From Corynebacterium hansenii (GTDB lineage Bacteria; Actinomycetota; Actinomycetes; Mycobacteriales; Mycobacteriaceae), in contig NZ_CP047211.1 of assembly GCF_030408795.1 (NCBI RefSeq), positions 2,294,001 to 2,358,000 on the forward strand: a DNA stretch of 64,000 nt, read 5' to 3'. A program made the translations under genes and the position numbers. Below are positions 1-64,000 of the stretch, in pieces. The notes beneath the pieces were generated by a model. The model was not told the origin of the DNA, did not search any database, and saw nothing but the letters and a program-made list of their open reading frames with translations. Numbering within the stretch: the first letter of the stretch is position 1; each line of letters starts with the position of its first letter.

Positions 1-498
1 TACTCCATGTTCAACCGCTGGATCGAGCGGCCCGGCAGCGCCGCCGGAGCCGAAGACGGGGCGGGCGCCACCGACTCCCCCAGCCTCCTGGAGGTCGCCG
101 CGGACGAGGGCATCGGCGTCGTCGCGTTCTCCGCGCTGGCGCAGGGCCTGCTCACCGACCGCTACCTCGACGGCATCCCGGAGCACTCGCGCCTCGGCGA
201 CGGGAAGATGGACTCCGGTTTCCTCACCGAGGACACCCTCGCCGCCATCCGCGCCCTGAACGGGATCGCCGCCGAACGCGGCCAGAGCCTCGCGCAGATG
301 GCCATCTCCTGGGTGCTGCGCCGCCCCGAGGTGACCTCGGCGCTCATCGGCGCCAGCTCCGTCGAACAGCTCGACGCGAACCTCGACGCCGCCGGCGCCG
401 CCGCGTTCACCGACGATGAGCTGCGGAAAATCGACGAATGGGCGGTCGACCGCGGCATCAACCAGTGGGCGGGCGCGACGGATTCGGTGCGCGGCTAG
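1..498 (+). CDS. aldo/keto reductase, C-terminal part (5' end outside window)
   Basis: This is the end of an NAD(P)H-dependent aldo/keto reductase of the Gpr/YghZ type, whose members reduce L-glyceraldehyde 3-phosphate and other aldehydes in the cytoplasm. The frame is open from base 1 and begins with YSMFNRW, a stretch typical of the middle of this family. Visible family features are 'GVVAFSALAQGLLTDRYL', 'SLAQMAISWVLRRPEVTSALIGAS' in outline (helix plus cofactor-binding strand) and the terminal 'INQWAG'. About 165 residues remain, roughly half of the usual 330. The true start lies upstream of the window. Family assignment is firm; the substrate is inferred only. Confidence 0.9.
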   Translation, partial: YSMFNRWIERPGSAAGAEDGAGATDSPSLLEVAADEGIGVVAFSALAQGLLTDRYLDGIPEHSRLGDGKMDSGFLTEDTLAAIRALNGIAAERGQSLAQMAISWVLRRPEVTSALIGASSVEQLDANLDAAGAAAFTDDELRKIDEWAVDRGINQWAGATDSVRG

Positions 499-532
499 AA
501 ATCCTGCATTGCGCGCAAAGTTGCACGGGGTG

Positions 533-560
533 TACGTTTGCACCTCGTGGAACCAAACGT
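533..560 (+). promoter_or_regulatory. leaderless promoter with overlapping TetR-type inverted repeat
   Basis: A TANNNT -10 element (TACGTT, 533-538) lies eight bases before a GTG at 547. A perfect 7-bp inverted repeat, ACGTTTG at 534-540 and CAAACGT at 554-560, overlaps both the -10 and the start codon. This placement suggests that the TetR protein encoded here represses its own gene and the efflux gene behind it. Seen: the repeat and the -10. Inferred: the binding. Confidence 0.5.
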
Positions 561-1224
561 GAACCCAGACTGCGGCCTGCGCGAACTCAAGCGCCGGCGC
601 ACCCGGCGCGGAATCGAGGACGCGGCGATCACCCTCATCGCCGACCGCGGTTTCGACGACGTCACCATCGAGGACATCTGCGCCGCCGCCGAAATCAGCC
701 GCCGCACCTTCTTCAACTACTTTTCGACGAAGGACGACGCGATCTTCGGCCGCGGCATGCTGTCTTTCGGCGACGCCGAAGCCGAGGCGTTCTCCGAGGC
801 CGCGTCACGCCCGGGCGCGAGCCCGCATTCGGCGCTGCTCGACATCATCGAAGCCGGGGTCGCCAGCCCGTCGCAGGAAGACGATGACCTGCCCGCGGCG
901 GAACGCTCCGCGCGGCACCGCCGCCTGCGCGCGCTGCGCCGGGAGATCATCAACGCCACCCCGAGCCTGCTGACCATCTCCATGACCAGCCAGGCCGCGG
1001 CCCTGCGCCGCATGCGCGCCGTCGTCGCCGACCACCTGTCCGCCCACGACGACGCCCGCGTCATGCCCGAGCTGACCGTCGACGAGGAAGCCGGGCTGAT
1101 CACCGGCCTCGTCCGCGAGGCCCTGTGGTTCGCCGTCTTCCACGACCGCGTCGACGTCGACGGCACCCCGATCCACGACGCAGCAGACCTCATCACCCGA
1201 TTCTCGAAGGAGTTGAACAAGTGA
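547..1224 (+). CDS. TetR family transcriptional regulator of the adjacent efflux pump
   Basis: A TetR/AcrR-type repressor of about 225 residues. The N-terminal helix-turn-helix is clear ('TIEDICAAAEISRRTFFNYF', then STKDDAIF). The C-terminal ligand domain is not recognisable beyond the family. The start is taken as GTG 547 because a TANNNT -10 lies at 533-538, giving a leaderless transcript; a TTG at 538 in the same frame falls inside that -10. The stop overlaps the start of the MFS gene by four bases (GTGA), so the two are translationally coupled. This is the classic arrangement of a drug-responsive repressor with its pump. The inducer is unknown. Confidence 0.88.
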   Translation: MEPNVNPDCGLRELKRRRTRRGIEDAAITLIADRGFDDVTIEDICAAAEISRRTFFNYFSTKDDAIFGRGMLSFGDAEAEAFSEAASRPGASPHSALLDIIEAGVASPSQEDDDLPAAERSARHRRLRALRREIINATPSLLTISMTSQAAALRRMRAVVADHLSAHDDARVMPELTVDEEAGLITGLVREALWFAVFHDRVDVDGTPIHDAADLITRFSKELNK

Positions 1225-2840
1225 CCGCGACGCCCGAATCCGCGAACACCGCCACCACCATGGGCGGCGACGCCGGGACCACCACCGCCGCCCCGGGCAC
1301 CACCGCCACCGCCGCCTCCGCCGCGGTCTCCGAACACACCAGGACCGTCGAAGACAACCGCGGCAACCTGGGGCTCATCCTCACTTCCCTGATCCTGGCC
1401 ATGCTCATGAGCTCGCTGGGCCAGATGATCTTCTCCTCCGCCCTGCCGACCATCGTCGGCGAACTCGGCGGCGTGGAGCACATGTCGTGGGTGATCACCG
1501 CCTTCCTGCTCATGCAGACGATCGCGCTGCCCATCGCCGGCAAGCTCGGCGACATGATCGGCCGCAAGGGCCTGTTCCTCTTCGGCATCGCCGCGTTCAT
1601 CGCCGGCTCGATCATCGGCGCGCTGGCGCAGGACATGACGCTGCTCATCGTCGCCCGCGGCGCCCAGGGCCTGGCCGGCGGCACGCTGATGGTGACCTCG
1701 CAGGCGATCATGGCCGAGGTCGTCTCCGCCCGCGAACGCGGCAAGTACATGGGCCTGTTCGGCGCGGTCTTCGGGCTGAGCTCCGTCCTCGGCCCGGTGC
1801 TCGGCGGCTGGTTCACCGACGGCCCCGGCTGGCGCTGGGGCCTGTGGATCAACGTCCCGCTGGGCCTCATCGCCCTGGCCACCGCCTGGCGCTACCTGCA
1901 CCTGACCAAGCGCCCCGCCACCGGCGACTTCGACTGGGCGGGCACCGCGCTGATGGTCGTCGCCACTTCGACGCTCATCCTCACCGCCACGTGGGGCGGC
2001 ACCCAGTACGAGTGGGGGTCGCCGATGATCCTCTCGCTCATCGTGGTGTCCGCCATCGCGTGGATCGGGTTCGTCGTCGTCGAAAAGCGGGCGAAGAACC
2101 CCCTGGTGCCCATGACCCTGTTCGCCAACCGCAACTTCGTGCTCACCACCCTCGCCGGCCTGGCCATGGGCGTCGGCATGTTCGGCACGATGGCCTACCT
2201 GCCCACGTACCTGCAGATGGTCCACGGCCTGTCGCCGACGGCGGCCGGCCTGATGATGATCCCGATGATGATCGGCATGCTCGGCACCTCCATCGCCGTC
2301 GGCTGGATCATCAGCCGCACCGGCCGCTACAAGTGGTACCCCGTGGTCGGCATGGTCTTCGTCGCCGCTGCGCTGACGCTGATGTCCAACCTGACGCCCC
2401 AGACCTCCATCCAGGTCGTCGGCGCGAACCTGTTCCTCATGGGCTTCGGCCTGGGCCTGGTCATGCAGGTGCTGGTGCTGATCGTGCAGAACTCGTTCCC
2501 GGTGCGCGTCGTCGGCACCGCGACGGCGTCGAACAACTTCTTCCGCCAGATCGGCGGCGCCGTCGGCTCGTCCGTGGTCGGCGCGATCTTCATCCACCGC
2601 ATGCAGGACCTGCTGGCCGAGCGCATGCCCGCCGGCGTCGACTTCTCCGCCGGCGGCGGCGCCGCGAAGCTCACCCCCAAGCTCCTGGAGAGCCTGCCCG
2701 CCCCCATCCACGACGTCGTCGTGAGCAGCTACAACGACGGCTTCACGCCGGTGCTGCTCATGCTCGTGCCGCTGATGATCATCGCGGCGGTCATCCTGTT
2801 GTTCGTCCGCGAGGACAAGCTCAAGGAGTCGGTGGAGTAA
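1221..2840 (+). CDS. MFS drug:H+ antiporter, DHA2 (EmrB/QacA) family, 14 TM
   Basis: A 539-residue inner-membrane exporter that probably uses the proton gradient to extrude drugs or other toxic compounds. After an Ala/Thr-rich cytoplasmic tail of about 45 residues come many hydrophobic segments consistent with 14 helices. Family motifs include the loop 2-3 signature 'GKLGDMIGRKGLFLFG' and the TM5 motif around 'GLSSVLGPVLGGWF', which is typical of antiporters. The start is GTG 1221, overlapping the TetR stop, with GAAGGAG about eight bases upstream inside the TetR gene. The frame is open further upstream, but that part reads through the TetR gene and is rejected. The substrate is unknown. Confidence 0.92.
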   Translation: MTATPESANTATTMGGDAGTTTAAPGTTATAASAAVSEHTRTVEDNRGNLGLILTSLILAMLMSSLGQMIFSSALPTIVGELGGVEHMSWVITAFLLMQTIALPIAGKLGDMIGRKGLFLFGIAAFIAGSIIGALAQDMTLLIVARGAQGLAGGTLMVTSQAIMAEVVSARERGKYMGLFGAVFGLSSVLGPVLGGWFTDGPGWRWGLWINVPLGLIALATAWRYLHLTKRPATGDFDWAGTALMVVATSTLILTATWGGTQYEWGSPMILSLIVVSAIAWIGFVVVEKRAKNPLVPMTLFANRNFVLTTLAGLAMGVGMFGTMAYLPTYLQMVHGLSPTAAGLMMIPMMIGMLGTSIAVGWIISRTGRYKWYPVVGMVFVAAALTLMSNLTPQTSIQVVGANLFLMGFGLGLVMQVLVLIVQNSFPVRVVGTATASNNFFRQIGGAVGSSVVGAIFIHRMQDLLAERMPAGVDFSAGGGAAKLTPKLLESLPAPIHDVVVSSYNDGFTPVLLMLVPLMIIAAVILLFVREDKLKESVE

Positions 2841-2854
2841 CAGCCGCAGAGCGG

Positions 2855-3487
2855 TCAGGCGCCGACCTGGTCGGCGGCGTTGTCGAGCTTCTCCAGCACC
2901 GGCCGCACCGGGTCGCCGGATTCCTCGGCCTCCTTGATGGCTCGCTTTTCGGCGCGTTCCTCGGGCTTCTCCAGCAGGCGCTCGAGGATGATGATGTCGC
3001 GCCACTGGCCGGCCATCGGCCCGTAGGTCATCTTGGCCATGTGGTGGTAGACGCCGACCTCGCGGAAGCCGAGCTTGCGGTGCAGCTTCAGCGACCCGAC
3101 GTTTTCGGGGAAGACCCAGGAGTGGATGGACCAGCAGCCCTTCTCGGTCGCCTCGGTGATGAGGTGCTCGAGCAGCGCCCCGGCGATGCCCATCCCCTGC
3201 CCGTCGGGGTGCACGTAGATCGAGTCCTCGATGACCCCGCGCAGGATGTGCCGCTTCGACACGGACGACGCCGAGGCCCAGGCCAGGATCTTGGAGGGGT
3301 CTTCGTCGGATGTCGCGACGTAGCACAGGTCCAGCCGCTTCAACGCGCTGAACCCCTCCCAATCCGGTGCCGAGTGCTCCCAGGACGCGTGCCCGGTGTC
3401 GAGGCCGATCTCGTAGATCACCTGCACCTGCGGGTAGTCGTCTTCGCGCATCAACCGGATGCTGAATCCGCGGTTTCCGTCAGCCAT
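2855..3487 (-). CDS. GNAT family N-acetyltransferase (phosphinothricin-acetyltransferase-like)
   Basis: A 210-residue acetyl-CoA-dependent N-acetyltransferase of the Pat/YncA type. The core shows 'SIYVHPDGQGMGIAGALLEH', in which Q/GxGxG/A forms the acetyl-CoA pyrophosphate loop. It is followed by the C-terminal 'GSLKLHRKLGFREVG' and 'WRDIIILER', all normal for this group. The last 40 residues are charged and helical, longer than in typical Pat proteins. The gene is convergent with the MFS gene, with 14 bases between the two stops. The natural substrate is unknown; members act on amino acids, methionine sulfoximine or phosphinothricin. Confidence 0.88.
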   Translation of the reverse strand: MADGNRGFSIRLMREDDYPQVQVIYEIGLDTGHASWEHSAPDWEGFSALKRLDLCYVATSDEDPSKILAWASASSVSKRHILRGVIEDSIYVHPDGQGMGIAGALLEHLITEATEKGCWSIHSWVFPENVGSLKLHRKLGFREVGVYHHMAKMTYGPMAGQWRDIIILERLLEKPEERAEKRAIKEAEESGDPVRPVLEKLDNAADQVGA

Positions 3488-3543
3488 GCGTCCAGTCTGT
3501 CGGATTTGTCGGGCCGCGTCGAATGAACCGGCGAAAACCCAGT

Positions 3544-4479
3544 TCAGCGCCGTCGGCGGGGTTTACGCGGCACACCTTTTCCCCGGCCGCCGGGGGCGCC
3601 GGGCTTCCCGCCCCGCTTGCCGCCCGACTTTCCGGTCCGGTTCGCGCCCCCGGCTTCGGCTTGACGACGCGCCTGTTTGGCCAGCGTCTTCTCTCTGGCG
3701 GTGAGCTTCTTCTTCGGGGCGGCGTCGTCGGCGAGCGCCGAGCGGCGGGAGCCTTCGCGGCGGCCGCGCACGATCCCGGCGAGTTCCTGGGTCAGTTCGT
3801 CGTCGGCGGCTTTCGGCCAGGTCAGCCAGAGTGTCGTCGGTTCGGCGCCGGGGGCCGGGGCGATTTCGCGGTGGGTCGTGCCGCGGGCGTTGAGCGCGCG
3901 CAGCAGCGGCCGCGGCGCCAGCAGCACTCCCGCCCCGGTGGCCACGACCTGCAGCATGTCGCGGACCGCGCCCGGTTCCGCGCCGACGGAGGCGTCGAGA
4001 AGCACGGTCTCGCCCTCCAGGTCCCCGCGATCGACGACGTCGCCGTCCCCCACCAGCGAAAGCACGTGTTCCCGCTCGACGGCGATGCCCGGTGCTTCGT
4101 CGTAAAGCCGGATGCGGTGGAGCGAATCGTCCTCCCGGGGATCCCTCGCCAGCGCCATGTCCGCCCGGCCCGCGTGCACCTCGAGCACCGGGTCGTCGGC
4201 GGAAAATGCCGTCAGCGCCAGCCCCGTGCGCTCGCGGTAACGGCGGAACCACTTCTCCGGCATCGCGCCCGGCACGAACGCCACGCGAAGCACCCGGCCA
4301 CGGGCCCGATCCGGGGACTCCGCGACAGGGCCCGATTCATCGCTCGCGCCGGGGCCCGAATCGGCGCCCGCGCCGGGGTCCGAATCGGCGCCCGCGACGG
4401 GGCCCGATTCAGCGCCCGCGCCGGGGTTCGCGGCCGCGTTGCCGGCGGCGCCGGCGTGGTCGGAAGGGTCGGTCGACAT
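3544..4479 (-). CDS. LysR-type effector-binding domain protein without DNA-binding domain
   Basis: About 311 residues. The centre (from about 'VLRVAFVPGAMPEKWFRRYR') has the fold expected of a LysR C-terminal substrate-binding domain, but no helix-turn-helix precedes it. The N-terminus is instead a low-complexity Asp/Gly/Ala/Pro stretch with repeats of the type GAGADSGP. The C-terminus is Lys/Arg/Gly-rich and very basic, so it may bind nucleic acid. Start chosen at ATG 4479; another ATG lies three codons upstream. It is divergent from the DUF5997 gene with 37 bases between starts. LysR-like and DUF5997 genes are often neighbours in actinobacteria. Function unknown. Confidence 0.7.
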   Translation of the reverse strand: MSTDPSDHAGAAGNAAANPGAGAESGPVAGADSDPGAGADSGPGASDESGPVAESPDRARGRVLRVAFVPGAMPEKWFRRYRERTGLALTAFSADDPVLEVHAGRADMALARDPREDDSLHRIRLYDEAPGIAVEREHVLSLVGDGDVVDRGDLEGETVLLDASVGAEPGAVRDMLQVVATGAGVLLAPRPLLRALNARGTTHREIAPAPGAEPTTLWLTWPKAADDELTQELAGIVRGRREGSRRSALADDAAPKKKLTAREKTLAKQARRQAEAGGANRTGKSGGKRGGKPGAPGGRGKGVPRKPRRRR

Positions 4480-4503
4480 GAACGCCATGCTACGTCCCGG
4501 TGC

Positions 4504-4509
4504 TACCGT
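4504..4509 (+). promoter_or_regulatory. -10 element of a leaderless promoter (DUF5997 gene)
   Basis: TACCGT matches TANNNT and ends seven bases before the ATG at 4517, which would place the transcription start at or beside the start codon. No Shine-Dalgarno sequence is seen, as expected for a leaderless gene. Confidence 0.55.
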
Positions 4510-4516
4510 GGGGCCC

Positions 4517-4864
4517 ATGAAACCCCTGACCGCGGCCAAGAAACTGGGCGTCTACCTGCCCGCGACCCCCGAAGAATTCCAGCAGTCGGACTTGAGCCAC
4601 GAGGAGTTCGTGGAGCTGCAGAAGAACCCGCCGGAGTGGCTCGCCGAGTTGCGCCGCACGGGCCCGCACCCGCGGCCCGAGGTGGCCCGGCGACTGGGCA
4701 TCACCATCACGGCCCTGAAGGCCAACGACATGGACAAGCCGCTGACCACCGAGGACATCAAGGCGCTCCTGGCCGATCAGCCGGACTGGCTGCGCGCGGC
4801 GCGGACGTCGCTGGCGGAGCAGCGCGCCGAAGCCGCCGAGCGGGAGGACGGGGGCGCGCGATGA
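4517..4864 (+). CDS. DUF5997 family protein
   Basis: A 115-residue cytoplasmic protein of unknown function found widely in actinobacteria. It opens with 'MKPLTAAKKLGVYLPATPEE' and contains 'ELRRTGPHPRPEVARRLGIT', a helix-rich stretch with a possible helix-turn-helix look, followed by an acidic and basic helical tail. The start is fixed by the leaderless -10 just upstream; the in-frame ATG at 4478 falls inside the divergent gene's start region. The stop overlaps the next start (ATGA), so it forms an operon with the alpha/beta hydrolase. No function is claimed. Confidence 0.8.
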   Translation: MKPLTAAKKLGVYLPATPEEFQQSDLSHEEFVELQKNPPEWLAELRRTGPHPRPEVARRLGITITALKANDMDKPLTTEDIKALLADQPDWLRAARTSLAEQRAEAAEREDGGAR

Positions 4865-5643
4865 CCGGCACCGTGACCCTCGCCCACGACGTCCACGGCC
4901 CGGACGCCGCCGGAACGCCCACCGCGGTCCTGCTCGGATCGCTGGGCGCCTCGCGGGGCATGTGGGACGCCCAGGTGGAGGCGCTGTCGGGGTCGGCCCG
5001 CATCGTCGCCGCCGACCTGCGCGGCCACGGCCAGTCCCCCGCCCCGACCGGCGAGTACGCGATGGAGGACCTCGCCGCGGACGTGCTGGCGCTGATGGAT
5101 TCGCTGGGCATCGACCGCGCCCACCTGGTCGGGCTGTCGCTGGGCGGCGCGGTGGCGCAGACCATCGCCCTGGACCACCCCGAGCGCCTGGAGACCCTGA
5201 CGCTGATCTCCACCGCCCCGAAGTTCGGCGAGACGCAGACGTGGCTGGACAAGGCCGAGAAGGTGCGCGAGCAGGGCACCGGCGTGCTGGCCGACACCGT
5301 GGTGGGCAACTGGTTCACCGACGAGTGCTTCGCGTCGAACCCGGCGCTGCCCCGGCGTTTCGCCGACGGCATCCGCACCACCTCCGACGACGGGTACGCC
5401 GGTTGCTGCCATGCCATCGCCGGCTTCGACGCCCGCGCGCGTCTGGCGGACATCACCGTGCCCACGTGGGTCATCGCGGGCGAGGAGGACACCTCCACTC
5501 CCCTTCCGGTGGTGGCGTCGCTTCACGACGGCATCCCCGGCTCCCGCTTCACCAAGATTTCGCCGGCGAAGCACCTGGTCAACGTCGAGCGCCCGGCCGA
5601 CGTCAACCGCGTGCTCGCCGAGCAGTGGGGACTGACGGCCTGA
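4861..5643 (+). CDS. alpha/beta hydrolase (3-oxoadipate enol-lactonase-like)
   Basis: A 260-residue alpha/beta hydrolase resembling PcaD-type lactonases and non-haem peroxidases. The nucleophile elbow is GLSLGG (catalytic Ser). The acid is likely the Asp in 'AGEEDTSTPLP' and the His is in 'SPAKHLVNVERP'. The oxyanion region 'LLGSLGASRGMWDAQ' and the 'DLRGHGQSPAP' loop are also typical. It overlaps the DUF5997 stop by ATGA. No beta-ketoadipate pathway genes are nearby, so the true substrate is uncertain; a general esterase or lactonase is equally possible. Confidence 0.85.
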   Translation: MTGTVTLAHDVHGPDAAGTPTAVLLGSLGASRGMWDAQVEALSGSARIVAADLRGHGQSPAPTGEYAMEDLAADVLALMDSLGIDRAHLVGLSLGGAVAQTIALDHPERLETLTLISTAPKFGETQTWLDKAEKVREQGTGVLADTVVGNWFTDECFASNPALPRRFADGIRTTSDDGYAGCCHAIAGFDARARLADITVPTWVIAGEEDTSTPLPVVASLHDGIPGSRFTKISPAKHLVNVERPADVNRVLAEQWGLTA

Positions 5644-5787
5644 CTGTCGTGCCCCGGCAGGTCGGGAACGGCTGGTCGTCACTTACGTTGACCGGCCGCC
5701 CGTCAAGTCGCGCCCCGGCAGGTTGCGCACGGCATTCGCGGGTGCGGAGGCGCTCGGCCATCACAGTCCGCCGGTACGCGACAGCTG

Positions 5788-5937
5788 ACCCACCCCGAAT
5801 CCCGCCGAATCACGCCCGGGCACCGTCCCTTCCTCGGCTAACCCACCCCGAAAGGCCCCGGGCACCGTCCCCTCCTCCGCAAACCCACCCCGAATGGACC
5901 CGGGCACCGTCCCCTCCTCTGCAAACCCACCCCGAAT
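5788..5937. repeat. three degenerate tandem repeats, period about 42 bp
   Basis: Each unit starts with ACCCACCCCGAAT and continues with a conserved CCCGGGCACCGTCCC block. The first unit carries a small insertion. A fourth, truncated unit runs into the palindrome at 5924-5987. There are no associated genes. Confidence 0.75.
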
Positions 5938-5987
5938 GCGCTAACCCACCTGTTCCAGCGGGTGGGTTAGCGCATTCGGGGTGGGTT
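5924..5987. repeat. 64-nt palindrome, 27-bp perfect arms
   Basis: The arms 5924-5950 and 5961-5987 are perfect reverse complements around a 10-nt loop. The arm begins with the same AACCCACCCCGAAT as the neighbouring tandem repeats. No T-run follows on either side, so it is not an ordinary terminator. It looks like an extragenic palindromic element. Confidence 0.8.
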
Positions 5988-6051
5988 GACGCGCGCGTGT
6001 GTGCTGCGTCCGCCGGCATGGCCGGTTGCGGTCGACAGCGTTCGCAAACTA

Positions 6052-6092
6052 CCGGGGCACAACAACCGAACCGGCCGGGGCACAACAACCGA
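6052..6092. repeat. direct repeat of 18 bp, period 23
   Basis: CCGGGGCACAACAACCGA occurs at 6052-6069 and again at 6075-6092. No gene or known site is associated with it. Confidence 0.6.
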
Positions 6093-6110
6093 CCCATCCC
6101 CACGCACGCA

Positions 6111-6157
6111 AAAAGCGAGGCGGCCATCCTGTTCCAAGGGATGGCCGCCTCGCTTTT
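6111..6157. terminator. bidirectional Rho-independent terminator
   Basis: The 19-bp arms (6111-6129 and 6139-6157) begin AAAAGCGAGGCGG and end in TTTT, so both strands have a T-run after a GC-rich stem with a 9-nt loop. No gene ends nearby on either strand. Confidence 0.75.
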
Positions 6158-6346
6158 CGTGTGCAATTGGAGGTTGCGTGTGACTGACTGTCGTGACTGT
6201 CGTGGCAGTTGACCACTGAGCGTCACGATAATCAGCGACCAGCGATGACGCGATTAAAAGAACGAATTGCTTGCGTTAATCACCCCCGCGCGACGGCGAC
6301 GGGCCCCGATGTCGACGCAATGTCGACGCAGGTGAATCCCACTTTT

Positions 6347-6360
6347 TTAGGTTGCCCTAA
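6347..6360. promoter_or_regulatory. candidate DtxR iron box
   Basis: TTAGGTTGCCCTAA is an inverted repeat (TTAGG/CCTAA) that matches the core of the DtxR operator (TTAGGTTAGSCTAACCTAA) well in the left half and centre; the right flank is poor. No iron-uptake gene lies beside it. The next gene downstream is the acyl-CoA dehydrogenase, about 350 bp away. Confidence 0.4.
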
Positions 6361-6707
6361 GTTGCGGCGCGCGCGAGGGAACGGGGGTAGCGCCGACCCG
6401 TCGAAAAGCGCCCCAACCTGCATGTTCCACCGAGAAAGATGCAGCCCGCCCCGCCGTCACACCCGCCCCGCGAACGTGACCGACCCCTCAGGTTTGGCAA
6501 AAACGGGGGCAATGCCACGGCGCCGGGTGGCCTCGGTCACATATTTATGCATAATGGTTGAGACAGACATACCGGCGAGCGCGACGCCGCCCGGGATGGG
6601 AACATGGCCCCGGCCCCACGACGGCGCCACCACCCCGCACCGGACGGACCGCACGCGCCTCGCACGGCATCCCAGCCACTCTCAATCGAGCACGAGGAGA
6701 CGCCCCC

Positions 6708-7880
6708 ATGAAGGACTTCCTGCCCCGCACCCACTTCGCCGAAGAGCACGAGATGTTCCGCGACATGGTCCGCGGCTTCGTCGAGAAGGAGATCACCCCC
6801 AACGTCGAGCGCTGGCACGAGTCGGGCATGCCGGACCGCGAAATCTTCAAGAAGGCCGGCGAGCTCGGCCTGATCGGCATGTCGACGCCGGAAGAGTACG
6901 GCGGCGGCGGCGAGATGGACTTCCGCTACAACCAGGTCCTCAACGAGGAGCTCACCGCCTCCGACTGCGGCTCCATCGTGGTGTCCTTCGGCACCCTCAA
7001 CGACCTGGTCGCCCCGTACCTGGCCAAGTTCGCGTCCGAGGAGCTCAAGCAGAAGTACCTCGCGCCGATGAACGCCGGCGACCTGATCGGCTGCCTGGCC
7101 ATGACCGAGCCGGGCGCCGGCTCCGACCTCGCGGGCATGCGCACCTTCGCCAAGAAGGACGGCGACCACTGGGTCCTCAACGGCGCCAAGACGTTCATCT
7201 CCAACGGCATGCTGTCCGACTTCGCGCTGGTCGCGGCCATCACCGACCCGTCGAAGGGCCGCGCGGGCGTGTCCATGTTCGTCGTGGACACCGGCCTGGA
7301 GGGCTACTCCAAGACCGGCCCGCTGAAGAAGGTCGGCCTGAAGGCCCAGGACACCGCCGAGCTGCACTTCGACAACGTGCGCGTGCCGGCGGAGAACCTC
7401 CTCGGCGAGGAGGGCGCCGCCTTCGGCTACCTGCGCACCAACCTGGCCCACGAGCGCCTGACCCTGGCGGTCGGTTCGGTGGCCACGTCCCGCCGCGCCT
7501 GGACCCTGGCGTACAACTACGCCCAGGAGCGCGAGACCTTCGGCAAGCCGCTGATCCAGCACCAGGTCCACGGCCACTACCTGGCGGACATCGCCACGCG
7601 CATCACGGCGCTGCAGGCGTTCGTCGACCAGTGCGTCATGGCGCACAACGCTGGCAATCTCGATGAGACCGCCGCGTCGATGGCGAAGTTCTGGACCACC
7701 GAGGAGCAGCAGGACATCGTCACCCGCTGCCTGCAGATGTTCGGCGGCTACGGCTTCATGCTCGAGTACCCGATCTCGACGCACTACCTGGACTCGAAGG
7801 TGCAGACCATCTACGGCGGCACCAACGAGATCATGAAGGAGATCATCTTCCGCCGCATCGCCAAGGGCGGCGCCGCGTAA
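6708..7880 (+). CDS. acyl-CoA dehydrogenase (FadE type)
   Basis: A 390-residue FAD enzyme that introduces the alpha,beta double bond into acyl-CoA during fatty or branched-chain acid breakdown. Seen: the N-terminal helical domain; 'CLAMTEPGAGSDLAGM' and 'WVLNGAKTFISNG' (flavin and substrate binding); 'RETFGKPLIQHQ'; 'QMFGGYGFM'; and the catalytic glutamate E374 in YGGTNEIMKE. Length is standard. The start at 6708 has GAGGAG upstream (6692-6700 region). It is transcribed alone; a hairpin at 7965-7997 follows. The chain-length specificity cannot be read from sequence. Confidence 0.93.
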   Translation: MKDFLPRTHFAEEHEMFRDMVRGFVEKEITPNVERWHESGMPDREIFKKAGELGLIGMSTPEEYGGGGEMDFRYNQVLNEELTASDCGSIVVSFGTLNDLVAPYLAKFASEELKQKYLAPMNAGDLIGCLAMTEPGAGSDLAGMRTFAKKDGDHWVLNGAKTFISNGMLSDFALVAAITDPSKGRAGVSMFVVDTGLEGYSKTGPLKKVGLKAQDTAELHFDNVRVPAENLLGEEGAAFGYLRTNLAHERLTLAVGSVATSRRAWTLAYNYAQERETFGKPLIQHQVHGHYLADIATRITALQAFVDQCVMAHNAGNLDETAASMAKFWTTEEQQDIVTRCLQMFGGYGFMLEYPISTHYLDSKVQTIYGGTNEIMKEIIFRRIAKGGAA

Positions 7881-7964
7881 GGTCCGCGTTCCGGCGGGCG
7901 CCTCCGCTCCTCCTGGCGGGGCGTCCGCGGCACGGTTGCCGTGCCCCGCGCATTTTCGCTTGAC

Positions 7965-7997
7965 GACGGCCCGTTCCCCTCGTGGGAGCGGGCCGTC
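7965..7997 (+). terminator. hairpin downstream of the acyl-CoA dehydrogenase gene
   Basis: A 14-bp stem (one G-U pair) beginning GACGGCCCG, with a 5-nt loop. No long T-run follows, so it may terminate weakly. Confidence 0.45.
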
Positions 7998-8031
7998 ATC
8001 GCGTTCGGTGGGGCATCCGGTGGGACGCCTG

Positions 8032-8037
8032 TACCCT
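8032..8037 (+). promoter_or_regulatory. -10 element of a leaderless promoter
   Basis: TACCCT (TANNNT) ends seven bases before ATG 8045. No ribosome binding site is visible. Confidence 0.5.
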
Positions 8038-8044
8038 CTGGGGC

Positions 8045-8629
8045 ATGCAGACTTCGCCGACGACCGACGAAACCCGGAACGACGCCCCGAACGGGAAGGC
8101 CGTGACCGCGGATCATTCCCAGGCGGCGGCCGGGACTGTCGGGGCCGCCGGGGCTGCCGGGGCTGTCGGGGCCGCCGGCGCCACCGGCCGCGGCACGGTT
8201 CTGATCGGGGGCCGCACGTTCCGCGTGCTCGTCGCCGTCGGCGCCGCGCTGGCGACGTTCCTGATCATCGGCCTGCCGACGGACATCATCCCCAACCCGG
8301 TCTTCGGCCGGGACGTGCCCGTGCGCCCGTGGGAGCTGCCCGTGCTCGCAGTGACGGCGGTGCTCACCGGCCTGTACTTCGGCCTGCAGCGCCCCGGTTC
8401 CGAGAAGTCCGCTCCGGCGATCGGCGGCGCGGGACTGGCCATGTTCGCCGTGGCGTGCCCGGTGTGCAACAAGGTCGTGCTGCTCGCCCTGGGGACATCC
8501 GGGGCGCTGGGTTTCTGGCAGCCGCTGCAGCCCTTCCTCGCCGCGATCTCCCTCGCCGCCCTGCTCGGCGCCGTCGTGTGGGCATGGCGCCGCAACCCGT
8601 GCGCCGACGGCGAGTGCGCCGTCGGCTGA
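8045..8629 (+). CDS. four-TM membrane protein with CPVC motif, function unknown
   Basis: A 194-residue protein. The first 50 residues are polar and then Gly/Ala-rich, followed by about four membrane helices (near 60-80, 97-113, 128-148, 163-182). The third helix contains CPVCNK (C138, C141), a CxxC that could be redox-active or bind metal, and the C-terminal tail has another pair, CADGEC (C186, C191). It is convergent with the DsrE and flavoprotein-DsrC genes, which suggests a role in thiol or sulfur handling, but this is inference from position. I do not recognise a named family. Confidence 0.75.
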   Translation: MQTSPTTDETRNDAPNGKAVTADHSQAAAGTVGAAGAAGAVGAAGATGRGTVLIGGRTFRVLVAVGAALATFLIIGLPTDIIPNPVFGRDVPVRPWELPVLAVTAVLTGLYFGLQRPGSEKSAPAIGGAGLAMFAVACPVCNKVVLLALGTSGALGFWQPLQPFLAAISLAALLGAVVWAWRRNPCADGECAVG

Positions 8630-8728
8630 GCACGGGCCACCGGGTGGCCGGATCACCGGTTCACCGGATCCCCGGCTTCACGGCTCCCCGGATCCTCGGC
8701 TCCCCTGCTGCGCGGGCTCCCGAGCGGC

Positions 8729-9214
8729 TCAGATGAACAGCAGCTGGGCGCCGTCGGTCAGCTCGATGAAGTCGTTGGCGCTGATGACGTTCTCGACTCC
8801 GTCGTACAGGTCGGCGATGGCCAGGTTGTTCATGTCGAAGCTCATGCGGCACGCCCACAGGTGGCCGCCGGCCGCGACGATCTGATCCAGCATTTCGGGG
8901 ACCGTCGGCACTTCGAGGTCGGCGATCTGGCCCTTCATCATGCGGGTGGCGAAGCCGGTCATGCCGGGCAGCGCGCCGAGCATGTGCGGCACGGATGCCT
9001 TCGGCGCCTGCGGCATGTGCATGGCCGTGTTGCCGACCAGGGTGAACTTCAGGTCGTCCATGTGCTCCTTGGTGACTATGTCCAGCCCCCAGAAGGTGAA
9101 GAACAGGTGCAGCTCCAGTCCTTCGCTGAGGGCGGCGTTGCCCAGGATCAACCCCGGGTACGCCATGTCGAGGTTGCCCTTGCTGCAGATGATCGCGAGT
9201 TTGCGCTGTGACAT
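8729..9214 (-). CDS. DsrE/DsrF-like (DsrE2-type) sulfur-relay protein
   Basis: A 161-residue protein resembling the DsrE2/peroxiredoxin-like group, proteins that carry sulfane sulfur on conserved cysteines. It begins with the Rossmann-like strand 'KLAIICSKGNLDMAYPGLIL', has 'ELHLFFTFWGLDIV', and carries a cysteine in 'GGHLWACRMS' (C122), the usual active position; C10 is also present. The start lies 9 bases after the stop of the flavoprotein-DsrC gene, so the two are almost certainly one operon. Together they suggest oxidation of sulfide or persulfide and handing of the sulfur atom between carriers. Confidence 0.8.
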   Translation of the reverse strand: MSQRKLAIICSKGNLDMAYPGLILGNAALSEGLELHLFFTFWGLDIVTKEHMDDLKFTLVGNTAMHMPQAPKASVPHMLGALPGMTGFATRMMKGQIADLEVPTVPEMLDQIVAAGGHLWACRMSFDMNNLAIADLYDGVENVISANDFIELTDGAQLLFI

Positions 9215-9223
9215 GGGTGCTCC

Positions 9224-10972
9224 TTACACGCAGCCCTTGGGCTTCGGCAGACCGGCGATCCACGCCATTTTCTTGGCGGGCTTGCCGGGGAAGATGGTGA
9301 ACAGCTGCTTGACCTCGTAGCCGCCGACGGTGGCCACGCGGCGCAGCGTGGGGGTTTGCCTGCGGGCGGCGTAGTCGTCGCGCAGGAATTCGGCGATGGC
9401 CAGGACGGTGTCGTCGGCGTCGATGCCCAGGTCCGCCGCGCGCTGCGCGGCGAGCTCGGGCGTCCAGTCCGGGTTCGGGGCGCTTTCCGACGGCACGTCG
9501 ACCGCCGCAGTCGGCGTGGGAGCCGCGGGTGCCGCGTCCGTGGCCACGGCCTCGTCGCCATGCGGAGCCGCCTCGCCGGCCGTTCCCGGAGCCGCGGGAG
9601 TCGCTGCGGCCGCAACCGGAGCGGCCGCGACAGGGGCCGCGGAGGCGGGGGCGGCGCTCGCCACCGGCGCATTGCGGGGGATCGCCCGGGGGCTGATGTC
9701 CAGGCGCGGGCCGTGGGCGTCGGGGCGCGTCGCCCCTCGCCCGGCGGACTGTCCGGCGGGAATCTTGCCGCGCATGGACAGGTCCGGCGGCAGCGGCAGC
9801 GGGCGGCCCTTGAGCAGGATGTTCCAGTAGATCCACTCGAACGCCAGCTTGCCCCAGTGGTTCAGCCGCGATTCCCCGAGCAGGCGCATCGGGCCGACGC
9901 GGGGCACGGGGAACGTGCCGGTCAGCGGCTCGACCTCGTAGTTGAAGTCGAGCAGCATGCCCATGCCGTCGCCGGTTTCCACGAAGCAGTTGGCGTGGCC
10001 GTCGAACTTCGCGGTCGGTTCGCGCCCCTCGAGCTCAGCGAGGAAGTTCTCGGTGAACACGTCGATGGAGAAGTGCGCCACCGCACCCGCCTTGGACGTC
10101 GGCAGCGTGCCGGCGTCGCCGAGCACGTACACGTCCGGGGACGCGTCGGCGCGCATGGTGTGGGGGTCGCAGGGGACGTAGTTGCCCTCGTCACCGATGC
10201 CGGAGCGCGCGACGAACTCGGCGCCCATGTTCACCGGCACCGTGACCAGGAGGTCGAAGGGGATCTCCCGGCCGTCGAAGCCGACGAGCATCTTGCGGTC
10301 GCCGTCGATGCGTTCGACGGCGAAGTCCGTCTCGACTTCGATCTGCCGCTCGTCCAGCGCACCGCCGAGTTCGCGGCTGGCGACCGGCTTGGTGAACGCC
10401 CCGTCCAATGGCGTGACGTACGTCAACGCCGTGCGCTCGCGCAGGCCCTTTTCCCGCAGCCAGGAATCGGCGAGGAACGCGAATTCCATCGGGGCCACGG
10501 GGCATTTGATGGGCATCTCGGCGATGTGCACGACCATGCGGCCACCGCGGAAGTAGCGGAGGGCCTCCTTCAGGGCGATGGCGCCGTCGAGGTCATAGAA
10601 GTGGTGGACGTCATCGGAATCCATGCCCGGCGTCATGTCCGGCCGGGGCGAGGTTCCCGTGGCGATGATCAGCTTGTCGTAGCCGAGGGTCCGGCCGTCC
10701 GCCAGGGTCACCTCGTGGGCGTCCACGTCCACGCGGTCGATGTCGCCGAGGATGAAATCGATGCCCTTGGCGAATTGCCGCGAGCGTGGTTTGGCGATCC
10801 CCTTTTCGGAGGTCTTGCCGAAAGGCAGGAACAGGTACCCCGGCTGGTAGGGGTGGCGGTCGTCGGCGTCGACGACCGTGATGGATAGCTTCTCGGCGGG
10901 CACGGCCTTGCGCAGCTTGTTCGCCGCGATGGTGCCGGCGGTGCCGCCGCCGAGAATGAGCAGGCGCGTCAT
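9224..10972 (-). CDS. sulfide:quinone oxidoreductase-like flavoprotein fused to a DsrC/TusE-like domain
   Basis: A 582-residue fusion. Residues 1-400 form an FAD/NAD-dependent pyridine nucleotide-disulfide fold like sulfide:quinone oxidoreductases: 'LLILGGGTAGTIAANKL' (FAD), 'IIATGTSP', and 'DVYVLGDAG'. C157 in 'KCPVAPMEF' sits where SQRs have a redox cysteine; C268 and C329 are other candidates. Residues about 410-500 are an Ala/Pro linker. Residues about 500-582 resemble DsrC/TusE: 'AIAEFLRDDYAARRQTPTLR', then 'GLPKPKGCV' with the penultimate cysteine that carries sulfur in DsrC. Start ATG 10972 (AGAGGA upstream); the frame is open back to a GTG at 11107, which lacks family support. It is the first gene of an operon with DsrE. 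Confidence 0.82.
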   Translation of the reverse strand: MTRLLILGGGTAGTIAANKLRKAVPAEKLSITVVDADDRHPYQPGYLFLPFGKTSEKGIAKPRSRQFAKGIDFILGDIDRVDVDAHEVTLADGRTLGYDKLIIATGTSPRPDMTPGMDSDDVHHFYDLDGAIALKEALRYFRGGRMVVHIAEMPIKCPVAPMEFAFLADSWLREKGLRERTALTYVTPLDGAFTKPVASRELGGALDERQIEVETDFAVERIDGDRKMLVGFDGREIPFDLLVTVPVNMGAEFVARSGIGDEGNYVPCDPHTMRADASPDVYVLGDAGTLPTSKAGAVAHFSIDVFTENFLAELEGREPTAKFDGHANCFVETGDGMGMLLDFNYEVEPLTGTFPVPRVGPMRLLGESRLNHWGKLAFEWIYWNILLKGRPLPLPPDLSMRGKIPAGQSAGRGATRPDAHGPRLDISPRAIPRNAPVASAAPASAAPVAAAPVAAAATPAAPGTAGEAAPHGDEAVATDAAPAAPTPTAAVDVPSESAPNPDWTPELAAQRAADLGIDADDTVLAIAEFLRDDYAARRQTPTLRRVATVGGYEVKQLFTIFPGKPAKKMAWIAGLPKPKGCV

Positions 10973-11214
10973 TGTCGGTCCTCTCCGTCGCGGGAGAGGC
11001 CACTTCTGCGGCGCCGCATGCGGGTCCCGCCCGGCGATCGGCCCGGCTTCTCCCTCTATTTGGAGATTACCCCCACCCGCATCGGAATTGGATGTGTTCC
11101 CGGCCACATCACCCCCTCTGAGCAGTGGTTTCGCCGGACAACCGGGTACGGCGGAAAACCGAGGCGGAAGGGCGCTGGGGGGTCGCCGGCGGCTTCAACG
11201 CCGGCTGACGGCCG

Positions 11215-11655
11215 CTACTCCTCGTCGAATTCCAGGAACTCCTTGATGAAGGCCACGAAAGTCGGCCATGTTTGCGCCGCAGACCGATCTTCGAGGAAGT
11301 CGCCGTAGCCCCCGGCCTCCACGAGAAGAACCTCATCCGTCGCGCGATCATAAAAGAGGAAGTCGTCGAGCTCCGGGTTGAAGAACTCGTAATAGTTTTC
11401 GGCGAGTCCGTCGTGTTGCCGCAGAGCGGCCGTCCGACTGCCGTCGAAATTCAGGACATCGAGGCTCACATCGCTTGTATAGCCAACTGTTCCGTACATT
11501 TCTTCGGAGAAAGTGGACCAGAATTCGACGAACTCGGCATTGCGCTCGCCGAACCCGAGATCGGCGAACGCCTCCCTGGTCCGCTCCTGCGGTTCGGGCA
11601 GCATCCTGCCAAATTCATCCTCGAGAAATTCCGCAAAACCCGAATCGAGTGCCAT
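11215..11655 (-). CDS. SMI1/KNR4 (SUKH)-like protein
   Basis: A 146-residue acidic protein with a composition and motif pattern like the SUKH superfamily, used mostly as immunity proteins against contact-dependent or secreted toxins. Seen: an N-terminal helix, 'FVEFWSTFSEEMYGTVGY', then 'ENYYEFFNPELDDFLFYDRA' and 'VLLVEAGGYGDFLED'. Base composition is clearly less GC-rich than its neighbours, which suggests transfer. No toxin gene lies beside it, so it is an orphan. Start ATG 11655 is chosen over an upstream ATG. Family assignment is moderate. Confidence 0.6.
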   Translation of the reverse strand: MALDSGFAEFLEDEFGRMLPEPQERTREAFADLGFGERNAEFVEFWSTFSEEMYGTVGYTSDVSLDVLNFDGSRTAALRQHDGLAENYYEFFNPELDDFLFYDRATDEVLLVEAGGYGDFLEDRSAAQTWPTFVAFIKEFLEFDEE

Positions 11656-11726
11656 GACGGAGATGGTACGTGACCGAGATGGCACGCGACCGGGAATCCA
11701 TCGACCTTCATGGAGGTCATGGACGA

Positions 11727-12542
11727 CTAACGCCCCGTGAACTCCGGGGCGCGCTTGTTCAGGAAGGCGTCGACGGCCTCCGCATGGTCGCCGGTGACCA
11801 CCAGTCGCTTCTGCGCGCCGGATTCCCGGTCGGCGATGGCCAGCATCGCCGAGGCATCCCGCACCAGCGCCTTGATCTCGCGGTAGGACCCCGTCGGCCC
11901 CGACGCCAGCTTCCGCGCGAGTTCCTCGGCCGCCGCGTCGGCGTCATCCCCGTCGACGACCTCGGTGACCAAACCCAACTCGTGCGCCGTCTCGGCGGGG
12001 ACCGGCAGGTCGTCGAAAAGCAACTGCAGCGCCTTCGCCTGCCCCACCAGCTGCGGAAGCAAGTAGCTGATGCCGCAGTCCGTGGCCAGGCCGATCGACG
12101 GGAACGCGGCCTTGAACGTCGCCGTGCGCGCCGCCACCCGGAAATCGCAGTTGAGGGCGAGCGACCACCCCGCGCCCGCCGCCGCCCCGTTGATCGCCGC
12201 GACGACCGGCACCGGAATCGCCGCCAGCGCCGCCACCATCGGGTTGTACTCGACGTCGACCTTGTCCATGGCCGACTCGTCGCCCATCTCGGTCAGGTGC
12301 TCCTTCAGATCCTGCCCCGTGCAGAACACCTTCTTGCCGCCCTTGAGCAGCACCGCGCGCACCAGCTGGTCAGCATCGCCCTCGCCCGCCGGCACGGTCG
12401 CGGGATCGGCATCGCGGGCCGCCGCCTCGAAGGCCTCGCGGAGCTCGAGGCGCAGCGCGCGGTTGAGGGAATTGTGCCCCTCGGGACGGTCGATGGTGAT
12501 GGTCAGCAGCCCGCCGTCGCGGTGCATCGAAACGAAATCCAT
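11727..12542 (-). CDS. enoyl-CoA hydratase/isomerase family protein
   Basis: A 271-residue crotonase-fold enzyme acting on acyl-CoA. The oxyanion-hole segments are 'CTGQDLKEH' and 'INGAAAGAGWSLALNCDF'. At the position of the second catalytic Glu of hydratases the sequence reads 'IGLATDCGISYLLP', with Asp instead, a pattern known from isomerase and PaaG-like members. Hydration may therefore not be its reaction. An insertion near residues 45-60 is rich in Asp and Glu. It is separated from glyA by a terminator and lies on the same strand. Confidence 0.85.
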   Translation of the reverse strand: MDFVSMHRDGGLLTITIDRPEGHNSLNRALRLELREAFEAAARDADPATVPAGEGDADQLVRAVLLKGGKKVFCTGQDLKEHLTEMGDESAMDKVDVEYNPMVAALAAIPVPVVAAINGAAAGAGWSLALNCDFRVAARTATFKAAFPSIGLATDCGISYLLPQLVGQAKALQLLFDDLPVPAETAHELGLVTEVVDGDDADAAAEELARKLASGPTGSYREIKALVRDASAMLAIADRESGAQKRLVVTGDHAEAVDAFLNKRAPEFTGR

Positions 12543-12607
12543 GCCCCCACGCTATCCGCGCGCACGCCGCCGCGGACCGGGTTCGCGCGTTTGCCCGGGG
12601 ACGGCGA

Positions 12608-12638
12608 ACGGCCCCGCACCGGAATGGTGCGGGGCCGT
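12608..12638 (-). terminator. terminator downstream of glyA
   Basis: A perfect 13-bp stem (12608-12620 and 12626-12638) with a 5-nt loop lies between the glyA stop and the enoyl-CoA hydratase start. It is GC-rich without a strong T-run. Confidence 0.6.
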
Positions 12639-12658
12639 CGGGGACGAATGCCGGGAGG

Positions 12659-13960
12659 CTAGACGATCGTCCAGTCCTCGAGGCCCTCGTACAGCGGGAA
12701 GTCCTCGGCCAGCTTGGCCACGCGGGCGCGCAGAGCCTGGGTGTCGGCGTTCTTGCCGGCGGCCAGGGCGGTGCCGATGATGTCGGCGACCTCGCCGAAC
12801 GCCTTCTCGTCGAAGCCGCGGGTGGCCAGCGCCGGGGTGCCGATGCGCAGGCCGGAGGTGACCATCGGCGGGCGCGGGTCGAACGGCACGGCGTTGCGGT
12901 TGACGGTGATGCCGACCTCGTGCAGCAGGTCCTCGGCCTCCTGGCCGTTCATCTCGGAGTTGCGCAGGTCCGCCAGCACCAGGTGGACGTCGGTGCCGCC
13001 GGTGAGGACGTCGACGCCGGCGTCCTTGCAGTCGGAGGCGGTCAGGCGCTCGGCCAGCAGGCGGGCGCCGGTGAGGGTGCGCTCCTGGCGCTCCTTGAAC
13101 TGCTCGGTGCCGGCGATCTTCAGGGCCACGGCCTTGGCGGCGACGGCGTGCATCAGCGGCCCGCCCTGCTGGCCCGGGAAGACGGCGGAGTTGAGCTTCT
13201 TGGCGTAGTCCTGCTTGGCCAGGATCATGCCCGAGCGGGGGCCGCCGAGGGTCTTGTGCACGGTGGTGGACACGACGTCGGACGCGGCGACCGGCGACGG
13301 GTGCAGGCCGGCGGCGACCAGGCCGGCGAAGTGGGCCATGTCGGTCCACAGCTTCGCGCCGACCTCGTCGGCGATGGAGCGGAACGCGTCGAAGTCGAGG
13401 TGGCGCGGGTAGGCGGACCAACCGGCGATGATGACGTCCGGCTTCTCCGCCAGCGCCTGCTCGCGGACCTTGTCCATGTCGATGCGCATGGTGTCCGGGT
13501 CGACGCCGTACGCGCCGACCTCGTAGAGCTTGCCCGAGAAGTTGAGCTTCATGCCGTGGGTCAGGTGGCCGCCGTGAGCCAGATCAAGGCCCAGGATGCG
13601 GTCGCCGGCGTTGATCAGCGCGTGCAGGACGGCGGCGTTGGCCTGGGCGCCGGCGTGCGGCTGGACGTTGGCGAACTCGGCGCCGAAGAGCTCCTTGGCG
13701 CGGTCGCGGGCGAGATCCTCGACGACGTCGACGTTCTCGCAGCCGCCGTAGTAGCGGCGGCCCGGGTAGCCCTCGGCGTACTTGTTGGTCAGCACCGAAC
13801 CCTGCGCCTGCAGGACGGCGCGGGGGACGAAGTTCTCGCTGGCGATCATCTCCAGCGTGTCGCGCTGGCGGGCCAGCTCGCCGGCCATGGCCTCGGCGAC
13901 TGCCGGGTCGAGTTCGCTGAGGGACTGGTAGCGGACGTCATCGCTGGGGATACCGGTCAT
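12659..13960 (-). CDS. glyA: serine hydroxymethyltransferase
   Basis: A 433-residue PLP enzyme interconverting serine plus tetrahydrofolate with glycine plus 5,10-methylene-THF, the main one-carbon source. All core features are present: '[15 protein letters not shown]', '[16 protein letters not shown]', '[14 protein letters not shown]', '[12 protein letters not shown]' and '[14 protein letters not shown]' with the PLP lysine K236. Length is normal. Start ATG 13960 has GAAAGG upstream. The frame stays open far upstream but reads nonsense there. It is close to coaA, as in mycobacteria. Confidence 0.97.
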
Positions 13961-14042
13961 GGGTGGCCAACAACCTTTCGAAAGGAAGCTACGGGTTCGA
14001 AAGGCCATCGTAGTCCCCCACCCCCGGCGGGGCCGATTCGGT

Positions 14043-14074
14043 CCCGGACACCTCCCCCGGCATCGGTGTCCGGG
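14043..14074 (-). terminator. terminator downstream of chrA
   Basis: A 10-bp stem CCCGGACACC/GGTGTCCGGG with a 12-nt loop, 45 bases after the chrA stop. Confidence 0.5.
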
Positions 14075-14118
14075 GGTACCGCGCGGTGACGGGGCCAACG
14101 TATGGCGCGGCGCCCGCC

Positions 14119-15417
14119 CTAGAACGCGACCCAGCCGATCGCGCCGGCGGCGAGCACGACGGCCCACGCGGGCAACTTGAACTTGGTCAGCGCGGCCAAC
14201 GCCGCGACGGCGACGACGAAGGTGCCGGGCCCGGAGATGCCGTGCGTCCAGACGGGGTCGTAGAACGCGGCGGCGAGCAGCCCGACGACGGCGGCGTTGA
14301 TCGCCGCCACCGCACCGCGCGCCTTGGGGTTGGCCGCCTGCTTGGCCCAGACGGGCATGACGGCGATGAGCAGCAGCATCGACGGCAGGAAGATGGCCAG
14401 CGTGGCGATCAGCGCCCCGAGCACCCCGCCGGAGGCCATGCCCAGGTAGGAGGCGAAGGTGAACAGCGGACCCGGCACGGCCTGGGCCAGGCCGTACCCG
14501 GCCAGGAAGGTGTCGGCGTCGACGGCGCCGGGGACCAGACCGCCCTCCAGCAGCGGCAGCACCACGTGGCCGCCGCCGAAGACGAGCGCACCGGCCCAGT
14601 AGTAGGTGCCCCACCACTGCGTCACGGCCAGGGCCATGACGGCGAAGAACGCCACGGCCGCGCCAATCGACGCCCACGCGGGGACGCGGTAGGCGAGGTG
14701 CGCCGGTTCGGCGGCGGACTCGTCATTCCCGCCGTCCTTGCCGCCGCCGTCTTCGCCGTCGCCACCTTCTTTTCCTGCCTTGCCGCCGCTCCCCCGGCCC
14801 CCGCCGCGGATGAACGCCAGCCCGATCACGCCCGCGACGACGATCGCCCCGACTTGCGCCCACGCGCCCCAACCGCCGGGAGCCAACAGCGTCAGGGCCA
14901 TCGCGCCGAGCGCCAGCGCGGCGGTCAACCGCGACGTCACCAGGTTCTTCGCCATCCCCCACAGGGCCACCGCCACGACCGCGACCGCCGCCGCCTTCAA
15001 TCCCGCGATCGGCCCATCCAGATCACCGAAGTACGCCACTCCGACGGCGGCCAGCGCCAAAACGACGGCGGAAGGCGTCGTAAAGCCGATGAAGGCCGCC
15101 AACATGCCCGGCAGCCCCGCGCGGCGCCAGCCCAGCGCCATGCCGACCTGCGACGACGCCGGCCCCGGCAGGAACTGGCACAGGGCGACGACGTCGGCGT
15201 ACTCGGAGTCGGTGAGCCACCGGCGCTTGCCCACGAACTCCTCGCGGAAGTAGCCCAGGTGCGCCACCGGGCCGCCGAAGGACGTCAGGCCCAGCAGCCC
15301 GAACGCGGAGAACACCTCGCCGACGGAGCCCCTCTTCCCGCCGGGCTCTCCCCCGGCGGCGCCGGCGGGCGTTTCCCCCGCCGAGACGGCATTTCCCTCA
15401 GACGACTGTTCGACCAT
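14119..15417 (-). CDS. chrA: chromate transporter, two-domain ChrA
   Basis: A 432-residue inner-membrane protein of the CHR family, which exports chromate by proton-driven transport. Both homologous halves are present. The N-terminal half has '[20 protein letters not shown]' and '[14 protein letters not shown]'; the C-terminal half has '[14 protein letters not shown]' and '[18 protein letters not shown]'. The cytoplasmic linker is Gly/Asp/Lys-rich (around residues 205-245). The start ATG 15417 is divergent from coaA with 61 bases between them. Some CHR homologues carry other anions, so chromate is the probable rather than proven substrate. Confidence 0.9.
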
Positions 15418-15466
15418 GACAGAGATGTTATGGCACCCGATACTCCTCCGCAGCACCGGCGCTTGG

Positions 15467-15472
15467 CATGAT
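15467..15472 (+). promoter_or_regulatory. -10 element just upstream of coaA
   Basis: CATGAT, close to TATGAT, ends six bases before ATG 15479, suggesting a leaderless or very short-leader transcript. Confidence 0.35.
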
Positions 15473-15478
15473 GGAGCC

Positions 15479-16405
15479 ATGACCCGCGCGCAGGCACCCG
15501 GCCCGTACCTGGAGTTCGACAGGCGCCAATGGCGCGAGCTCCGCGAGTCGATGCCGCAGGTGCTCACCGCCGAGGAAGCCGAACGGCTCTCCGGCATCGG
15601 CGAAAACATCGACCTCGACGAGGTCGCGGAGGTCTACCTCCCCCTGTCGCGCCTCATCCACCTGCGCGTGCAGGCGCACCGCGAACTCAACCGCGCCACC
15701 GCCACCTTCCTCGGCGAGGAGTACCACGGCGTGCCGTTCATCATCGGCGTCGCGGGATCGGTGGCCGTCGGCAAGTCCACCACCGCCCGTCTGCTGCAGG
15801 TGCTGCTGGAACGCTGGGACACCAACCCGCGCGTGGACCTGATCACCACCGACGGTTTCCTGCACCCCTCCGCCGAGCTCAACCGGCGCGGGATCATGAA
15901 CCGCAAGGGCTTCCCCGAGTCCTACGACCAGCGGGCGCTGATGCGCTTCGTCACATCGGTGAAGGCCGGGGTGCGCGACGTGAAGGCCCCGGTGTACTCG
16001 CACACCGCCTACGACCGCGTGCCCGGCGAGTACGAGGTCGTCGACCAGCCGGACATCCTCATCGTCGAGGGCCTCAACGTCCTGCAGACCGGCCCGATGC
16101 TGATGGTCAGCGACCTGTTCGACTTCTCCGTCTACGTCGACGCCCGCCGCGAGGACATCGAGCGCTGGTACATCGAGCGCTTCCTGAAGCTGCGCCACAC
16201 CGCGTTCCGGGCGCCGGGCGCGCACTTCGCCGACTACGCCGGCCTGGACGACGAAGCCGCGGCCATCGAGGCCCGCCGCATCTGGCAGACCGTCAACCTG
16301 CCGAACCTCATGGAGAACATCCTGCCCACGCGCGTCCGCGCGTCGCTGGTGCTGCGCAAGTCCAGCGACCACACCATCGACCGGGTGCGCATGCGCAAGC
16401 TGTGA
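15479..16405 (+). CDS. coaA: pantothenate kinase, type I
   Basis: A 308-residue kinase that phosphorylates pantothenate, the first and controlling step of coenzyme A synthesis. The P-loop is '[14 protein letters not shown]' (K99, S100). Also seen are '[16 protein letters not shown]', 'GFPESYD', '[20 protein letters not shown]' in outline, and '[11 protein letters not shown]'. Length matches the family. The chosen ATG follows a -10-like CATGAT by six bases; no SD is visible, consistent with leaderless initiation. The gene ends 7 bases from the convergent flavodoxin stop. In mycobacteria coaA is also near glyA. Confidence 0.96.
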
Positions 16406-16412
16406 GCCCGCT

Positions 16413-16991
16413 TTACGACGCCGGCGCGTCGAGCCATTCGACCAGCGCGTCGAGTTCGGCGAAGTCCACGCGGTCGGTGTCGACGCCGTAGGAGTCGATC
16501 ATCTGCCGCTCGTTCGGCGACGGGTTTTTCTTCCCCTTGATCATCCGCGTCATCGTCCACAGCACCGCGCGGTGCTTGCGCGACATCACCGAGAACATCA
16601 GCCGCCCCGGCAGGTAGTGGCGGTGGACCCGCTCGGACACGTCGTCGAGGGCCGCGCGGGCGGGATCCTTCTCGCGGACTTCGTCCAGCAGCGTCATGCC
16701 GATCACCGCCAGCGCCATCTTGCGGTCCGGGTTCTTCCGCGCGGCCGCCTTCATCAGGTTGGCGCCGCCGAAGGTGCCCGCATAGTTCGGGGTGAACACG
16801 ATCAGCGGGGCGTCGGGGCGATCGGCGAGCATCGAATCCAGCTCGTCGTCGGCGTACGGGGAGTCGGCCTTGCCCCCTCCGACCAGCATTCCCCCGGTGC
16901 GGCGCGCGAATTCCTCGGCATACTCCGTGGTCGACCCGTACCGGGTGTTCGACACGACGACGATGGGCTGGACGTGCGCGGAGTTCGACAT
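16413..16991 (-). CDS. flavodoxin domain protein
   Basis: A 192-residue protein with a flavodoxin fold. The FMN phosphate loop is near the start, 'VVVSNTRYGSTTEYAEEF' (T/SxTGxT type). The strand 'APLIVFTPNYAGTFGG' is the second FMN-binding region. The C-terminal third resembles HemG-type flavodoxins ('MTRMIKGKKNPSPNE'), which act as protoporphyrinogen oxidases in enterobacteria, but no haem gene is near. It likely transfers electrons in the cytoplasm; the partner is unknown. Confidence 0.78.
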   Translation of the reverse strand: MSNSAHVQPIVVVSNTRYGSTTEYAEEFARRTGGMLVGGGKADSPYADDELDSMLADRPDAPLIVFTPNYAGTFGGANLMKAAARKNPDRKMALAVIGMTLLDEVREKDPARAALDDVSERVHRHYLPGRLMFSVMSRKHRAVLWTMTRMIKGKKNPSPNERQMIDSYGVDTDRVDFAELDALVEWLDAPAS

Positions 16992-17054
16992 GAGCCCAAT
17001 TGTGCCCCCAATCGCGAGCCTTCGCCCGCGGGGACCCCGCGAAAGGCGGGGCCA

Positions 17055-17137
17055 CGGGCTTACGGCGGCCGAAGCGGGCTCAGCGGCCGAAACGGGGCCG
17101 CGGGCTTACGGCGACCGAAGCGGGCTCAGCGGCCGAA
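17055..17137. repeat. 37-bp direct repeat spanning the uppS stop
   Basis: 17055-17091 and 17101-17137 differ at one base (period 46). The second copy encodes the last residues and stop of uppS; the first lies just beyond the stop. It looks like a recent local duplication. Confidence 0.7.
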
Positions 17138-17914
17138 GCGGCGGCTGCGCTGCGAAAAGTCCCGCAGGGCGCGGAGGAAGTCGATGCGGCGGAACTCCGG
17201 CCAGTAGGTGTCGGTGAACCAGATCTCCGAATAGGCCGACTGCCACAGCAGGAAACCGCTGAGCCGCTGCTCCCCCGAGGTGCGGATGACCAGGTCCGGG
17301 TCCGGCTGCCCCGAGGTGTACAGGTGGCGGCCGATGGCCTCCGGCGTGATCCGCTCGACGATGTCGGCGGCCTCGGCCCCCTCGTCCACGGCGTCGCCGA
17401 TGATCCGCCGCACGGCGTCGACGATCTCCTGCCGGCCGCCGTAGCCGACCGCGATGTTGACCTGGATGCCCGTGTTGCCCGCCGTGAGCTTCTCGTCCCG
17501 GCGCAGGCGGTCGGCCATGTCGTCGGGAAGCAGCTCCAGGTGGCCCACCATCCGCAGCCGGATGTCCTGCCCCGCGTCGGCGAGCTCGTCGGCGACGTCG
17601 CCGATGATGCCGAACAGCAGCTCCAGCTCGTCGGCCGACCGGCGGAGATTCTCCGTCGACAGCAGGTAGATGGTCACCAGATCGACGTCCTGCTCCGAAC
17701 ACCAGGACACGAATTCCGCGATCTTGCGGGCGCCCACCCGATGCCCGTGGCTGACGTCGGTGAACCCGGCCTCGCGGGCCCACCGGCGATTGCCGTCGGC
17801 CATCACGGCCACGTGGTTCGGGCGCGGCAGGCCCACGAGCGAACGGGCCAGCCGGCGCTCGTAGAGCGGGTACGCCAGGCGCGCGAGCACCCGCGGAACT
17901 TGGAACGGTTTCAC
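17126..17914 (-). CDS. uppS: isoprenyl (polyprenyl) diphosphate synthase, cis type
   Basis: A 262-residue cis-prenyltransferase that condenses isopentenyl diphosphate units to make the lipid carrier for cell-wall synthesis. The catalytic motif is 'HVAVMADGNRRWA' with D40. Further family blocks are 'STENLRRSADE', 'NIAVGYGGRQEIVDAVR', 'DLVIRTSGEQRLSGFLLWQ' and 'YSEIWFTDTYWPEF'. The start is GTG 17914, seven bases after a TAGACT -10, so leaderless. The frame is open far upstream through the antisense of aroG and is rejected. Mycobacteria have a short-chain and a decaprenyl paralogue; which one this is cannot be decided here. Confidence 0.95.
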   Translation of the reverse strand: MKPFQVPRVLARLAYPLYERRLARSLVGLPRPNHVAVMADGNRRWAREAGFTDVSHGHRVGARKIAEFVSWCSEQDVDLVTIYLLSTENLRRSADELELLFGIIGDVADELADAGQDIRLRMVGHLELLPDDMADRLRRDEKLTAGNTGIQVNIAVGYGGRQEIVDAVRRIIGDAVDEGAEAADIVERITPEAIGRHLYTSGQPDPDLVIRTSGEQRLSGFLLWQSAYSEIWFTDTYWPEFRRIDFLRALRDFSQRSRRFGR

Positions 17915-17921
17915 GCGGCCG

Positions 17922-17927
17922 AGTCTA
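17922..17927 (-). promoter_or_regulatory. -10 element of the leaderless uppS promoter
   Basis: TAGACT on the minus strand ends seven bases before the GTG at 17914. Confidence 0.55.
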
Positions 17928-17958
17928 CCGGGCGCGTGCGATCGCCCGACGTCTCGGG

Positions 17959-19068
17959 TCAGGCCCGCTGCGGGCCGCCGCCCCGGGCTTCGCGGCGCGC
18001 GCGGACGGCGTCGGCCAGCTCGTGGAGCAGCACGTCCGTCGTGCCCCAGTCGATGCACGCATCGGTGACGGACTGGCCGTACTTCAGGCCCTCGCGGCCG
18101 TTGACCACCTTCTGGTTGCCGCCCTCGATGAACGACTCGATCATGATGCCGTCGATGCCGTCGTCGCCCGACGCGATCTGCCCGGCGATCTCGCGGACGA
18201 CCTCCGCCTGGCGGACCTCCGACTTGCCGGAGTTGGCGTGGCTGGCGTCGACCATCAGCGACCGCGGCATGCCGGACTTCTCCAGGCGGTTCTTCGCCTC
18301 GGCGACGTGCTCGGGGCCGTAATTCGGGCCGCCCGTGCCGCCGCGCAGGATGATGTGGCAGTTGGCGTTGCCGGCGGTCTCCACGACCGCCGCGCCGCCG
18401 TCGTCGTTCATGCCGAAGAAGAAGTGCGGGTTGGCCGCCGACACCAGCGAATCGACCGCGACCTGCACGTTGCCGTCGGTGCCGTTCTTGAACCCGATGG
18501 GCATGGACAGCCCCGACGCCAGCTGGCGGTGCACCTGAGACTCGGTGGTCCGCGCGCCGATCGCGCCCCACGCCACCGCGTCGGCGATGTACTGCGGGCT
18601 GTTGGGCTCGAGGAACTCCGCGCCGACCGGCAGACCGACCTGCAGCACCTCGATCAGCAGCTCGCGCGCCATGCGCAGACCGTCGAGGATGGCGAAGGAG
18701 CCGTCCATGTGCGGGTCGTTGATCAGGCCCTTCCACCCGACCGTGGTGCGCGGCTTCTCGAAGTACACGCGCATGACGACGAGCAGGTCGTCCTTCAGTT
18801 CGTCCGCCACGGCCTTGAGGCGGCGCGCGTAATCGACCGCGGCCTCGGCGTCGTGGACCGAGCAGGGGCCGACGACGACCAGAAGGCGGTCATCCTCGTT
18901 GGCGATGACGTCGGCGATCGCGCGGCGGGCGACCTCCACGTCATTCGCCAGCTCATCGCCGAGCGGGACGTCGGAACGCAACTGCCTCGGGGACGGGAGA
19001 TCGTGGAACGCGACGACGCGCTGATTCGAAGTCGAAGCCGGGTTTTCCAGGGAAGTCGGGGGCGTCAT
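17959..19068 (-). CDS. aroG: 3-deoxy-7-phosphoheptulonate (DAHP) synthase, type I
   Basis: A 369-residue enzyme joining phosphoenolpyruvate and erythrose 4-phosphate, the first step of aromatic amino acid synthesis. Seen: 'LLVVVGPCSVHDAEAAVDYA' (metal-binding Cys and PEP loop), 'RVYFEKPRTTVGWKGLINDP', 'GARTTESQVHRQLASGL', 'GFKNGTDGN', 'LRGGTGGPNY', 'VDASHANSGK' and 'GIMIESFIEGGNQ'. This is the microbial AroG/AroF/AroH class, normally feedback-inhibited by Phe, Tyr or Trp; which one is not readable here. The long structured leader (19069-19254) suggests control by attenuation or a riboswitch-like element. Confidence 0.95.
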   Translation of the reverse strand: MTPPTSLENPASTSNQRVVAFHDLPSPRQLRSDVPLGDELANDVEVARRAIADVIANEDDRLLVVVGPCSVHDAEAAVDYARRLKAVADELKDDLLVVMRVYFEKPRTTVGWKGLINDPHMDGSFAILDGLRMARELLIEVLQVGLPVGAEFLEPNSPQYIADAVAWGAIGARTTESQVHRQLASGLSMPIGFKNGTDGNVQVAVDSLVSAANPHFFFGMNDDGGAAVVETAGNANCHIILRGGTGGPNYGPEHVAEAKNRLEKSGMPRSLMVDASHANSGKSEVRQAEVVREIAGQIASGDDGIDGIMIESFIEGGNQKVVNGREGLKYGQSVTDACIDWGTTDVLLHELADAVRARREARGGGPQRA

Positions 19069-19254
19069 GGCCAGTGCCTTTCGGGGGTTTCGGTGATTGT
19101 CTGCGCCGGTCGCCGCCCTCCGGCAATGGGCCGGATACGACGAAAGGCAGCTACCCGTGGAATACGGGTGCTGCCTTCGGGGCTCCGGCTTGCGCGTGGC
19201 GATTTCAGGGATGCATGACTGACGGGGTCAGCTGCCGGAGCCCCTCGTAAAATA
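19069..19254 (-). promoter_or_regulatory. structured 5' leader of aroG with upstream -10
   Basis: Minus strand: a TATTTT -10 at 19254-19249 is followed at 19244-19235 by GGGGCTCCGG, which pairs perfectly with CCGGAGCCCC at 19188-19179, closing a 46-nt loop that itself holds a CTGAC/GTCAG hairpin. Directly behind comes a second strong hairpin (AAGGCAGC and ACCCGT arms, about 19178-19145) ending in a short T-rich run (TTTCGTCG). The order closed domain, then terminator-like hairpin, then gene suggests transcription attenuation. I know of no named RNA class with this pattern. Confidence 0.5.
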
Positions 19255-19282
19255 AAATCGCCAGTTGCGCATGCCGCGAATC

Positions 19283-19660
19283 CTAATCCTTGGAACGACG
19301 TTCCCGCAATTCGGGCTCCCCCGAGAAGCGGTCCTCGACGATCGCCTCGCCGTCGACGCCGCCCGAACGCCCGTGCTCGGCCATCGCCCGGTCGATCGCC
19401 TCGACGTCGAACGGATCCATGCCGTGCTCCTCCGCGAAGGCGCGCCGGCGGCGCAACCGCTTCATGCGGCGGGTCAGATCGAAACCGATCAGCAGAATGG
19501 TGACCAGCAGCAGCACGATGACGAGCAGGCCGATCGGCGACGCCTTGCCGAAATCGGCGCCCATCGGGCCGACCGGGTTCTGCGCCAGCAGGGTCACGTC
19601 CAAGGCGGCGTCGGCCGCGGCGGCGTTCCAGAGTTCCATTGCCTGGGGCATGTCAGCCAT
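19283..19660 (-). CDS. small single-TM membrane protein downstream of mca
   Basis: A 125-residue protein with one clear membrane helix ('IGLLVIVLLLVTILLIGF'), followed by a positive patch (TRRMKRLRRRR) and a soluble acidic C-terminal tail, so the tail is probably cytoplasmic. It lies 40 bases after mca on the same strand and is likely co-transcribed. A small membrane protein at this place beside mca is also seen in mycobacteria (Rv1081c region). Function unknown. Start taken at the second ATG (MADMPQ); the first is one codon earlier. Confidence 0.75.
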   Translation of the reverse strand: MADMPQAMELWNAAAADAALDVTLLAQNPVGPMGADFGKASPIGLLVIVLLLVTILLIGFDLTRRMKRLRRRRAFAEEHGMDPFDVEAIDRAMAEHGRSGGVDGEAIVEDRFSGEPELRERRSKD

Positions 19661-19700
19661 CATTCCTTAATGCTCTGCGGCGGGGTCAGCCGCGGATCCG

Positions 19701-20576
19701 TCACTCGGTGGAATCGTCCGGTTCGATGCCCGCGAACAGGTCATCCTCCGGCAGGGAAGTGCGCACCCTCGTGCGCGCCAACTCGAATTCTTCCGTCGGC
19801 CATACCTTACGCTGCACGTCCGTGGGCACCGCAAAGAAAGGCCCGTTGGGGTCGATCTGCGTGGCGTGGGCCCGCAGCGCATCGTCGCGGGCGTCGAAGA
19901 AGTCGGCGCACGGGATCTGCGTGGTCACCCGCTCCATGATGTCGCCGCGCGTCGACACCCAGCGCTTCAGCGGCTCGCCCAACGGGCTCAGCAGATTCCG
20001 CTCCACGTAGTAGGCGTCGAGGGCCAGCAGGCGGCGCCGCACGAAACCGTGCGTGTAGTACATCTTCTTGATCTCCCACGGCTCCCCCAGCTCCGGGTAC
20101 GCGTCGGCCGCCGCCTCCGTCCACGCCCGCACCGACACGATGTGCGTCATGATGTGGTCCGGATGCGGGTAGCCGCCGTTTTCGTCGTAGGTGATCAGGA
20201 CGTGCGGGCGGAACTCGCGGATCACCCGGATCAGCGGCTTGACCGCCTCCTCGACGTTCTCGCGGGCGAAGCAGCCGTCGGGAAGCACCGGCGTCGGGGA
20301 ACCCGACGGCAGACCGGAATCGACGAAGCCCAGCCACCGGTGCTGCACCCCGAGCACTCGCGCGGCCTCCGCCATCTCGGCGACGCGCACCTCCGCGATG
20401 TTGTCCACGACCTCCGGGCGATCCATCGCCGGGTTGAGGATGCTGCCGCGCTCCCCGCCCGTCAGCGTCACGACCATGACCTCATGGCCCTCCGCGGCAT
20501 AGCGCGCCATCGTCGCCGCGCCCTTGCTCGACTCGTCATCGGGATGGGCGTGGACCGCCATCAAACGCAGGCTCAT
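19701..20576 (-). CDS. mca: mycothiol S-conjugate amidase
   Basis: A 291-residue zinc amidase that cleaves mycothiol adducts of toxins into a mercapturic acid, which is exported, and GlcN-Ins, which is recycled. The LmbE/MshB-type zinc motif is '[13 protein letters not shown]'; the third ligand is in '[12 protein letters not shown]'. It also has '[12 protein letters not shown]' and 'DSGLPSGSP'. The mycothiol system is restricted to actinobacteria. MshB deacetylase is the close relative; the '[12 protein letters not shown]' region and greA/DUF4307 neighbours favour Mca. The start has GGAAGGA upstream and a TAGACT -10 at 20624-20619. Confidence 0.92.
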
Positions 20577-20618
20577 GCGGTGTCCTTCCAGTCCGGTACC
20601 TGTTCCGACGTCCCGTAC

Positions 20619-20624
20619 AGTCTA
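20619..20624 (-). promoter_or_regulatory. -10 element of mca
   Basis: TAGACT on the minus strand, about 43 bases before the mca ATG, leaves a short leader with a GGAAGGA ribosome site. Confidence 0.45.
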
Positions 20625-20671
20625 CGGGGCCGATCCGCCGCCCCCGACGCGGGTCGCGACCAAACGTCCGA

Positions 20672-20677
20672 TACAGT
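20672..20677 (+). promoter_or_regulatory. -10 element of the leaderless DUF4307 gene
   Basis: TACAGT ends seven bases before ATG 20685; no SD is present. It is divergent from the mca promoter. Confidence 0.55.
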
Positions 20678-20684
20678 TGGGGGC

Positions 20685-21173
20685 ATGTCGGACACGAAGG
20701 CCTCCAACGCCGACCGCGGTCGCGGTCGCGACAACCGAGCCACCGCCGCCAAACGCAGCGCCCGCTACGGCGACACCAACCGCCGCCTGCCGGGCAAGCT
20801 GCTCGTCGTGGGCATCGTGGGCATGCTGATCATCGCCATGGTCTACGTCTTCGTCCAGATGAACCGCGTGTCCACGCCCGACGTCACCGCCACGCAGGCC
20901 GGCTGGGCGCGGGAAAAGGGCCGCGAGGACGACGTGTTCATCTTCACCCTCGACGTCACCCGCGAAGACCCGTCGCGCGACGCGTACTGCATCATCTACG
21001 CCCTCAACTACGACGTCGCCGAAGTCGGCCGCCGCGACGTCTTCGTCCCCGCCGGCGGCCCCAAGACCGTCCGCATCGACGTGCCCATCCAGACCCGCGA
21101 GCAGGCCGTCGCCGGAGACGTCTACGGCTGCTCCACCGAAATGCCCGGGTTCCTGGACCGCAAGGCGTCGTAA
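20685..21173 (+). CDS. DUF4307 family membrane-anchored protein
   Basis: A 162-residue protein with a basic N-terminal tail of about 45 residues, one membrane helix ('LLVVGIVGMLIIAMVYVFV') and an extracytoplasmic beta-rich domain with two cysteines ('DAYCIIYALNYDVAEVGRRD' and 'VYGCSTEMPG') that could form a disulfide. Divergent from mca, the same layout as the mycobacterial Rv1082-Rv1083 pair. Function unknown. The start is supported by the leaderless -10. Confidence 0.82.
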   Translation: MSDTKASNADRGRGRDNRATAAKRSARYGDTNRRLPGKLLVVGIVGMLIIAMVYVFVQMNRVSTPDVTATQAGWAREKGREDDVFIFTLDVTREDPSRDAYCIIYALNYDVAEVGRRDVFVPAGGPKTVRIDVPIQTREQAVAGDVYGCSTEMPGFLDRKAS

Positions 21174-21286
21174 AGCGGCCCCATCCACCGGGCCCCGGGT
21201 GAACGACGCTTCCACGCGCCGCCGCCCGAAATCCGCCGACGCCCCGCCGAACGGCGCGCGGTTAACGCCACATGACCACCCGGTGG

Positions 21287-21292
21287 TATCCT
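21287..21292 (+). promoter_or_regulatory. -10 element of greA
   Basis: TATCCT lies downstream of a weak TTAACG -35 (21262-21267). Start of transcription is expected near 21299, directly before the leader hairpin. Confidence 0.45.
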
Positions 21293-21304
21293 GACCCCGT
21301 TCAC

Positions 21305-21326
21305 GGCCCCGGCTGGGGCCGATTTT
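21305..21326 (+). terminator. terminator-like hairpin inside the greA leader
   Basis: GGCCCC-GGCT-GGGGCC (21305-21320) is followed by GATTTTT, a classical intrinsic terminator, about 80 bases before the greA start. A second hairpin (GGGCTGGCCAGCCC, then TTTT) follows near 21337-21355. Much greA transcription may stop here. Confidence 0.55.
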
Positions 21327-21403
21327 TCATATTCCGGGCTGGCCAGCCCAGCTTTTCCGCCGATCGACGACCCGTCGACGGCGATGCAGACCAAGGAGGC
21401 ACC

Positions 21404-21910
21404 ATGACCGACTCCAACAACCCGTGGCTCACGCAGGAGTCCTACGACAAGCTGAAGTCCGAGCTTGACGCCCTGTACGAGAACCGCCCCATCATCGCCG
21501 CCGAGATCAACGAACGCCGCGAAGAGGGCGACCTGAAGGAGAACGCCGGTTACGACGCCGCCCGCGAGCAGCAGGGCCAGGAGGAGGCGCGCATCCGCTA
21601 CCTCGAGGACCTGCTGCAGCGCGCCACCGTCGGCGAGACCCCGCAGGAATCGGGCGTTGCGCTGGTCGGCACCGTCGTGCACGTCTACTACGACGGCGAC
21701 GAGGACGACAAGGAGACCTTCCTCATCGGCACCCGCGGCGCGGATTCGTCCAACCCGAACCTGGAGACCTACTCCACCGATTCGCCGCTCGGCCGCGCCC
21801 TGGTCGGCGCGAAGGAGGGCGAGACCCGCACCTACAAGTCCCCCACCGGCGACGAGGTCGAGGTCACCCTGATCAAGGCCGAGCCGTACGACCCGGAGTT
21901 CCAGGACTAA
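21404..21910 (+). CDS. greA: transcription elongation factor GreA
   Basis: A 168-residue factor that enters the RNA polymerase secondary channel and stimulates cleavage of backtracked RNA. The N-terminal coiled coil carries the acidic tip ('[19 protein letters not shown]', with D and E of the catalytic pair) and the C-terminal FKBP-like domain ends in '[17 protein letters not shown]'. Slightly longer than the E. coli protein, as in other actinobacteria. A strong AAGGAGG site precedes ATG 21404. The leader carries one or two terminator-like hairpins, suggesting autoregulation. Confidence 0.95.
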
Positions 21911-21946
21911 GTTCCGGTTCGGTCGGCTGTTCCGGCCCCACACCTC

Positions 21947-22014
21947 CAGATGCGCCAGTTCCAGGCAGGTGCGCCCGTTGCAACGGGTGTATCTGCCTGG
22001 AACTGGCGCATCTG
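21947..22014. repeat. 68-nt palindromic element, copy 1
   Basis: 34-nt arms meet at a CCCGTTG/CAACGGG centre. The outer 22 bp (beginning CAGATGCGCCAGTTCC) are perfect and the only three mismatches in the inner part are G-U pairs, so it folds as an uninterrupted RNA stem. It sits 36 bases after the greA stop. Confidence 0.8.
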
Positions 22015-22065
22015 CGCATCAGCGCGGCCAGTCCGGCCACGCAGGTCGGCAGCGAGGCCAATATC

Positions 22066-22201
22066 GCGGTGTTGCGCGGTCGGCTGAGGTCGGCATTGAG
22101 CTGCGGTCGCCCGTGGCGAGGTCGGCCGTGGTCGCGGTGTTGCGAGGTCGGCCGTGGTCGGCATTGAGCTGCGGTCGGCATCGATACGAGCGGCGGAGGT
22201 T
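22066..22201. repeat. imperfect tandem duplication, period 68 bp
   Basis: GCGGTGTTGCG recurs at 22066 and 22134, and GTCGGCATTGAGCTGCGGTC at 22089 and 22157, always 68 bp apart, with some changes between them. Confidence 0.65.
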
Positions 22202-22216
22202 CATTCCTCCGCCGCT
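22189..22216. terminator. GC-rich hairpin
   Basis: An 11-bp perfect stem (AGCGGCGGAGG/CCTCCGCCGCT) with a 6-nt loop, followed by TCTGCTTT. It may terminate plus-strand transcripts entering from greA. Confidence 0.45.
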
Positions 22217-22391
22217 TCTGCTTTGCGACGCCCACCTCCCCCGCGTTCGCCGCCCCCGAAATGGAACAGCGCCGCGGCAATTCGTGGCGCAACTACGCCC
22301 CGGCATCCGACTGCAGCTGCTCGACGACGCATATCGGGGCCAACCCCACCCGCAATGGCCGCCCACGTCGAGCACCACCTCCGCCACGGCC

Positions 22392-22459
22392 CAGATGCGC
22401 CAGTTCCGTGCAGATGCGCCTGTTGCAATGGGCGCATCTGCCTGTAACTGGCGCATCTG
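22392..22459. repeat. 68-nt palindromic element, copy 2
   Basis: Same size and same outer sequence (CAGATGCGCCAGTT) as copy 1, with GTTG/CAAT at the centre. Several mismatches within the arms show divergence between the copies. Lies between greA and the BI-1 gene. Confidence 0.75.
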
Positions 22460-22518
22460 CGGAGCGGGGTGGGTGCACGCGTAGGAGCAACGGGGCGGGG
22501 GCGAGTTAGGGCACGGGA

Positions 22519-22546
22519 AAGGGCCCCGGCGTGAACCGGGGCCCTT
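22519..22546 (-). terminator. terminator of the BI-1 family gene
   Basis: AAGGGCCCCGG/CCGGGGCCCTT, perfect 11-bp stem with a 6-nt loop, 74 bases beyond the stop of the minus-strand gene. Confidence 0.6.
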
Positions 22547-22619
22547 CGACCTCTCGGCGGATCATCTCCGCCGGTGCGCATCTTTCGGCGCCGGACTCGA
22601 AAGTCCGGCAGACCGGGCG

Positions 22620-23501
22620 CTAATCCCTGAAGTAGGACAGCAGACGCAGAATCTCGATGTACAGCCACACCAGGGTGACGGCCAGACCCAGCGCAACGCC
22701 CCACGCGTAGGTGGCGGGCGCGCCGGCGCGGACCAGCTTGTCCGCCTGATCGAAGTCGAGGAGGAAACTGAACGCCGCCAGACCGATGCAGACCAGCGAG
22801 AAGATGATCGCGATCGGGCCGCCGTCGCGCAGCGGGGACATGCCGGTGAAGAAGGCCAGCAAAAAGTTGCCCACCATCAGGACCACGACGCCGATGAGGG
22901 CGGCCATCATGAAGCGCGTGAACTTCGGGGTGACGCGGATGGCACCCGACTTGTAGACCCACAGCATGCCCGCGAACACGCCGATGGTCGCGATGACCGC
23001 CTGCGAAATCAGGGCGAAACCGTTGGAGCCCGCGACGTTGAAGCCGGCGAAGAGGAAACTGACGCCGCCGACGAGGAGGCCCTCGAACACCGCGTAGGTC
23101 AGGGTGACCGGGGCGGAGCCGAACTTCTTGCCGAAGGTGGAGATCAGCACCATGATCAGGCCGCCGATCGCACCGACGATGGTGAGCATCATGGAGAGGC
23201 CGAGGCTGACGAACTGGGCGATGGCGAAGTTCACCGCGGCGAGCGCCACGATGACCGCCAGCGTGATGCCGGTCTTCGACACGACGTCGTCGACCGTCAT
23301 CGGGCGGGCGTCCTGCATCTGCTGCGGGGCGCCGTACTGCTCCTGGCCATAAGCACCCTGACCGTACGGGTCCTGGCCATAACCGCCCGGACCGTAGCCA
23401 CCCGGGCCGTACTGCTGCTGCCCGTAGTGGTGGGCTCCGGCCTGGCCGCGGGCGACGGTCTTGGTGAGCGAGCTGAATGCGGGGTTACTGCTTTCGCGCA
23501 C
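22620..23501 (-). CDS. Bax inhibitor-1/YccA family membrane protein
   Basis: A 293-residue inner-membrane protein. The N-terminal 70 residues are cytoplasmic and rich in Gly, Tyr and Gln, with GPGGYGQ-like repeats. The rest has about seven membrane helices ending in 'WGVALGLAVTLVWLYIEILR' and the acidic 'FLLDFDQADKLV', typical of the BI-1/YccA family, some members of which are pH-sensitive calcium channels. Start GTG 23501 with GGAAGGA upstream. The frame extends much further up without family content. Physiological role in actinobacteria is unknown. Confidence 0.88.
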   Translation of the reverse strand: MRESSNPAFSSLTKTVARGQAGAHHYGQQQYGPGGYGPGGYGQDPYGQGAYGQEQYGAPQQMQDARPMTVDDVVSKTGITLAVIVALAAVNFAIAQFVSLGLSMMLTIVGAIGGLIMVLISTFGKKFGSAPVTLTYAVFEGLLVGGVSFLFAGFNVAGSNGFALISQAVIATIGVFAGMLWVYKSGAIRVTPKFTRFMMAALIGVVVLMVGNFLLAFFTGMSPLRDGGPIAIIFSLVCIGLAAFSFLLDFDQADKLVRAGAPATYAWGVALGLAVTLVWLYIEILRLLSYFRD

Positions 23502-23692
23502 GTCGTCCTTCCTTCCGGCCTTCTTACGGCCGAGTGTGAATTGTCTTACGAGACGTATAACGGTTGAACCCCCTCGATTGTTCCCGACGCCGGGGCATTT
23601 CGCAGCGGGACATTCCGGCCTCATCCCCCACCCCGGAGCGTAGGATCGGAACGACAACGAAAAACGCAGAAACCGACGGCGAGGAGGACGAC

Positions 23693-24019
23693 ATGCCCGG
23701 CGATTACGACGCCGACACCACCGGCGACTTCGACGAAAACACCCTCGACGGCTCCGAAGGCCTCGACGCGGACCACATGACCGGCGACGGCGAAAACTAC
23801 GTGATGGACCCGCCGGAACGCTGGCGCGGCGCCGAACCCCACGACACGCTCGACCGCAGGCTCGCCGAAGAGAAGCCCGACGTCGATCCCGACGACGATC
23901 CGGACGTCGACCCCGAAATGCGCTACGGCGACGTCGACGGCCACGAGCCCTTCGAATTCGGCGAAAGCGGCAACCGCGACCCCGACCGCAGCCGCCGCCT
24001 CGGCCACACGGAGAACTGA
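23693..24019 (+). CDS. DUF5709-like acidic protein
   Basis: A 108-residue very acidic, soluble protein with no cysteine or membrane segment. 'DENTLDGSEGLDADHM', 'VMDPPERWRGAEPHDTLDRR' and 'LAEEKPDVDPDDDPDVDPEM' follow the DUF5709 pattern seen in many actinobacteria. GAGGAGG precedes the ATG, and TAGGAT at 23641-23646 may be its -10. It is divergent from the BI-1 gene. Function unknown; probably largely disordered. Confidence 0.72.
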   Translation: MPGDYDADTTGDFDENTLDGSEGLDADHMTGDGENYVMDPPERWRGAEPHDTLDRRLAEEKPDVDPDDDPDVDPEMRYGDVDGHEPFEFGESGNRDPDRSRRLGHTEN

Positions 24020-24074
24020 CGGCTGTGCGCGATACGTCGTAAAGCGAAACGGCCCCGGCGGGGCCGCCGCCGCG

Positions 24075-24080
24075 TACCAT
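24075..24080 (+). promoter_or_regulatory. -10 element of the leaderless gabD2 promoter
   Basis: TACCAT ends seven bases before ATG 24088. No SD is visible. Confidence 0.55.
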
Positions 24081-24087
24081 CGCGGCC

Positions 24088-25680
24088 ATGAACGCGACCA
24101 CGACCGAGACCGAACGCGCCACCGGCGCGCAGGACATCCGCAATCCCCTGACGCCCGACGTCGTCGAACGGCTGCTCAAGCGCGCCTCCGTCGCGGGGTC
24201 CGAAACCCGCACCATCTCCTCCCCCTTCACCGGCGAACCGCTGGCGGACATCCCCGTCGGCGACGCCGCCGACGTCGAGCGGGCCTTCGACCGCGCCCGG
24301 TTCGCGCAGGCCGCATGGGCGCGCGTGCCCGTCGCCTCGCGCCGCGAGGTCCTGCACCGCTTCCACGACCTTGTGCTAACCCACCAGGACCAGCTGATGG
24401 ACGTCGTGCAGGCGGAGACCGGCAAGAACCGCGCCTCGGCGTTCGAGGAAGTCCTCCACGTGGCCATCACCGCCCGCTACTACGGCAACCAGGCGGAGGA
24501 CCTGCTCAAGCCGGCGAAGGCCCACGGCGCGCTGCCGGTGCTCAGCCCGACCACGGTGCACCACCACCCCAAGGGCGTCGTCGGCGTGATCAGCCCGTGG
24601 AATTACCCGCTGACGCTGGCGGTCTCCGACGCCGTCGCCGCGGTCATGGCGGGCAACGCGATCGTGCTCAAGCCCGACTCCACCACGCCGTTCTCCGCGC
24701 TGATGGCCGTCGACCTGCTCTACCGCGCGGGCCTGCCGGAGGACGTGGTCCAGGTCGTGCCCGGCCCCGGCTCCGTCGTGGGCCAGGCGATCGTGGCCAA
24801 CGCCGATTACCTCATGTTCACCGGCTCCTCCGAGACCGGCCGCTCGCTGGCCAAGCAGTGCGGCGAGCGCCTGATCGGCTTCTCCGCGGAGCTCGGCGGC
24901 AAGAACCCGATGATCGTCGCCGAGGACGCCAACGTCGGCCAGGCCGTGGAGGGCGCCCGCATCGCGTGCTTCACCAACTCCGGCCACCTGTGCGTGTCCA
25001 TCGAGCGCATCTACGTCGCCGACGCCGTGTGGGACGAGTTCGTGCCGGCCTTCGCCGACCGCACCAAGGCCATGAGCCTGGGCCCCGGCTACGGCTGGGA
25101 CGTCGAGATGGGGTCGCTGCAGTCGCAGGGCCAGTTCGACATCGTGCAGAAGATGGTCCACGACGCCGTCGAGGCCGGCGCCACGGTGCTGGCCGGCGGC
25201 CGCGCCCGCCCGGACCTGGGCCCCCTGTTCTACGAGCCGACCGTGCTCACCGACGTCCCCGAGGGCGTCGAGCTGCTCACCGAGGAGGTCTTCGGCCCGG
25301 TGGTCGTGGTGCAGCGCGTCGCCGACGCCGAGGAGGCCATCCGCCGCGCCAACGACTCCCGCTACGGCCTCAACGCCTCGCTGTGGTGCTCGCCGTCGCG
25401 CGCGAAGGATCTGGCGCCGAAGATCCACGCCGGTTCCGTCAACGTCAACGACGGCTTCGCGGCCACCTTCGCCTCCGTCGACGCCCCGATGGGCGGCTTC
25501 AAGGAGTCCGGCGTCGGCCGCCGCCAGGGCGCCGAGGGCCTGCTGAAGTACACCGACGCCCAGACCGTCACCGTCCAGCGCCTCTCGCCGATTTCGATCC
25601 CGGTGCTGGAGCGCGAGACCTACGCGAAGGTATTCACCACCGCCCTGAAGCTGGGCAAGAAGTTCGGCATCCTGCCGTAG
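24088..25680 (+). CDS. gabD2: succinate-semialdehyde dehydrogenase (NADP+)
   Basis: A 530-residue aldehyde dehydrogenase. It most resembles GabD2 of actinobacteria, which oxidises succinic semialdehyde from GABA or from 2-oxoglutarate decarboxylation into succinate. Seen: 'GVISPWNYPLTLAVSDA', 'AIVLKPDSTTPFSAL', 'FTGSSETGRSLA', the general base E268 in ELGGKNP and the nucleophile C302 in 'NSGHLCVS'. The C-terminus 'PMGGFKESGVGRRQGAEG' is normal. The 30-residue N-terminal extension is common in this group. Leaderless start. Substrate is inferred from similarity. Confidence 0.88.
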   Translation: MNATTTETERATGAQDIRNPLTPDVVERLLKRASVAGSETRTISSPFTGEPLADIPVGDAADVERAFDRARFAQAAWARVPVASRREVLHRFHDLVLTHQDQLMDVVQAETGKNRASAFEEVLHVAITARYYGNQAEDLLKPAKAHGALPVLSPTTVHHHPKGVVGVISPWNYPLTLAVSDAVAAVMAGNAIVLKPDSTTPFSALMAVDLLYRAGLPEDVVQVVPGPGSVVGQAIVANADYLMFTGSSETGRSLAKQCGERLIGFSAELGGKNPMIVAEDANVGQAVEGARIACFTNSGHLCVSIERIYVADAVWDEFVPAFADRTKAMSLGPGYGWDVEMGSLQSQGQFDIVQKMVHDAVEAGATVLAGGRARPDLGPLFYEPTVLTDVPEGVELLTEEVFGPVVVVQRVADAEEAIRRANDSRYGLNASLWCSPSRAKDLAPKIHAGSVNVNDGFAATFASVDAPMGGFKESGVGRRQGAEGLLKYTDAQTVTVQRLSPISIPVLERETYAKVFTTALKLGKKFGILP

Positions 25681-25700
25681 GCGGGCGCGGCCCACGCACG

Positions 25701-25740
25701 AAAGCCCCGGCCCGGTGACATCGCACCGGTCCGGGGCTTT
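25701..25740. terminator. bidirectional terminator between gabD2 and tRNA-Leu
   Basis: AAAGCCCCGG (25701-25710) pairs with CCGGGGCTTT (25731-25740), with an inner CCGGTG/CACCGG stem. Both strands end in a short T-run. Confidence 0.7.
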
Positions 25741-25749
25741 CGCGCGCGG

Positions 25750-25823
25750 TGCCCCCGGCGAGACTCGAACTCGCAACTCGCGGATTTTAAGTCCGCTGCC
25801 TCTGCCAATTGGGCCACGGGGGC
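25750..25823 (-). tRNA. tRNA-Leu (anticodon UAA), short variable loop
   Basis: Minus strand. Acceptor stem GCCCCCG/CGGGGGC, D-loop with the GG pair, anticodon arm GCGGA-CTTAAAA-TCCGC with anticodon TAA, a 5-nt variable region (GAGTT), T arm GCGAG-TTCGAGT-CTCGC, and A as discriminator. CC is encoded next but then G, so CCA is only partly encoded. Bacterial tRNA-Leu usually has a long variable arm; its absence here is notable. Confidence 0.88.
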
Positions 25824-25928
25824 TTGACGACGTCCCACGTCCAACGCGGGCCGTCGCAAAGCAGGAAATCGCGGGGAACCCGTCCGACCGTGCCGGAAAG
25901 CGGGCGCCCGCGCGGCACCGGGCGGGGC

Positions 25929-26942
25929 CTAACCCTGCGCGCGGGCCAGGCGCTCGTCGACCAGGCCGGCGACGATGCCGTCCAGGATATCCTTCTCGCT
26001 CACGTGGAATTCGAGGGGCACGGCGTCGCGGGTGCCCTTCTCCTTCGCCTCGGCGTTGGCGGCCTCGAACATGTCCATCAGGCCGTCGATGACCACGACG
26101 CCGCCGGCGAAGACGTCGGCGCGGCCCGGGTGCATGACGGGGTTCTCCGCCAGCGTCCGGCGGTCGGTGTCGAGCACCGACTGGTTCAGCGACCGCAGCG
26201 CGCCGAAACGCAGCGTCGACAGGTGGATCGCCGAGGGGTCGTAGGTCTCCAGGCCCTGCGCCAGCGCCGTCAGCGTGGTGAACGTGCCCGCGCACCCGAC
26301 GATGGTGCGGGCGCCGGCCAGCGGCACGGACTCCAGCACCCGCTTGGTCTGGTCCGCGACGTAGCGCCGCGCGGCCTCCACCTGGTCCGGCGGCGGCGGG
26401 GAATCGACCAGGAACCGCTCCGTCAGGCGGACGCTGCCCATCGGCACCGACAGCGCCCCGTGCACCGTGCCGTCGTAATCGCCGACGATCACCTCCGTCG
26501 ACCCGCCGCCGACGTCGATGACGCAGAACGGGCCCTCCTCCGGGTGGAAGTCGTCGACCGCCCCGCGGAAGGACAGCGCCGCCTCCTCGTCACCCGAGAT
26601 GACCTGCGCCTCCACTCCCCAATCGGAGAGGATCTCGCGGGTCATGGCGAAGAACTCGTCGCGATTCGACGCATCGCGCGAGGCGGACGTCGCCACCATG
26701 CGCACGGCCTCCACGCCCTCGGCGCGCATCAGGTCGGCGTAATTCGTCAGGGCCCCGCGGACGCGCTCCAGTGCGGCATCCGCCAACCGGCCCGTGGCGT
26801 CCACGCCCTCGCCCAGGCGGACGATCTCCATCACGCGGTGCAGCTCGGTCAGTTCCAGCACGCCGTCATCGCCGCGGCGCACGTCGGTGATGAGCATGCG
26901 GATCGAGTTCGTGCCGCAGTCCACGGCCCCGAAGCGGGTCAT
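25929..26942 (-). CDS. ppx: exopolyphosphatase/guanosine pentaphosphatase family protein
   Basis: A 337-residue member of the Ppx/GppA family, which removes phosphate from polyphosphate or converts pppGpp to ppGpp. The ASKHA-fold phosphate loops are visible: 'AVDCGTNSIRMLITD', 'TSASRDASNRDEF', 'SGDEEAALSFRGA', 'CVIDVGGGSTEVIVG' and 'GCAGTFTTLTAL'. It is the short form (no extra C-terminal domains) as in mycobacterial Rv1026. The ATG overlaps the DUF501 stop (ATGA), so it is translationally coupled. It lies in the conserved eno-divIC-DUF501-ppx order. Confidence 0.93.
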   Translation of the reverse strand: MTRFGAVDCGTNSIRMLITDVRRGDDGVLELTELHRVMEIVRLGEGVDATGRLADAALERVRGALTNYADLMRAEGVEAVRMVATSASRDASNRDEFFAMTREILSDWGVEAQVISGDEEAALSFRGAVDDFHPEEGPFCVIDVGGGSTEVIVGDYDGTVHGALSVPMGSVRLTERFLVDSPPPPDQVEAARRYVADQTKRVLESVPLAGARTIVGCAGTFTTLTALAQGLETYDPSAIHLSTLRFGALRSLNQSVLDTDRRTLAENPVMHPGRADVFAGGVVVIDGLMDMFEAANAEAKEKGTRDAVPLEFHVSEKDILDGIVAGLVDERLARAQG

Positions 26943-27469
26943 CCGTCGCCCCTCTCGATGCCGAGCTCGGCGCACGTCGGCCAATCCGCCGGGATGGCAG
27001 TGCCGCGCAGGCCGGTGCCCTCGGCCGCCAGCGCCACGGCCTCGGTGCCCAGCCGGAAATGCTCCGGGCCCTCCGCCAGCGCATACGCGATGAGCACGTG
27101 CAGGCACTTCACCCGATCGGGCATGCCGCCGCCCGAGAAATCCGTGCCCAGATCCTCGATGGCGTTGCGCTCGCGCAGGTAATGCTCGTGGGCGGCGCGG
27201 TAATCCGCCGCCAGCTCCTCGTCCTCCAGCAGGCGCGCCGACATGTCGCGCATCACGCCGGCGACCTCCAGGCGCGAGGCCTCGGCGGTCAGGCGCGGAT
27301 CCGTCAAGTAGTGCAGCGTCGGAAACGGCGTGCCGTCATCCAGGCGCGGCGCGGTCTTCACCACGCCGGGCGCGCCGTCCGGGCACCGGTAGGAGATCTC
27401 CAGCACGCCACGCGGGGTGCGGCCCAGCTGTTCGGCCACGGCCTCCAAATCGGCGGGGTCGACGGTCAT
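26939..27469 (-). CDS. DUF501 family protein
   Basis: A 176-residue soluble protein conserved in actinobacteria between divIC and ppx. Seen: 'EISYRCPDGAPGVVKTAPRL', 'FPTLHYLTDPRL', 'DFSGGGMPDRVKCLHVLIAY' with a conserved cysteine and histidine, and 'GPEHFRLGTEAVALA'. No catalytic function is established that I know of. Start ATG 27469 is preferred over one 20 codons upstream because AGGAGG lies directly before it. It overlaps ppx by four bases. Confidence 0.88.
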   Translation of the reverse strand: MTVDPADLEAVAEQLGRTPRGVLEISYRCPDGAPGVVKTAPRLDDGTPFPTLHYLTDPRLTAEASRLEVAGVMRDMSARLLEDEELAADYRAAHEHYLRERNAIEDLGTDFSGGGMPDRVKCLHVLIAYALAEGPEHFRLGTEAVALAAEGTGLRGTAIPADWPTCAELGIERGDG

Positions 27470-27542
27470 GGCGGATCCTCCTGTCCCCGCCGCGGACGGC
27501 CGGGGTGTGTCACGATTGTTCACGGTCATTTCAAAAATACGG

Positions 27543-28106
27543 TCACTGCGGCGGTGGCCCGGCGTCGGGTTGCGGCTCCGGCGCGGGCTCGGGCACGGTG
27601 GGCAGCCGATCCGGTCGCGTCGCCTCGTCGCGCGCGGGGTTCGCCGGCTTCTCCTTTTGCGGGGGCACCGACACCGAATCCCACAACTGCGCGTACCACG
27701 GCTTCGCCGGCGGCGCCTCGGCGCCCACCGGTTCCTCGCCCGGGCCCGCCCCCAGCGCCGGGTCGATGATGCGGAACGGGGTTTCGCCCTCCTCGACCAG
27801 CCCGAGCCGGATCCGGGCCTGCTCCTTCACGTACCCCGGGTCGGAGAAACGGTCCTTCTCCGCCTGCAGCTGGCGGGTCCGCTCCTCCATCCGCGCGATG
27901 TTCTCCCTGGTCTTCGCCAGTTCGGCGCGCTGTTCGGCGAAGGTCCGCAGCGGCATGGCCAACGTCAGCACCAGGAACACCAGCAGCAGGGCCATGGTCA
28001 GCGTCTGGCCCGTCGTCAGCGACGACAGCCCCCCGCCGCCCCGCCGATCCGACGCGGTCGCGGCGCTTCCCCCTCGCCCTCGGCGGCCACGCGCTGTTGT
28101 TCCCAT
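27543..28106 (-). CDS. divIC: FtsB/DivIC family septum formation initiator
   Basis: A 187-residue bitopic cell-division protein. A basic Gly-rich N-terminus is followed by a membrane helix ('TLTMALLLVFLVLTLAMPL') and an extracytoplasmic coiled coil ('FAEQRAELAKTRENIARMEE'), ending in 'YVKEQARIRLGLVEEGETPF', the family hallmark. The C-terminal 60 residues are Pro-rich and disordered, as in mycobacterial homologues. It joins the FtsQ/FtsL complex at the septum. It stands between eno and DUF501 in the conserved order; a terminator separates it from eno. Confidence 0.9.
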   Translation of the reverse strand: MGTTARGRRGRGGSAATASDRRGGGGLSSLTTGQTLTMALLLVFLVLTLAMPLRTFAEQRAELAKTRENIARMEERTRQLQAEKDRFSDPGYVKEQARIRLGLVEEGETPFRIIDPALGAGPGEEPVGAEAPPAKPWYAQLWDSVSVPPQKEKPANPARDEATRPDRLPTVPEPAPEPQPDAGPPPQ

Positions 28107-28135
28107 GCCCGGAAGCATACCCGGCGGCCCACGCG

Positions 28136-28172
28136 AAAAGGGGCCGGGTCGATGAACGACCCGGCCCCTTTT
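28136..28172. terminator. bidirectional terminator between eno and divIC
   Basis: AAAAGGGGCCGGGTC/GACCCGGCCCCTTTT, a perfect 15-bp stem with a 7-nt loop and a T-run on both strands. Confidence 0.8.
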
Positions 28173-28176
28173 CCGA

Positions 28177-28269
28177 CCGGATTCCGCCGTGCCCGCCCCA
28201 CCGTCACGCGGTTGGGGCGGCGGCCGTCACTCGGCCGGATTCCGCCGTGCCCGCCCCACCGTCACGCGG
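28177..28269. repeat. 35-bp direct repeat downstream of eno
   Basis: 28177-28211 and 28235-28269 are identical (starting CCGGATTCCGCCGTG), 58 bp apart. No function is apparent. Confidence 0.7.
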
Positions 28270-28290
28270 CGGGGACGGCGGCGGAGCGGC

Positions 28291-29574
<1,284 letters not shown>

Positions 29575-29718
29575 TCACCTTTCCGCCGGAACCGTTCCGG
29601 CCACATGACATAGATTGTGGCACGTTTGCGCGGATCGCGCCGCTGCGGGAACCGGCGCCCGGAGCCCCGGAACGGGGGCCGCTTTGCGACGGCCCGGCCG
29701 CCGCGGGCGCCGCCGCGG

Positions 29719-30606
29719 TCAGGCCGGCTGGTTCAGCGCGTAGTTGGCGGCGGCGTCGCGGACGTCGCGGACGTATTCGTCGGACTGGTTGTAGGACCGG
29801 ATCGCCGACGTCCAGTCCTCCGGAGTGGACAAATCCCGGCCGCCGGAGCACAGCAGGCGGGCGGCGGAGGCCGCGGCGTCGTCGATGTTGTGCGGGTCGG
29901 CGACGCCGTCGCCGCTGGCGTCGATTCCGTACCGGCGCCACGTTTCCGGGATGAACTGCATCGGTCCCACGGCCCGATCGTGTTCGGAATCACCGTCGAG
30001 TTCGCCGCCGTCGGTGTCCCGGATCTCCGCGAAGCCGGGCGATCCGTCGAGCGGCACGCCGATGATCGACGGGCGGACGACGCCGTCGGCCTGGATTTCG
30101 GCGGGCTTGAGCCAGTCGCCGGTGTACGTGCCGTGGCGCGTCTCCACCTGGCCGAGCCCGGCCAGCGTGTTCCACGACAGGTGGCATCCCGGCCACGATT
30201 CGGCGGCGAGGACCTCGGCGTTGCCGTAGGCGCGCAGCGCCGCGGAGGGGATGCGGGTCGACGCCGCGATGGGCTTCGCCCATTCCGTCAGCTGGTCGGC
30301 GGTGCGGCCCGGGGCGTGGACGTCGATGCGCGGCGCGGGCTCGGCGGCGGCGGGCGGCACGTTGTCCGGGATCGGCTGCATGGTGAAGGGCAGCTTCACC
30401 GGGCCCGCGAACATGGTCATCGCCCCGACCATCGCGATGACGGCGATCACGGCGATCGTCGTGAAGCCGAGGCAGCCGCAGCCCCTGGACCGCCGATCCT
30501 TGCCGCCATTCCGCCCCGACCTCCCCCGGGGATCGCCGGACCAGGACGGCACGGCGCGGCTCCGGCCGCGTCGGCCGCCGCCACGTGAATCAGCGAAGTC
30601 GGACAC
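29719..30606 (-). CDS. lytic transglycosylase-like membrane-anchored protein (LpqU-like)
   Basis: About 295 residues: a basic N-terminus, a membrane helix ('FTTIAVIAVIAMVGAMTMFA', residues ~48-67), then a lysozyme-like domain. It contains 'LSWNTLAGLGQVETRHGTY' with the catalytic glutamate, 'AVGPMQFIPETWRRYG', 'DPHNIDDAAASAARLL' and 'AIRSYNQSDEYVRDV', typical of the soluble lytic transglycosylase B-like group that cleaves peptidoglycan. Its place between mazG and eno matches lpqU (Rv1022) in mycobacteria, but no lipobox cysteine is evident. Start GTG 30606 follows a TAGGAT -10 by eight bases; a TTG three codons earlier overlaps that -10. Confidence 0.85.
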   Translation of the reverse strand: MSDFADSRGGGRRGRSRAVPSWSGDPRGRSGRNGGKDRRSRGCGCLGFTTIAVIAVIAMVGAMTMFAGPVKLPFTMQPIPDNVPPAAAEPAPRIDVHAPGRTADQLTEWAKPIAASTRIPSAALRAYGNAEVLAAESWPGCHLSWNTLAGLGQVETRHGTYTGDWLKPAEIQADGVVRPSIIGVPLDGSPGFAEIRDTDGGELDGDSEHDRAVGPMQFIPETWRRYGIDASGDGVADPHNIDDAAASAARLLCSGGRDLSTPEDWTSAIRSYNQSDEYVRDVRDAAANYALNQPA

Positions 30607-30614
30607 GGGAGCCA

Positions 30615-30620
30615 ATCCTA
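30615..30620 (-). promoter_or_regulatory. -10 element of the transglycosylase gene
   Basis: TAGGAT on the minus strand, eight bases before GTG 30606; suggests leaderless transcription. Confidence 0.5.
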
Positions 30621-30652
30621 CGGATCAGCCCGCCAAGTGGGGAACTAGCTGG

Positions 30653-31708
30653 TCACTCCGGCGTTTCGCCGGTCTCGAGGGTGTCCAGGTACGCCAGGAA
30701 TTCGCGGGCGACGAAGCGGGTGCGGGCCTCCGAGCCGGACTCCAGCTCCAACCCCGGAGTCGGGCACATGAGATCGACCGGGATGTCCGAGTCGGCAAGG
30801 CCCATGCGGCGGGCGCGGCGGATGGCCTCCTCCGCCAGCGACAGCGCCGGCAGGTACTGGGCGGGCTGCGAGCGCGGGCCGCCTCGGCCGGCGTCCCAGG
30901 CGGCCTCCTGCTCCTCCAGCGGCATCAGTTCCGCGCCTTCGCCGGTGTCGCGCGAGCCGTCGAAGAGGTAGGGCTTGCGGCGGCGCATCTTGTCCACGAA
31001 GGCCGCGGCGACGTCCTCGATGTCGAAGTCCTCGGCGACCTCCGCCTGGAACAGCACCTGCAGCAGCAGATCCGACAGTTCGCCGCGGATGTCGCCGCCC
31101 TCGCCGACGGCGTCGATGAACTCGAAGGCTTCCTCGATGAGGTACGGCAGCAGGCTGGCGTGGGTCTGCCCGGCCTCCCATTCGCCGGTGCGGCGGGCGG
31201 CGGCCATGACGTCGATGGCCTCGGCCAACCGCGGGAACCGCTCCCCTGCGGCTCCCGGACCGGGCGCCTCCCGCGGGGTCTCCTGCCACTGGGAGGCGGC
31301 CTCAGCCCGCTGATCGGACTCCGGTTGGGCCCAGTCCCCCGGCTGGGCGGCGGCCGCGGGTTGCTCCGCCTCCCCCGGGCCATTGCTTTGCGACGGCGCC
31401 CCGGCCCCGGTTCCGATGGCCGCGGCCGGCGCGGCGGCCTCGATCGCCGCCGGCGGATTCGGGGCGACGCCGAGCCCGACGTCGTAGACCTTCTCCCCCG
31501 CGGCCATGCGGTCCAGGACCTCGTCGTTCTCCACGTCGGTGGTGACCAGCACCTCGGCGTCGGCCACGGAATGCCCGCCGGCGTCGGCGATGGCCCATCG
31601 GACGCGGATCGGCACCTCCTCGGTGTACGCCACCTGCCCCGTCAGCAGGCCCGCCGCCTCGAGCGGGATGGCGGTGGGGAACCGCGGGTCCAACACGATG
31701 ATGGTCAT
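30653..31708 (-). CDS. mazG: MazG family nucleoside triphosphate pyrophosphohydrolase, extended
   Basis: A 351-residue NTP pyrophosphohydrolase that removes non-canonical nucleotides such as 5-OH-dCTP in mycobacteria. The all-alpha MazG core has the metal motif EExxE...ExxD in '[11 protein letters not shown]' and '[18 protein letters not shown]'. Only one MazG domain is evident. The N-terminal 190 residues are a small beta-rich part plus a long Gln/Pro/Ala linker, longer than in E. coli. It overlaps mfd by four bases (ATGA), so it is translated with mfd, a DNA-repair gene, fitting a nucleotide-pool and DNA-integrity role. Confidence 0.9.
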
Positions 31709-34700
31709 TTCCGATCCTTTCCGCCGGGGGCGCCGCCGACGATGTCCATGACGGGGATGCCCGCCATCCCGGTCAGGAAATCGGCGACCCATTGCACGAG
31801 CGCGACATCGCGCACGGGCTTGGCCCGCAAACCCTTCCCTTCCTTCGGAACCGCCACGGAAACGGTCCGCGATGCGGCCCGATACGTCGATTGCGGATGC
31901 AGGCGCTTCAACCGCACCTGTTTCGAATCGGCGAGCTCCATGGGACCTATCTTAATGTGAGAACCGGCCGTTTGAACTTCATGCACGCCGAACTCGCGGC
32001 AAATGATTCGCAGGCGCGAAATCGCCGCGAGGCGCTGCACCTCGATCGGCGGCTCTCCATAACGGTCGACCAGCTCGTCCAGGACGACGTCGATGTCCTC
32101 CATGGCCTGCGCCGACGCGAATTTCCGGTACGCCTCCAGGCGCAACCGCTCGGAATCGACGTAGGAGGCCGGGATGTTCGCGTCAACCGGCAAATCGATG
32201 CGGATTTCCTTCGGTTCCTGCGCGGAAGCGTCGGGCGTTTCGCCGTCGGCGACGGCCTTCATCGCCGCGACGGCTTCGCCGACCAATCGGACGTACATGT
32301 CGAAACCGACGCCGGAAATGTGTCCGGATTGTTCCGCGCCGAGCACATTTCCCGCTCCGCGCATTTCCAGATCCTTCATCGCGACGGCCATTCCGGCGCC
32401 GAGATCATTGTTCTGCGCGATGGTGGCCAACCGGTCGTAGGAATTCTCCGTCAGAGTCTGATCCGCCGGATACAGGAAATACGCGTACGCGCGCTCGCGG
32501 GACCGGCCCACGCGGCCGCGCAGCTGGTGCAGCTGCGAAAGGCCCATGTGGTGGGCGTTTTCCACGATCAGGGTGTTGGCGTTGGCGATGTCCAGGCCGG
32601 TTTCCACGATGGTCGTGCACACGAGCACGTCGAATTCGCGGTCCCAGAAACCCTGGACCGTGCGCTCGAGCATTTCCTCGCCCATTTGGCCGTGGGCCAC
32701 CACCACGCGCGCCTCGGGCACCAGGTCGCGGACCTTCTGCGCGGCCTTGTCGATGGTGCTGACCTTGTTGTGCAGGTAGAACACCTGGCCGTCGCGAAGC
32801 AGCTCGCGTCGGATCGCCGCGGCGATCTGCTTGTCGGACTGCGCGCCGACGTACGTCAACACCGGGTGGCGATCCTCCGGCGGAGTGAGGATCTGGCTCA
32901 TCTCGCGGATGCCGGCCATCGACATCTCCAGCGTGCGCGGGATCGGCGTCGCCGACATGGTCAGCACGTCGACGTGATTGCGCAGCGCCTTGATGTGCTC
33001 CTTGTGCTCGACGCCGAAGCGCTGCTCCTCGTCGACGATGACCAGGCCCAGCTGCTTCCACGACACGCCCGTCTGCAGCAGGCGGTGGGTGCCGATGACG
33101 ATGTCGACCGTGCCCTCGGCCAGCCCCTTGATGATCTCCTTCGACTCGCGCGTGGGAGTGAAGCGGCTCAGACCCCGGATGGTGACGGGGAAGCCCTCCA
33201 TGCGCTCGGTGAACGTGGCCAGGTGCTGCTGCGCCAGCAGCGTGGTGGGCACGAGCACGGCGACCTGGCGGCCGTCCTGCACCGCCTTGAACGCGGCGCG
33301 CAGGGCGACCTCGGTCTTGCCGTAGCCGACGTCGCCGATGAGCACGCGGTCCATCGGCGCCGGCTTCTCCATGTCCGCCTTGATCTCGGCGATGGCGGTG
33401 AGCTGGTCCTCGGTTTCGGCGAAGGGGAAGTTGTCCTCCATCTCCGTCTGCCACGGCGAGTCCGGCGCGAAGGCGTGGCCCGGCGCGGCCTGCCGCTCGG
33501 CGTAGAGCTTGACCAGCTCCTCGGCGATTTCGCGCACCGCCCCGCGGGCCTTGCGCTTGGTGGTCTTCCAGTCGGAGCCGCCCATCTTCGACAGGGTGGG
33601 CTTCTCGCCGCCGACGTAGCGGGTCAGCTGGTCCAGGCTCTCCATGGGCACGTAGAGCTGGTCGGGCGGCCCGCCGCGCTTGCCGGAGGCGTACTCGAGC
33701 ACGACGTATTCCCGCCGCGCCTGGTCGTCGCCGGTGCCGATGGTGCGTTCGGTGAGTTTGACGAAGCGCCCGATGCCGTGGGTGTCGTGCACGACGTAGT
33801 CGCCGGCCTCCAGCGCCAGCGGGTCGACGCGGTTGCGGCGCTTGGACGGCTTGCGGCGGCCGCCGCCGATGTCGGTGACGCGGTTGCCGGTGAGGTCGGC
33901 TTCGGCGATGAGCGTCAGCGCCCCGCCGTCGGTGCGCGGGAACACCAGGCCGCCGTGGCTGACGCCCTGGTAGACGGTGATGCGCCCCGGTTCGGGCTGT
34001 TCCGGGCCGGTGGCGATGCGGCAGGCGATGCCCGCTTCGCGGAACTTCTCCGCCTGGCGGCGCACGCCGGCCGGGGTCCCGGCGATGTAGGCCACGCGCT
34101 GCCCGTCGACCGTGGCCTCGCGCAGCTGGGCCATCATCGCGCCGATCGCCTTGAGGTCGCCGCGCGGTTCCGGGCCGGGCTCGTAGGTCAGCGGCAGCAC
34201 GTCGTCTTCGGTGATGCCGCCGTCGAGCATGCCGGGCGGGGAAATCGACCACCAGGGGGCGCGTCGCACGTCGTCGAGGTCGCGGTAGGCGCTGGCCTCC
34301 AGCCCGTCGGCCGGGATCGGCGCGCCGCCGCCCATCGCCGCGGTCTCCCAGGCGGCGGCCATGAACTCGTCGCCGGTGACGATCAGATCCGCCGCGCGCG
34401 ACCGGATCCGCTCGGGCCCGCACAGCAGGGTGTGGGCGTTTTCGGGCATCAGTTCGGGCAGCGGCACGAGCGGGCGGTCGGTCAGCAGCGGGATGAGGGC
34501 CTCCATGCCGTCGACCCACTGCCCATCGGAAATGCGCACGAGCATCTCCTGGACGTCACCCGAACGCTCCTTCGCCAGTTCCCCGGCGCGTGCGCGGACG
34601 GCGTCGTCGAGAAGCAGGGCCCGGCAGGCGTGGACCTCCACGACCTCGATCGGCCCGGCGCCCTCCTGCTCCGGGATGGTGCGCTGGTCGCCGACGGAGA

Positions 34701-35325
34701 ACAGGCGCAGCTCGGAGACCTCGTCGCCCCACAGCTCCACGCGGACCGGGTTGTCCGCCGTCGCCGGGAACACGTCGACGATGCCGCCGCGCACGGCGAA
34801 CTGCCCGCGCCGGCCGACCATGTCGACCCGCGAGTACCCGTGGCGCTCGAGCTTCTCCGGCAGATCCGGGACCTCTTCGTCGACGGCGATGCGGATCGGC
34901 CCCGCGCCGTCGTCGAGCACCGGCTGCACCAGCGAGCGCACCGCCGCGACGACGACGCGCACCTTCCCCGACTTCACCCCGGACAACACCGCCCGGCGCG
35001 TGGCCACGGTGTCGACCGCCGGCGACAGGCGCTCGTGCGGCAGCGTCTCCCACGACGGGAACATCGCGGCGCCGTCGCCGAGCATCGCGCGCAGCTCCGC
35101 CGTCAGATCCTCCGCCTCGCGCCCCGTCGCGGTCACCGCGAGCACGGGGACCTTCGCGGCCATCGCCGCGATCAGGTGCGGGCGGACGCGGTCGTTGCCG
35201 GTCAGGTGCAGCTCGGCGTCACCGAGATGCTTGACGACGCCCCTCAGCTGCGGCTCCCCCGCCACCACCTGGGCCAAACCCGACAGCGGGGCCACCATCG
35301 GGCCCGCCACCTTCGTGCCCGCCAT
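31705..35325 (-). CDS. mfd: transcription-repair coupling factor
   Basis: A 1206-residue translocase that displaces RNA polymerase stalled at DNA lesions and recruits UvrA. Order: UvrB-like N-terminus ('[16 protein letters not shown]', '[14 protein letters not shown]', degenerate ATPase), RNA-polymerase interaction domain around '[20 protein letters not shown]', then RecG-like helicase with Walker A '[20 protein letters not shown]', '[13 protein letters not shown]', '[13 protein letters not shown]', '[14 protein letters not shown]', and a C-terminal TRCF domain. Full length. Start overlaps the TetR stop by one base (TGATG); mazG follows with ATGA. Confidence 0.98.
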
Positions 35326-36089
35326 CAGCCGCGCCGCCCTTCGCGGCGCACGCGGTCGGCGGGATCCGCCTCGGGGCCGGCGCCGAATACCGCGCCCTCC
35401 TCGGCGGCCGGGCCCTCGACGTCACCGCGCAGGACGGGGTGCGCCTCCATGCCGGCCAGGCCGTTCCAGCACAGGTTCACGATGTGCGCGGCGACGGTCT
35501 CGCGGTCCAGCGGCTCACCGTCCGGCGTCCGCGCCGGCGTCTGTTCCCCGCCCGCGCCGTCGCCGGTGCGCTCGTCCAGCCACCACTGCGCCGTCTGCGA
35601 CACCATGCCCACCAGGGCCTGCGAGTACAGCACCGCCGGAGCCTCGTCGAGCCCCGCGCGGGTGAAGGCGGCGCCCAAAATGTGCGACACCCGGCCGGTG
35701 GCGTTGCCCAGCAGCGTCGCCAAGCCGGTGTTCGAACCGGGATCGCGGGCGAGGATGGTGAACCCGTCTGTGTGCTCCTCGACGTAGGTCAGCAGCCCGA
35801 TGACCGCCCGCTCGATGCGGGCTCGCGACCGGCCCTTGGAGATCGACTCGGCGATCACGCGCTCCAGGCGCTCCATCTCCTCGGCCACGACCTCGCGGTA
35901 CAGGCCGTCCTTCGTGCCGAAATGCTCGTACACCACGGGTTTGGACACCCCCGCCCGGGAGGCGATCTCCTCCATCGACGTGCCATCGAGGCCCCGCTCG
36001 GCGAAAGTGGCGCGGCCGATGTCGAGGAGTTGCCTGCGACGCTCCGGCCCGCTCATGCGCCGGCGTACGACGTTTCCCGGATTTCCCAT
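35325..36089 (-). CDS. TetR family transcriptional regulator upstream of mfd
   Basis: A 254-residue regulator. HTH: '[20 protein letters not shown]', then '[11 protein letters not shown]'. The C-terminal domain ('[16 protein letters not shown]', '[16 protein letters not shown]') resembles other actinobacterial members linked to mfd (Rv1019 position). A Glu/Ala-rich tail is present. Start ATG 36089 is seven bases after TAGGCT, so leaderless; ATG 11 codons further in is the alternative. First gene of the TetR-mfd-mazG operon, so it may control DNA-repair gene expression. Ligand unknown. Confidence 0.88.
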
Positions 36090-36096
36090 GCACCCG

Positions 36097-36102
36097 AGCC
36101 TA
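36097..36102 (-). promoter_or_regulatory. -10 element of the leaderless TetR-mfd-mazG operon
   Basis: TAGGCT on the minus strand ends seven bases before ATG 36089. Confidence 0.55.
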
Positions 36103-36323
36103 TCGCGACCGCGCCGCACGCCCCGAGCGCGGTCCTTGCGGGGTCCGTGGGCGGCCTGGGCGCGGTCCTCGGGCGCGGCGCGGGCTCGGCCCTCGGGCGG
36201 CGTTGCCGGATTGCGCCGCCGGTGTTGCTAATCTGATCGGCGGTGCATGCGCGTCCGGCGCGCCGGCCCCGGGGCGCCCCGATGCGGGCGCGGGAGCGGG
36301 CGCACGACGCAAGGCGGCGCCGG

Positions 36324-36394
36324 TCCCCCGTGGTGTAATGGCAACACTCCTGATTTTGGTTCAGGCATTTCAGGTTCGAGTCCTGGCGGGGGAG
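36324..36394 (+). tRNA. tRNA-Gln (anticodon UUG)
   Basis: Acceptor TCCCCCG/CGGGGGA with discriminator G and then CA; anticodon arm CCTGA-TTTTGGT-TCAGG with anticodon TTG; T arm CAGG-TTCGAGT-CCTG. A possible -10 (TAATCT) lies at 36229-36234. The gene is intact and is followed by prophage DNA, so its 3' half is the likely attachment core. Confidence 0.93.
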
Positions 36395-36405
36395 CAGCGA
36401 GACCA

Positions 36406-36445
36406 CCCCCACTGACCTGCTTCAACGCAGGCCAGCGGGGGTTTT
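36406..36445 (+). terminator. terminator behind tRNA-Gln
   Basis: CCCCCACTGACCTGC pairs with GCAGGCCAGCGGGGG (two A-C mismatches) around a 6-nt loop, followed by TTTT. Confidence 0.75.
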
Positions 36446-36467
36446 CTCATTTTCGGGCGGGGGTATC

Positions 36468-36521
36468 TTTACGCGGCTTTACGCCTGATTCTGCGTCTAT
36501 ATGAGCCAAAAGTGAGCCAAA
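36468..36521. other. candidate integrase arm-type sites near attL
   Basis: Two direct repeat pairs lie just inside the prophage: TTTACGC at 36468-36474 and 36478-36484 (10 bp apart) and TGAGCCAAA at 36502-36510 and 36513-36521 (11 bp apart). Helical spacing and position behind the tRNA fit arm-type binding sites of a tyrosine integrase. The integrase itself is outside the window. Confidence 0.4.
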
Positions 36522-36600
36522 CGCGAGACAGGCAATGCCTTACTTTTGCATTCAGCATTGAGCGCTGCGGCCATGCGGAGAGGACACTCCCTGCTGCCGC

Positions 36601-36606
36601 TAATCT
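36601..36606 (+). promoter_or_regulatory. -10 element of the RelA/SpoT-domain gene
   Basis: TAATCT ends six bases before ATG 36613; no SD is present, so the gene is probably leaderless and expressed from the prophage by host sigma factor. Confidence 0.55.
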
Positions 36607-36612
36607 CGATAC

Positions 36613-37503
36613 ATGCTCGGTGAAACGTTCCCCCACTCGAACAATCAGCTAAAGAAGCTCGGGAAAGCCCTCAAGTACGACTCCCCCCACGACGTTCAGC
36701 TCTACCAAGAGTGGATGACGTGGAATGCTGAGCTACTCGCCACGGTATGGCTTGAACTTGACGACTGCCTAGAGAGCTTCGTCGACAGCGAGCCTCCACC
36801 CCCCTTCGAGGCGTTCCCCCCTCTGACCAAGGATTCTTTCGAGCTGTCCGGTCGAGTGAAGACCGAAGACACCACCAGGGAGAAGCTCCGCCGCAACACG
36901 ACTTCCCTGAACGGCATCCAGGACATCGTCGGCCTCCGCATCGACGCGCCGATGAGACTCTCCCAACAGTCACGATTGGCAGATCACATCGCCGGGACGC
37001 TCCAGGCCAAAGGCGCGTCCGTCGCACAGAGAGATCTTCGCGATGGCAGTCACTGCGGCTACCGAGCGGTGCACCTTCACGCCACGTTTCCAGCTGGGCG
37101 CACAGAGATCCAGTTGCGAACTACGTACCAATCAACTTGGGCAAACTTGTACGAAGTTCTGGGTGACGTCGTCGGGCGAGAAATACGCTACAAACAGGAG
37201 TTTTCCCCTGAAGTGGAACGAGCGCATGGCCCGATCGTTCGAAAGTTTTGGCGCGCCTCCGAAGCCCTCCACAAGTCAGACACAGAATGGAATGACTGGG
37301 TTTCAAGCTGCGAAGAGCTTATGCTTGACCTCCACAAGGTTCCCGAGCCGTACCCCGATGACTTGCAAGCCGAGATTGACAAGATCAAGGAAAGGCTGAC
37401 GACGGCCCACGAAAGCCGTGAGGAGGCGCGCCAGCGCCTCAGCCGGTTGGCAGACACAGTTCGCCGCCTGCCGCCCGCGAACCGACAGGAAGGAGTTGTC
37501 TGA
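36613..37503 (+). CDS. RelA/SpoT synthetase-domain protein, candidate prophage toxic alarmone synthetase
   Basis: A 296-residue stand-alone RelA/SpoT nucleotidyltransferase. Seen: 'SGRVKTEDTTREKLRRN' (R81, K83), 'GIQDIVGLRI' (D104), 'GYRAVHLHA' (G149-Y150-R151, H154) and 'TEIQLRTTYQSTWANLYE' (E165, Q167, R169, W176). The usual 'EH' near the end of that motif is replaced by 'LYE'. N-terminal ~70 residues are helical; the C-terminal ~50 look like a coiled coil. No hydrolase, TGS or ACT domain. Such proteins make (p)ppGpp, (p)ppApp or pyrophosphorylate tRNA (toxSAS, CapRel). It is plus strand, against the lytic genes, in lower-GC DNA beside attL, and followed at once by a small gene. Which product it makes cannot be told. 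Confidence 0.8.
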   Translation: MLGETFPHSNNQLKKLGKALKYDSPHDVQLYQEWMTWNAELLATVWLELDDCLESFVDSEPPPPFEAFPPLTKDSFELSGRVKTEDTTREKLRRNTTSLNGIQDIVGLRIDAPMRLSQQSRLADHIAGTLQAKGASVAQRDLRDGSHCGYRAVHLHATFPAGRTEIQLRTTYQSTWANLYEVLGDVVGREIRYKQEFSPEVERAHGPIVRKFWRASEALHKSDTEWNDWVSSCEELMLDLHKVPEPYPDDLQAEIDKIKERLTTAHESREEARQRLSRLADTVRRLPPANRQEGVV

Positions 37504-37504
37504 A

Positions 37505-37723
37505 ATGCCAGGATTTTTGATCGAGTACAACCGACTCACCGGAGCCGTGGACTGCACCCAGTTCCCGAGCATCGTCGAGGCAACCATCCAGCGCATGATG
37601 CGCGACGTCGCCCGCGTGGATTCCAACGTCGAGATTGTGGCTGTTACCAGCCCCAACCGCGAGTCTCTTGAGCACTCTCACTCCCGATACTTCGCGCGGC
37701 GGGAAGACCTCACGCTCGCGTAA
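37505..37723 (+). CDS. 72-residue partner of the RelA/SpoT-domain protein
   Basis: Begins one base after the RelA/SpoT stop (TGAAATG), so it is translationally coupled. The protein reads as one small alpha/beta domain: 'MPGFLIEYNRLTGAVDCTQF', a helix ('EATIQRMMRDVARVD'), then 'NVEIVAVTSPNRESLEHSHS' and 'RYFARREDL'. There are no membrane segments and no recognised DNA-binding motif. Its position suits an antitoxin, activator or specificity subunit for the synthetase. I do not recognise a named family; antitoxin function is a hypothesis. Confidence 0.72.
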   Translation: MPGFLIEYNRLTGAVDCTQFPSIVEATIQRMMRDVARVDSNVEIVAVTSPNRESLEHSHSRYFARREDLTLA

Positions 37724-37732
37724 CCCGCTTAT

Positions 37733-37775
37733 GAAGCAACCCCCGCACCAGACGGTGAGGGGGTTGCTTCTTTTT
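37733..37775 (+). terminator. strong terminator closing the RelA/SpoT unit
   Basis: GAAGCAACCCCC/GGGGGTTGCTTC, perfect 12-bp stem, 14-nt loop, then TTTTT. Confidence 0.85.
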
Positions 37776-37930
37776 AGTTAGTTCGGCCCGCGCGGGAGCG
37801 GGGGATGCTCAACCAGCGCGGGCCTGGCCGCCGGGCACCACCGGGGGGGTGGGGTGCTTCGCGGCGGTTACGCAGACGATAACCCGCCCGCGGCTACCCC
37901 GCTCGCCGAGCCGCCCCGCAAACGCGAAAA

Positions 37931-37961
37931 GAGCCCCACCCCGGTCAACGGGGTGGGGCTC
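37931..37961 (-). terminator. terminator at the end of the lysis cassette
   Basis: GAGCCCCACCCC/GGGGTGGGGCTC, perfect 12-bp stem with a 7-nt loop, overlapping the stop of the coiled-coil gene; TTTTCGCG follows on the minus strand. Confidence 0.7.
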
Positions 37962-38589
37962 AGTCGTGCGCCGGAGGAAGGCGCGCGGTCGGACGGGGTA
38001 CGTCGGGGTCCTCAATCTCCTGGGGCTCGTCGCGCGATGCCGACGTAAGTGCCCGGGTCTCGGGGAACACAAGATGCTTGATCGCCGGCGGGACGTACGG
38101 CAGATCGTTCGGTCGCGGGTTCAAGTGCTTGCGCCGCCAATCAACCCGCTCACGAATGTGATCCGTGGAAATGGCCAGTAGCTTCCGTGTGTCCGTCAGG
38201 TCCTCCGCAACGCGAGCGAGCTCTCGTCCCTGCTCCTCGATCTGCTGCTCTGCTTCATCGGTACGGCGCCGCTCCTTATCCAGGTCCGCGCGCGTTTCCG
38301 TCAGGTCGTCGCGCACACGGGTCAGATCCGACCGCAGCTCGGACGTCAGCATCTGCAAGCCCGATAAGTCCGCGTTCCTCTCCTCCAGCGCGATTTTGTC
38401 TTGCTCCAGCGCCAACTTCTCGCGCTCCAACGCCAACTTCTCCTCGTCGGCCCGTCGCTGCAGCTCCAGCTTCTCGTCGGCGTTGCGTGATTCTCGGAAT
38501 GCGCGGACCCACGCGGCAGCGGCGAGGACGACTCCGCCGACGCCGGCGGCGATTCCGCCCGGGCCGAACCACAGCTCGACGCCCGACAT
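37960..38589 (-). CDS. single-TM coiled-coil protein of the lysis cassette
   Basis: A 209-residue protein with a short periplasmic-side N-terminus, one membrane helix ('GGIAAGVGGVVLAAAAWVRA'), a long charged coiled coil of about 110 residues with repeats such as EKLALEREKLALEQDK, and a Pro/Arg-rich tail. It starts two bases after the holin stop. It could be a second holin-related or membrane-disrupting protein, functioning like a spanin-type lysis factor, but no such homology is claimed. Last gene of the late operon. Confidence 0.75.
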   Translation of the reverse strand: MSGVELWFGPGGIAAGVGGVVLAAAAWVRAFRESRNADEKLELQRRADEEKLALEREKLALEQDKIALEERNADLSGLQMLTSELRSDLTRVRDDLTETRADLDKERRRTDEAEQQIEEQGRELARVAEDLTDTRKLLAISTDHIRERVDWRRKHLNPRPNDLPYVPPAIKHLVFPETRALTSASRDEPQEIEDPDVPRPTARLPPAHD

Positions 38590-38591
38590 GG

Positions 38592-38951
38592 CTATTCCGC
38601 GCGGTGCTCGCCGACGTACCCGCCGGTCGTGGCGGCGGCGGTGCCGATACCGAGAACGGGAGCGACGACGGCGAGGATGGACTCCCACTGCGCGACCTCC
38701 CCGTAGCCGAGGTAGGTCATGAGCACCGTGACCGCGGCCATGAGGCCGTAGAGCGCCTGGCGCCACGGGGACGTGGAATGCAGGACCGCGAAGGCCAACG
38801 TGACGATGGCGGTGGCGACGCCGGCGACGGCGGGGGCCGCGGCGTCATCGAGGACGCCCCACGACACGAGCGCGGCGACCAAGGCGCCGGCGACGGCGTA
38901 GACCGTGGCGCGGGAGTTGGCGGGGACGGTGGTGCGGATGGATTCGAGCAT
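38592..38951 (-). CDS. phage holin
   Basis: A 119-residue protein with about three or four membrane helices ('VYAVAGALVAALVSWGVL', 'VAGVATAIVTLAFAVLHS', 'LYGLMAAVTVLMTYLGYG', 'ILAVVAPVLGIGTAAATT'), a small size and a place between endolysin and end of the late genes, all as for siphovirus holins. It would form the membrane lesion that releases or activates the endolysin at the programmed time. A terminator precedes it, so it may also have its own promoter. Confidence 0.85.
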   Translation of the reverse strand: MLESIRTTVPANSRATVYAVAGALVAALVSWGVLDDAAAPAVAGVATAIVTLAFAVLHSTSPWRQALYGLMAAVTVLMTYLGYGEVAQWESILAVVAPVLGIGTAAATTGGYVGEHRAE

Positions 38952-38971
38952 TGGTGCCTCCTTGGGGCATG

Positions 38972-38999
38972 AAAAAGACCGCCCAAGTGCGGGGCGGTC
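38972..38999 (-). terminator. terminator between endolysin and holin
   Basis: Minus strand: GACCGCCCC-gcactt-GGGCGGTC, then TTTTT. Confidence 0.75.
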
Positions 39000-39068
39000 G
39001 GGTCGTCAGTTGTCGTCGGTGAGCCCGCCACTTGCTGAAGTGACGTCCTCAGTTGCGTACGCGAGCGG

Positions 39069-40394
39069 CTACTCCTTGGCGAGGAGCCGGTCGAGCTTCT
39101 CCTCGATGCGGGTCAAGCGCTCCTCGTTGCGCAGCGCCGCGTGCATCGCGTCGAAGCTGTTGCGGTCGGCGTGGAGCAGGAACGTCCACAGCGGCCCCTC
39201 CAGCCCGCCGCCGGCGTAACCGCGCACGACGGATTCGAGATTGATCACGGGAACCTCCTTCTCAGGTTCGGGCGCCGGGGACGGTGCATCGCCCCCGGTG
39301 AAAATGGCCCGCAGCTCGTCCAGCGAGCCGCGGTATGCGTTGACGTCGACCAACTTCCCGGCGACCGCGCCCTGCGACCCGAACTGCAGGATGTCGGGCA
39401 GCCGGTCGCCGAGCGGGTAGGACCAGCCGGCGTGGCCGTCGCCGCCGTCACCGGCGTAGAGGTCGCGGGGAATGCCGCGCAGATTCCGGCCGTAGTGGCT
39501 CACCCACAGGTGCCCGAGCCCGTCCATCGACGGCTCGCCGCCGGGCATCTTCTCCCAGTACCAGGCGCCCGAGTAGATGCCGGGGACGTAATAGCCGCGG
39601 GCCTCCAGCTCGCGCTTGGCCGCCCACACGTCGTCGCCGGTGAGCAGCTTCCGGCCGTTTCGGGCCACCGATTCGACGTCGATCCACACGCCGAGGTCGC
39701 GGCGACCGCCCATCTGGGCGTCGATGACGTCGACCTGCTGCGCGATGGTCGTGCCCTCCGAGGGCGCGCGCAGGTACCAGTAGGTGGACACGAGCAGGCC
39801 CTGTTGCTCGGCGTCGTCCAGGTGCGACGTGAAGGTCTTGTCGCGGTAGGTGCCGTCGCACAGGCGGATGATGACGAACTCCACGCCCTGCGCCTTCGCG
39901 GCGGACAGCGGCATGCCGTCCTGGTGCTCGCTGATGTCGATGCCGAGGATCATCTTCGGTGCCTCCTTCGGGGTTTCTCCTGGGTGCGGCGCGGTCTTCA
40001 GCCACGCCTCGGGGTCGATGCGCCGACCGCCGTAGCCGTGCTCCCAGACGGTCAGGTGGAGGTGGGGGCCGGTGGACTGGCCGTTGGATCCGACGTAGCC
40101 GATGAGCTGGCCGGCGTCGACCCAATCGCCGGCCTTCAGCCCGGTGGCGAAGGCGTTCCACATGTGGCCGTACTCGGTGCAGCCGCCCCCCTCGCTGTCG
40201 GGGTGGTCGAGGACGATCCACTGGCCGTATCCGCTGGCGGGCCCGATGTGGATGACTTTGCCGCCGGCGCAGGCGTAAATCGGGGTGCCGTCGGGGGCCC
40301 CGAAATCGAGGCCGGAATGGTGGGTGCCCCACCGTGGGCCGAAGCGGCTGGTGAGGGTGTAGGTTCCGCGTTTCATGGGCCATTGACGGGCCAC
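39069..40394 (-). CDS. two-domain phage endolysin (M23 peptidase + GH25 muramidase)
   Basis: A 441-residue lysin. Residues 1-135 are an M23 (lysostaphin-like) peptidase: 'HHSGLDFGAPDGTPIYA' (zinc ligands H26, D30) and 'GPHLHLTVWEHG' (HLH, 111-113), cutting peptide cross-links. Residues about 148-360 are a GH25 muramidase: 'MILGIDISEHQDGMPLSAA', 'LGVWIDVESVARNG', 'YVPGIYSGAWYW' and 'LQFGSQGAVAGKLVDVNAY'. The C-terminal ~70 residues have a helical tail ('RLTRIEEKLDRLLAKE'), probably for wall binding or oligomerisation. Start GTG 40394 with AGGAGG upstream. It would degrade host peptidoglycan at both sugar and peptide bonds. Confidence 0.93.
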   Translation of the reverse strand: MARQWPMKRGTYTLTSRFGPRWGTHHSGLDFGAPDGTPIYACAGGKVIHIGPASGYGQWIVLDHPDSEGGGCTEYGHMWNAFATGLKAGDWVDAGQLIGYVGSNGQSTGPHLHLTVWEHGYGGRRIDPEAWLKTAPHPGETPKEAPKMILGIDISEHQDGMPLSAAKAQGVEFVIIRLCDGTYRDKTFTSHLDDAEQQGLLVSTYWYLRAPSEGTTIAQQVDVIDAQMGGRRDLGVWIDVESVARNGRKLLTGDDVWAAKRELEARGYYVPGIYSGAWYWEKMPGGEPSMDGLGHLWVSHYGRNLRGIPRDLYAGDGGDGHAGWSYPLGDRLPDILQFGSQGAVAGKLVDVNAYRGSLDELRAIFTGGDAPSPAPEPEKEVPVINLESVVRGYAGGGLEGPLWTFLLHADRNSFDAMHAALRNEERLTRIEEKLDRLLAKE

Positions 40395-40416
40395 GGCGGT
40401 CCTCCTTTCGTGACGA

Positions 40417-40444
40417 AGCCCCGCACCCGGTGGGGTGCGGGGCT
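40417..40444 (-). terminator. terminator between tail genes and endolysin
   Basis: AGCCCCGCACCC/GGGTGCGGGGCT, perfect 12-bp stem, 4-nt loop, with a short TTCG tail on the minus strand. Confidence 0.6.
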
Positions 40445-40460
40445 GCAGTTCGTTGCGGGG

Positions 40461-41000
40461 TCAGACCTTGGCCCAGAGAGCCGGGACCGCCGGAGGCTCC
40501 CACCCGGTCTGAGAGGTGTGGGCCTGGACGACGCGGTACGTGGCCCCGCCGTGGGTGACGGTCTCGCCGACGACGTAGGCGACGCCGGGCGCCCACTCGG
40601 GCGGCGACGGCTCCGGCTCCGGTTCGGGATCCTTGTCGACGGGCGGGGTCTGCCCATCAGCCGGGGGCTCGGCGCGGACCTCCTCCCACGTCGGCACCGG
40701 CCCGTCGTTGCCCGGCTCCCACACGTTCACCTTGGCCAGGACGTTCCGCCATCGCTTTCCCACGTGGGCGACGACCGCCCCGACCGGCCACGCATCGAAG
40801 GCGCCGTGCGGCTGGCGCCACCGCGGCACCCCGTCGTCGTCCGCCTCCGGGGGATTCTCCTCGTGGTACTCCCGCGCCGCCTCATCCAGCGCCTCCTCCA
40901 CCGCCGGGGCGGCGTCGCGCCGTCGCTTCTCCTCAAGCACCGCGTACCGCAGCACCAGGAACTCGGCGTCGCTGAGGGATTTCAGATCGAAGTCACGCAC
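40461..41000 (-). CDS. phage tail-associated protein with carbohydrate-binding-like C-terminus
   Basis: A 179-residue protein. The N-terminal half is charged and helical ('LSDAEFLVLRYAVLEEKRRR'), the middle has a Pro/Glu/Asp linker, and the C-terminus ('GVAYVVGETVTHGGATYRVV', 'AHTSQTGWEPP', 'ALWAKV') closely follows the CBM5/12 chitin-binding-like module often found on tail-tip and baseplate proteins. It may bind host surface sugars. It overlaps the next upstream gene by eight bases. Confidence 0.75.
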   Translation of the reverse strand: MRDFDLKSLSDAEFLVLRYAVLEEKRRRDAAPAVEEALDEAAREYHEENPPEADDDGVPRWRQPHGAFDAWPVGAVVAHVGKRWRNVLAKVNVWEPGNDGPVPTWEEVRAEPPADGQTPPVDKDPEPEPEPSPPEWAPGVAYVVGETVTHGGATYRVVQAHTSQTGWEPPAVPALWAKV

Positions 41001-41880
41001 CAGGCACCTCCGCCCGGGTCATTGGCGCAAGCTTCACCGCGATCAGGGACGAATACACGCTGCCCGGAGGGAAAACTCGACGCCGCGCGGAACTCGCCTG
41101 GAGGAGGAAATACGATGGCTGCTCCGTCATCCTCACCCCCGCATAGCTCAAGGTGTGATCCGTCCCCCCTCCGGTCGACTTGACGAAATCGTGAGCGCCG
41201 CCGGAAGGGTAGGTCGACACCTTCAACCGGCAATAGTCTCCGATGCCGAAGCCCGGCAACGATGACGTCTCGCCGGCGGTAACGCGCGCCATGACCAGCC
41301 ACATGCCGGGCTCATCGAGCCACACCTTCCCCTCGCGAACGCCGCCGCCCTTCGAATCCCCGACCTGGATGCCGAAAGGCAACACCGTTTCTGAGTTGTT
41401 CGACGCTTCCGCCGGGGCGGACTGGTTAGCGCACACGTAGCCCTGCATGTCCTCTAGGGCGTAAAGCCCCTCGTGCAAGCCCATGTTCACGAGCTCGACC
41501 TTCTCCACCCGCTCCTCGACGGGGCGGATCAGCCCCCGCGCGGCATCGCGAATTGGCAGCAACCGCGAGCCGAGGTCGTCGGCGCCGCGAATCGCGTCGG
41601 CGATGCCGCCGAAAATGCCGTCGCGGATGCCCTCGGCGACCTCCTCGAACCCCGCGATGGGGTTGCCCTTGAAGATGTCGCGCAGCTTCCCCGGCAGCCC
41701 GTCCGCCCACTCGCGAAGCTCGGCGAGGATGTCGTCGCGCGGCTCATCGATCTGACCTCGCCACGCCCCCGCCGCCGCCTCCGCCGTCGGTGCCCCGAGC
41801 GGCGTCTCGAACTGCGGGACGCCGGGCCCCTCGACGCGGATGTCGCGGCCCGGTCCCATCGGATCCAGTCCGTACGTCAC
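40993..41880 (-). CDS. phage minor tail/baseplate protein
   Basis: A 295-residue protein with an amphipathic, helix-rich N-terminal half ('ILAELREWADGLPGKLRDIF') and a beta-rich C-terminal half ('LPFGIQVGDSK', 'VWLDEPGMWLVMARVT', 'STGGGTDHTLSYAGVRMTEQ') similar in style to tail-tip proteins of actinophages. It overlaps the collagen-like gene by ATGA and the next gene by eight bases, so it is part of the tail operon. Exact role unknown. Confidence 0.7.
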   Translation of the reverse strand: MTYGLDPMGPGRDIRVEGPGVPQFETPLGAPTAEAAAGAWRGQIDEPRDDILAELREWADGLPGKLRDIFKGNPIAGFEEVAEGIRDGIFGGIADAIRGADDLGSRLLPIRDAARGLIRPVEERVEKVELVNMGLHEGLYALEDMQGYVCANQSAPAEASNNSETVLPFGIQVGDSKGGGVREGKVWLDEPGMWLVMARVTAGETSSLPGFGIGDYCRLKVSTYPSGGAHDFVKSTGGGTDHTLSYAGVRMTEQPSYFLLQASSARRRVFPPGSVYSSLIAVKLAPMTRAEVPGA

Positions 41881-42950
41881 GGCTCCATCACCCGCACCGG
41901 ATTGACGTTGACCCGCAGGTACGCCCGCTCCTTCCGGGTCTGCACCGTGATGCCGGACAGCGATTCCACCCTGCGGGCGATGAGGTGGATCGTCGCCTCC
42001 TGGCCCATCGGCACGATCGACGAGGACGCGTTGAACGCGGCGGTTTCATCGGCGGCGGGCACCAGCTGGCGGGGCGTCCACTCCCCCAGGATCGACGCGG
42101 CCTGCATGCCCGGGCCCAGCGCCAGCAGCGGGCCGGACACCGCACCCAAGTGCGCCTCGACGTCCATTCGCACGGCGATGCCGTCGACCTTGACGTCGAC
42201 GAGGCCGTAGACCTCCGGCTCCCACGGGAAAGGTTGGGCGGGGATCGTCAGCGTCGTCAGCGACACGTAGTCGCCCTTCCAGTTCGGGCCGGTGTTCACC
42301 GCCTGCCAGTCCGAATCCGCACCGTACTTCTTGACCGACCCCGCGCCGATCTGCGGTTTGGCCGGCCCCCAGTCCCCGTCAGCGCGCATCGTCAGCACGT
42401 CGCCAGCGACCGCCGGGGTGCCGCCATCGTCGTAGTCCGTCGCCGACGAGATCGGCGCCGCATCTCCGGTGTCGCCCTTTTCCCCCGGCTCGCCCTTGAG
42501 CCCCCGTGGCAGATCGAGCGACAGGATCACGGTGCCCTCGGCGTCGGTGGAGATCCGCGCCGCGGGGATGTCCCGGGTCTGGACGTCGCCGATGCGCATC
42601 ACCGGGGCGGGGCCGGTGGCGCCGCGCGCCCCGAGGTAGTTCGGGATGGGCACCAGCTCGCGCCCGTTCCACTGGTACACGGTCGTCGAGTCCTTGATGG
42701 GCCAGAACCATCCGAGATCGTCGTTGTTAAGCGTGCGCGGGTCCGGCAGGTCGGCTTCGGCAACCGGGGCATGGAACCGCGGCGGGGTGCCGTCCGTGCC
42801 CCGGTCGCCCTTGTCGCCCTTGATCGCGGGGATCTCCGCGTTGATGGTGTTGCCGCCCTCGATGACGAGGACGCCCCGCTGGGTGGCGCGGATGTCCCAC
42901 TGGTCCTTGAGCTGCAGGCGCAGCTCAGCCGGCATGGTGAATTCGACCAC
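41877..42950 (-). CDS. minor tail protein with collagen-like triplets
   Basis: A 357-residue protein. The N-terminal part resembles tail-fibre bases ('FTMPAELRLQLKDQWDIRAT', 'IEGGNTINAEIPAIKGDKGD'). Short Gly-X-Y runs ('GDKGDRGTDGTPP', 'GLKGEPGEKGDTGDA') show a trimeric, fibre-like shape. The C-terminal ~150 residues form a beta-rich knob ('GPNWKGDYVSLTTLTIPAQP'). A likely host-recognition or fibre protein. Start overlaps upstream context; stop overlaps the next start (ATGA). Confidence 0.8.
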   Translation of the reverse strand: MVEFTMPAELRLQLKDQWDIRATQRGVLVIEGGNTINAEIPAIKGDKGDRGTDGTPPRFHAPVAEADLPDPRTLNNDDLGWFWPIKDSTTVYQWNGRELVPIPNYLGARGATGPAPVMRIGDVQTRDIPAARISTDAEGTVILSLDLPRGLKGEPGEKGDTGDAAPISSATDYDDGGTPAVAGDVLTMRADGDWGPAKPQIGAGSVKKYGADSDWQAVNTGPNWKGDYVSLTTLTIPAQPFPWEPEVYGLVDVKVDGIAVRMDVEAHLGAVSGPLLALGPGMQAASILGEWTPRQLVPAADETAAFNASSSIVPMGQEATIHLIARRVESLSGITVQTRKERAYLRVNVNPVRVMEP

Positions 42951-42964
42951 GGTTTGTTCCTTTC

Positions 42965-44488
42965 CTAGTACTTGAGTGTCAGGGCGTTGACCATGGTCAG
43001 CGCACCGGAAGCCGCCCGGCGGGCGCGCTCCCCCGGAGGGATCGCCGGCGGGGTGCCCAGCGACGTCGTCATCGCCGCGCCTTCATCACGGTCGACGGCG
43101 AGGTCGACCTCGGTGACGGGGCCGACGTACAGGTCACCGTCGGCGTGCCACCAGCCGCACGATTCGCCGAGGTCGTAGTCCTCGCCGAAGGTCCAGGGCA
43201 GGCCGTCGCGGACGGTGATCTTCGCGTACGTCGTCGGCGCGGCCTCCCACAGCGCCCGCTGCCCCGCTTGGGCGGCCGACAGCGTCAACGCCGCCGACGT
43301 CGACTGAAACGTCTCCGGGATCGCCTCGGGGCCAATCGCCAGGAGGTTCTCCCAGTCGGTGTGCCGCTGGTACGTGCCGACCCGGTTGGTCATCGCCTTG
43401 CCGACGATGCCGCCCAGGCCCGGCATCACCACGCCCATCCCCGCCATCAGCGACGTCACCGCGTAGGCGGTGCCGTCCTCGATCAGCGTGTTGAGCCAGT
43501 CCGGGGCGGTGCCGCCGACGACCGCGGCGACAGCGGTCGGGTGTGCGTTGTCGACCTCGGCGTCGAGGACGCCGGCGCAGCCGTGCTGCCAGATCACCGC
43601 CGGCACCGGCTTGCCGTTGATCAGCTCGTCCCAGCGCTTCGAGATGTGACGCGACGCGCCCTGGCCGATCCACCCGATCGCGTCACCGACGAAGCCGAGG
43701 AGCTCGCGGGCCAGGGACGACAGGATGGTGTAGCCGCCGCCGACGCCGTGCTGCCACGGGGCGCGCACCATGTCGATGACGATCCGCGGTTTTGTGTACG
43801 GCCACGGCCGCATCGGCGGTTCGTCGCCGGGCAGCCACTGCCGCACCCGCAGCCGCCAGCCTTGCCCGTCCTTGAGCATCTCCTCGGCGACCTGGGAGAT
43901 CGGCTCCATGGCCAGGGCCCAGGTGCGCCACGGGGAGCCGTCCATCAGCGGGTTCATCGGCACCACGGTGATCGGGATGCCCCACTGCCGGTGCGGGCGC
44001 CACAGGCGCTGGACGTTCAGGGCGATCAGGGTCAGCAGGCCGGTGGCCACCGGCCCGGTGTAGACGGACTTGCGGATGACCTGGAGCAGTTCCTCACCGA
44101 CCAGGGGCTCGGGGTAGGTGAGGATGCCGTCGAGGATTTTCTCCACGCCGACGCATTCGGCGGTGACTCGCCAGTTCGCGCCGACGCCGGAGTCGCGGGC
44201 GATCCACACCCGCCCGTCCCAGTGGACGTCGCCCTGGTGGATGCGCACGCGCACGAGGGCCTTGCGGCAGGAGCGGATGATGCCGGCAAGCGGGTCGCGG
44301 CCCTGCATCGTGACCGTCGCCTGCCCCCTGGCCGACCATTTGACCTGCACGTTCTCAAACAAGCCGAGCGTGCCGGCGAAACCGTCGCGGGTCCACACCT
44401 CCACCAGGGTCTTGGGCTGGACGCGCAGTCGGGCGGCGGCCATCGCCGCCTCCGCCTGGTCCACGTCGAGCGGTGCCAGGGTCACCAT
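42965..44488 (-). CDS. phage tail protein, siphovirus Gp37-like
   Basis: A 507-residue protein. 'LVEVWTRDGFAGTLGLFENV' and 'QGRDPLAGIIRSCRKALVRV' near the start match the Gp37-like tail proteins of Gram-positive siphoviruses, which link tail tube and baseplate. The region 'DMVRAPWQHGVGGGYTILSS' and the long hydrophobic stretch 'LMAGMGVVMPGLGGIVGKAM' are typical too. It overlaps the Dit-like gene by seven bases. Confidence 0.8.
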   Translation of the reverse strand: MVTLAPLDVDQAEAAMAAARLRVQPKTLVEVWTRDGFAGTLGLFENVQVKWSARGQATVTMQGRDPLAGIIRSCRKALVRVRIHQGDVHWDGRVWIARDSGVGANWRVTAECVGVEKILDGILTYPEPLVGEELLQVIRKSVYTGPVATGLLTLIALNVQRLWRPHRQWGIPITVVPMNPLMDGSPWRTWALAMEPISQVAEEMLKDGQGWRLRVRQWLPGDEPPMRPWPYTKPRIVIDMVRAPWQHGVGGGYTILSSLARELLGFVGDAIGWIGQGASRHISKRWDELINGKPVPAVIWQHGCAGVLDAEVDNAHPTAVAAVVGGTAPDWLNTLIEDGTAYAVTSLMAGMGVVMPGLGGIVGKAMTNRVGTYQRHTDWENLLAIGPEAIPETFQSTSAALTLSAAQAGQRALWEAAPTTYAKITVRDGLPWTFGEDYDLGESCGWWHADGDLYVGPVTEVDLAVDRDEGAAMTTSLGTPPAIPPGERARRAASGALTMVNALTLKY

Positions 44489-45450
44489 GGGCGTCGCCTC
44501 CTCGGGTCAATCCGCACCACCGCCGACGTCACCCCGGGCTGGGCGCCGATGACGCGCAGCCCCGAGCAGTCCCACCGCTCATGCGGCATCACCTGGTACA
44601 GCGGCCGCTGGCCTCCGAGGATGCGGTGCGCGTTGGGCCGTTTGTCGGACACCGCCAGCTTGCGGTTTGGGTCGCCGGTGATGACCATCGTCTCCCCGGG
44701 CTTGAGCACGACGGTGGTCTGGTTGTCGCGCAGCAGCCCGCCCTGCCGCAACAGGTCCTTGATCCAGTCCGGGATCAGCTCCATCACGAACGCCTCCAGT
44801 CCCTCGAACACGCGGGGCGCGATGTCGGGGATGGTGAAAACCCCGGGGCCGCGCAGTGTCCACGTGGGCCACTCCGGCAGGTCCCCGTAGTTCCACAGCT
44901 CCGGGTTCGGCGACCACCCACGGCCCTCGACCCAGGTACGGGCGACCTCCAGGCCCTGGAAATGCGACTGCTCGGAGACGATGGGGATCAGGTAGTCCTG
45001 CTCCTGGGCGATCGCCTCGTCCCACCGGGTTTCCCCGACCTCCGGTTTGCCATTCATGCGGACGTCGAGCCACACGGTGCCCGACGGGCTGTTGACGTAC
45101 AGGCGCGCCGGCTGGTGGTGGCCCAGGTCGTCGAAGAACGCGTCGCGGACCCGCTCAAGCGAATGCGTGCCGGTGCGGTGCAGCATCACCGGGATCGAGA
45201 ACGCGCGCGGGTCCGCGATGGCGCCGAGCCACACCGCCCCGTCATACTGCGCGGGCCGGAAGAACTGGTGCGTGACGTCGGGCTCCTGGAAATCCGACCA
45301 CCCGGCCGCCAGCACCGCTCCTTCTGCGTTCGACTCCTGCGTCGGCCAGTCCGACAGGTGCCAGGCGCGCTCCGGCAGATGCGCCACCGCACCGGGGCCG
45401 GCCAGCACCACGTTGGCCGACCCTGCCGGGAACATTGCTCCCCTGCTCAT
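44482..45450 (-). CDS. phage distal tail (Dit-like) protein
   Basis: A 322-residue protein directly downstream of the tape measure gene, the usual place for the distal tail protein. Seen: 'ADPRAFSIPVMLHRTGTHSL', 'FFDDLGHHQPARLYVNSPSG', 'DIAPRVFEGLEAFVMELIPD' and 'LKPGETMVITGDPNRKLAV'. It caps the tail tube and holds the baseplate. Start ATG 45450 overlaps the tape-measure stop by one base (TGATG); an upstream ATG at 45468 is the alternative. Confidence 0.78.
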   Translation of the reverse strand: MSRGAMFPAGSANVVLAGPGAVAHLPERAWHLSDWPTQESNAEGAVLAAGWSDFQEPDVTHQFFRPAQYDGAVWLGAIADPRAFSIPVMLHRTGTHSLERVRDAFFDDLGHHQPARLYVNSPSGTVWLDVRMNGKPEVGETRWDEAIAQEQDYLIPIVSEQSHFQGLEVARTWVEGRGWSPNPELWNYGDLPEWPTWTLRGPGVFTIPDIAPRVFEGLEAFVMELIPDWIKDLLRQGGLLRDNQTTVVLKPGETMVITGDPNRKLAVSDKRPNAHRILGGQRPLYQVMPHERWDCSGLRVIGAQPGVTSAVVRIDPRRRRPW

Positions 45451-48400
45451 CAGAATCCCTGCTCCCATCGTTCGATGTTGACTGCTTCGCGGATACCCGC
45501 GACCAGATCGCGCCGGTCGTACCCGGGGGCATTGACGTTGATCGGGCGGGGCGGGCGTTCCGCTACCGCCGTACCGACGCCGCGCTGGCCGCCGCGGCCG
45601 GCAGCCTGGGCGACCTGCACCTCGCGCGACAGGCGGGCGTCGGAGTACCCGGCGTCGACCTGTTCGGCCAGCGACGTCGCCGCCGTGCTGATCGTGTCGT
45701 CCGCCAGGCTCTGCGCGAGCTGCCCAAGGTTGTCGACGAGGACGCCGCCGAGCTGCTCGCCCATGGCGATCATCGGCATCAGCGCAGCGCCCTCCGGGCC
45801 CATCGACATCGCCGCCGCCCGCGCCGCGCCGCCGAGCGCGTCGATGCCGACGCCGGCGGCCATGGTGCCGGTGGTCACCGCCGCGTCGGCGAAGACGTGG
45901 GCGGCGTCGGCGCCGTCGTTGATCATCGTCAGCGCCGCCTCGTTTTCACGGGCGGCGTCGGCGTTGACGACGAATTCCCCGTCGGCGAGCCATGCGGGGA
46001 TGGTGTCCTTCGGGCCGCGGCCACCGGTCTTGGACCGCTTGACCGGCCCGCCGGCCTGGTACCCGGCGGCGGTGGGCCACGGCAGCTGGTCGTACTCCGC
46101 GTTGATGTAGCGCAGCGCGGCCACACCGTTGGACAGCACGTCGTGGACGTCGTTGACCAGGTTCGGGTCCCGGTACGCGTCGTACGTGCGGGGTTTGACC
46201 TGCCACACCCCGGCCGGTCGGCCCTCCGCGGAGTCCGGGCCCATCGCGTCGGGGTCGCCACCGGATTCGATGTCGCCCTGCTCGGTCATCGGCCCCTGCC
46301 ACGACGACGGGTTACCGGTGATCGACAGTGCGCGGAGGATTTCCCCGGCCCACTGCTCCGTCCCACGGGCCGGGTCGTAGACCGCGGAGCCGGTGGGCTG
46401 GATCTCCTCGGCCTCCGCCTCGCTGACGCCGGGCGCCGTCGACGACGGCCCCGACTTCGCTTCCGTGGCGGACGAGTCCTCGATGACGATCTTGCCCGAC
46501 GCGTCGACGCCGCCGGTCTGGCCGCGCGCCCGCTTGCCCGCCAGCAGACCGATCTGCAGCAGCGGCCCCAGCTCGTCATCGTGACCGAGCACCGTGAACA
46601 CGTCGCTGGTGGTCTCGGAGACGAGACCCTTCGCGGCGTTGCCGAGCAGCTCGGACACCGACGACGGCCGGTCCTCCAGCTCGCCCTGGAGCTCGCGCAG
46701 CCGGATCGCGTAGTAGCCGCCGTTTTGCCGGGCGGCCTGCACGGCCTTGACCAGCTCCGAATCACGCCCGGCGCGGTAGTGGGCGCCGAAGCGGCCGGTC
46801 CACACGCCGGCTTCGATCATGGAGCGGACGCCGGTGGGGTCGTTGGCCTCGTTGAACGCGGCCGCCAGGTCGGCGTCGGCCTGTTCCTGGTCGCCGTAGG
46901 CCCAGAGGAGGAACTCGACGAGCGGGTCGTCCTCCGGTGCTGCGTGGGTGATGCCGAAGCGGTCGGTCCATGCGCCGGCGCGGGTGAGCTCCAGCAGGCC
47001 CGTGGGGTCGTTGGCGCCGGTGAGGGCGGCCGACATGATCGGGTCGGGCGGGATGTGGGTGTTGGAGCGGGCCAGTCGCGGTTTCGACTCGGCGGCCATT
47101 TCGTCGAGGCGTTCGCGCTCGCGCTCGGCGTCGGTTTTCCCGTCGCCTCCACTGCTGCTTCCGCTGCTGCGGCTGGTGCGTCCCTTGCCGGTGCCGCCGA
47201 CGATCTTGCTGTCGGGCAGGTAGTACAGCGTCGCGCCGCCGAGGGCGTGCGGCGACGTCACCCCGGCGCCGACCTGCATGCCGTTGCCGCCGGATTCGAT
47301 GTTGACGCCGTCGAGCTGGGCGACCATGTGCTGTGAGTTGACGCCGACGATGAAGAGGCCGTCGGTGCCGGGCACGAGGTCGGGCCACCCGCCGTTGAGC
47401 AGCGTGTGGGTGGTGCCCAGGCGCTGCTCGCGGGGCGTGAGGTCCTGCAGTGCGATCTGCCACAGGCCGACGTACCCGGAGCAGTCCGACCCGCCCTTGG
47501 AGGTGCCGCCCCACACGTACGGACCGCCGCTGGTGGCCTCGAGCTCGCGGAAGGCCCGGTCGACACCGGACTCGGTGTCGTCCTCCTTGTCGTCGTCGGT
47601 GTCGTCGGTGTCGGTGCGGCCGGTGTCCCGGTCGTCGTCGCCGCGGGGGTTGCGCCCCTTGGCGTACCCGGGCATCGACTCGTAGGCGGCCATGGCCGCG
47701 CGGGCGCGCGGGGTATCCGCGTTGATGCCGCGGAGCAGCTGGTGGTACGTCTCGGACGACTCACCGTTGATGACCCATTCCCGGGCGTCGAGACGGGCCA
47801 CGGGCATGCCGGACATGTCGAGCGCGAGGAAACCGTCGACGATCTCCGTTCCCGGGCCCGTCGACGGCAGGCGGTAGCCGGAGTGGCGGTCGCCGATCGC
47901 GTAGGCCGGAAGCCGGCCGCCGAGCCGCATCGGCTGCGGCATGTAGGGATCAGGGTTGTTCGCGGCCCGGTTTGCCTGCTCCGGCGAGAGGCCCATCCGC
48001 TGCCACATCTCGACGCGGCGGGTGATGATCGTGTGCGTCGACGTCGTGTTCCGGTTGTTCAGCTCGTCGATGCGCCGCTTGGCTTCCGGCACGTTGTCGG
48101 ACTGGGTGTGGCCGGCGGCGGTGTTCGCGTCGTTCAGGCCGTCGATCCGCTTCTTGGTTTCGTCGACGTTGTCGTTCTGGGTGTGGTCGCCTTCCGTTCG
48201 CGTCCCGTCGAGGCCGTGAAGTTTGGCGAGAACCTCTGCGACGTTGTCGGAGATTCGCACCTCGCCGTCGGCGCCCTCGCGGACCAGCAGACCGAGGGCG
48301 ATCATCCGCTCTTGGACCTCGGGATCATTGGAGTTAAGAACGACCTTGCCTTCGAAATCCATCGTGGTGAGGCCGAGCTGTTCCAGCTGCGCCTGAACTT

Positions 48401-50912
48401 CGGGGCTGTTGTTCTTGATCTCGATGTATCCCGATTCGGGAAGCGCATCGATCTTGACGCCGATGGCGTCGAGCATCGTGATGATGTCCATGCCGTCCGG
48501 GAAGGTCACGGTGACCTCTCCGTTGAACGGCTCCGACACCTTCAAGCCCATTTCTTCGAGCTTCTTCCGGGTTTCGTCGGTCACTGCATCGGCCTCGACG
48601 CGGATCGACTTGTCGTCCGGAATCGCCGTGATCGAATCCCCCAGCAGATCCACTGCCCCACGGGTCGCCTTCAAAGCCTCCGCCAGGGCGAGCTGTCGCT
48701 CCGCCTCCAGCTGCGTCTGGACCTCCGCCAGTTTGTCGGAGTAGCCCATCACGCCGTCGCGCAGCGCGTTGGCTCCCTCCGTCGCCTCGTCGATCTCCCG
48801 CTTGAGATCCCGCAGCCCCGCGCGGTTCGACGACAGCGCCGACTTCCGGGGGATCTCGTCCAGCGCGTCGCCCAGACGCTTAGACGCCTCGGCGTTGCCG
48901 TTGAGCGACTGCGCCACATCATCGGCGGACACGCCCGCGCGTGTGAGGTCCTCCCCGAACTTCGCCCAGAATTCCGAGCCCTTGATCGCCGATGCGTTGG
49001 ACACGGTGACCGCGGCGTCGACCGCGCGGATCGCGTCCGCATTGCCCTGCATGGCCTGCGCCAGGGTGCCCTGGGAGATACCCAGCTCGGTGGCGGTCTT
49101 CGACCAGCCCTCCTCCTCCGCGCGCTTGAGCACCAGCGCCTCGGTCTGGGCGGTGATGGACCCGGTCGTCTCGTCGAGGGTGCCGCGCAGCTCGTCCTGC
49201 CGCTGCTTGTGCTCCAGCTCGGCCTGCGCCGCCTCCTGGTGGCGCTGGACGAAAGCGCCGATGGCCAAGCCGGCGGCAGTCAGCGCCAGCCCCCAGGGGC
49301 CGCCGAGCATGGTCATGATGCCCTGGGCTCCGGACTTGAACAGCGACAGACCGCCGGCGGCGACACCGCGGAGCTCACCGCCGAAGCGAGTAGCTGCGCC
49401 GCGCGCGGTGAGCATCGCCCCGCCGAGCCCGTCGACCTGACGGCCGGTCATCATCGCCATCTGCCCGAAAGCGCGGGCTTCGGCGCCGGACTTCCGGTAT
49501 GCGTCTCCCATCTTGGAGATCGTCGGCGAGCGGGATTCCAGCACCGCGATGGCTTCCCCGACGCGGGTGATTTCGACCCCGGACTGGTGCGCCAGCTTCG
49601 CCTGGATCAGCATCTGGTCGCCGAATCCCTTGAGCGCCCCGGTCCCGGCTCCGAGCTTCGCGGGGAAATCCCCCCACTTCGCCAGCGCCATGGCAGCGGC
49701 CGCGCCAGTAGCGGGGCCGATTAAGCCGGACATGGCCGACCCGACGTCGCCGATGCCGGATGCGACCGGGCCGATAACGGCCAGCGCGGTCTCAAAACCG
49801 GCGGCGAGCACGGGACCAAGCCCTTCGATCGCAGTGGTCGCCGCGTCAACGCCGGCGACAAGCTCGTCGGACAGGGCGGTGTAGATCGCCAGCCCGGCTT
49901 CCTCCGCCGCGTTCTGCACGCGCTCGAGCGCACCCGGCAGACCACGGGTCTGGGCGGCGGCGACCTCCGCCGCCTGCCCCTGGCGCGTAACCGCCTCACG
50001 CAGGTTCTCGAACCCGCCACGACCCTGATCGGCGGCAATGCCCGCCAGGCGCATCGCGTCGGAGCCGAACAGCGTGGCGGTGGCCGCCTGGTACGCCTCC
50101 GGGGTCATTTCCGACTGCGCTCGCGCCAGCTGCTCGAACAGGGACGGTAGCCCAACGAAGTTTCCCTGCATGTCATACACCGACAGGCCGAGCTCTTCCA
50201 TCGCCGCCTGCGCGGGCTTGCCCTGGTCGGTCAGCGCCAGCAGCGCGGACTTCAACAGGGTGCCCGCGTCCGACCCCTGGATACCGGCGTTGGCGAACAT
50301 CGCCAGCGCCGTTGCGGTGTCGTCGATCGTCAGGCCGAACTGGTTGGCCACCGTGCCGGCCTGCTGCAGGCCCTGGGCAATGCCCTCGATCTCAGCGGAC
50401 GACGCGTTCGCCGCACCGGCGAGGATGTCGGACACGCGGGCGGCGTCCGCCGCGCCGAGCGAAAAAGACTGCAGGGCCTGCGACTGGATCGTCGCCGCCG
50501 TGGCCGCATCGACCTGCGCAGCCGCCGCCAGCTGCAGCGTGCCGCGGGCCGCGTCCATCGACTGCTCGACCGTGAACCCGCCCTTGGCCAGCTCCGTCAT
50601 CGCCGCAGCGGCGTCCGACGCGCTCGTGGCGGTCAGGGACGTGTCGTTGCCGAGCTCGCGGGCCTTCTCCGCCACCGCATCCAGCTGAGCGCCCGTGGCC
50701 TGGGAAACCGCGGCCATCGTGTTCATCTGGGACTCGAACTGCACACCCAGGCCGGCGATTCCCTTCGCCAGCTCCGCGGCGCCGAACAGCAGGCCCAGCT
50801 GGGCGGCGAAGCTCTTCGCCTTGCCCAGGCCACCCTGCAGCCCGGACTCCATCTTCCCCTCGAAACCCTTCAAGTCCGGTTCGACGAGGATGTCAATCTT
50901 GCCACCAGCCAC
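45450..50912 (-). CDS. tape measure protein with cell-wall hydrolase domains
   Basis: A 1820-residue protein that sets tail length and reaches through the host wall during DNA entry. The N-terminus has the TP901-type core ('LGVQFESQMNTMAAVSQATG', 'AAAMTELAKGGFTVEQSMDA'). A hydrophobic segment is near residue 550 ('GGPWGLALTAAGLAIGAFVQ'), followed by long helical stretches. About 1128-1240 is an NlpC/P60-like endopeptidase ('GPYVWGGTSKGGSDCSGYVG', nucleophile Cys). About 1525-1615 is a lysozyme-like transglycosylase domain ('WQGPMTEQGDIESGGDPDAM', 'GRPAGVWQVKPRTYDAYRDP'). So it has two predicted wall-cutting activities. Longest gene of the prophage. Confidence 0.93.
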   Translation of the reverse strand: MAGGKIDILVEPDLKGFEGKMESGLQGGLGKAKSFAAQLGLLFGAAELAKGIAGLGVQFESQMNTMAAVSQATGAQLDAVAEKARELGNDTSLTATSASDAAAAMTELAKGGFTVEQSMDAARGTLQLAAAAQVDAATAATIQSQALQSFSLGAADAARVSDILAGAANASSAEIEGIAQGLQQAGTVANQFGLTIDDTATALAMFANAGIQGSDAGTLLKSALLALTDQGKPAQAAMEELGLSVYDMQGNFVGLPSLFEQLARAQSEMTPEAYQAATATLFGSDAMRLAGIAADQGRGGFENLREAVTRQGQAAEVAAAQTRGLPGALERVQNAAEEAGLAIYTALSDELVAGVDAATTAIEGLGPVLAAGFETALAVIGPVASGIGDVGSAMSGLIGPATGAAAAMALAKWGDFPAKLGAGTGALKGFGDQMLIQAKLAHQSGVEITRVGEAIAVLESRSPTISKMGDAYRKSGAEARAFGQMAMMTGRQVDGLGGAMLTARGAATRFGGELRGVAAGGLSLFKSGAQGIMTMLGGPWGLALTAAGLAIGAFVQRHQEAAQAELEHKQRQDELRGTLDETTGSITAQTEALVLKRAEEEGWSKTATELGISQGTLAQAMQGNADAIRAVDAAVTVSNASAIKGSEFWAKFGEDLTRAGVSADDVAQSLNGNAEASKRLGDALDEIPRKSALSSNRAGLRDLKREIDEATEGANALRDGVMGYSDKLAEVQTQLEAERQLALAEALKATRGAVDLLGDSITAIPDDKSIRVEADAVTDETRKKLEEMGLKVSEPFNGEVTVTFPDGMDIITMLDAIGVKIDALPESGYIEIKNNSPEVQAQLEQLGLTTMDFEGKVVLNSNDPEVQERMIALGLLVREGADGEVRISDNVAEVLAKLHGLDGTRTEGDHTQNDNVDETKKRIDGLNDANTAAGHTQSDNVPEAKRRIDELNNRNTTSTHTIITRRVEMWQRMGLSPEQANRAANNPDPYMPQPMRLGGRLPAYAIGDRHSGYRLPSTGPGTEIVDGFLALDMSGMPVARLDAREWVINGESSETYHQLLRGINADTPRARAAMAAYESMPGYAKGRNPRGDDDRDTGRTDTDDTDDDKEDDTESGVDRAFRELEATSGGPYVWGGTSKGGSDCSGYVGLWQIALQDLTPREQRLGTTHTLLNGGWPDLVPGTDGLFIVGVNSQHMVAQLDGVNIESGGNGMQVGAGVTSPHALGGATLYYLPDSKIVGGTGKGRTSRSSGSSSGGDGKTDAERERERLDEMAAESKPRLARSNTHIPPDPIMSAALTGANDPTGLLELTRAGAWTDRFGITHAAPEDDPLVEFLLWAYGDQEQADADLAAAFNEANDPTGVRSMIEAGVWTGRFGAHYRAGRDSELVKAVQAARQNGGYYAIRLRELQGELEDRPSSVSELLGNAAKGLVSETTSDVFTVLGHDDELGPLLQIGLLAGKRARGQTGGVDASGKIVIEDSSATEAKSGPSSTAPGVSEAEAEEIQPTGSAVYDPARGTEQWAGEILRALSITGNPSSWQGPMTEQGDIESGGDPDAMGPDSAEGRPAGVWQVKPRTYDAYRDPNLVNDVHDVLSNGVAALRYINAEYDQLPWPTAAGYQAGGPVKRSKTGGRGPKDTIPAWLADGEFVVNADAARENEAALTMINDGADAAHVFADAAVTTGTMAAGVGIDALGGAARAAAMSMGPEGAALMPMIAMGEQLGGVLVDNLGQLAQSLADDTISTAATSLAEQVDAGYSDARLSREVQVAQAAGRGGQRGVGTAVAERPPRPINVNAPGYDRRDLVAGIREAVNIERWEQGF

Positions 50913-50927
50913 GACGGCCCCCTTTAT

Positions 50928-51308
50928 CTACTGCACACTCGCCCGCAGCTCGCGCAGCTGCCGGACGCTGATCTTCTTCTTCGGCGGTTGCTCCGCCAGC
51001 TCGATCCGACGCCGCGCCTGCTCCACGAGCACCTGCTGCAGCGCCGGCGGGCGCGCCGCCACCGGCCGCAGGATCGGAGCGGACGGTGGTTTGAGGCCCA
51101 GCCGCTTCCGGCGCTCATGCTCGGCCTTGACGTCCGGGTCATCCGGGTCCGCGGTCCACCGCGACCACTCGGAATTGAGGTAGAAATCGTCCCGGTCGAC
51201 CAGCCTGGCGATGTTCTCGTCGGTGGGCGTCCACTCCGGTGGCATCTCCTCGAGGAGGATCAGCAACTCGACGTGCCATAGCGACGCCCGGGCGTCGATC
51301 CACGACAT
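50928..51308 (-). CDS. tail assembly chaperone, downstream frame (gpGT-type extension)
   Basis: 126 residues from an internal ATG ('MSWIDARASLWHVELLILLE', then a charged helical tail). Upstream of this ATG the same frame continues open to the end of the preceding chaperone gene, reading through 'AGFRRHYGMSW', which looks like real protein. It is in the -1 frame of that gene, so it is probably made mainly as a frameshifted extension, as in lambda gpG/gpGT. Lies just before the tape measure gene, as expected. Confidence 0.75.
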   Translation of the reverse strand: MSWIDARASLWHVELLILLEEMPPEWTPTDENIARLVDRDDFYLNSEWSRWTADPDDPDVKAEHERRKRLGLKPPSAPILRPVAARPPALQQVLVEQARRRIELAEQPPKKKISVRQLRELRASVQ

Positions 51309-51361
51309 GCCGTAGTGGCGGCGGAACCCGGCGACCGCCCGGCGGCACGCAGCAGGATCGA

Positions 51362-51703
51362 CTAGGGCTGCGCACCCACGGTGAAAGACCCGTCGTCGCC
51401 GCGCAGCCCGGCGATCTGCGCCAGGCGCAGCGTCACCTGCCGGATCACCAGCATGGGCGTCTCCATCAACGCGTCGACGAAAGCGTCTCGGGTTTCCTGG
51501 TCACTGTCGGACAGGGCGGCGACGAGCGCGCGCAGCTGCTCGTCAATCGTCGGCTTCATGCCGCCCTCCGAGTGCAGCTCGATGATCCCGGCGACCTCGT
51601 CGCCGGTGAAGTCGCGGCGCACCGACAGGGAGCGCTCTCCGAGGGTGACCTCGACGGACTCGCCGCCGGCCAGAGCCAGGGAGTCGAGCAGGTTGATGGT
51701 CAT
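51362..51703 (-). CDS. tail assembly chaperone, first frame (gpG-type)
   Basis: A 113-residue protein ('MTINLLDSLALAGGESVEVT', 'LVAALSDSDQETRDAFVDAL'), typical of actinophage tail assembly chaperones, which coat the tape measure protein during tail building. Start ATG 51703; the longer frame upstream lacks an SD. Its end ('FTVGAQP') meets the -1 frame of the downstream partner, candidate slip region around TCTTTC or at CCC-TAG. Confidence 0.8.
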   Translation of the reverse strand: MTINLLDSLALAGGESVEVTLGERSLSVRRDFTGDEVAGIIELHSEGGMKPTIDEQLRALVAALSDSDQETRDAFVDALMETPMLVIRQVTLRLAQIAGLRGDDGSFTVGAQP

Positions 51704-51793
51704 GGGGTGATCCTCTCGATCATGGGAGTGGGAAAATTGGCGGCCGCCTTTTGTTGCGGGGCGCGGCCGCGTGCTCCCCGCCAGTCCCACCGG

Positions 51794-52357
51794 TTACGGG
51801 GACTCGGTGCCGCCGACGGTCATGCCCTCGGGCAGCTCCGGGATCACCTCGACCATCGGTTCCAGGAAGGTCAGCGTGAACTCCCAGCCGTCGAGGTTCT
51901 GGCCGTCGAGCGCGGCTCGGGTCGCCGGCGCCGACAGCGTCGCGCGCGGGCACCAGAACCACGACTCATCGACGCCATCACGGACGCAGGTCAGGAACGA
52001 GAACTCCTCTCCCTCACCCTGCACCATGTGGTACTTGTCGCCGACCTTGGTGATCTTCCCGCCCTGAGCACGGGTGAGCAGCGTGGCCTCGGTGTTGTCG
52101 ACGGCCCGGAACTTCATGCCGTTCTCCAGCGGATCGCGGGCCACCTTGTACGGGGCCTGCCGGTAGTTCCAGACCTTCTTCTTCTCGACCTTCTGGTCGG
52201 AGGTGACCTCGAAGCCGGTCTCGATGCCTCCGAAGGCCTTCATGGAGCCTTCGATGGCCGTCTTGGTGAGCGTCGGCAGGTCGATGCCGGCCTCGCCGCG
52301 CCAGCCGTCGCCGTCGAGCCAGAGGTAAGCCTTGGAGGGATCAGCGTAAGTGGACAT
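51794..52357 (-). CDS. major tail (tube) protein
   Basis: A 187-residue beta-rich protein, first of the tail genes behind the tail terminator. 'STYADPSKAYLWLDGDGWRG', 'TEATLLTRAQGGKITKVGD', 'ESWFWCPRATLSAP' and 'LDGWEFTLTFLEPMVEV' follow the siphovirus tail-tube pattern. Hexamers of it stack to form the tube. A strong terminator hairpin at 52395-52417 precedes it. Confidence 0.85.
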   Translation of the reverse strand: MSTYADPSKAYLWLDGDGWRGEAGIDLPTLTKTAIEGSMKAFGGIETGFEVTSDQKVEKKKVWNYRQAPYKVARDPLENGMKFRAVDNTEATLLTRAQGGKITKVGDKYHMVQGEGEEFSFLTCVRDGVDESWFWCPRATLSAPATRAALDGQNLDGWEFTLTFLEPMVEVIPELPEGMTVGGTESP

Positions 52358-52394
52358 GTTGCCTTCTTTCCGCCCTGTTCAGGGCATGAAAAAG

Positions 52395-52417
52395 CCCATC
52401 CCCGCGGCGGGGATGGG
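52395..52417 (-). terminator. terminator between tail terminator and tail tube genes
   Basis: CCCATCCCC/GGGGATGGG stem, then CTTTTT on the minus strand; the plus strand has TTTTT at 52426, so it may act in both directions. Confidence 0.7.
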
Positions 52418-52437
52418 TGAGATGGTTTTTCGGGTTG

Positions 52438-52884
52438 TCAGCGGCGGCGCAGGTGCACCTGGAACCGCACCGGGGCATAGAACAGCAGACGGTCCTTGCC
52501 CCGCTTTTCGTCGTAGAGCTGGATCGGCCCGTCGATCCACGTCGCCGACCAGGCATGCCGGTCGTCAAGAACGACGTTTTTTGCCCGGCCCAGCAGCTCC
52601 CCCGCCGTCGCGGCGATGTTCCAGGCCGTCACGTCCGGGTCCTCGTCGAAGCCGGTGACGTCGAGGTCAGGCACCCACGGGGTGACCTGGACCATCAGGC
52701 GGCGCAGCATCGGATCGGGGCCAACGTGTCCGACGACGGAGACGAGCACATGCGGCACCGTCAGGGGCTCGGGGAGGTCGCGGGTGGTAATCGTCCCGCC
52801 GTGCAGCAGCGCGACCAGCTCGGGCTGGTCGAGCAGCCATCGGCGGACCGCACCGGCGACGTAGGGCATCGGCTCACGGGCCAT
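52438..52884 (-). CDS. tail terminator protein
   Basis: A 148-residue protein placed between head-tail connector genes and the tail tube gene. 'PMPYVAGAVRRWLLDQPELV', 'VPHVLVSVVGHVGPDPMLRR' and 'VTAWNIAATAGELLGRAKNV' match siphovirus tail terminators, which stop tube growth at the length set by the tape measure and join tail to head. Confidence 0.78.
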   Translation of the reverse strand: MAREPMPYVAGAVRRWLLDQPELVALLHGGTITTRDLPEPLTVPHVLVSVVGHVGPDPMLRRLMVQVTPWVPDLDVTGFDEDPDVTAWNIAATAGELLGRAKNVVLDDRHAWSATWIDGPIQLYDEKRGKDRLLFYAPVRFQVHLRRR

Positions 52885-52887
52885 GGT

Positions 52888-53196
52888 CTACCTTCCCCTC
52901 GGGCGCATGCCCGAGTAGCGGCCGTAGGCCATGGCCGCGTTCGTCAGCGCCGCGTGCGCCGGGGTGTCGGAGGTGCCGTACTCCTTGTGGATCGCGTCGT
53001 CGTCGGTGTCGACCACCGTCACGGTGCCGCCACTGACCTCCACGGACATTCCGCCACGGTACGCGCCGGTCAACACCGGGGCCGCGCCTCGAGCGTCATT
53101 GACGATCTGGTTGGCGATCTCCCGCCGCCCCTCCAGCGTCTCCCGCTTCGTCTCCCGACGCAGCTGCTCCCGATACAGCGTCAGAATCGCTCTCAC
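52888..53196 (-). CDS. HK97 gp10-like head-tail connector
   Basis: A 102-residue protein ('LYREQLRRETKRETLEGRRE', 'IANQIVNDARGAAPVLTGAY', 'DTPAHAALTNAAMAYGRYSG') of the HK97 gp10-like family, a small protein needed at the head-tail joint. It lies in the standard position before the tail terminator, and its start overlaps the end of the 84-residue frame. Confidence 0.82.
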   Translation of the reverse strand: MRAILTLYREQLRRETKRETLEGRREIANQIVNDARGAAPVLTGAYRGGMSVEVSGGTVTVVDTDDDAIHKEYGTSDTPAHAALTNAAMAYGRYSGMRPRGR

Positions 53197-53350
53197 CGGC
53201 CGTCACCTCCTCCCTCTTCTTCCGCGCACGAGCTCGGGGCTTTCGAGCGTGTGCCTTAGCACGCTGGTGGGCACGGTCGTGAACGGAACCGATGGCGGTC
53301 CACACCTGGTTGCCGTCGTCGTCCACGAAGCTGGCCGTGATTCCGGTCAT
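53096..53350 (-). CDS. 84-residue frame overlapping two phage genes
   Basis: Starts by ATGA overlap with the preceding connector gene and runs 101 bases into the gp10-like gene in another frame. The N-terminal part ('MTGITASFVDDDGNQVWTAI', 'GSVHDRAHQRAKAHARKPRA') looks like real protein; the last part is an Asp/Ala/Gly tail made by the overlap. Small basic proteins of this type occur between connector genes in phages. It could be a true small gene or only a frame kept open by composition. Confidence 0.45.
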   Translation of the reverse strand: MTGITASFVDDDGNQVWTAIGSVHDRAHQRAKAHARKPRARARKKREEVTAGESDSDAVSGAAASGDEAGDAGGAAGDRQPDRQ

Positions 53351-53712
53351 TTCTTCTCCTTCGCCCGCCGCACTCGCACGGCGGTGTACTCGGGTGGGTG
53401 TCCGGGGATGCCTCGCGGCATGCCGTCACTGATGCACTGCCAGACGTGGCCCTCGGGACTGACCATTTCGTCTACGTCGTTGATCTCGCCAACGACTCCC
53501 GATCCGGGCAGGAACATCACGAGCCGCTCGTCTCGAGTGGCGTTGCCGGATACCTCTTCGACGCCGGTCCACAGCGGAGCCTGAACCAAACCGGTTCCGG
53601 GAATCTCCATCACCGTTCCGGCGGTATCGTTGCCCGTCACGGGATCAACGTTGCCTCCGCTGCGCTTGCGGTGAATCCAGCCCGGCTGGAAAAGCACGGT
53701 TGCGCTCACCAT
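53347..53712 (-). CDS. phage head-tail adaptor (stopper-like)
   Basis: A 121-residue beta-rich protein ('MVSATVLFQPGWIHRKRSGG', 'LVQAPLWTGVEEVSGNATRD', 'SPEGHVWQCISDG', 'PPEYTAVRVRRAKEKK'). Size and place, between the gp6/gp15-like connector and gp10-like protein, are those of the head-closure stopper. Homology is not strong enough to be certain. It overlaps both neighbours by a few bases. Confidence 0.72.
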   Translation of the reverse strand: MVSATVLFQPGWIHRKRSGGNVDPVTGNDTAGTVMEIPGTGLVQAPLWTGVEEVSGNATRDERLVMFLPGSGVVGEINDVDEMVSPEGHVWQCISDGMPRGIPGHPPEYTAVRVRRAKEKK

Positions 53713-54101
53713 GTCGTCCTCGGTTTCTTGCGGATGGAAAACACCCGCGGGGACGGGTCCGGTGGTGGGGTCAGGAGCATCAGCTCGTCGATCGTCAGGT
53801 ACAGCAGCGAGCCTTCCCCGGCGCCGCCGTTATCAGACCACTCCATGGACACTTCTGGGTATGAGAGTTTGTCCATGCCGCCGCGCCTGGTTTTGGCCAA
53901 AGCCCGGGAAACCATCTCTTCGATGACGCCGGCGACGACGCCGACGTCGAGCTTTCCTTCCTGCACCCTCGCGGCGGTGGTCGGAAAGCGCTGGGCAATG
54001 ATTGCCTCGGCGCGTATCACCCAGCGGCCGACCTGCTTGAGCTCCGTCTCGTTCAGGTCCGGCCAGACTTCGGGGAGAGGGTCAGTCAGCCACCTCGGCA
54101 T
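53706..54101 (-). CDS. phage head-tail connector, Gp19/Gp15/Gp42-like
   Basis: A 131-residue helical protein ('WPDLNETELKQVGRWVIRAE', 'AIIAQRFPTTAARVQEGKLD', 'VVAGVIEEMVSRALAKTRRG') matching the small helical adaptor family that sits under the portal. Overlaps the preceding gene by 20 bases and the next by seven, showing tight phage packing. Confidence 0.78.
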   Translation of the reverse strand: MPRWLTDPLPEVWPDLNETELKQVGRWVIRAEAIIAQRFPTTAARVQEGKLDVGVVAGVIEEMVSRALAKTRRGGMDKLSYPEVSMEWSDNGGAGEGSLLYLTIDELMLLTPPPDPSPRVFSIRKKPRTTW

Positions 54102-54492
54102 CGTCGGCCTCCTCGGTCAGGTCGGTGTCGGCGTGGAGCTCCCACAGATCCTTGAGCTCCGCGCGCTTGGCGCCCTCGGGCACCTCGATCCCGCGAGACT
54201 CGAGGAACTCCGCCCACGCCTTCGCAGAAGCGTTGCCCGCCGGCGGCTCGGCGTCCACGACGGGCTCGCCCGGCGCGCTGTCGGTGGGGTCGGTGCCGGT
54301 GTCGGGCTCGTCGTCGACGGTGCGCCCGACCGGGTCGTCGGTGTTGGCGTCGGTATCGGACAGGTCGACGGTGTAGCCCTGCCGGTGGTAGTACTCCAGC
54401 TGGGTGATCGTCGGGTTGTTGCAGACGCCGTCGACGAAGGTGTCCGCGCCGACCCTGCCGCTGAAATCGCTGTTGGGGGCGTGGATGCGCAT
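54082..54492 (-). CDS. acidic phage protein with HeH/LEM-like C-terminus
   Basis: A 136-residue protein. The N-terminus ('HAPNSDFSGRVGADTFVDGV') resembles proteins following the capsid gene in actinophages; the middle is an acidic Asp/Thr/Pro linker; the C-terminus ('ASAKAWAEFLESRGIEVPEG', 'AKRAELKDLWEL') fits a small helix-extension-helix (LEM-like) fold, which often binds DNA or proteins. It starts at the capsid stop with one base overlap. Role unknown. Confidence 0.7.
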   Translation of the reverse strand: MRIHAPNSDFSGRVGADTFVDGVCNNPTITQLEYYHRQGYTVDLSDTDANTDDPVGRTVDDEPDTGTDPTDSAPGEPVVDAEPPAGNASAKAWAEFLESRGIEVPEGAKRAELKDLWELHADTDLTEEADDAEVAD

Positions 54493-55475
54493 TAGGACGC
54501 CGCCACCTTGATGTTGCGGAAGACGGCGGCGGCCTTGGTGGCCTTGAGGGCCACGGCGGCCGGGCCGAATTCGACCTCACCTCGCTTGACGGCGCCGGCG
54601 GTGGAGAAGTCGGGCAGCCAGGTGCGGACCAGCTGGCCGGTCGTGGTGGACACGCCGTGGAAGCCGTCGAGGCCGACGCGGTAGGCGTAGAGCGACGTGG
54701 TGCCCGTGCCGGAGATCGGGATGATCGGGTCGTTGGTGCCGGGCTTGGTGCCGGCGTCGGCGAGGAGGATCGAACCGTAGGCCTCTCGTTCGATCGGGCG
54801 GCCGTTGGGTCCGAGGAGGCCTTCGACGGGGTTCTTGACGTACTGTCCGGCGCGGCGGGCCGCGGCGCGGACGCGCGCCATGGCCCGGGAGTTGCCGAGG
54901 ATGATCGTCGGCGAGCCGTCGAGCAGCGCCAGGAACTCGTCGATGGCGTCGAGAGCCTTGTGCTCGGCGCGCGGGTTGGTGTCGAAGTCGGTCCAGTCGG
55001 TGGTGCCGGGGTTGTACTCGGTGGACGAGCCGATGAGTGCCTTGTCCAGTCCGTCGAAGCCGTTGGCCTCGACGGCAGTGTCGCCGTTGATCACGGCGTC
55101 GGCGAACTTGGCCTGGGCGGCCTTGATCTTCTGGCCCATCTGCAGGGAGACCTCGTTGGAGGCCGCCGGGCCGATGTTGGCCAGCACGCGGTCGATGGAG
55201 AACGAGCCGCCGAGGACGGCGAGGTCGACCGAGTGGCGCTCGGTGGTGACGTTCTGGTCGACGTACTCGGTATTGAGCTCGCGGAACGCGGCGGTGGCCT
55301 GGGTCTTGAGTCGGCGGTAGCCGTAGGACATCGTCGCGCCGCCGCCGGCCGGGTTGACGGCGGTGTCGAAGATCATGGTGTCCATGATCGCCGAGCCCTT
55401 GCGGAACTCGTCGATGACTGCCGGGTCGTAGTCTTCCTGGGCGTTGAGCTTGGCGTCTTCCAGGGTGATGGCCAT
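54492..55475 (-). CDS. major capsid protein
   Basis: A 327-residue protein with HK97-fold features: an N-terminal helix ('LNAQEDYDPAVIDEFRKGSA'), 'MSYGYRRLKTQATAAFRELN', the spine helix 'QKIKAAQAKFADAVINGDTA', 'SPTIILGNSRAMARVRAAAR' and a beta-rich end ('SLYAYRVGLDGFHGVSTTTG'). It follows the scaffold gene, so it would assemble as in other siphoviruses; no fused protease is seen. Confidence 0.9.
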   Translation of the reverse strand: MAITLEDAKLNAQEDYDPAVIDEFRKGSAIMDTMIFDTAVNPAGGGATMSYGYRRLKTQATAAFRELNTEYVDQNVTTERHSVDLAVLGGSFSIDRVLANIGPAASNEVSLQMGQKIKAAQAKFADAVINGDTAVEANGFDGLDKALIGSSTEYNPGTTDWTDFDTNPRAEHKALDAIDEFLALLDGSPTIILGNSRAMARVRAAARRAGQYVKNPVEGLLGPNGRPIEREAYGSILLADAGTKPGTNDPIIPISGTGTTSLYAYRVGLDGFHGVSTTTGQLVRTWLPDFSTAGAVKRGEVEFGPAAVALKATKAAAVFRNIKVAAS

Positions 55476-55489
55476 TGGTGGGCCCCTTT

Positions 55490-56134
55490 CTAGTTGGTGA
55501 ATCCGTAATGCGCATTGAGCGCGTCGGTGAGGTTGGCCGCTGCCTTGGCGGCGCGGCCACGACCCTGGCTCGGGTCGGAGGGGCCCGTGTACGGGCCCAG
55601 GGCGTCGGCCAACTGCTTGGCGTCCGCGCGCATCTCCTCGGGCGTCTCACCCTGGATGCGGCCCGCCATCGCGGCGGGGATCTTCAGCTCCGCGGCGACC
55701 GCCGCACGCTGTCGTTCGTGTTCGATCGCCGCGAGCTTCGCGACGACCTCGTCGTGTTTGGCTTTCAGTGCCTCGAGGTCGGCCGTGGCCTTCTCGGCCT
55801 CGGTCATTCCCTCGCGCTGGCGTTCCTTCTCCGCCGCCTCGAGCTCCGCGAGACGGGCCTCGGCCGCCTGGCGCTTGTCGCGCTCGCGGGCAAGGTCGGC
55901 GAGGACCGCCTCCTTCGAGCCGCGGCCCTTGGGGTCTTCCCCATCACCGTCGTCACCGTCGTCGCTCGCGCCGCTGCGATCGTCGTTGTCTCCGGTGTCC
56001 TGGTCGCCCCGGTCGCCATTGCCCGGCGCGGCGCCGTCGTTGCCGGCAGGCGGGGTGGGATCGTTGTTGGTGGCGCCGGGGCCGGCGGTGTTGGGGCCCT
56101 CGATGAAGCGGAGCCACGGGCGGTTGGTCTTCAT
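55490..56134 (-). CDS. phage scaffolding protein
   Basis: A 214-residue protein: a disordered Asp/Gly/Asn-rich first third, a long coiled coil ('EAVLADLARERDKRQAAEAR', 'LAELEAAEKERQREG', 'ATADLEALKAKHDEVVAKLA') and an Ala-rich helical end ('MAGRIQGETPEEMRADAKQL') that likely binds capsid subunits. Directly upstream of the capsid gene, the standard position. It is expected to leave the head during maturation. Confidence 0.87.
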   Translation of the reverse strand: MKTNRPWLRFIEGPNTAGPGATNNDPTPPAGNDGAAPGNGDRGDQDTGDNDDRSGASDDGDDGDGEDPKGRGSKEAVLADLARERDKRQAAEARLAELEAAEKERQREGMTEAEKATADLEALKAKHDEVVAKLAAIEHERQRAAVAAELKIPAAMAGRIQGETPEEMRADAKQLADALGPYTGPSDPSQGRGRAAKAAANLTDALNAHYGFTN

Positions 56135-56170
56135 GGTGGTGTCCTATCTGCCCGTTTTCGGGCATAGAAA

Positions 56171-56200
56171 AACCCCGCCACCCATCTCGGGTGCGGGGTT
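56171..56200 (-). terminator. terminator between the MuF unit and the scaffold gene
   Basis: AACCCCGC-ACCC/GGGT-GCGGGGTT with one bulged C and a TTTTT tail on the minus strand. Confidence 0.65.
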
Positions 56201-56222
56201 GGCGCGAAGTTGCGCTGGTTGT

Positions 56223-56414
56223 CTAGAGCGAAACGCCTGCGGGGATTCCGGCGTCGCTGTACTGGGACATTCGGTCGGACGGTCGGATCAGTCCGAGCCC
56301 GGCCATGATGTCCGCGTATTCCTCAGCTTCATGCTTGAGCATCAGGCACTCGTCCATGAAGCCCTGGACATGTTCGTCCCAAGGTGCATCGAGCCGGACA
56401 GTGTGCATCATCAT
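56223..56414 (-). CDS. 63-residue protein behind the MuF metallopeptidase, possible immunity gene
   Basis: Starts four bases after the MuF stop (TAA-CACC-ATG) with three ATG codons in a row, and ends just before a terminator, so it is made with MuF. The protein is acidic with two helices ('DEHVQGFMDECLMLKHEAEE', 'YADIMAGLGLIRPSDRMS'). No family is recognised. Small acidic proteins directly behind MuF-toxin fusions often act as their immunity proteins; this function is a hypothesis. A separate reading start at 56480 exists but lies inside MuF. Confidence 0.55.
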   Translation of the reverse strand: MMMHTVRLDAPWDEHVQGFMDECLMLKHEAEEYADIMAGLGLIRPSDRMSQYSDAGIPAGVSL

Positions 56415-56418
56415 GGTG

Positions 56419-58098
56419 TTAACCGTATACGCCTCTAAAAAACCTGTCCAGAGCAGGGACGACAAACTCTTCGAAATCATCGTCAGGCCATTGGGCGTAG
56501 CCGTCCAAATCCTCTCCTCCGCGGTGCCGGGCGACGACGTTATTCAATCGAGGGGCCTTCGACTTCACCGCCACCCATTGTGCATACGCCCTGGCGAAAA
56601 CCTCTGGGTCAGATGCGAGATAACGCTGATGCGAAACGTCCTTGGTCCCCTGGGCCTTGGTGCTTTCCAAGAGCCGCACAGTTCTTGATCTCCTGATCTC
56701 CTTCATCGCCGTGTCGAATTCCGAACGGTGCTGGCTCCGAAGCGACCAGTCGATGTGATGCCCGAGCTCGTGAAGAACCGTGAGTTCTTGTCCCTGCCGT
56801 GTGCCATTGATGTCGATGCGGTTTTCTCTTAGATACGAGGTTCCACGCACCATGCTCTCTCCCGCGGGGACCCCGAACCGATCCCTCTTCATGAGTCGAA
56901 CCTGTGGCTTCGGAAGCACAGCACCCGGCCCATGGGCCGCCCGCGCATAGCCAAAAGCCCGCTCAGAACGGGCTCTCAACTGCGCCGGCGTAGTCGTGAT
57001 GCGCCGGTCGTAGTCGTGAACCGACCTTGCGTCAACGCGAGCTCGGCGCGCCCGGCGCGGCCCTCGGTTGCGGTTGATGTCGGCGAGGACGTCGTCAAGT
57101 CGGCGCCCCGGCGGGACACTGGTGATGTAGCCGTGCCGGTACAACTGCGCGATACGGCGCTTCGGATCGCCCTCGGTCTGCCGGACGATCTGGGGCACCG
57201 TCAGCCGGTCGAATGCCGGTGTTCCCCGGGGCACGTCGTCGGTGCCCAGGTAGTACTGGATGGCCCGGCTTCGCCGTGTCGTTCCTGAACGCGTGTACCG
57301 CTGTCCCACTGCCGCCATTCCCGATTGGGCGTTGACGACTTGGGCGAGATCAGCGCCCTCCCGGATCGCCGCGGCGCCTGACCGGGTGAAGTACTTGTTC
57401 TGGTCATCCTCGGACAGGCTGTTGAAGAACGCCATGCCGTCGAACTCCGGGCCCTCCCATGTGTCATCCGAGTCCATCGGGATCGGGATCTGCGAGCAGT
57501 CGCACCCGGGGTGGCGCTGGAACGGCTCGTCCCAGAACCCCTTCTTCCCCGCCAGCACGGCGCACCGGCTGCACGACGGCGGAGTCAGGATCCGGACGTA
57601 GAGCGTGCGGGGAGTCGCCAGCCCAGCCACCATCTTCGCCATCCGCGACGTGTCCGACAGCGCGGTTTGGGTGATCGTGGCCAGAAGCTCCCCGCCGGCT
57701 TGCCATGCGCGCAGCGGCGTCGACCCCGTTGCGAGGCGTTCTCGCACCCGGTTGGCGACGGCGGCGGGGATGAGGTCCAGCGGATCCCCATCGGGCATGC
57801 GGCCGGCGAACGCCCCGGGGCGGATATGCCCCAGGGGTTCGAGCTGGTAGCCCTGCGCCGTCAGGATCATCCCGTGAGTGAGCTGGACGAGCTCCGCGTT
57901 GTCGTACTGGGCTTGCGCGACGACGCGGATGACGTCCTGGCCTCGGGTGCGCTCCCAGTAGTCGATGTCCATCGGGCGTTTTCGGGGCATGACGTCGACA
58001 CGCAGTTCCTGCAGCGCGCCGCGGATGACCGCCTGGCGGGCCTCAGCTTCCTCGCGTGCCCCCTTTGGCAGTGCCCGCGTGGACCTGGTGACCCCCAT
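56419..58098 (-). CDS. MuF-type minor head protein with C-terminal zinc metallopeptidase domain
   Basis: A 559-residue protein. Residues 1-330 are a MuF/VG15-like minor head protein ('ADLAQVVNAQSGMAAVGQRY', Cys cluster 'TPPSCSRCAVLAGKKGFWDE' and 'HPGCDC'). The C-terminal ~160 residues form a metallopeptidase: 'VLHELGHHIDWSL' (HELGHH 443-448) with a likely third ligand in 'ASDPEVFARAYAQWV' (from about 498). The DNA of the peptidase part is clearly less GC-rich than the MuF part, as if added later. MuF proteins enter the host with DNA; some carry toxin domains at this end. Start overlaps the portal stop by one base. Confidence 0.85.
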   Translation of the reverse strand: MGVTRSTRALPKGAREEAEARQAVIRGALQELRVDVMPRKRPMDIDYWERTRGQDVIRVVAQAQYDNAELVQLTHGMILTAQGYQLEPLGHIRPGAFAGRMPDGDPLDLIPAAVANRVRERLATGSTPLRAWQAGGELLATITQTALSDTSRMAKMVAGLATPRTLYVRILTPPSCSRCAVLAGKKGFWDEPFQRHPGCDCSQIPIPMDSDDTWEGPEFDGMAFFNSLSEDDQNKYFTRSGAAAIREGADLAQVVNAQSGMAAVGQRYTRSGTTRRSRAIQYYLGTDDVPRGTPAFDRLTVPQIVRQTEGDPKRRIAQLYRHGYITSVPPGRRLDDVLADINRNRGPRRARRARVDARSVHDYDRRITTTPAQLRARSERAFGYARAAHGPGAVLPKPQVRLMKRDRFGVPAGESMVRGTSYLRENRIDINGTRQGQELTVLHELGHHIDWSLRSQHRSEFDTAMKEIRRSRTVRLLESTKAQGTKDVSHQRYLASDPEVFARAYAQWVAVKSKAPRLNNVVARHRGGEDLDGYAQWPDDDFEEFVVPALDRFFRGVYG

Positions 58099-59480
58099 CA
58101 GCCACCACCTCCGGCATAGGCGGACGAGTCACCGAACGGTGGTCGCTCGAGCTTGTCGTCCGTGGAAAACACGCCGCGGGATTCCTCGTCGAGCCACCGC
58201 ATTTCCTGGTCGATGCGGGCCTGCGAGTAGCCCATCTCATGCATGGCGCCGCGGGCCGACAGCACCGGGACTCCTCCGGTGCGCTTGGACACCGAGTCAG
58301 CCATCTCCGACAGCGTCGGCGTGCCCGGGTTGCGCCACTCCAGCTTGATCGGCGAGCCTTCGGGCCAGTTTCCGAGCCTCATGCGCTCGGCGATGCCCAG
58401 CACCCAGCCCCACATGGAGCCGGCGACCGTGTCCATTCGCTCGGCGGTTCGGGTCATGCGGGTCTCGTCGGCCTTGATGCCGCCCTCGGAGGCCGGATTG
58501 ACGGTGGAGTGCCCCAGCATCCGCAGAGGCAGACCCGTGGCCCCGGACACCTGCTTGGTACACAACTCCATCGCGTTGATGAACCCATCGAGGCTGCCGG
58601 CAGGCAGCTGCTCGATGGATGCGCCGTCCTTCTTCGACGCGGAGATCGCCCAGATCGCGCCGAGGTAGGTGTCCCACTCGTCCAACGGTTCGCCGGTATC
58701 CGGGTCGACGAAGTCCTGCCGGGTCAGCCCGTAGGCGATCTTCTGCGGCGTGGACAGGGCTTCCATCGCCACCTGCAGATTCAGGACGATACGGGAGGCC
58801 ATGTCCGTCCAGTGTTTGACGTCGGCCATCATCGTCGTGCCCTTCCACCGGCCCGACCTGCGGCGGGTGTAGGCCACGACGATGGGAACGCGCCCCAAGT
58901 TGTGGCGACGCCGCTCGTCATCGGCCCACTTGCCCTTCTGCCGCGAGATGTAGATCGTCTCGTCGGGCAGGTACAGGGTCAGGTGTTCCATCAGCCCCGT
59001 GTCCTCGTTGGTGTAGACCCGCAGGGCGGCCACCATGCGGCGCGTCAGGGGGTCGACCTTCACGGCGAAGTCTCGCGGCGACTCCACCCGGATAACCGGG
59101 CGAGTCTGGCCGTGCTCGCGGTCGGGCCAGCCGACCGAAACGACGGCGCGGCCCAGGACGAGGAGGTCCCGGTGCGCCAGCTGCGACTCGGAATCGAGGT
59201 TGTTGGCGTCCCAGTCGATGCGCAGGTCCTTGTCCTCGGTCGTGCTTCCGCTGCGCAACAGCAGCCGCGGTTCCATCCGCGATTCGATGGTCTCCACCCA
59301 GGTACGGCACCAGGACATGGGGAACGCAAACGCCTCCATCTCCGGGGGGATGGAGATTCCCAGCTGCCGGACGCGCTGTTGGGCGTCGAAGTAGCGCTCG
59401 TTTTCCTCGTCCTCACGACGCTGCTTCATCCACTCGAGGTGGAGCTCGTGCAGCAGCCGCGTTTCGTCCTTCGTGAGCAC
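58098..59480 (-). CDS. portal protein
   Basis: A 460-residue SPP1 gp6-like portal forming the dodecameric ring through which DNA is packaged. Seen: 'YFDAQQRVRQLGISIPPEME', 'RTWVETIESRMEPRLLLRSG', 'RVESPRDFAVKVDPLTRRMV', 'GRVPIVVAYTRRRSGRWKGT' and 'LGHSTVNPASEGGIKADETR', the last typical of the portal core. Full length, right after the terminase genes. Confidence 0.92.
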   Translation of the reverse strand: MLTKDETRLLHELHLEWMKQRREDEENERYFDAQQRVRQLGISIPPEMEAFAFPMSWCRTWVETIESRMEPRLLLRSGSTTEDKDLRIDWDANNLDSESQLAHRDLLVLGRAVVSVGWPDREHGQTRPVIRVESPRDFAVKVDPLTRRMVAALRVYTNEDTGLMEHLTLYLPDETIYISRQKGKWADDERRRHNLGRVPIVVAYTRRRSGRWKGTTMMADVKHWTDMASRIVLNLQVAMEALSTPQKIAYGLTRQDFVDPDTGEPLDEWDTYLGAIWAISASKKDGASIEQLPAGSLDGFINAMELCTKQVSGATGLPLRMLGHSTVNPASEGGIKADETRMTRTAERMDTVAGSMWGWVLGIAERMRLGNWPEGSPIKLEWRNPGTPTLSEMADSVSKRTGGVPVLSARGAMHEMGYSQARIDQEMRWLDEESRGVFSTDDKLERPPFGDSSAYAGGGG

Positions 59481-59483
59481 CAG

Positions 59484-60113
59484 CTACCTCCTTCCCCGGC
59501 CAAACACCAGTACCTTCGTGTCCGATTTCGGGCGCCAGCCCGCCGCATGTGCGTCCATCGCCGCCTCGTGGGCCAACACCGTGGCCATGGCGGGGTCGAT
59601 TTTCTGTGTTTCGCTGGCCTTGGCCAGCACCCATTTCTGCCCTGGCTTGGCCGCCTTTTTCGCGTTGGCCACCGCCAACGTCGTCAGTGGGCAGCCATCG
59701 TGTCGGATGCGACCGGTGGACAAGTCCGTGCCGAAACGCTCCAACGCCGGATGCATGCGTCGTACCGAGTTCGTCGGCCACTCCAGGACGTGATCTTCGC
59801 CGTGGGACAGGGCCCAGTCGCCGATCTCCGACCGCCAATCCTGCGGGTCGCAGTACATCCGCTCGACCGACCACGTGGCGAACAGCTCGTCGACGGCGGC
59901 GTGGACCTCGTCCCGGGGAATCTGGCCGCCCCATTCATCGGGGTTCCAGATCGTCGGCCGCCTGTCCGGGCCGTACCGCGGAGTGAACGACAGGCCGTCG
60001 AACGTCTCACCGCGGATCGCGGTCCAGTCGTTGGACTCCGAGCCGTCAAACCCCAGGCAGATTGTCGTTTGCGGGTCAGGATTCGGCAGCCACCTCGGCA
60101 ACACGTCCTGCAT
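59484..60113 (-). CDS. terminase large subunit, nuclease part (separate frame)
   Basis: 209 residues from ATG 60113, in the +1 frame relative to the ATPase gene, which it overlaps by 38 bases. The RNase H-like nuclease is visible: 'TTICLGFDGSESNDWTAIRG' (first Asp), 'VERMYCDPQDWRSEI' (second acidic site) and 'WVLAKASETQKIDPAMATVL'. An SD-like GGGAGG lies six bases before the ATG. In relatives ATPase and nuclease are one protein; here either they are made separately by coupling, or this is a frameshift. The frame is open upstream of the ATG but reads nonsense. Confidence 0.8.
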   Translation of the reverse strand: MQDVLPRWLPNPDPQTTICLGFDGSESNDWTAIRGETFDGLSFTPRYGPDRRPTIWNPDEWGGQIPRDEVHAAVDELFATWSVERMYCDPQDWRSEIGDWALSHGEDHVLEWPTNSVRRMHPALERFGTDLSTGRIRHDGCPLTTLAVANAKKAAKPGQKWVLAKASETQKIDPAMATVLAHEAAMDAHAAGWRPKSDTKVLVFGRGRR

Positions 60114-61143
60114 AGCGAGCCTCCCAGAGTCCATCGGGCAGCCATGAGCCGCGGCCGTAGGTGATGATGTTCCCGAAAAACCGCGCGGCCTGTTGCGGGT
60201 CCTTCGCGGAGATGTCGGCGGCCTCGGCCAAGATCGAATCGATGTCGACCCACGGAGAACCGCGGTAGACGTGCTCGAGGATCTTTCGCCGCTCCTCGAC
60301 GCGGCTCCACCGCAGCCCAGACGGGGGCCGGCGGTAGAACACGTGGACGTCATCCATCGCTCGCTCGTAGGTTTGCTGGGCCACCGAGTTCTCCGACGCG
60401 TCCCACGCATTGGTCGTCTCGATCGCGCGGCCGCCCATGCCGGCCAAGCCGCGGCGCTGCGCGTCGGCGACAGCCTCCATCCGATTCGACTTCGTCCACA
60501 GGCCCGTCTCGTCCTGGCCGACGAAGCTCACCGGGTTGCCGACGCGAGAATTGGCATTCGCCGTCACCACGTCGATGCGGTCAGCGTCCTCACCGCCCTC
60601 ATGCCCAAGGACGCGGACGAAGTTGCCGCGGTCGGCGAGCAGATGGCGCAGCGGGCCGAGCTGGATCATCGACCGCAAAGGCCGGTAGGTGTTGTCCACC
60701 TGGTCCTCCGACGTCGCCGTCATCTGGATCAGCGGCGACGGGTGCGGCCGGCCCTTCGGTTCGCCCGGCAAGTACTCGTGCCGGAAGCCGTAATCGTCCT
60801 CGTAGACCTCACCCTCTTCCGCCCACCCATCGAACTCGACCGGGCCGACCGCCTGGAGGATGTGCATCGACGCCATCCACGGCCCCTTCCCCGTCTTCTG
60901 AGGGCCGACGACAAGCTGGCGGCGGTACTCGAACGCCTGATTTCGCAGCGGCGCCCCGTCCCATTCCAGCCCGGCGCGGATCTGGCCGAATTTTGCGGAG
61001 CACCAGAACTGCCAATCGGACCAGACGAAGGGCTTGCCGCGGTCATACCCATCTGGGATGCGGCAGTAGTACTGGACCCAGGCGTCCCAGAGGTCGCCGA
61101 GGGTGGGGAAATCGACGACCCAGTCGTCGGAGTCGCTATGCAC
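60076..61143 (-). CDS. terminase large subunit, ATPase part
   Basis: A 355-residue packaging motor ATPase. Walker A is in 'RRQLVVGPQKTGKGPWMAS' (GPQKTGKG); Walker B is in 'NPVSFVGQDETGLWTKSNRM'; the coupling segment is 'LAGMGGRAIETTNAWDASEN'. It ends with 'WEARYAGRVAEVAAES', where relatives continue into the nuclease domain, which here is in another frame. The start overlaps the small terminase stop by eight bases. Confidence 0.88.
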   Translation of the reverse strand: MHSDSDDWVVDFPTLGDLWDAWVQYYCRIPDGYDRGKPFVWSDWQFWCSAKFGQIRAGLEWDGAPLRNQAFEYRRQLVVGPQKTGKGPWMASMHILQAVGPVEFDGWAEEGEVYEDDYGFRHEYLPGEPKGRPHPSPLIQMTATSEDQVDNTYRPLRSMIQLGPLRHLLADRGNFVRVLGHEGGEDADRIDVVTANANSRVGNPVSFVGQDETGLWTKSNRMEAVADAQRRGLAGMGGRAIETTNAWDASENSVAQQTYERAMDDVHVFYRRPPSGLRWSRVEERRKILEHVYRGSPWVDIDSILAEAADISAKDPQQAARFFGNIITYGRGSWLPDGLWEARYAGRVAEVAAES

Positions 61144-61612
61144 CGTCGATGGCGCGGAGCCTGCGTTGCGGTGAAGACGGGCGGGGCGCAGGCTCCGCCG
61201 GTCCTTCCTGCTGCTTGCCCTGGTCGTCCACGATGACCCACTCGTTCTCGCGAAGCCCGGCCGGCGACAGCCCGATGGAGTCGCCGAGGCGGAGCACTTG
61301 CGTCATGGTCGACGGCGAGGCGTCGGAGGCCTCCGACTTCACCGCCCAGCGGACGTAGTGGGCGATCGTCAGCCACCGCCATTCCTGGTGCACCCAGGCT
61401 GCCGCTTGCGGGAATCTCCACATGCGCTTCCAGATCGCGCGCTCTCGCGGGGAACCGGTGGGCAGTGGCCACTTCGGGATTTTGCCGTCGTAGCCGGAAG
61501 CCGGGAGCCGGGTGAATCCGTCCGGCAAGCCGCGGGCGTCCGACCGTTTCGAGGTCGGATCAGGGGCCGGGCCAGAGCGGTTTCGCGCTCCGCCAGATCC
61601 GACTCCACCCAT
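61136..61612 (-). CDS. terminase small subunit-like protein
   Basis: A 158-residue protein directly before the large terminase. The N-terminus 'MGGVGSGGARNRSGPAPDPT' and 'LPASGYDGKIPKWPLP' are typical of actinophage proteins at this place, and the helical middle ('QAAAWVHQEWRWLTIAHYVR') suits a small terminase, which recognises the packaging site. GGGAGG is upstream of the start. Direct DNA binding is inferred. Confidence 0.75.
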   Translation of the reverse strand: MGGVGSGGARNRSGPAPDPTSKRSDARGLPDGFTRLPASGYDGKIPKWPLPTGSPRERAIWKRMWRFPQAAAWVHQEWRWLTIAHYVRWAVKSEASDASPSTMTQVLRLGDSIGLSPAGLRENEWVIVDDQGKQQEGPAEPAPRPSSPQRRLRAIDGA

Positions 61613-61747
61613 TCAAAAACACCTCCCGACCTGCTGTTTTTTGAACTATGCGCACCCTTTTCTCACCTCCGGCGCGGCGCAGGCCGCCGGGCCGGTCGGT
61701 GCACCCCCCTGGGGCCTGGGGCTGCGGCTGCGCTACTCACCCGGGCT

Positions 61748-62113
61748 TCACGTTCGGTACCTCTGTCCGGTGGCCTGCCCGTGGCGGGAGTTGCACGACC
61801 GGCACAGTACCGTCAGCGGGCCGGCACCTTCCCCGGTGTCGGCCACCGCGTGCGAGTGCTCAGCGGTGAGGTCTCCTTCGGAAACCGCGTGCGGCGCCCG
61901 GCCGAAACCGGGGCACCACCACCCGTTGACGGATACCCATGCCCGGACGGTCGCGGCGCGGCGCTTGCGCTCCGCCCAATCGCGGGTGCGCTTGGTCGGC
62001 ACGGTTGCCCGTTGCCAGCGTTCGTACTCGGCAAGGTGCCGGCGGCAGCGCCCGAAGGACACCGCAAGCTCCGGGCACCCGGGCTCCGAGCAGACGGTCC
62101 TCGCTCGGGCCAT
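61748..62113 (-). CDS. HNH endonuclease beside terminase
   Basis: A 121-residue HNH nuclease. 'CSEPGCPELAVSFGRC' and 'CRSCNSRHGQ' give the zinc cysteines, with the active 'LTAEHSHAVADTG' region between. HNH proteins next to terminase are common in siphoviruses and help cut concatemers during cos packaging. This one is followed by a 134-bp gap where the cos site could lie. Confidence 0.85.
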   Translation of the reverse strand: MARARTVCSEPGCPELAVSFGRCRRHLAEYERWQRATVPTKRTRDWAERKRRAATVRAWVSVNGWWCPGFGRAPHAVSEGDLTAEHSHAVADTGEGAGPLTVLCRSCNSRHGQATGQRYRT

Positions 62114-62225
62114 CAGCGCCCCGATCCCAGTGAAGGGTGGTGCAACGACAAACGCCGCGTGCCTCCCGTATCCGGGCAGCCGCGACGATCAAGCGCAGCG
62201 TACCACACAACGTGGGCACCGCTGG

Positions 62226-62891
62226 TCACAGCGCTGCACCATGATCGGTCGCGCGCGTCGCCGCAGTCCGCTCGTCCATGCCGCGCGCCCATTCAACGAC
62301 CTCGGCAAGCCGGTACTTGCGGCCGCCGTCATCGTCGTGCCGTACGCCGATGGCGCCCTGCTCTCCCCATCTCCTGATGCTGCGGCGGGACACGCGGACG
62401 CCCAACACTTCACAGGCCCTGGCCATCTCCAGCTCCGTGCCCCACTGCTCGGCGACGGGTGTGCGTGGTGGCGCATCCGGTGCAGCGGCCGGAGCCGGCG
62501 GGTCAACCAGGTCGGCCACCTCGCGGGCGGACTGGGCGATATGTCCGGCGAGCTCACGAGCCCACGGCATCTCGCTGATGACCGGGAGCTGCGCATGCAG
62601 GTGCGCGGCCACCACGTGCATCTCGTTGCCGCCCGGCGCGCCAACCCCGGCAGTGCTGGCCAGGCGCATGCACCACCGGGCCATGCGCACGCCGACGTCC
62701 ATGCGCACCTGCATCACCCGCAGTACCGCCGGCGGGCGGGAGCCCGGGCGCTTGGCAGGGCGGCCAGCGTTCGTCCCGGAAGAGGGAGTCGTCGGCTCCA
62801 GCATGTCGGCGAGCAACGGGCCCAGGACCTCCAGCGTGTGCAGGTCACGGCCCAGCATGTCCTGCTCGACTTCAGTCAAGTAGTTCTCCAT
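62226..62891 (-). CDS. phage protein with C-terminal MerR/excisionase-like HTH
   Basis: A 221-residue protein. The N-terminal two thirds are helical with Pro/Ala linkers ('LHTLEVLGPLLADMLEP', 'WARELAGHIAQSAREVADLV'). The C-terminus ('MARACEVLGVRVSRRSIRRW', 'GEQGAIGVRHDDDGGRKYRL', 'AEVVEWARG') is a winged helix-turn-helix of the MerR/excisionase type. It may regulate late genes or bind the packaging site. Start overlaps the stop of the large HNH gene by one base. Confidence 0.75.
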   Translation of the reverse strand: MENYLTEVEQDMLGRDLHTLEVLGPLLADMLEPTTPSSGTNAGRPAKRPGSRPPAVLRVMQVRMDVGVRMARWCMRLASTAGVGAPGGNEMHVVAAHLHAQLPVISEMPWARELAGHIAQSAREVADLVDPPAPAAAPDAPPRTPVAEQWGTELEMARACEVLGVRVSRRSIRRWGEQGAIGVRHDDDGGRKYRLAEVVEWARGMDERTAATRATDHGAAL

Positions 62892-64000
62892 CAGCGCCTG
62901 CGCTTCCTTCTCGATCTCGAACCCCTGGTCTTCTTCCGGGAAGAGGGCATGCGGCGGCCAGGCTCTGCCCGGCCCTCCACAGGCCCAGCCCCACCCGACC
63001 CGACCCGGCCCGTCCCGGACAGTCCAGATCTGTCAGCCCTGCGATCTAGATCCGGGATAGATCCCAGATCTAGATCCGGAGGCGGCGGCGGATCATCCGG
63101 CGCCGCGGCCGCCGGCGGCGGTGGGGCAGGCCGCGGCAGCTGTGCATCGGTGGGCTTGTGCGTGCTCCCGCTGGCGGCGAGGTCGCTAGCCCTGGGGTGG
63201 ATACGGTCGGAGTGCTCGTGCGCCGGCTGGCTGCCGGGTCGATGCTGCATATGCGTGCTCCCGCTGGCGGCGGGGTCGCTAGCCCATTCGGGAATGGCGG
63301 CGACGTCGTCGTCCCATTCGGTGGTGGGCTTCGTGCTCCCGCTGGAGGCGAGGTCGCTGCCCTGGTGGTGGGCACCCGGCATGTGCGTGCTCCCGCTGGA
63401 GGCGAGGTCGCTAGCCGGGTGCGGCTGCTCTGCGTTCGCCGGCTGGCTGCCGGGTCGCGGTTGAATAGCGGTATCCGACTGGTTGCCGGGTCGCTCCGGG
63501 TTGCCCGGCTGGTTGCCGGGTCTCGGGTGCGCGAGGGGCAGCTGCTCCTGGCGCGGGTCTTCGTCCAGGGACAGGCCGAACATCTCGGCCCATCCCTTGC
63601 GCGCCCAGAAGGCGCGGGTGCTGTCGGTGTATCGGGGGCGGTTCGGGGCGGGCAGCAACCACAGCCCGGCCGATCCGTTGGCGTCGCCATCGTTACGCTT
63701 CGAGTTGCAGCTGCGGCACGCCACGACCATGTCGTCCGGGCCGAGATCATCGCCCCGGCGCAGGTGGTCGTAGGTCGCGCCACGGTTGCCTCGGCGGTCG
63801 GCCCACTCGACGGAGACGCCGCACCATCGGCAGCAATCGCCGTCGCGGTGCCGGACGTGCGCGATGAGTTCCTCGTCGCGGTTGTCGCGCTTGCGCTGAC
63901 GGTCGTTCTCGACCTGCCATGCCTCCTTGAAATCCACGAACTCCACGTCCTTGAGCAGCTTCCACTGCTCGACGTCGCCACCTTGGTCGATCCTCGTCAT
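62891..64000 (-). CDS. HNH nuclease domain protein with repeat-rich C-terminal half
   Basis: 369 residues from an ATG at the very edge; the frame could extend beyond. Residues ~40-130 are an HNH nuclease ('RDGDCCRWCGVSVEWADRRG', 'ATYDHLRRGDDLGPDD', 'VVACRSCNSKRNDGDA'). The rest is low complexity: repeats of SDLASSGSTHM and RPGNQP/RPGSQP types, then a Pro/Ala stretch and a basic tail. The repeats are conserved at DNA level. A phage replication-linked or packaging nuclease is likely; the exact role is unknown. Confidence 0.75.
   Translation of the reverse strand: MTRIDQGGDVEQWKLLKDVEFVDFKEAWQVENDRQRKRDNRDEELIAHVRHRDGDCCRWCGVSVEWADRRGNRGATYDHLRRGDDLGPDDMVVACRSCNSKRNDGDANGSAGLWLLPAPNRPRYTDSTRAFWARKGWAEMFGLSLDEDPRQEQLPLAHPRPGNQPGNPERPGNQSDTAIQPRPGSQPANAEQPHPASDLASSGSTHMPGAHHQGSDLASSGSTKPTTEWDDDVAAIPEWASDPAASGSTHMQHRPGSQPAHEHSDRIHPRASDLAASGSTHKPTDAQLPRPAPPPPAAAAPDDPPPPPDLDLGSIPDLDRRADRSGLSGTGRVGSGGAGPVEGRAEPGRRMPSSRKKTRGSRSRRKRRR
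63161..63416. repeat. four dispersed 31-bp repeats inside the large HNH gene
   Basis: Copies at 63161-63191, 63254-63284, 63332-63361 and 63386-63416 share CGTGCTCCCGCTGG and GGTCGCTAGCC with very few changes, spaced 93, 78 and 54 bp (all multiples of three). A second motif (GGCTGGTTGCCGGGTC-like) occurs near 63225, 63440, 63478 and 63505. Silent positions are kept, which suggests recent duplication or a DNA-level role. Confidence 0.7.

Follow-up and report, generated by a model that had tools for sequence, protein, structure and literature searches.

A PhRel:ATphRel-Type Toxin-Antitoxin Pair next to attL of a Corynebacterium Prophage

Introduction

The temperate phage Phrann carries a gene pair, gp29/gp30, described as PhRel:ATphRel, a prophage-borne toxSAS system that defends against other phages and protects against several unrelated ones, including Tweety (PMC9262239). 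CapRel of phage SJ46 is a fused toxSAS that is activated by a phage capsid protein; the CapRel paper relates its two parts to PhRel and ATphRel (PMC9712102). In CapRel and in ATfaRel2, the antitoxin of the FaRel2:ATfaRel2 system, a YXXY motif is reported to form a 3-10 helix that fills the ATP site (PMC9712102, PMC11782079); in ATfaRel2, the motif is located at residues 51-54 (PMC11782079).

The window analyzed here is a 64,000-nucleotide stretch of the Corynebacterium hansenii genome. In its initial annotation, a stand-alone alarmone-synthetase-type gene and a downstream gene for a 72-residue protein, thought to be new, were proposed to form a candidate, possibly undescribed, anti-phage toxin-antitoxin unit. 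We find that the unit is a real PhRel:ATphRel pair, intact-looking at the sequence level, and that it adds a member to a system already known.

Results

Gene Layout and Expression Signals

The features of the locus, in window numbering except where another stretch (L071) is named, are as follows.

36324-36395: tRNA-Gln (tRNA search)
36375..36395, plus strand: attL core, 21 bp within the 3' end of tRNA-Gln, repeated exactly at attR
36601..36612, plus strand: putative -10-like TAATCT (36601-36606), a hexamer 6 nt 5' of the synthetase ATG
36613..37503, plus strand: toxin gene, PhRel-type toxSAS, 296 aa, with a synthetase domain and C-terminal helices
37505..37723, plus strand: antitoxin gene, ATphRel-type small protein, 72 aa, assigned by homology to Phrann gp30
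37733..37775, plus strand: intrinsic-terminator-like hairpin followed by a T-run (folding energy compared with shuffles)
75792-75812 (L071:11792-11812), beyond the window edge: attR copy
L071:10589-11704: phage integrase, 371 aa (Pfam Phage_integrase, 2.1e-20), with attR just behind it

The toxin and antitoxin genes are separate open reading frames in different frames, with a stop codon between them. The antitoxin ATG begins two bases past the last base of the toxin-gene TGA, and the Shine-Dalgarno sequence of the antitoxin gene, AGGAAGGAG, is located within the 3' end of the toxin gene. Inspection of the sequence upstream of the synthetase ATG revealed no Shine-Dalgarno sequence. Together with the TAATCT hexamer, which, like the 6 nt behind it, recurs unchanged in a second copy of the pair in this genome, this makes a leaderless start of the synthetase gene plausible. 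A sigma-70 scan of 36400-37900 returned 0 sites, so the leaderless promoter put forward in the initial annotation stays a suggestion. The hairpin of the strong terminator noted there has a folding energy of -32.5 kcal/mol (z -7.13), equaled in 0 of 200 shuffles, though it was absent from the list produced by a simple terminator pattern scan.

Prophage Setting and a Second Copy

The 21-bp tRNA-Gln repeat recurs beside the integrase gene, which defines a prophage of ca. 39.4 kb and confirms that the pair adjoins attL; toxin and antitoxin are the first evident genes within it. The holin and M23/GH25 lysin genes (Pfam) are on the minus strand, opposed to the pair, and the GC content of the pair is 59.0%, compared to 68.8% in window positions 37801-64000 (0.6% of 629 equal-length windows were lower). 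Both the orientation against the lytic genes and the lower GC content had been correctly noted in the initial annotation.

A second copy of the pair is present in the same genome at 1,958,441-1,959,551 (L026, G000:C1:1956500-1961500). Its proteins are 95% and 96% identical to those of the window pair, with 36 synonymous and 15 non-synonymous codon differences in the toxin gene, and one and three, respectively, in the antitoxin gene. The second copy is ca. 1.3 kb away from another phage holin gene. A search for an att site revealed no exact repeat of at least 15 bases within about 43 kb downstream, and the assignment of this copy to a prophage thus rests on the nearby holin gene. In another genome of the same species (G201), the antitoxin profile had no match at E 1e-8, which indicates that the unit is accessory.

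The Toxin

The synthetase matches Pfam RelA_SpoT at residues 80-178 (E=6.2e-8, exceeding the gathering score), and no HD hydrolase domain was found among its Pfam matches. It also matches PHROG 4773 (E 2.4e-18) and the PADLOC candidate PDC-S33 (1.1e-13). Its sequence is 35-37% identical to that of Phrann gp29 (102 of 273 aligned residues), and a tblastn search aligned it to gp29 with an E value of 1e-26 over 86% of the query; the C-terminal helical parts of the two proteins diverge.

An alignment of 19 synthetases, the window protein and its second copy included, shows no variation at R81, K83, K91, R94, D104, R109, G149-Y150-R151, E165, Q167, R169, W176, and E181, and the same catalytic-core residues remain invariant in a wider set (n=53). 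The stand-alone synthetase with D104, E165, and the GYR loop, as read in the initial annotation, is therefore upheld, and neither alignment revealed a loss of key residues. The roles of the donor-site Arg, the Asp, the G-loop Tyr, and the Glu were assigned by analogy. Broken copies were kept out of the conservation alignments: the 19-row alignment (A1) was built without the broken or partial L012, L018, and L025 and without L037, L052, and L053, which are more distant; alignments A3 and A5 contain 34 of 63 proteins. The EH motif is usual in RelP/RelQ small alarmone synthetases. In the window synthetase it is replaced by YE (E181; given as LYE in the initial annotation), a change common to Phrann gp29. 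Nothing in the sequence points to a dead enzyme, and the catalytic core appears intact.

A structural model of the synthetase (pLDDT 92.4) is closest to CapRel and RelQ, which tied in a second comparison. Profile comparison likewise gave about equal scores for the housekeeping synthetase YjbM (2.8e-18) and CapRel (6.3e-18); direct comparison of the toxin with PDB sequences gave weak matches. The catalytic domain is thus similar to that of CapRel, the match to the FaRel2 toxin is weaker, and the catalytic fold is shared with RelP/RelQ. From the latter, the window synthetase differs in having YE instead of EH and an antitoxin gene behind its own; it also falls far under the cut-off of the curated YjbM equivalog model (15.5 bits versus 320).

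The Antitoxin

The small protein is not new. It matches PHROG 22117 with E=3.2e-23, and its sequence identity to gp30 of Phrann, which is the antitoxin cognate to gp29, is 45-46% (32 of 71 residues). The tblastn match to gp30 has an E value of 1e-9 over 93%, and the pairwise alignment score is 134, while 500 shuffles of the small protein reached at most 12. These matches rule out a new, unrecognized protein, and, since the partner is homologous to gp30 and PhRel:ATphRel is already published, the pair is not an undescribed version of a toxSAS unit. Other searches were less informative. Pfam and PADLOC gave no match, NCBIfam matches were at chance level only, a protein database search with the small protein alone recovered only itself and two close relatives, and the antitoxin profile had no usable match among PDB sequences. 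A single-sequence search of viral_contigs revealed no relative of either the synthetase or the small protein.

The antitoxin model (pLDDT 90.1) has a beta-beta-alpha-beta order. The fold may be of the pseudo-zinc-finger type: in structural comparisons, CapRel and ATfaRel2 ranked first, with weak scores tied with those of unrelated folds. The YXXY motif is present in none of 29 aligned family members, Phrann gp30 included, and in none of the 77 places where the family occurs in the genus (see below). The sequence HxRYF is found instead in all 29 aligned antitoxins and in 74 of the 77 places. The 29-sequence alignment (A2) was made with L012 and L032-L036 left out. In the window pair, then, toxin and antitoxin have separate genes and the antitoxin lacks YXXY, while CapRel is one polypeptide that has the motif; ATfaRel2 likewise has YXXY where the window antitoxin has HxRYF. 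From the model, H59 and Y62 would fall near Y51 and Y54 of ATfaRel2, a placement derived from the ends of the superposed ranges (model residue 64, chain residue 56) rather than from a residue alignment. The replacement of YXXY by HxRYF offers a direct point-mutation test of how the PhRel branch is restrained.

The Antitoxin Gene Follows the Toxin Gene

Out of 50,697 phage records, eight match the toxin (E <= 0.01) and five match the small protein (E <= 0.1). All five of the latter also contain the toxin: Phrann (twice), WST1, Corynebacterium phage IME1320_01, and a phage recorded for Pasteurella. The characterized match among them is Phrann gp29 and gp30, whose genes are adjacent and in the same order as in the window. 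The Phrann and window pairs further share a temperate phage location near holin and lysin genes, but they come from different host genera, and the Phrann pair is co-oriented with the lysis genes, whereas the window pair is convergent with them and located by attL.

A profile scan of a species-level genome collection revealed 54 synthetase-family loci, 53 of them in Actinobacteria as judged from record titles (Corynebacterium, Microbacterium, Rhodococcus, Bifidobacterium, and other genera) and one in an Acidobacteriaceae bin. All of them were found via the pattern WANx[YF]Ex[ALM][AG]D, and more distant forms are therefore not counted. At 53 of the 54 loci, the small gene is within 300 bases downstream of the synthetase gene or fused to it; the remaining locus is truncated where its contig stops. 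One of the 53 paired loci is fused, and in two the genes are separated by 108 and 259 bases, while in the rest they are at most 30 bases apart or overlap. At five of the 54 loci, the toxin is split into more than one matching piece. The toxin gene is thus almost never found without its antitoxin, and the expectation that the small gene always follows the synthetase holds from the toxin side. It fails from the antitoxin side, where 31 of 77 places in the genus lack a recognizable synthetase.

Several individual loci can be noted. In Microbacterium esteraromaticum (L106), a single open reading frame contains both the synthetase and the antitoxin domain, but the N-terminal region of the synthetase is encoded in a different frame. 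Gp29 of Mycobacterium phage Squirty (L025) matches the Phrann toxin in its initial part only, the remainder being divergent, and a search at the threshold applied revealed no antitoxin of the family downstream of it. The phage recorded for Pasteurella multocida (KY203335.1, L024) contains the pair, with the synthetase open reading frame unannotated. Its gene order resembles that of Corynebacterium phage IME1320_01, and the host label may merit checking.

Proposed Function and Alternatives

The window contains two genes that are homologous to gp29 and gp30, encode intact catalytic residues, belong to a near-invariantly coupled pair, and are located in a prophage. The kind of unit originally proposed, in which a prophage carries a toxSAS-type toxin together with a small partner and a candidate anti-phage role, was correctly recognized, as was Phrann gp29 as the proper comparison. 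We consider it highly probable that the unit as a whole is a PhRel:ATphRel toxSAS pair serving as an accessory (moron-like) defense unit inside attL, and that it works through a block of the ATP site, release by a phage, and tRNA pyrophosphorylation. The small protein would bind the synthetase, and its conserved C-terminal HxRYF segment would exclude ATP from the donor site. During infection by another phage, a phage product would remove the small protein or hold it off the synthetase, and the freed enzyme would move pyrophosphate from ATP onto tRNA 3'-CCA ends. Translation would then halt and the infection would be aborted, with survival of the prophage-carrying population. Release upon infection and tRNA pyrophosphorylation are as described in the Phrann, CapRel, and toxSAS papers (PMC9262239, PMC8118318, PMC11559606, PMC11782079, PMC9712102), and toxicity, neutralization, tRNA substrate, trigger, and defense would mostly be expected by analogy with these published relatives.

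With the same toxin-antitoxin architecture, the toxin could produce (pp)pApp or (p)ppGpp as a nucleotide alarmone and leave tRNA unmodified, as FaRel and Tas1 do in the case of (pp)pApp. The nearly equal fit of the synthetase profile to YjbM and CapRel and the tie between RelQ and CapRel in model comparisons are consistent with such a product, and toxSAS subfamilies are reported to differ in substrate (PMC11559606). We nevertheless regard it as quite unlikely, since Phrann PhRel, the nearest characterized relative, is placed in the translation-targeting group and described as binding tRNA (PMC11782079, PMC11559606), and since the neutralizer of FaRel is reported to be a Tis1-like domain (PMC11782079), while the window antitoxin is a gp30 homologue.

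Type II toxin-antitoxin pairs in general could serve as addiction modules. That the window pair merely stabilizes the prophage, with no role in defense, would agree with the presence of two copies in this genome at different sites, each near phage holin genes. This reading is unlikely in view of the activity of the closest studied pair, which defends against several unrelated phages (PMC9262239), and of the related CapRel, which has a phage capsid protein as its trigger (PMC9712102). Least credible of all is a housekeeping-like small alarmone synthetase of the RelP/RelQ type with a neighbor acquired by chance. It is already contradicted by the conserved pairing, the same neighbor being present at 53 of 54 family loci and matching gp30, and the YjbM model score is far too low for such an enzyme.

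The PhRel:ATphRel pair in the window would extend this branch of prophage defense to a Corynebacterium prophage. Points of interest are the HxRYF sequence in place of YXXY, the two copies in a single genome, and stand-alone relatives of the antitoxin gene located by defense genes.

Stand-Alone Antitoxin-Family Genes

The small-protein family was found in 59 of 242 genus genomes, in 77 places (E <= 1e-8). A synthetase-like open reading frame or fragment is adjacent in 46 of them; the piece is at least 200 aa long in 40 and only <100 aa in three (L005, L007, L162). The remaining 31 have no recognizable synthetase, and a rule of constant pairing was rejected from the antitoxin side. For this count, 30 additional stretches were fetched. 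An earlier, less sensitive count (151 relatives) gave 17/31 versus 46/77 in the later one, in which L005 (a 45-aa remnant) and L007 (at a contig end) were reassigned to the paired class. L035 and L036 of the earlier count are absent from the 77-place list, and L001, which is the same place as L135, is still partnerless.

Nine of the 31 stand-alone genes adjoin TOTE-helicase or Wadjet genes (six helicase, five DUF3375/JetA, two both). Neighbors unrelated to synthetases, of the kind that the initial annotation had named as evidence against its reading, thus occur, but in only a part of the wider family. In L027, L034, L168, L169, L173, and L180, the antitoxin gene is the downstream neighbor of a ResIII-type helicase gene. 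The L168 and L180 helicases, the two with long open reading frames that were tested, are TOTE AEP-helicases (Pfam AEP-TOTE); in L027, where the open reading frame is cut by the stretch, the helicase part alone is visible, and L034, L169, and L173 were assigned via blastp clustering. In L028, L163, L169, L173, and L175, antitoxin genes of the same sub-family are located ahead of jetA (DUF3375), as judged by Pfam and PADLOC matches in L169, a Pfam match in L028, and clustering in the case of L163, L173, and L175. A jetB-family gene, Wadjet-like, is also present in four of these five loci (where the stretch reaches).

An antitoxin tree, built from H.[RK]Y[FL] sequences only (which leaves out two of the 77 places, L034 and L177) with duplicates merged, requires 17 changes between the paired and unpaired states, at least seven of them forced by well supported branches, though the alignment has few columns and the branches are long. 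Only 6 of 500 label shuffles needed as few changes, so the paired/unpaired label is somewhat clustered. With 17 changes, a single origin of the stand-alone genes is unsupported. The ordinary reading, in which toxin genes were lost repeatedly and antitoxin genes retained, is likely. It is more doubtful, but conceivable, that the ATphRel family is a portable module untied to synthetases, perhaps used in common by unrelated defense proteins to sense phages or to restrain effectors, that would block synthetases via an HxxY variant of YXXY. Among the papers listed in literature searches on toxSAS, CapRel, orphan antitoxins, and TOTE, none describes this locus or the TOTE/Wadjet association in its title or abstract opening. 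The stand-alone genes located by defense genes provide a testable lead on whether the family serves other defense systems.

At another of the 31 stand-alone loci (L185:600-2408, G002:C54), an antitoxin-family gene with a strong Shine-Dalgarno sequence is located 20 bases behind a 502-aa open reading frame, which has a sub-threshold match to the ApeA N-terminal domain (20.4 bits, cut-off 25.5). A 907-aa gene adjoining these two looks, by eye, like a methyltransferase gene from its NPPY motif.
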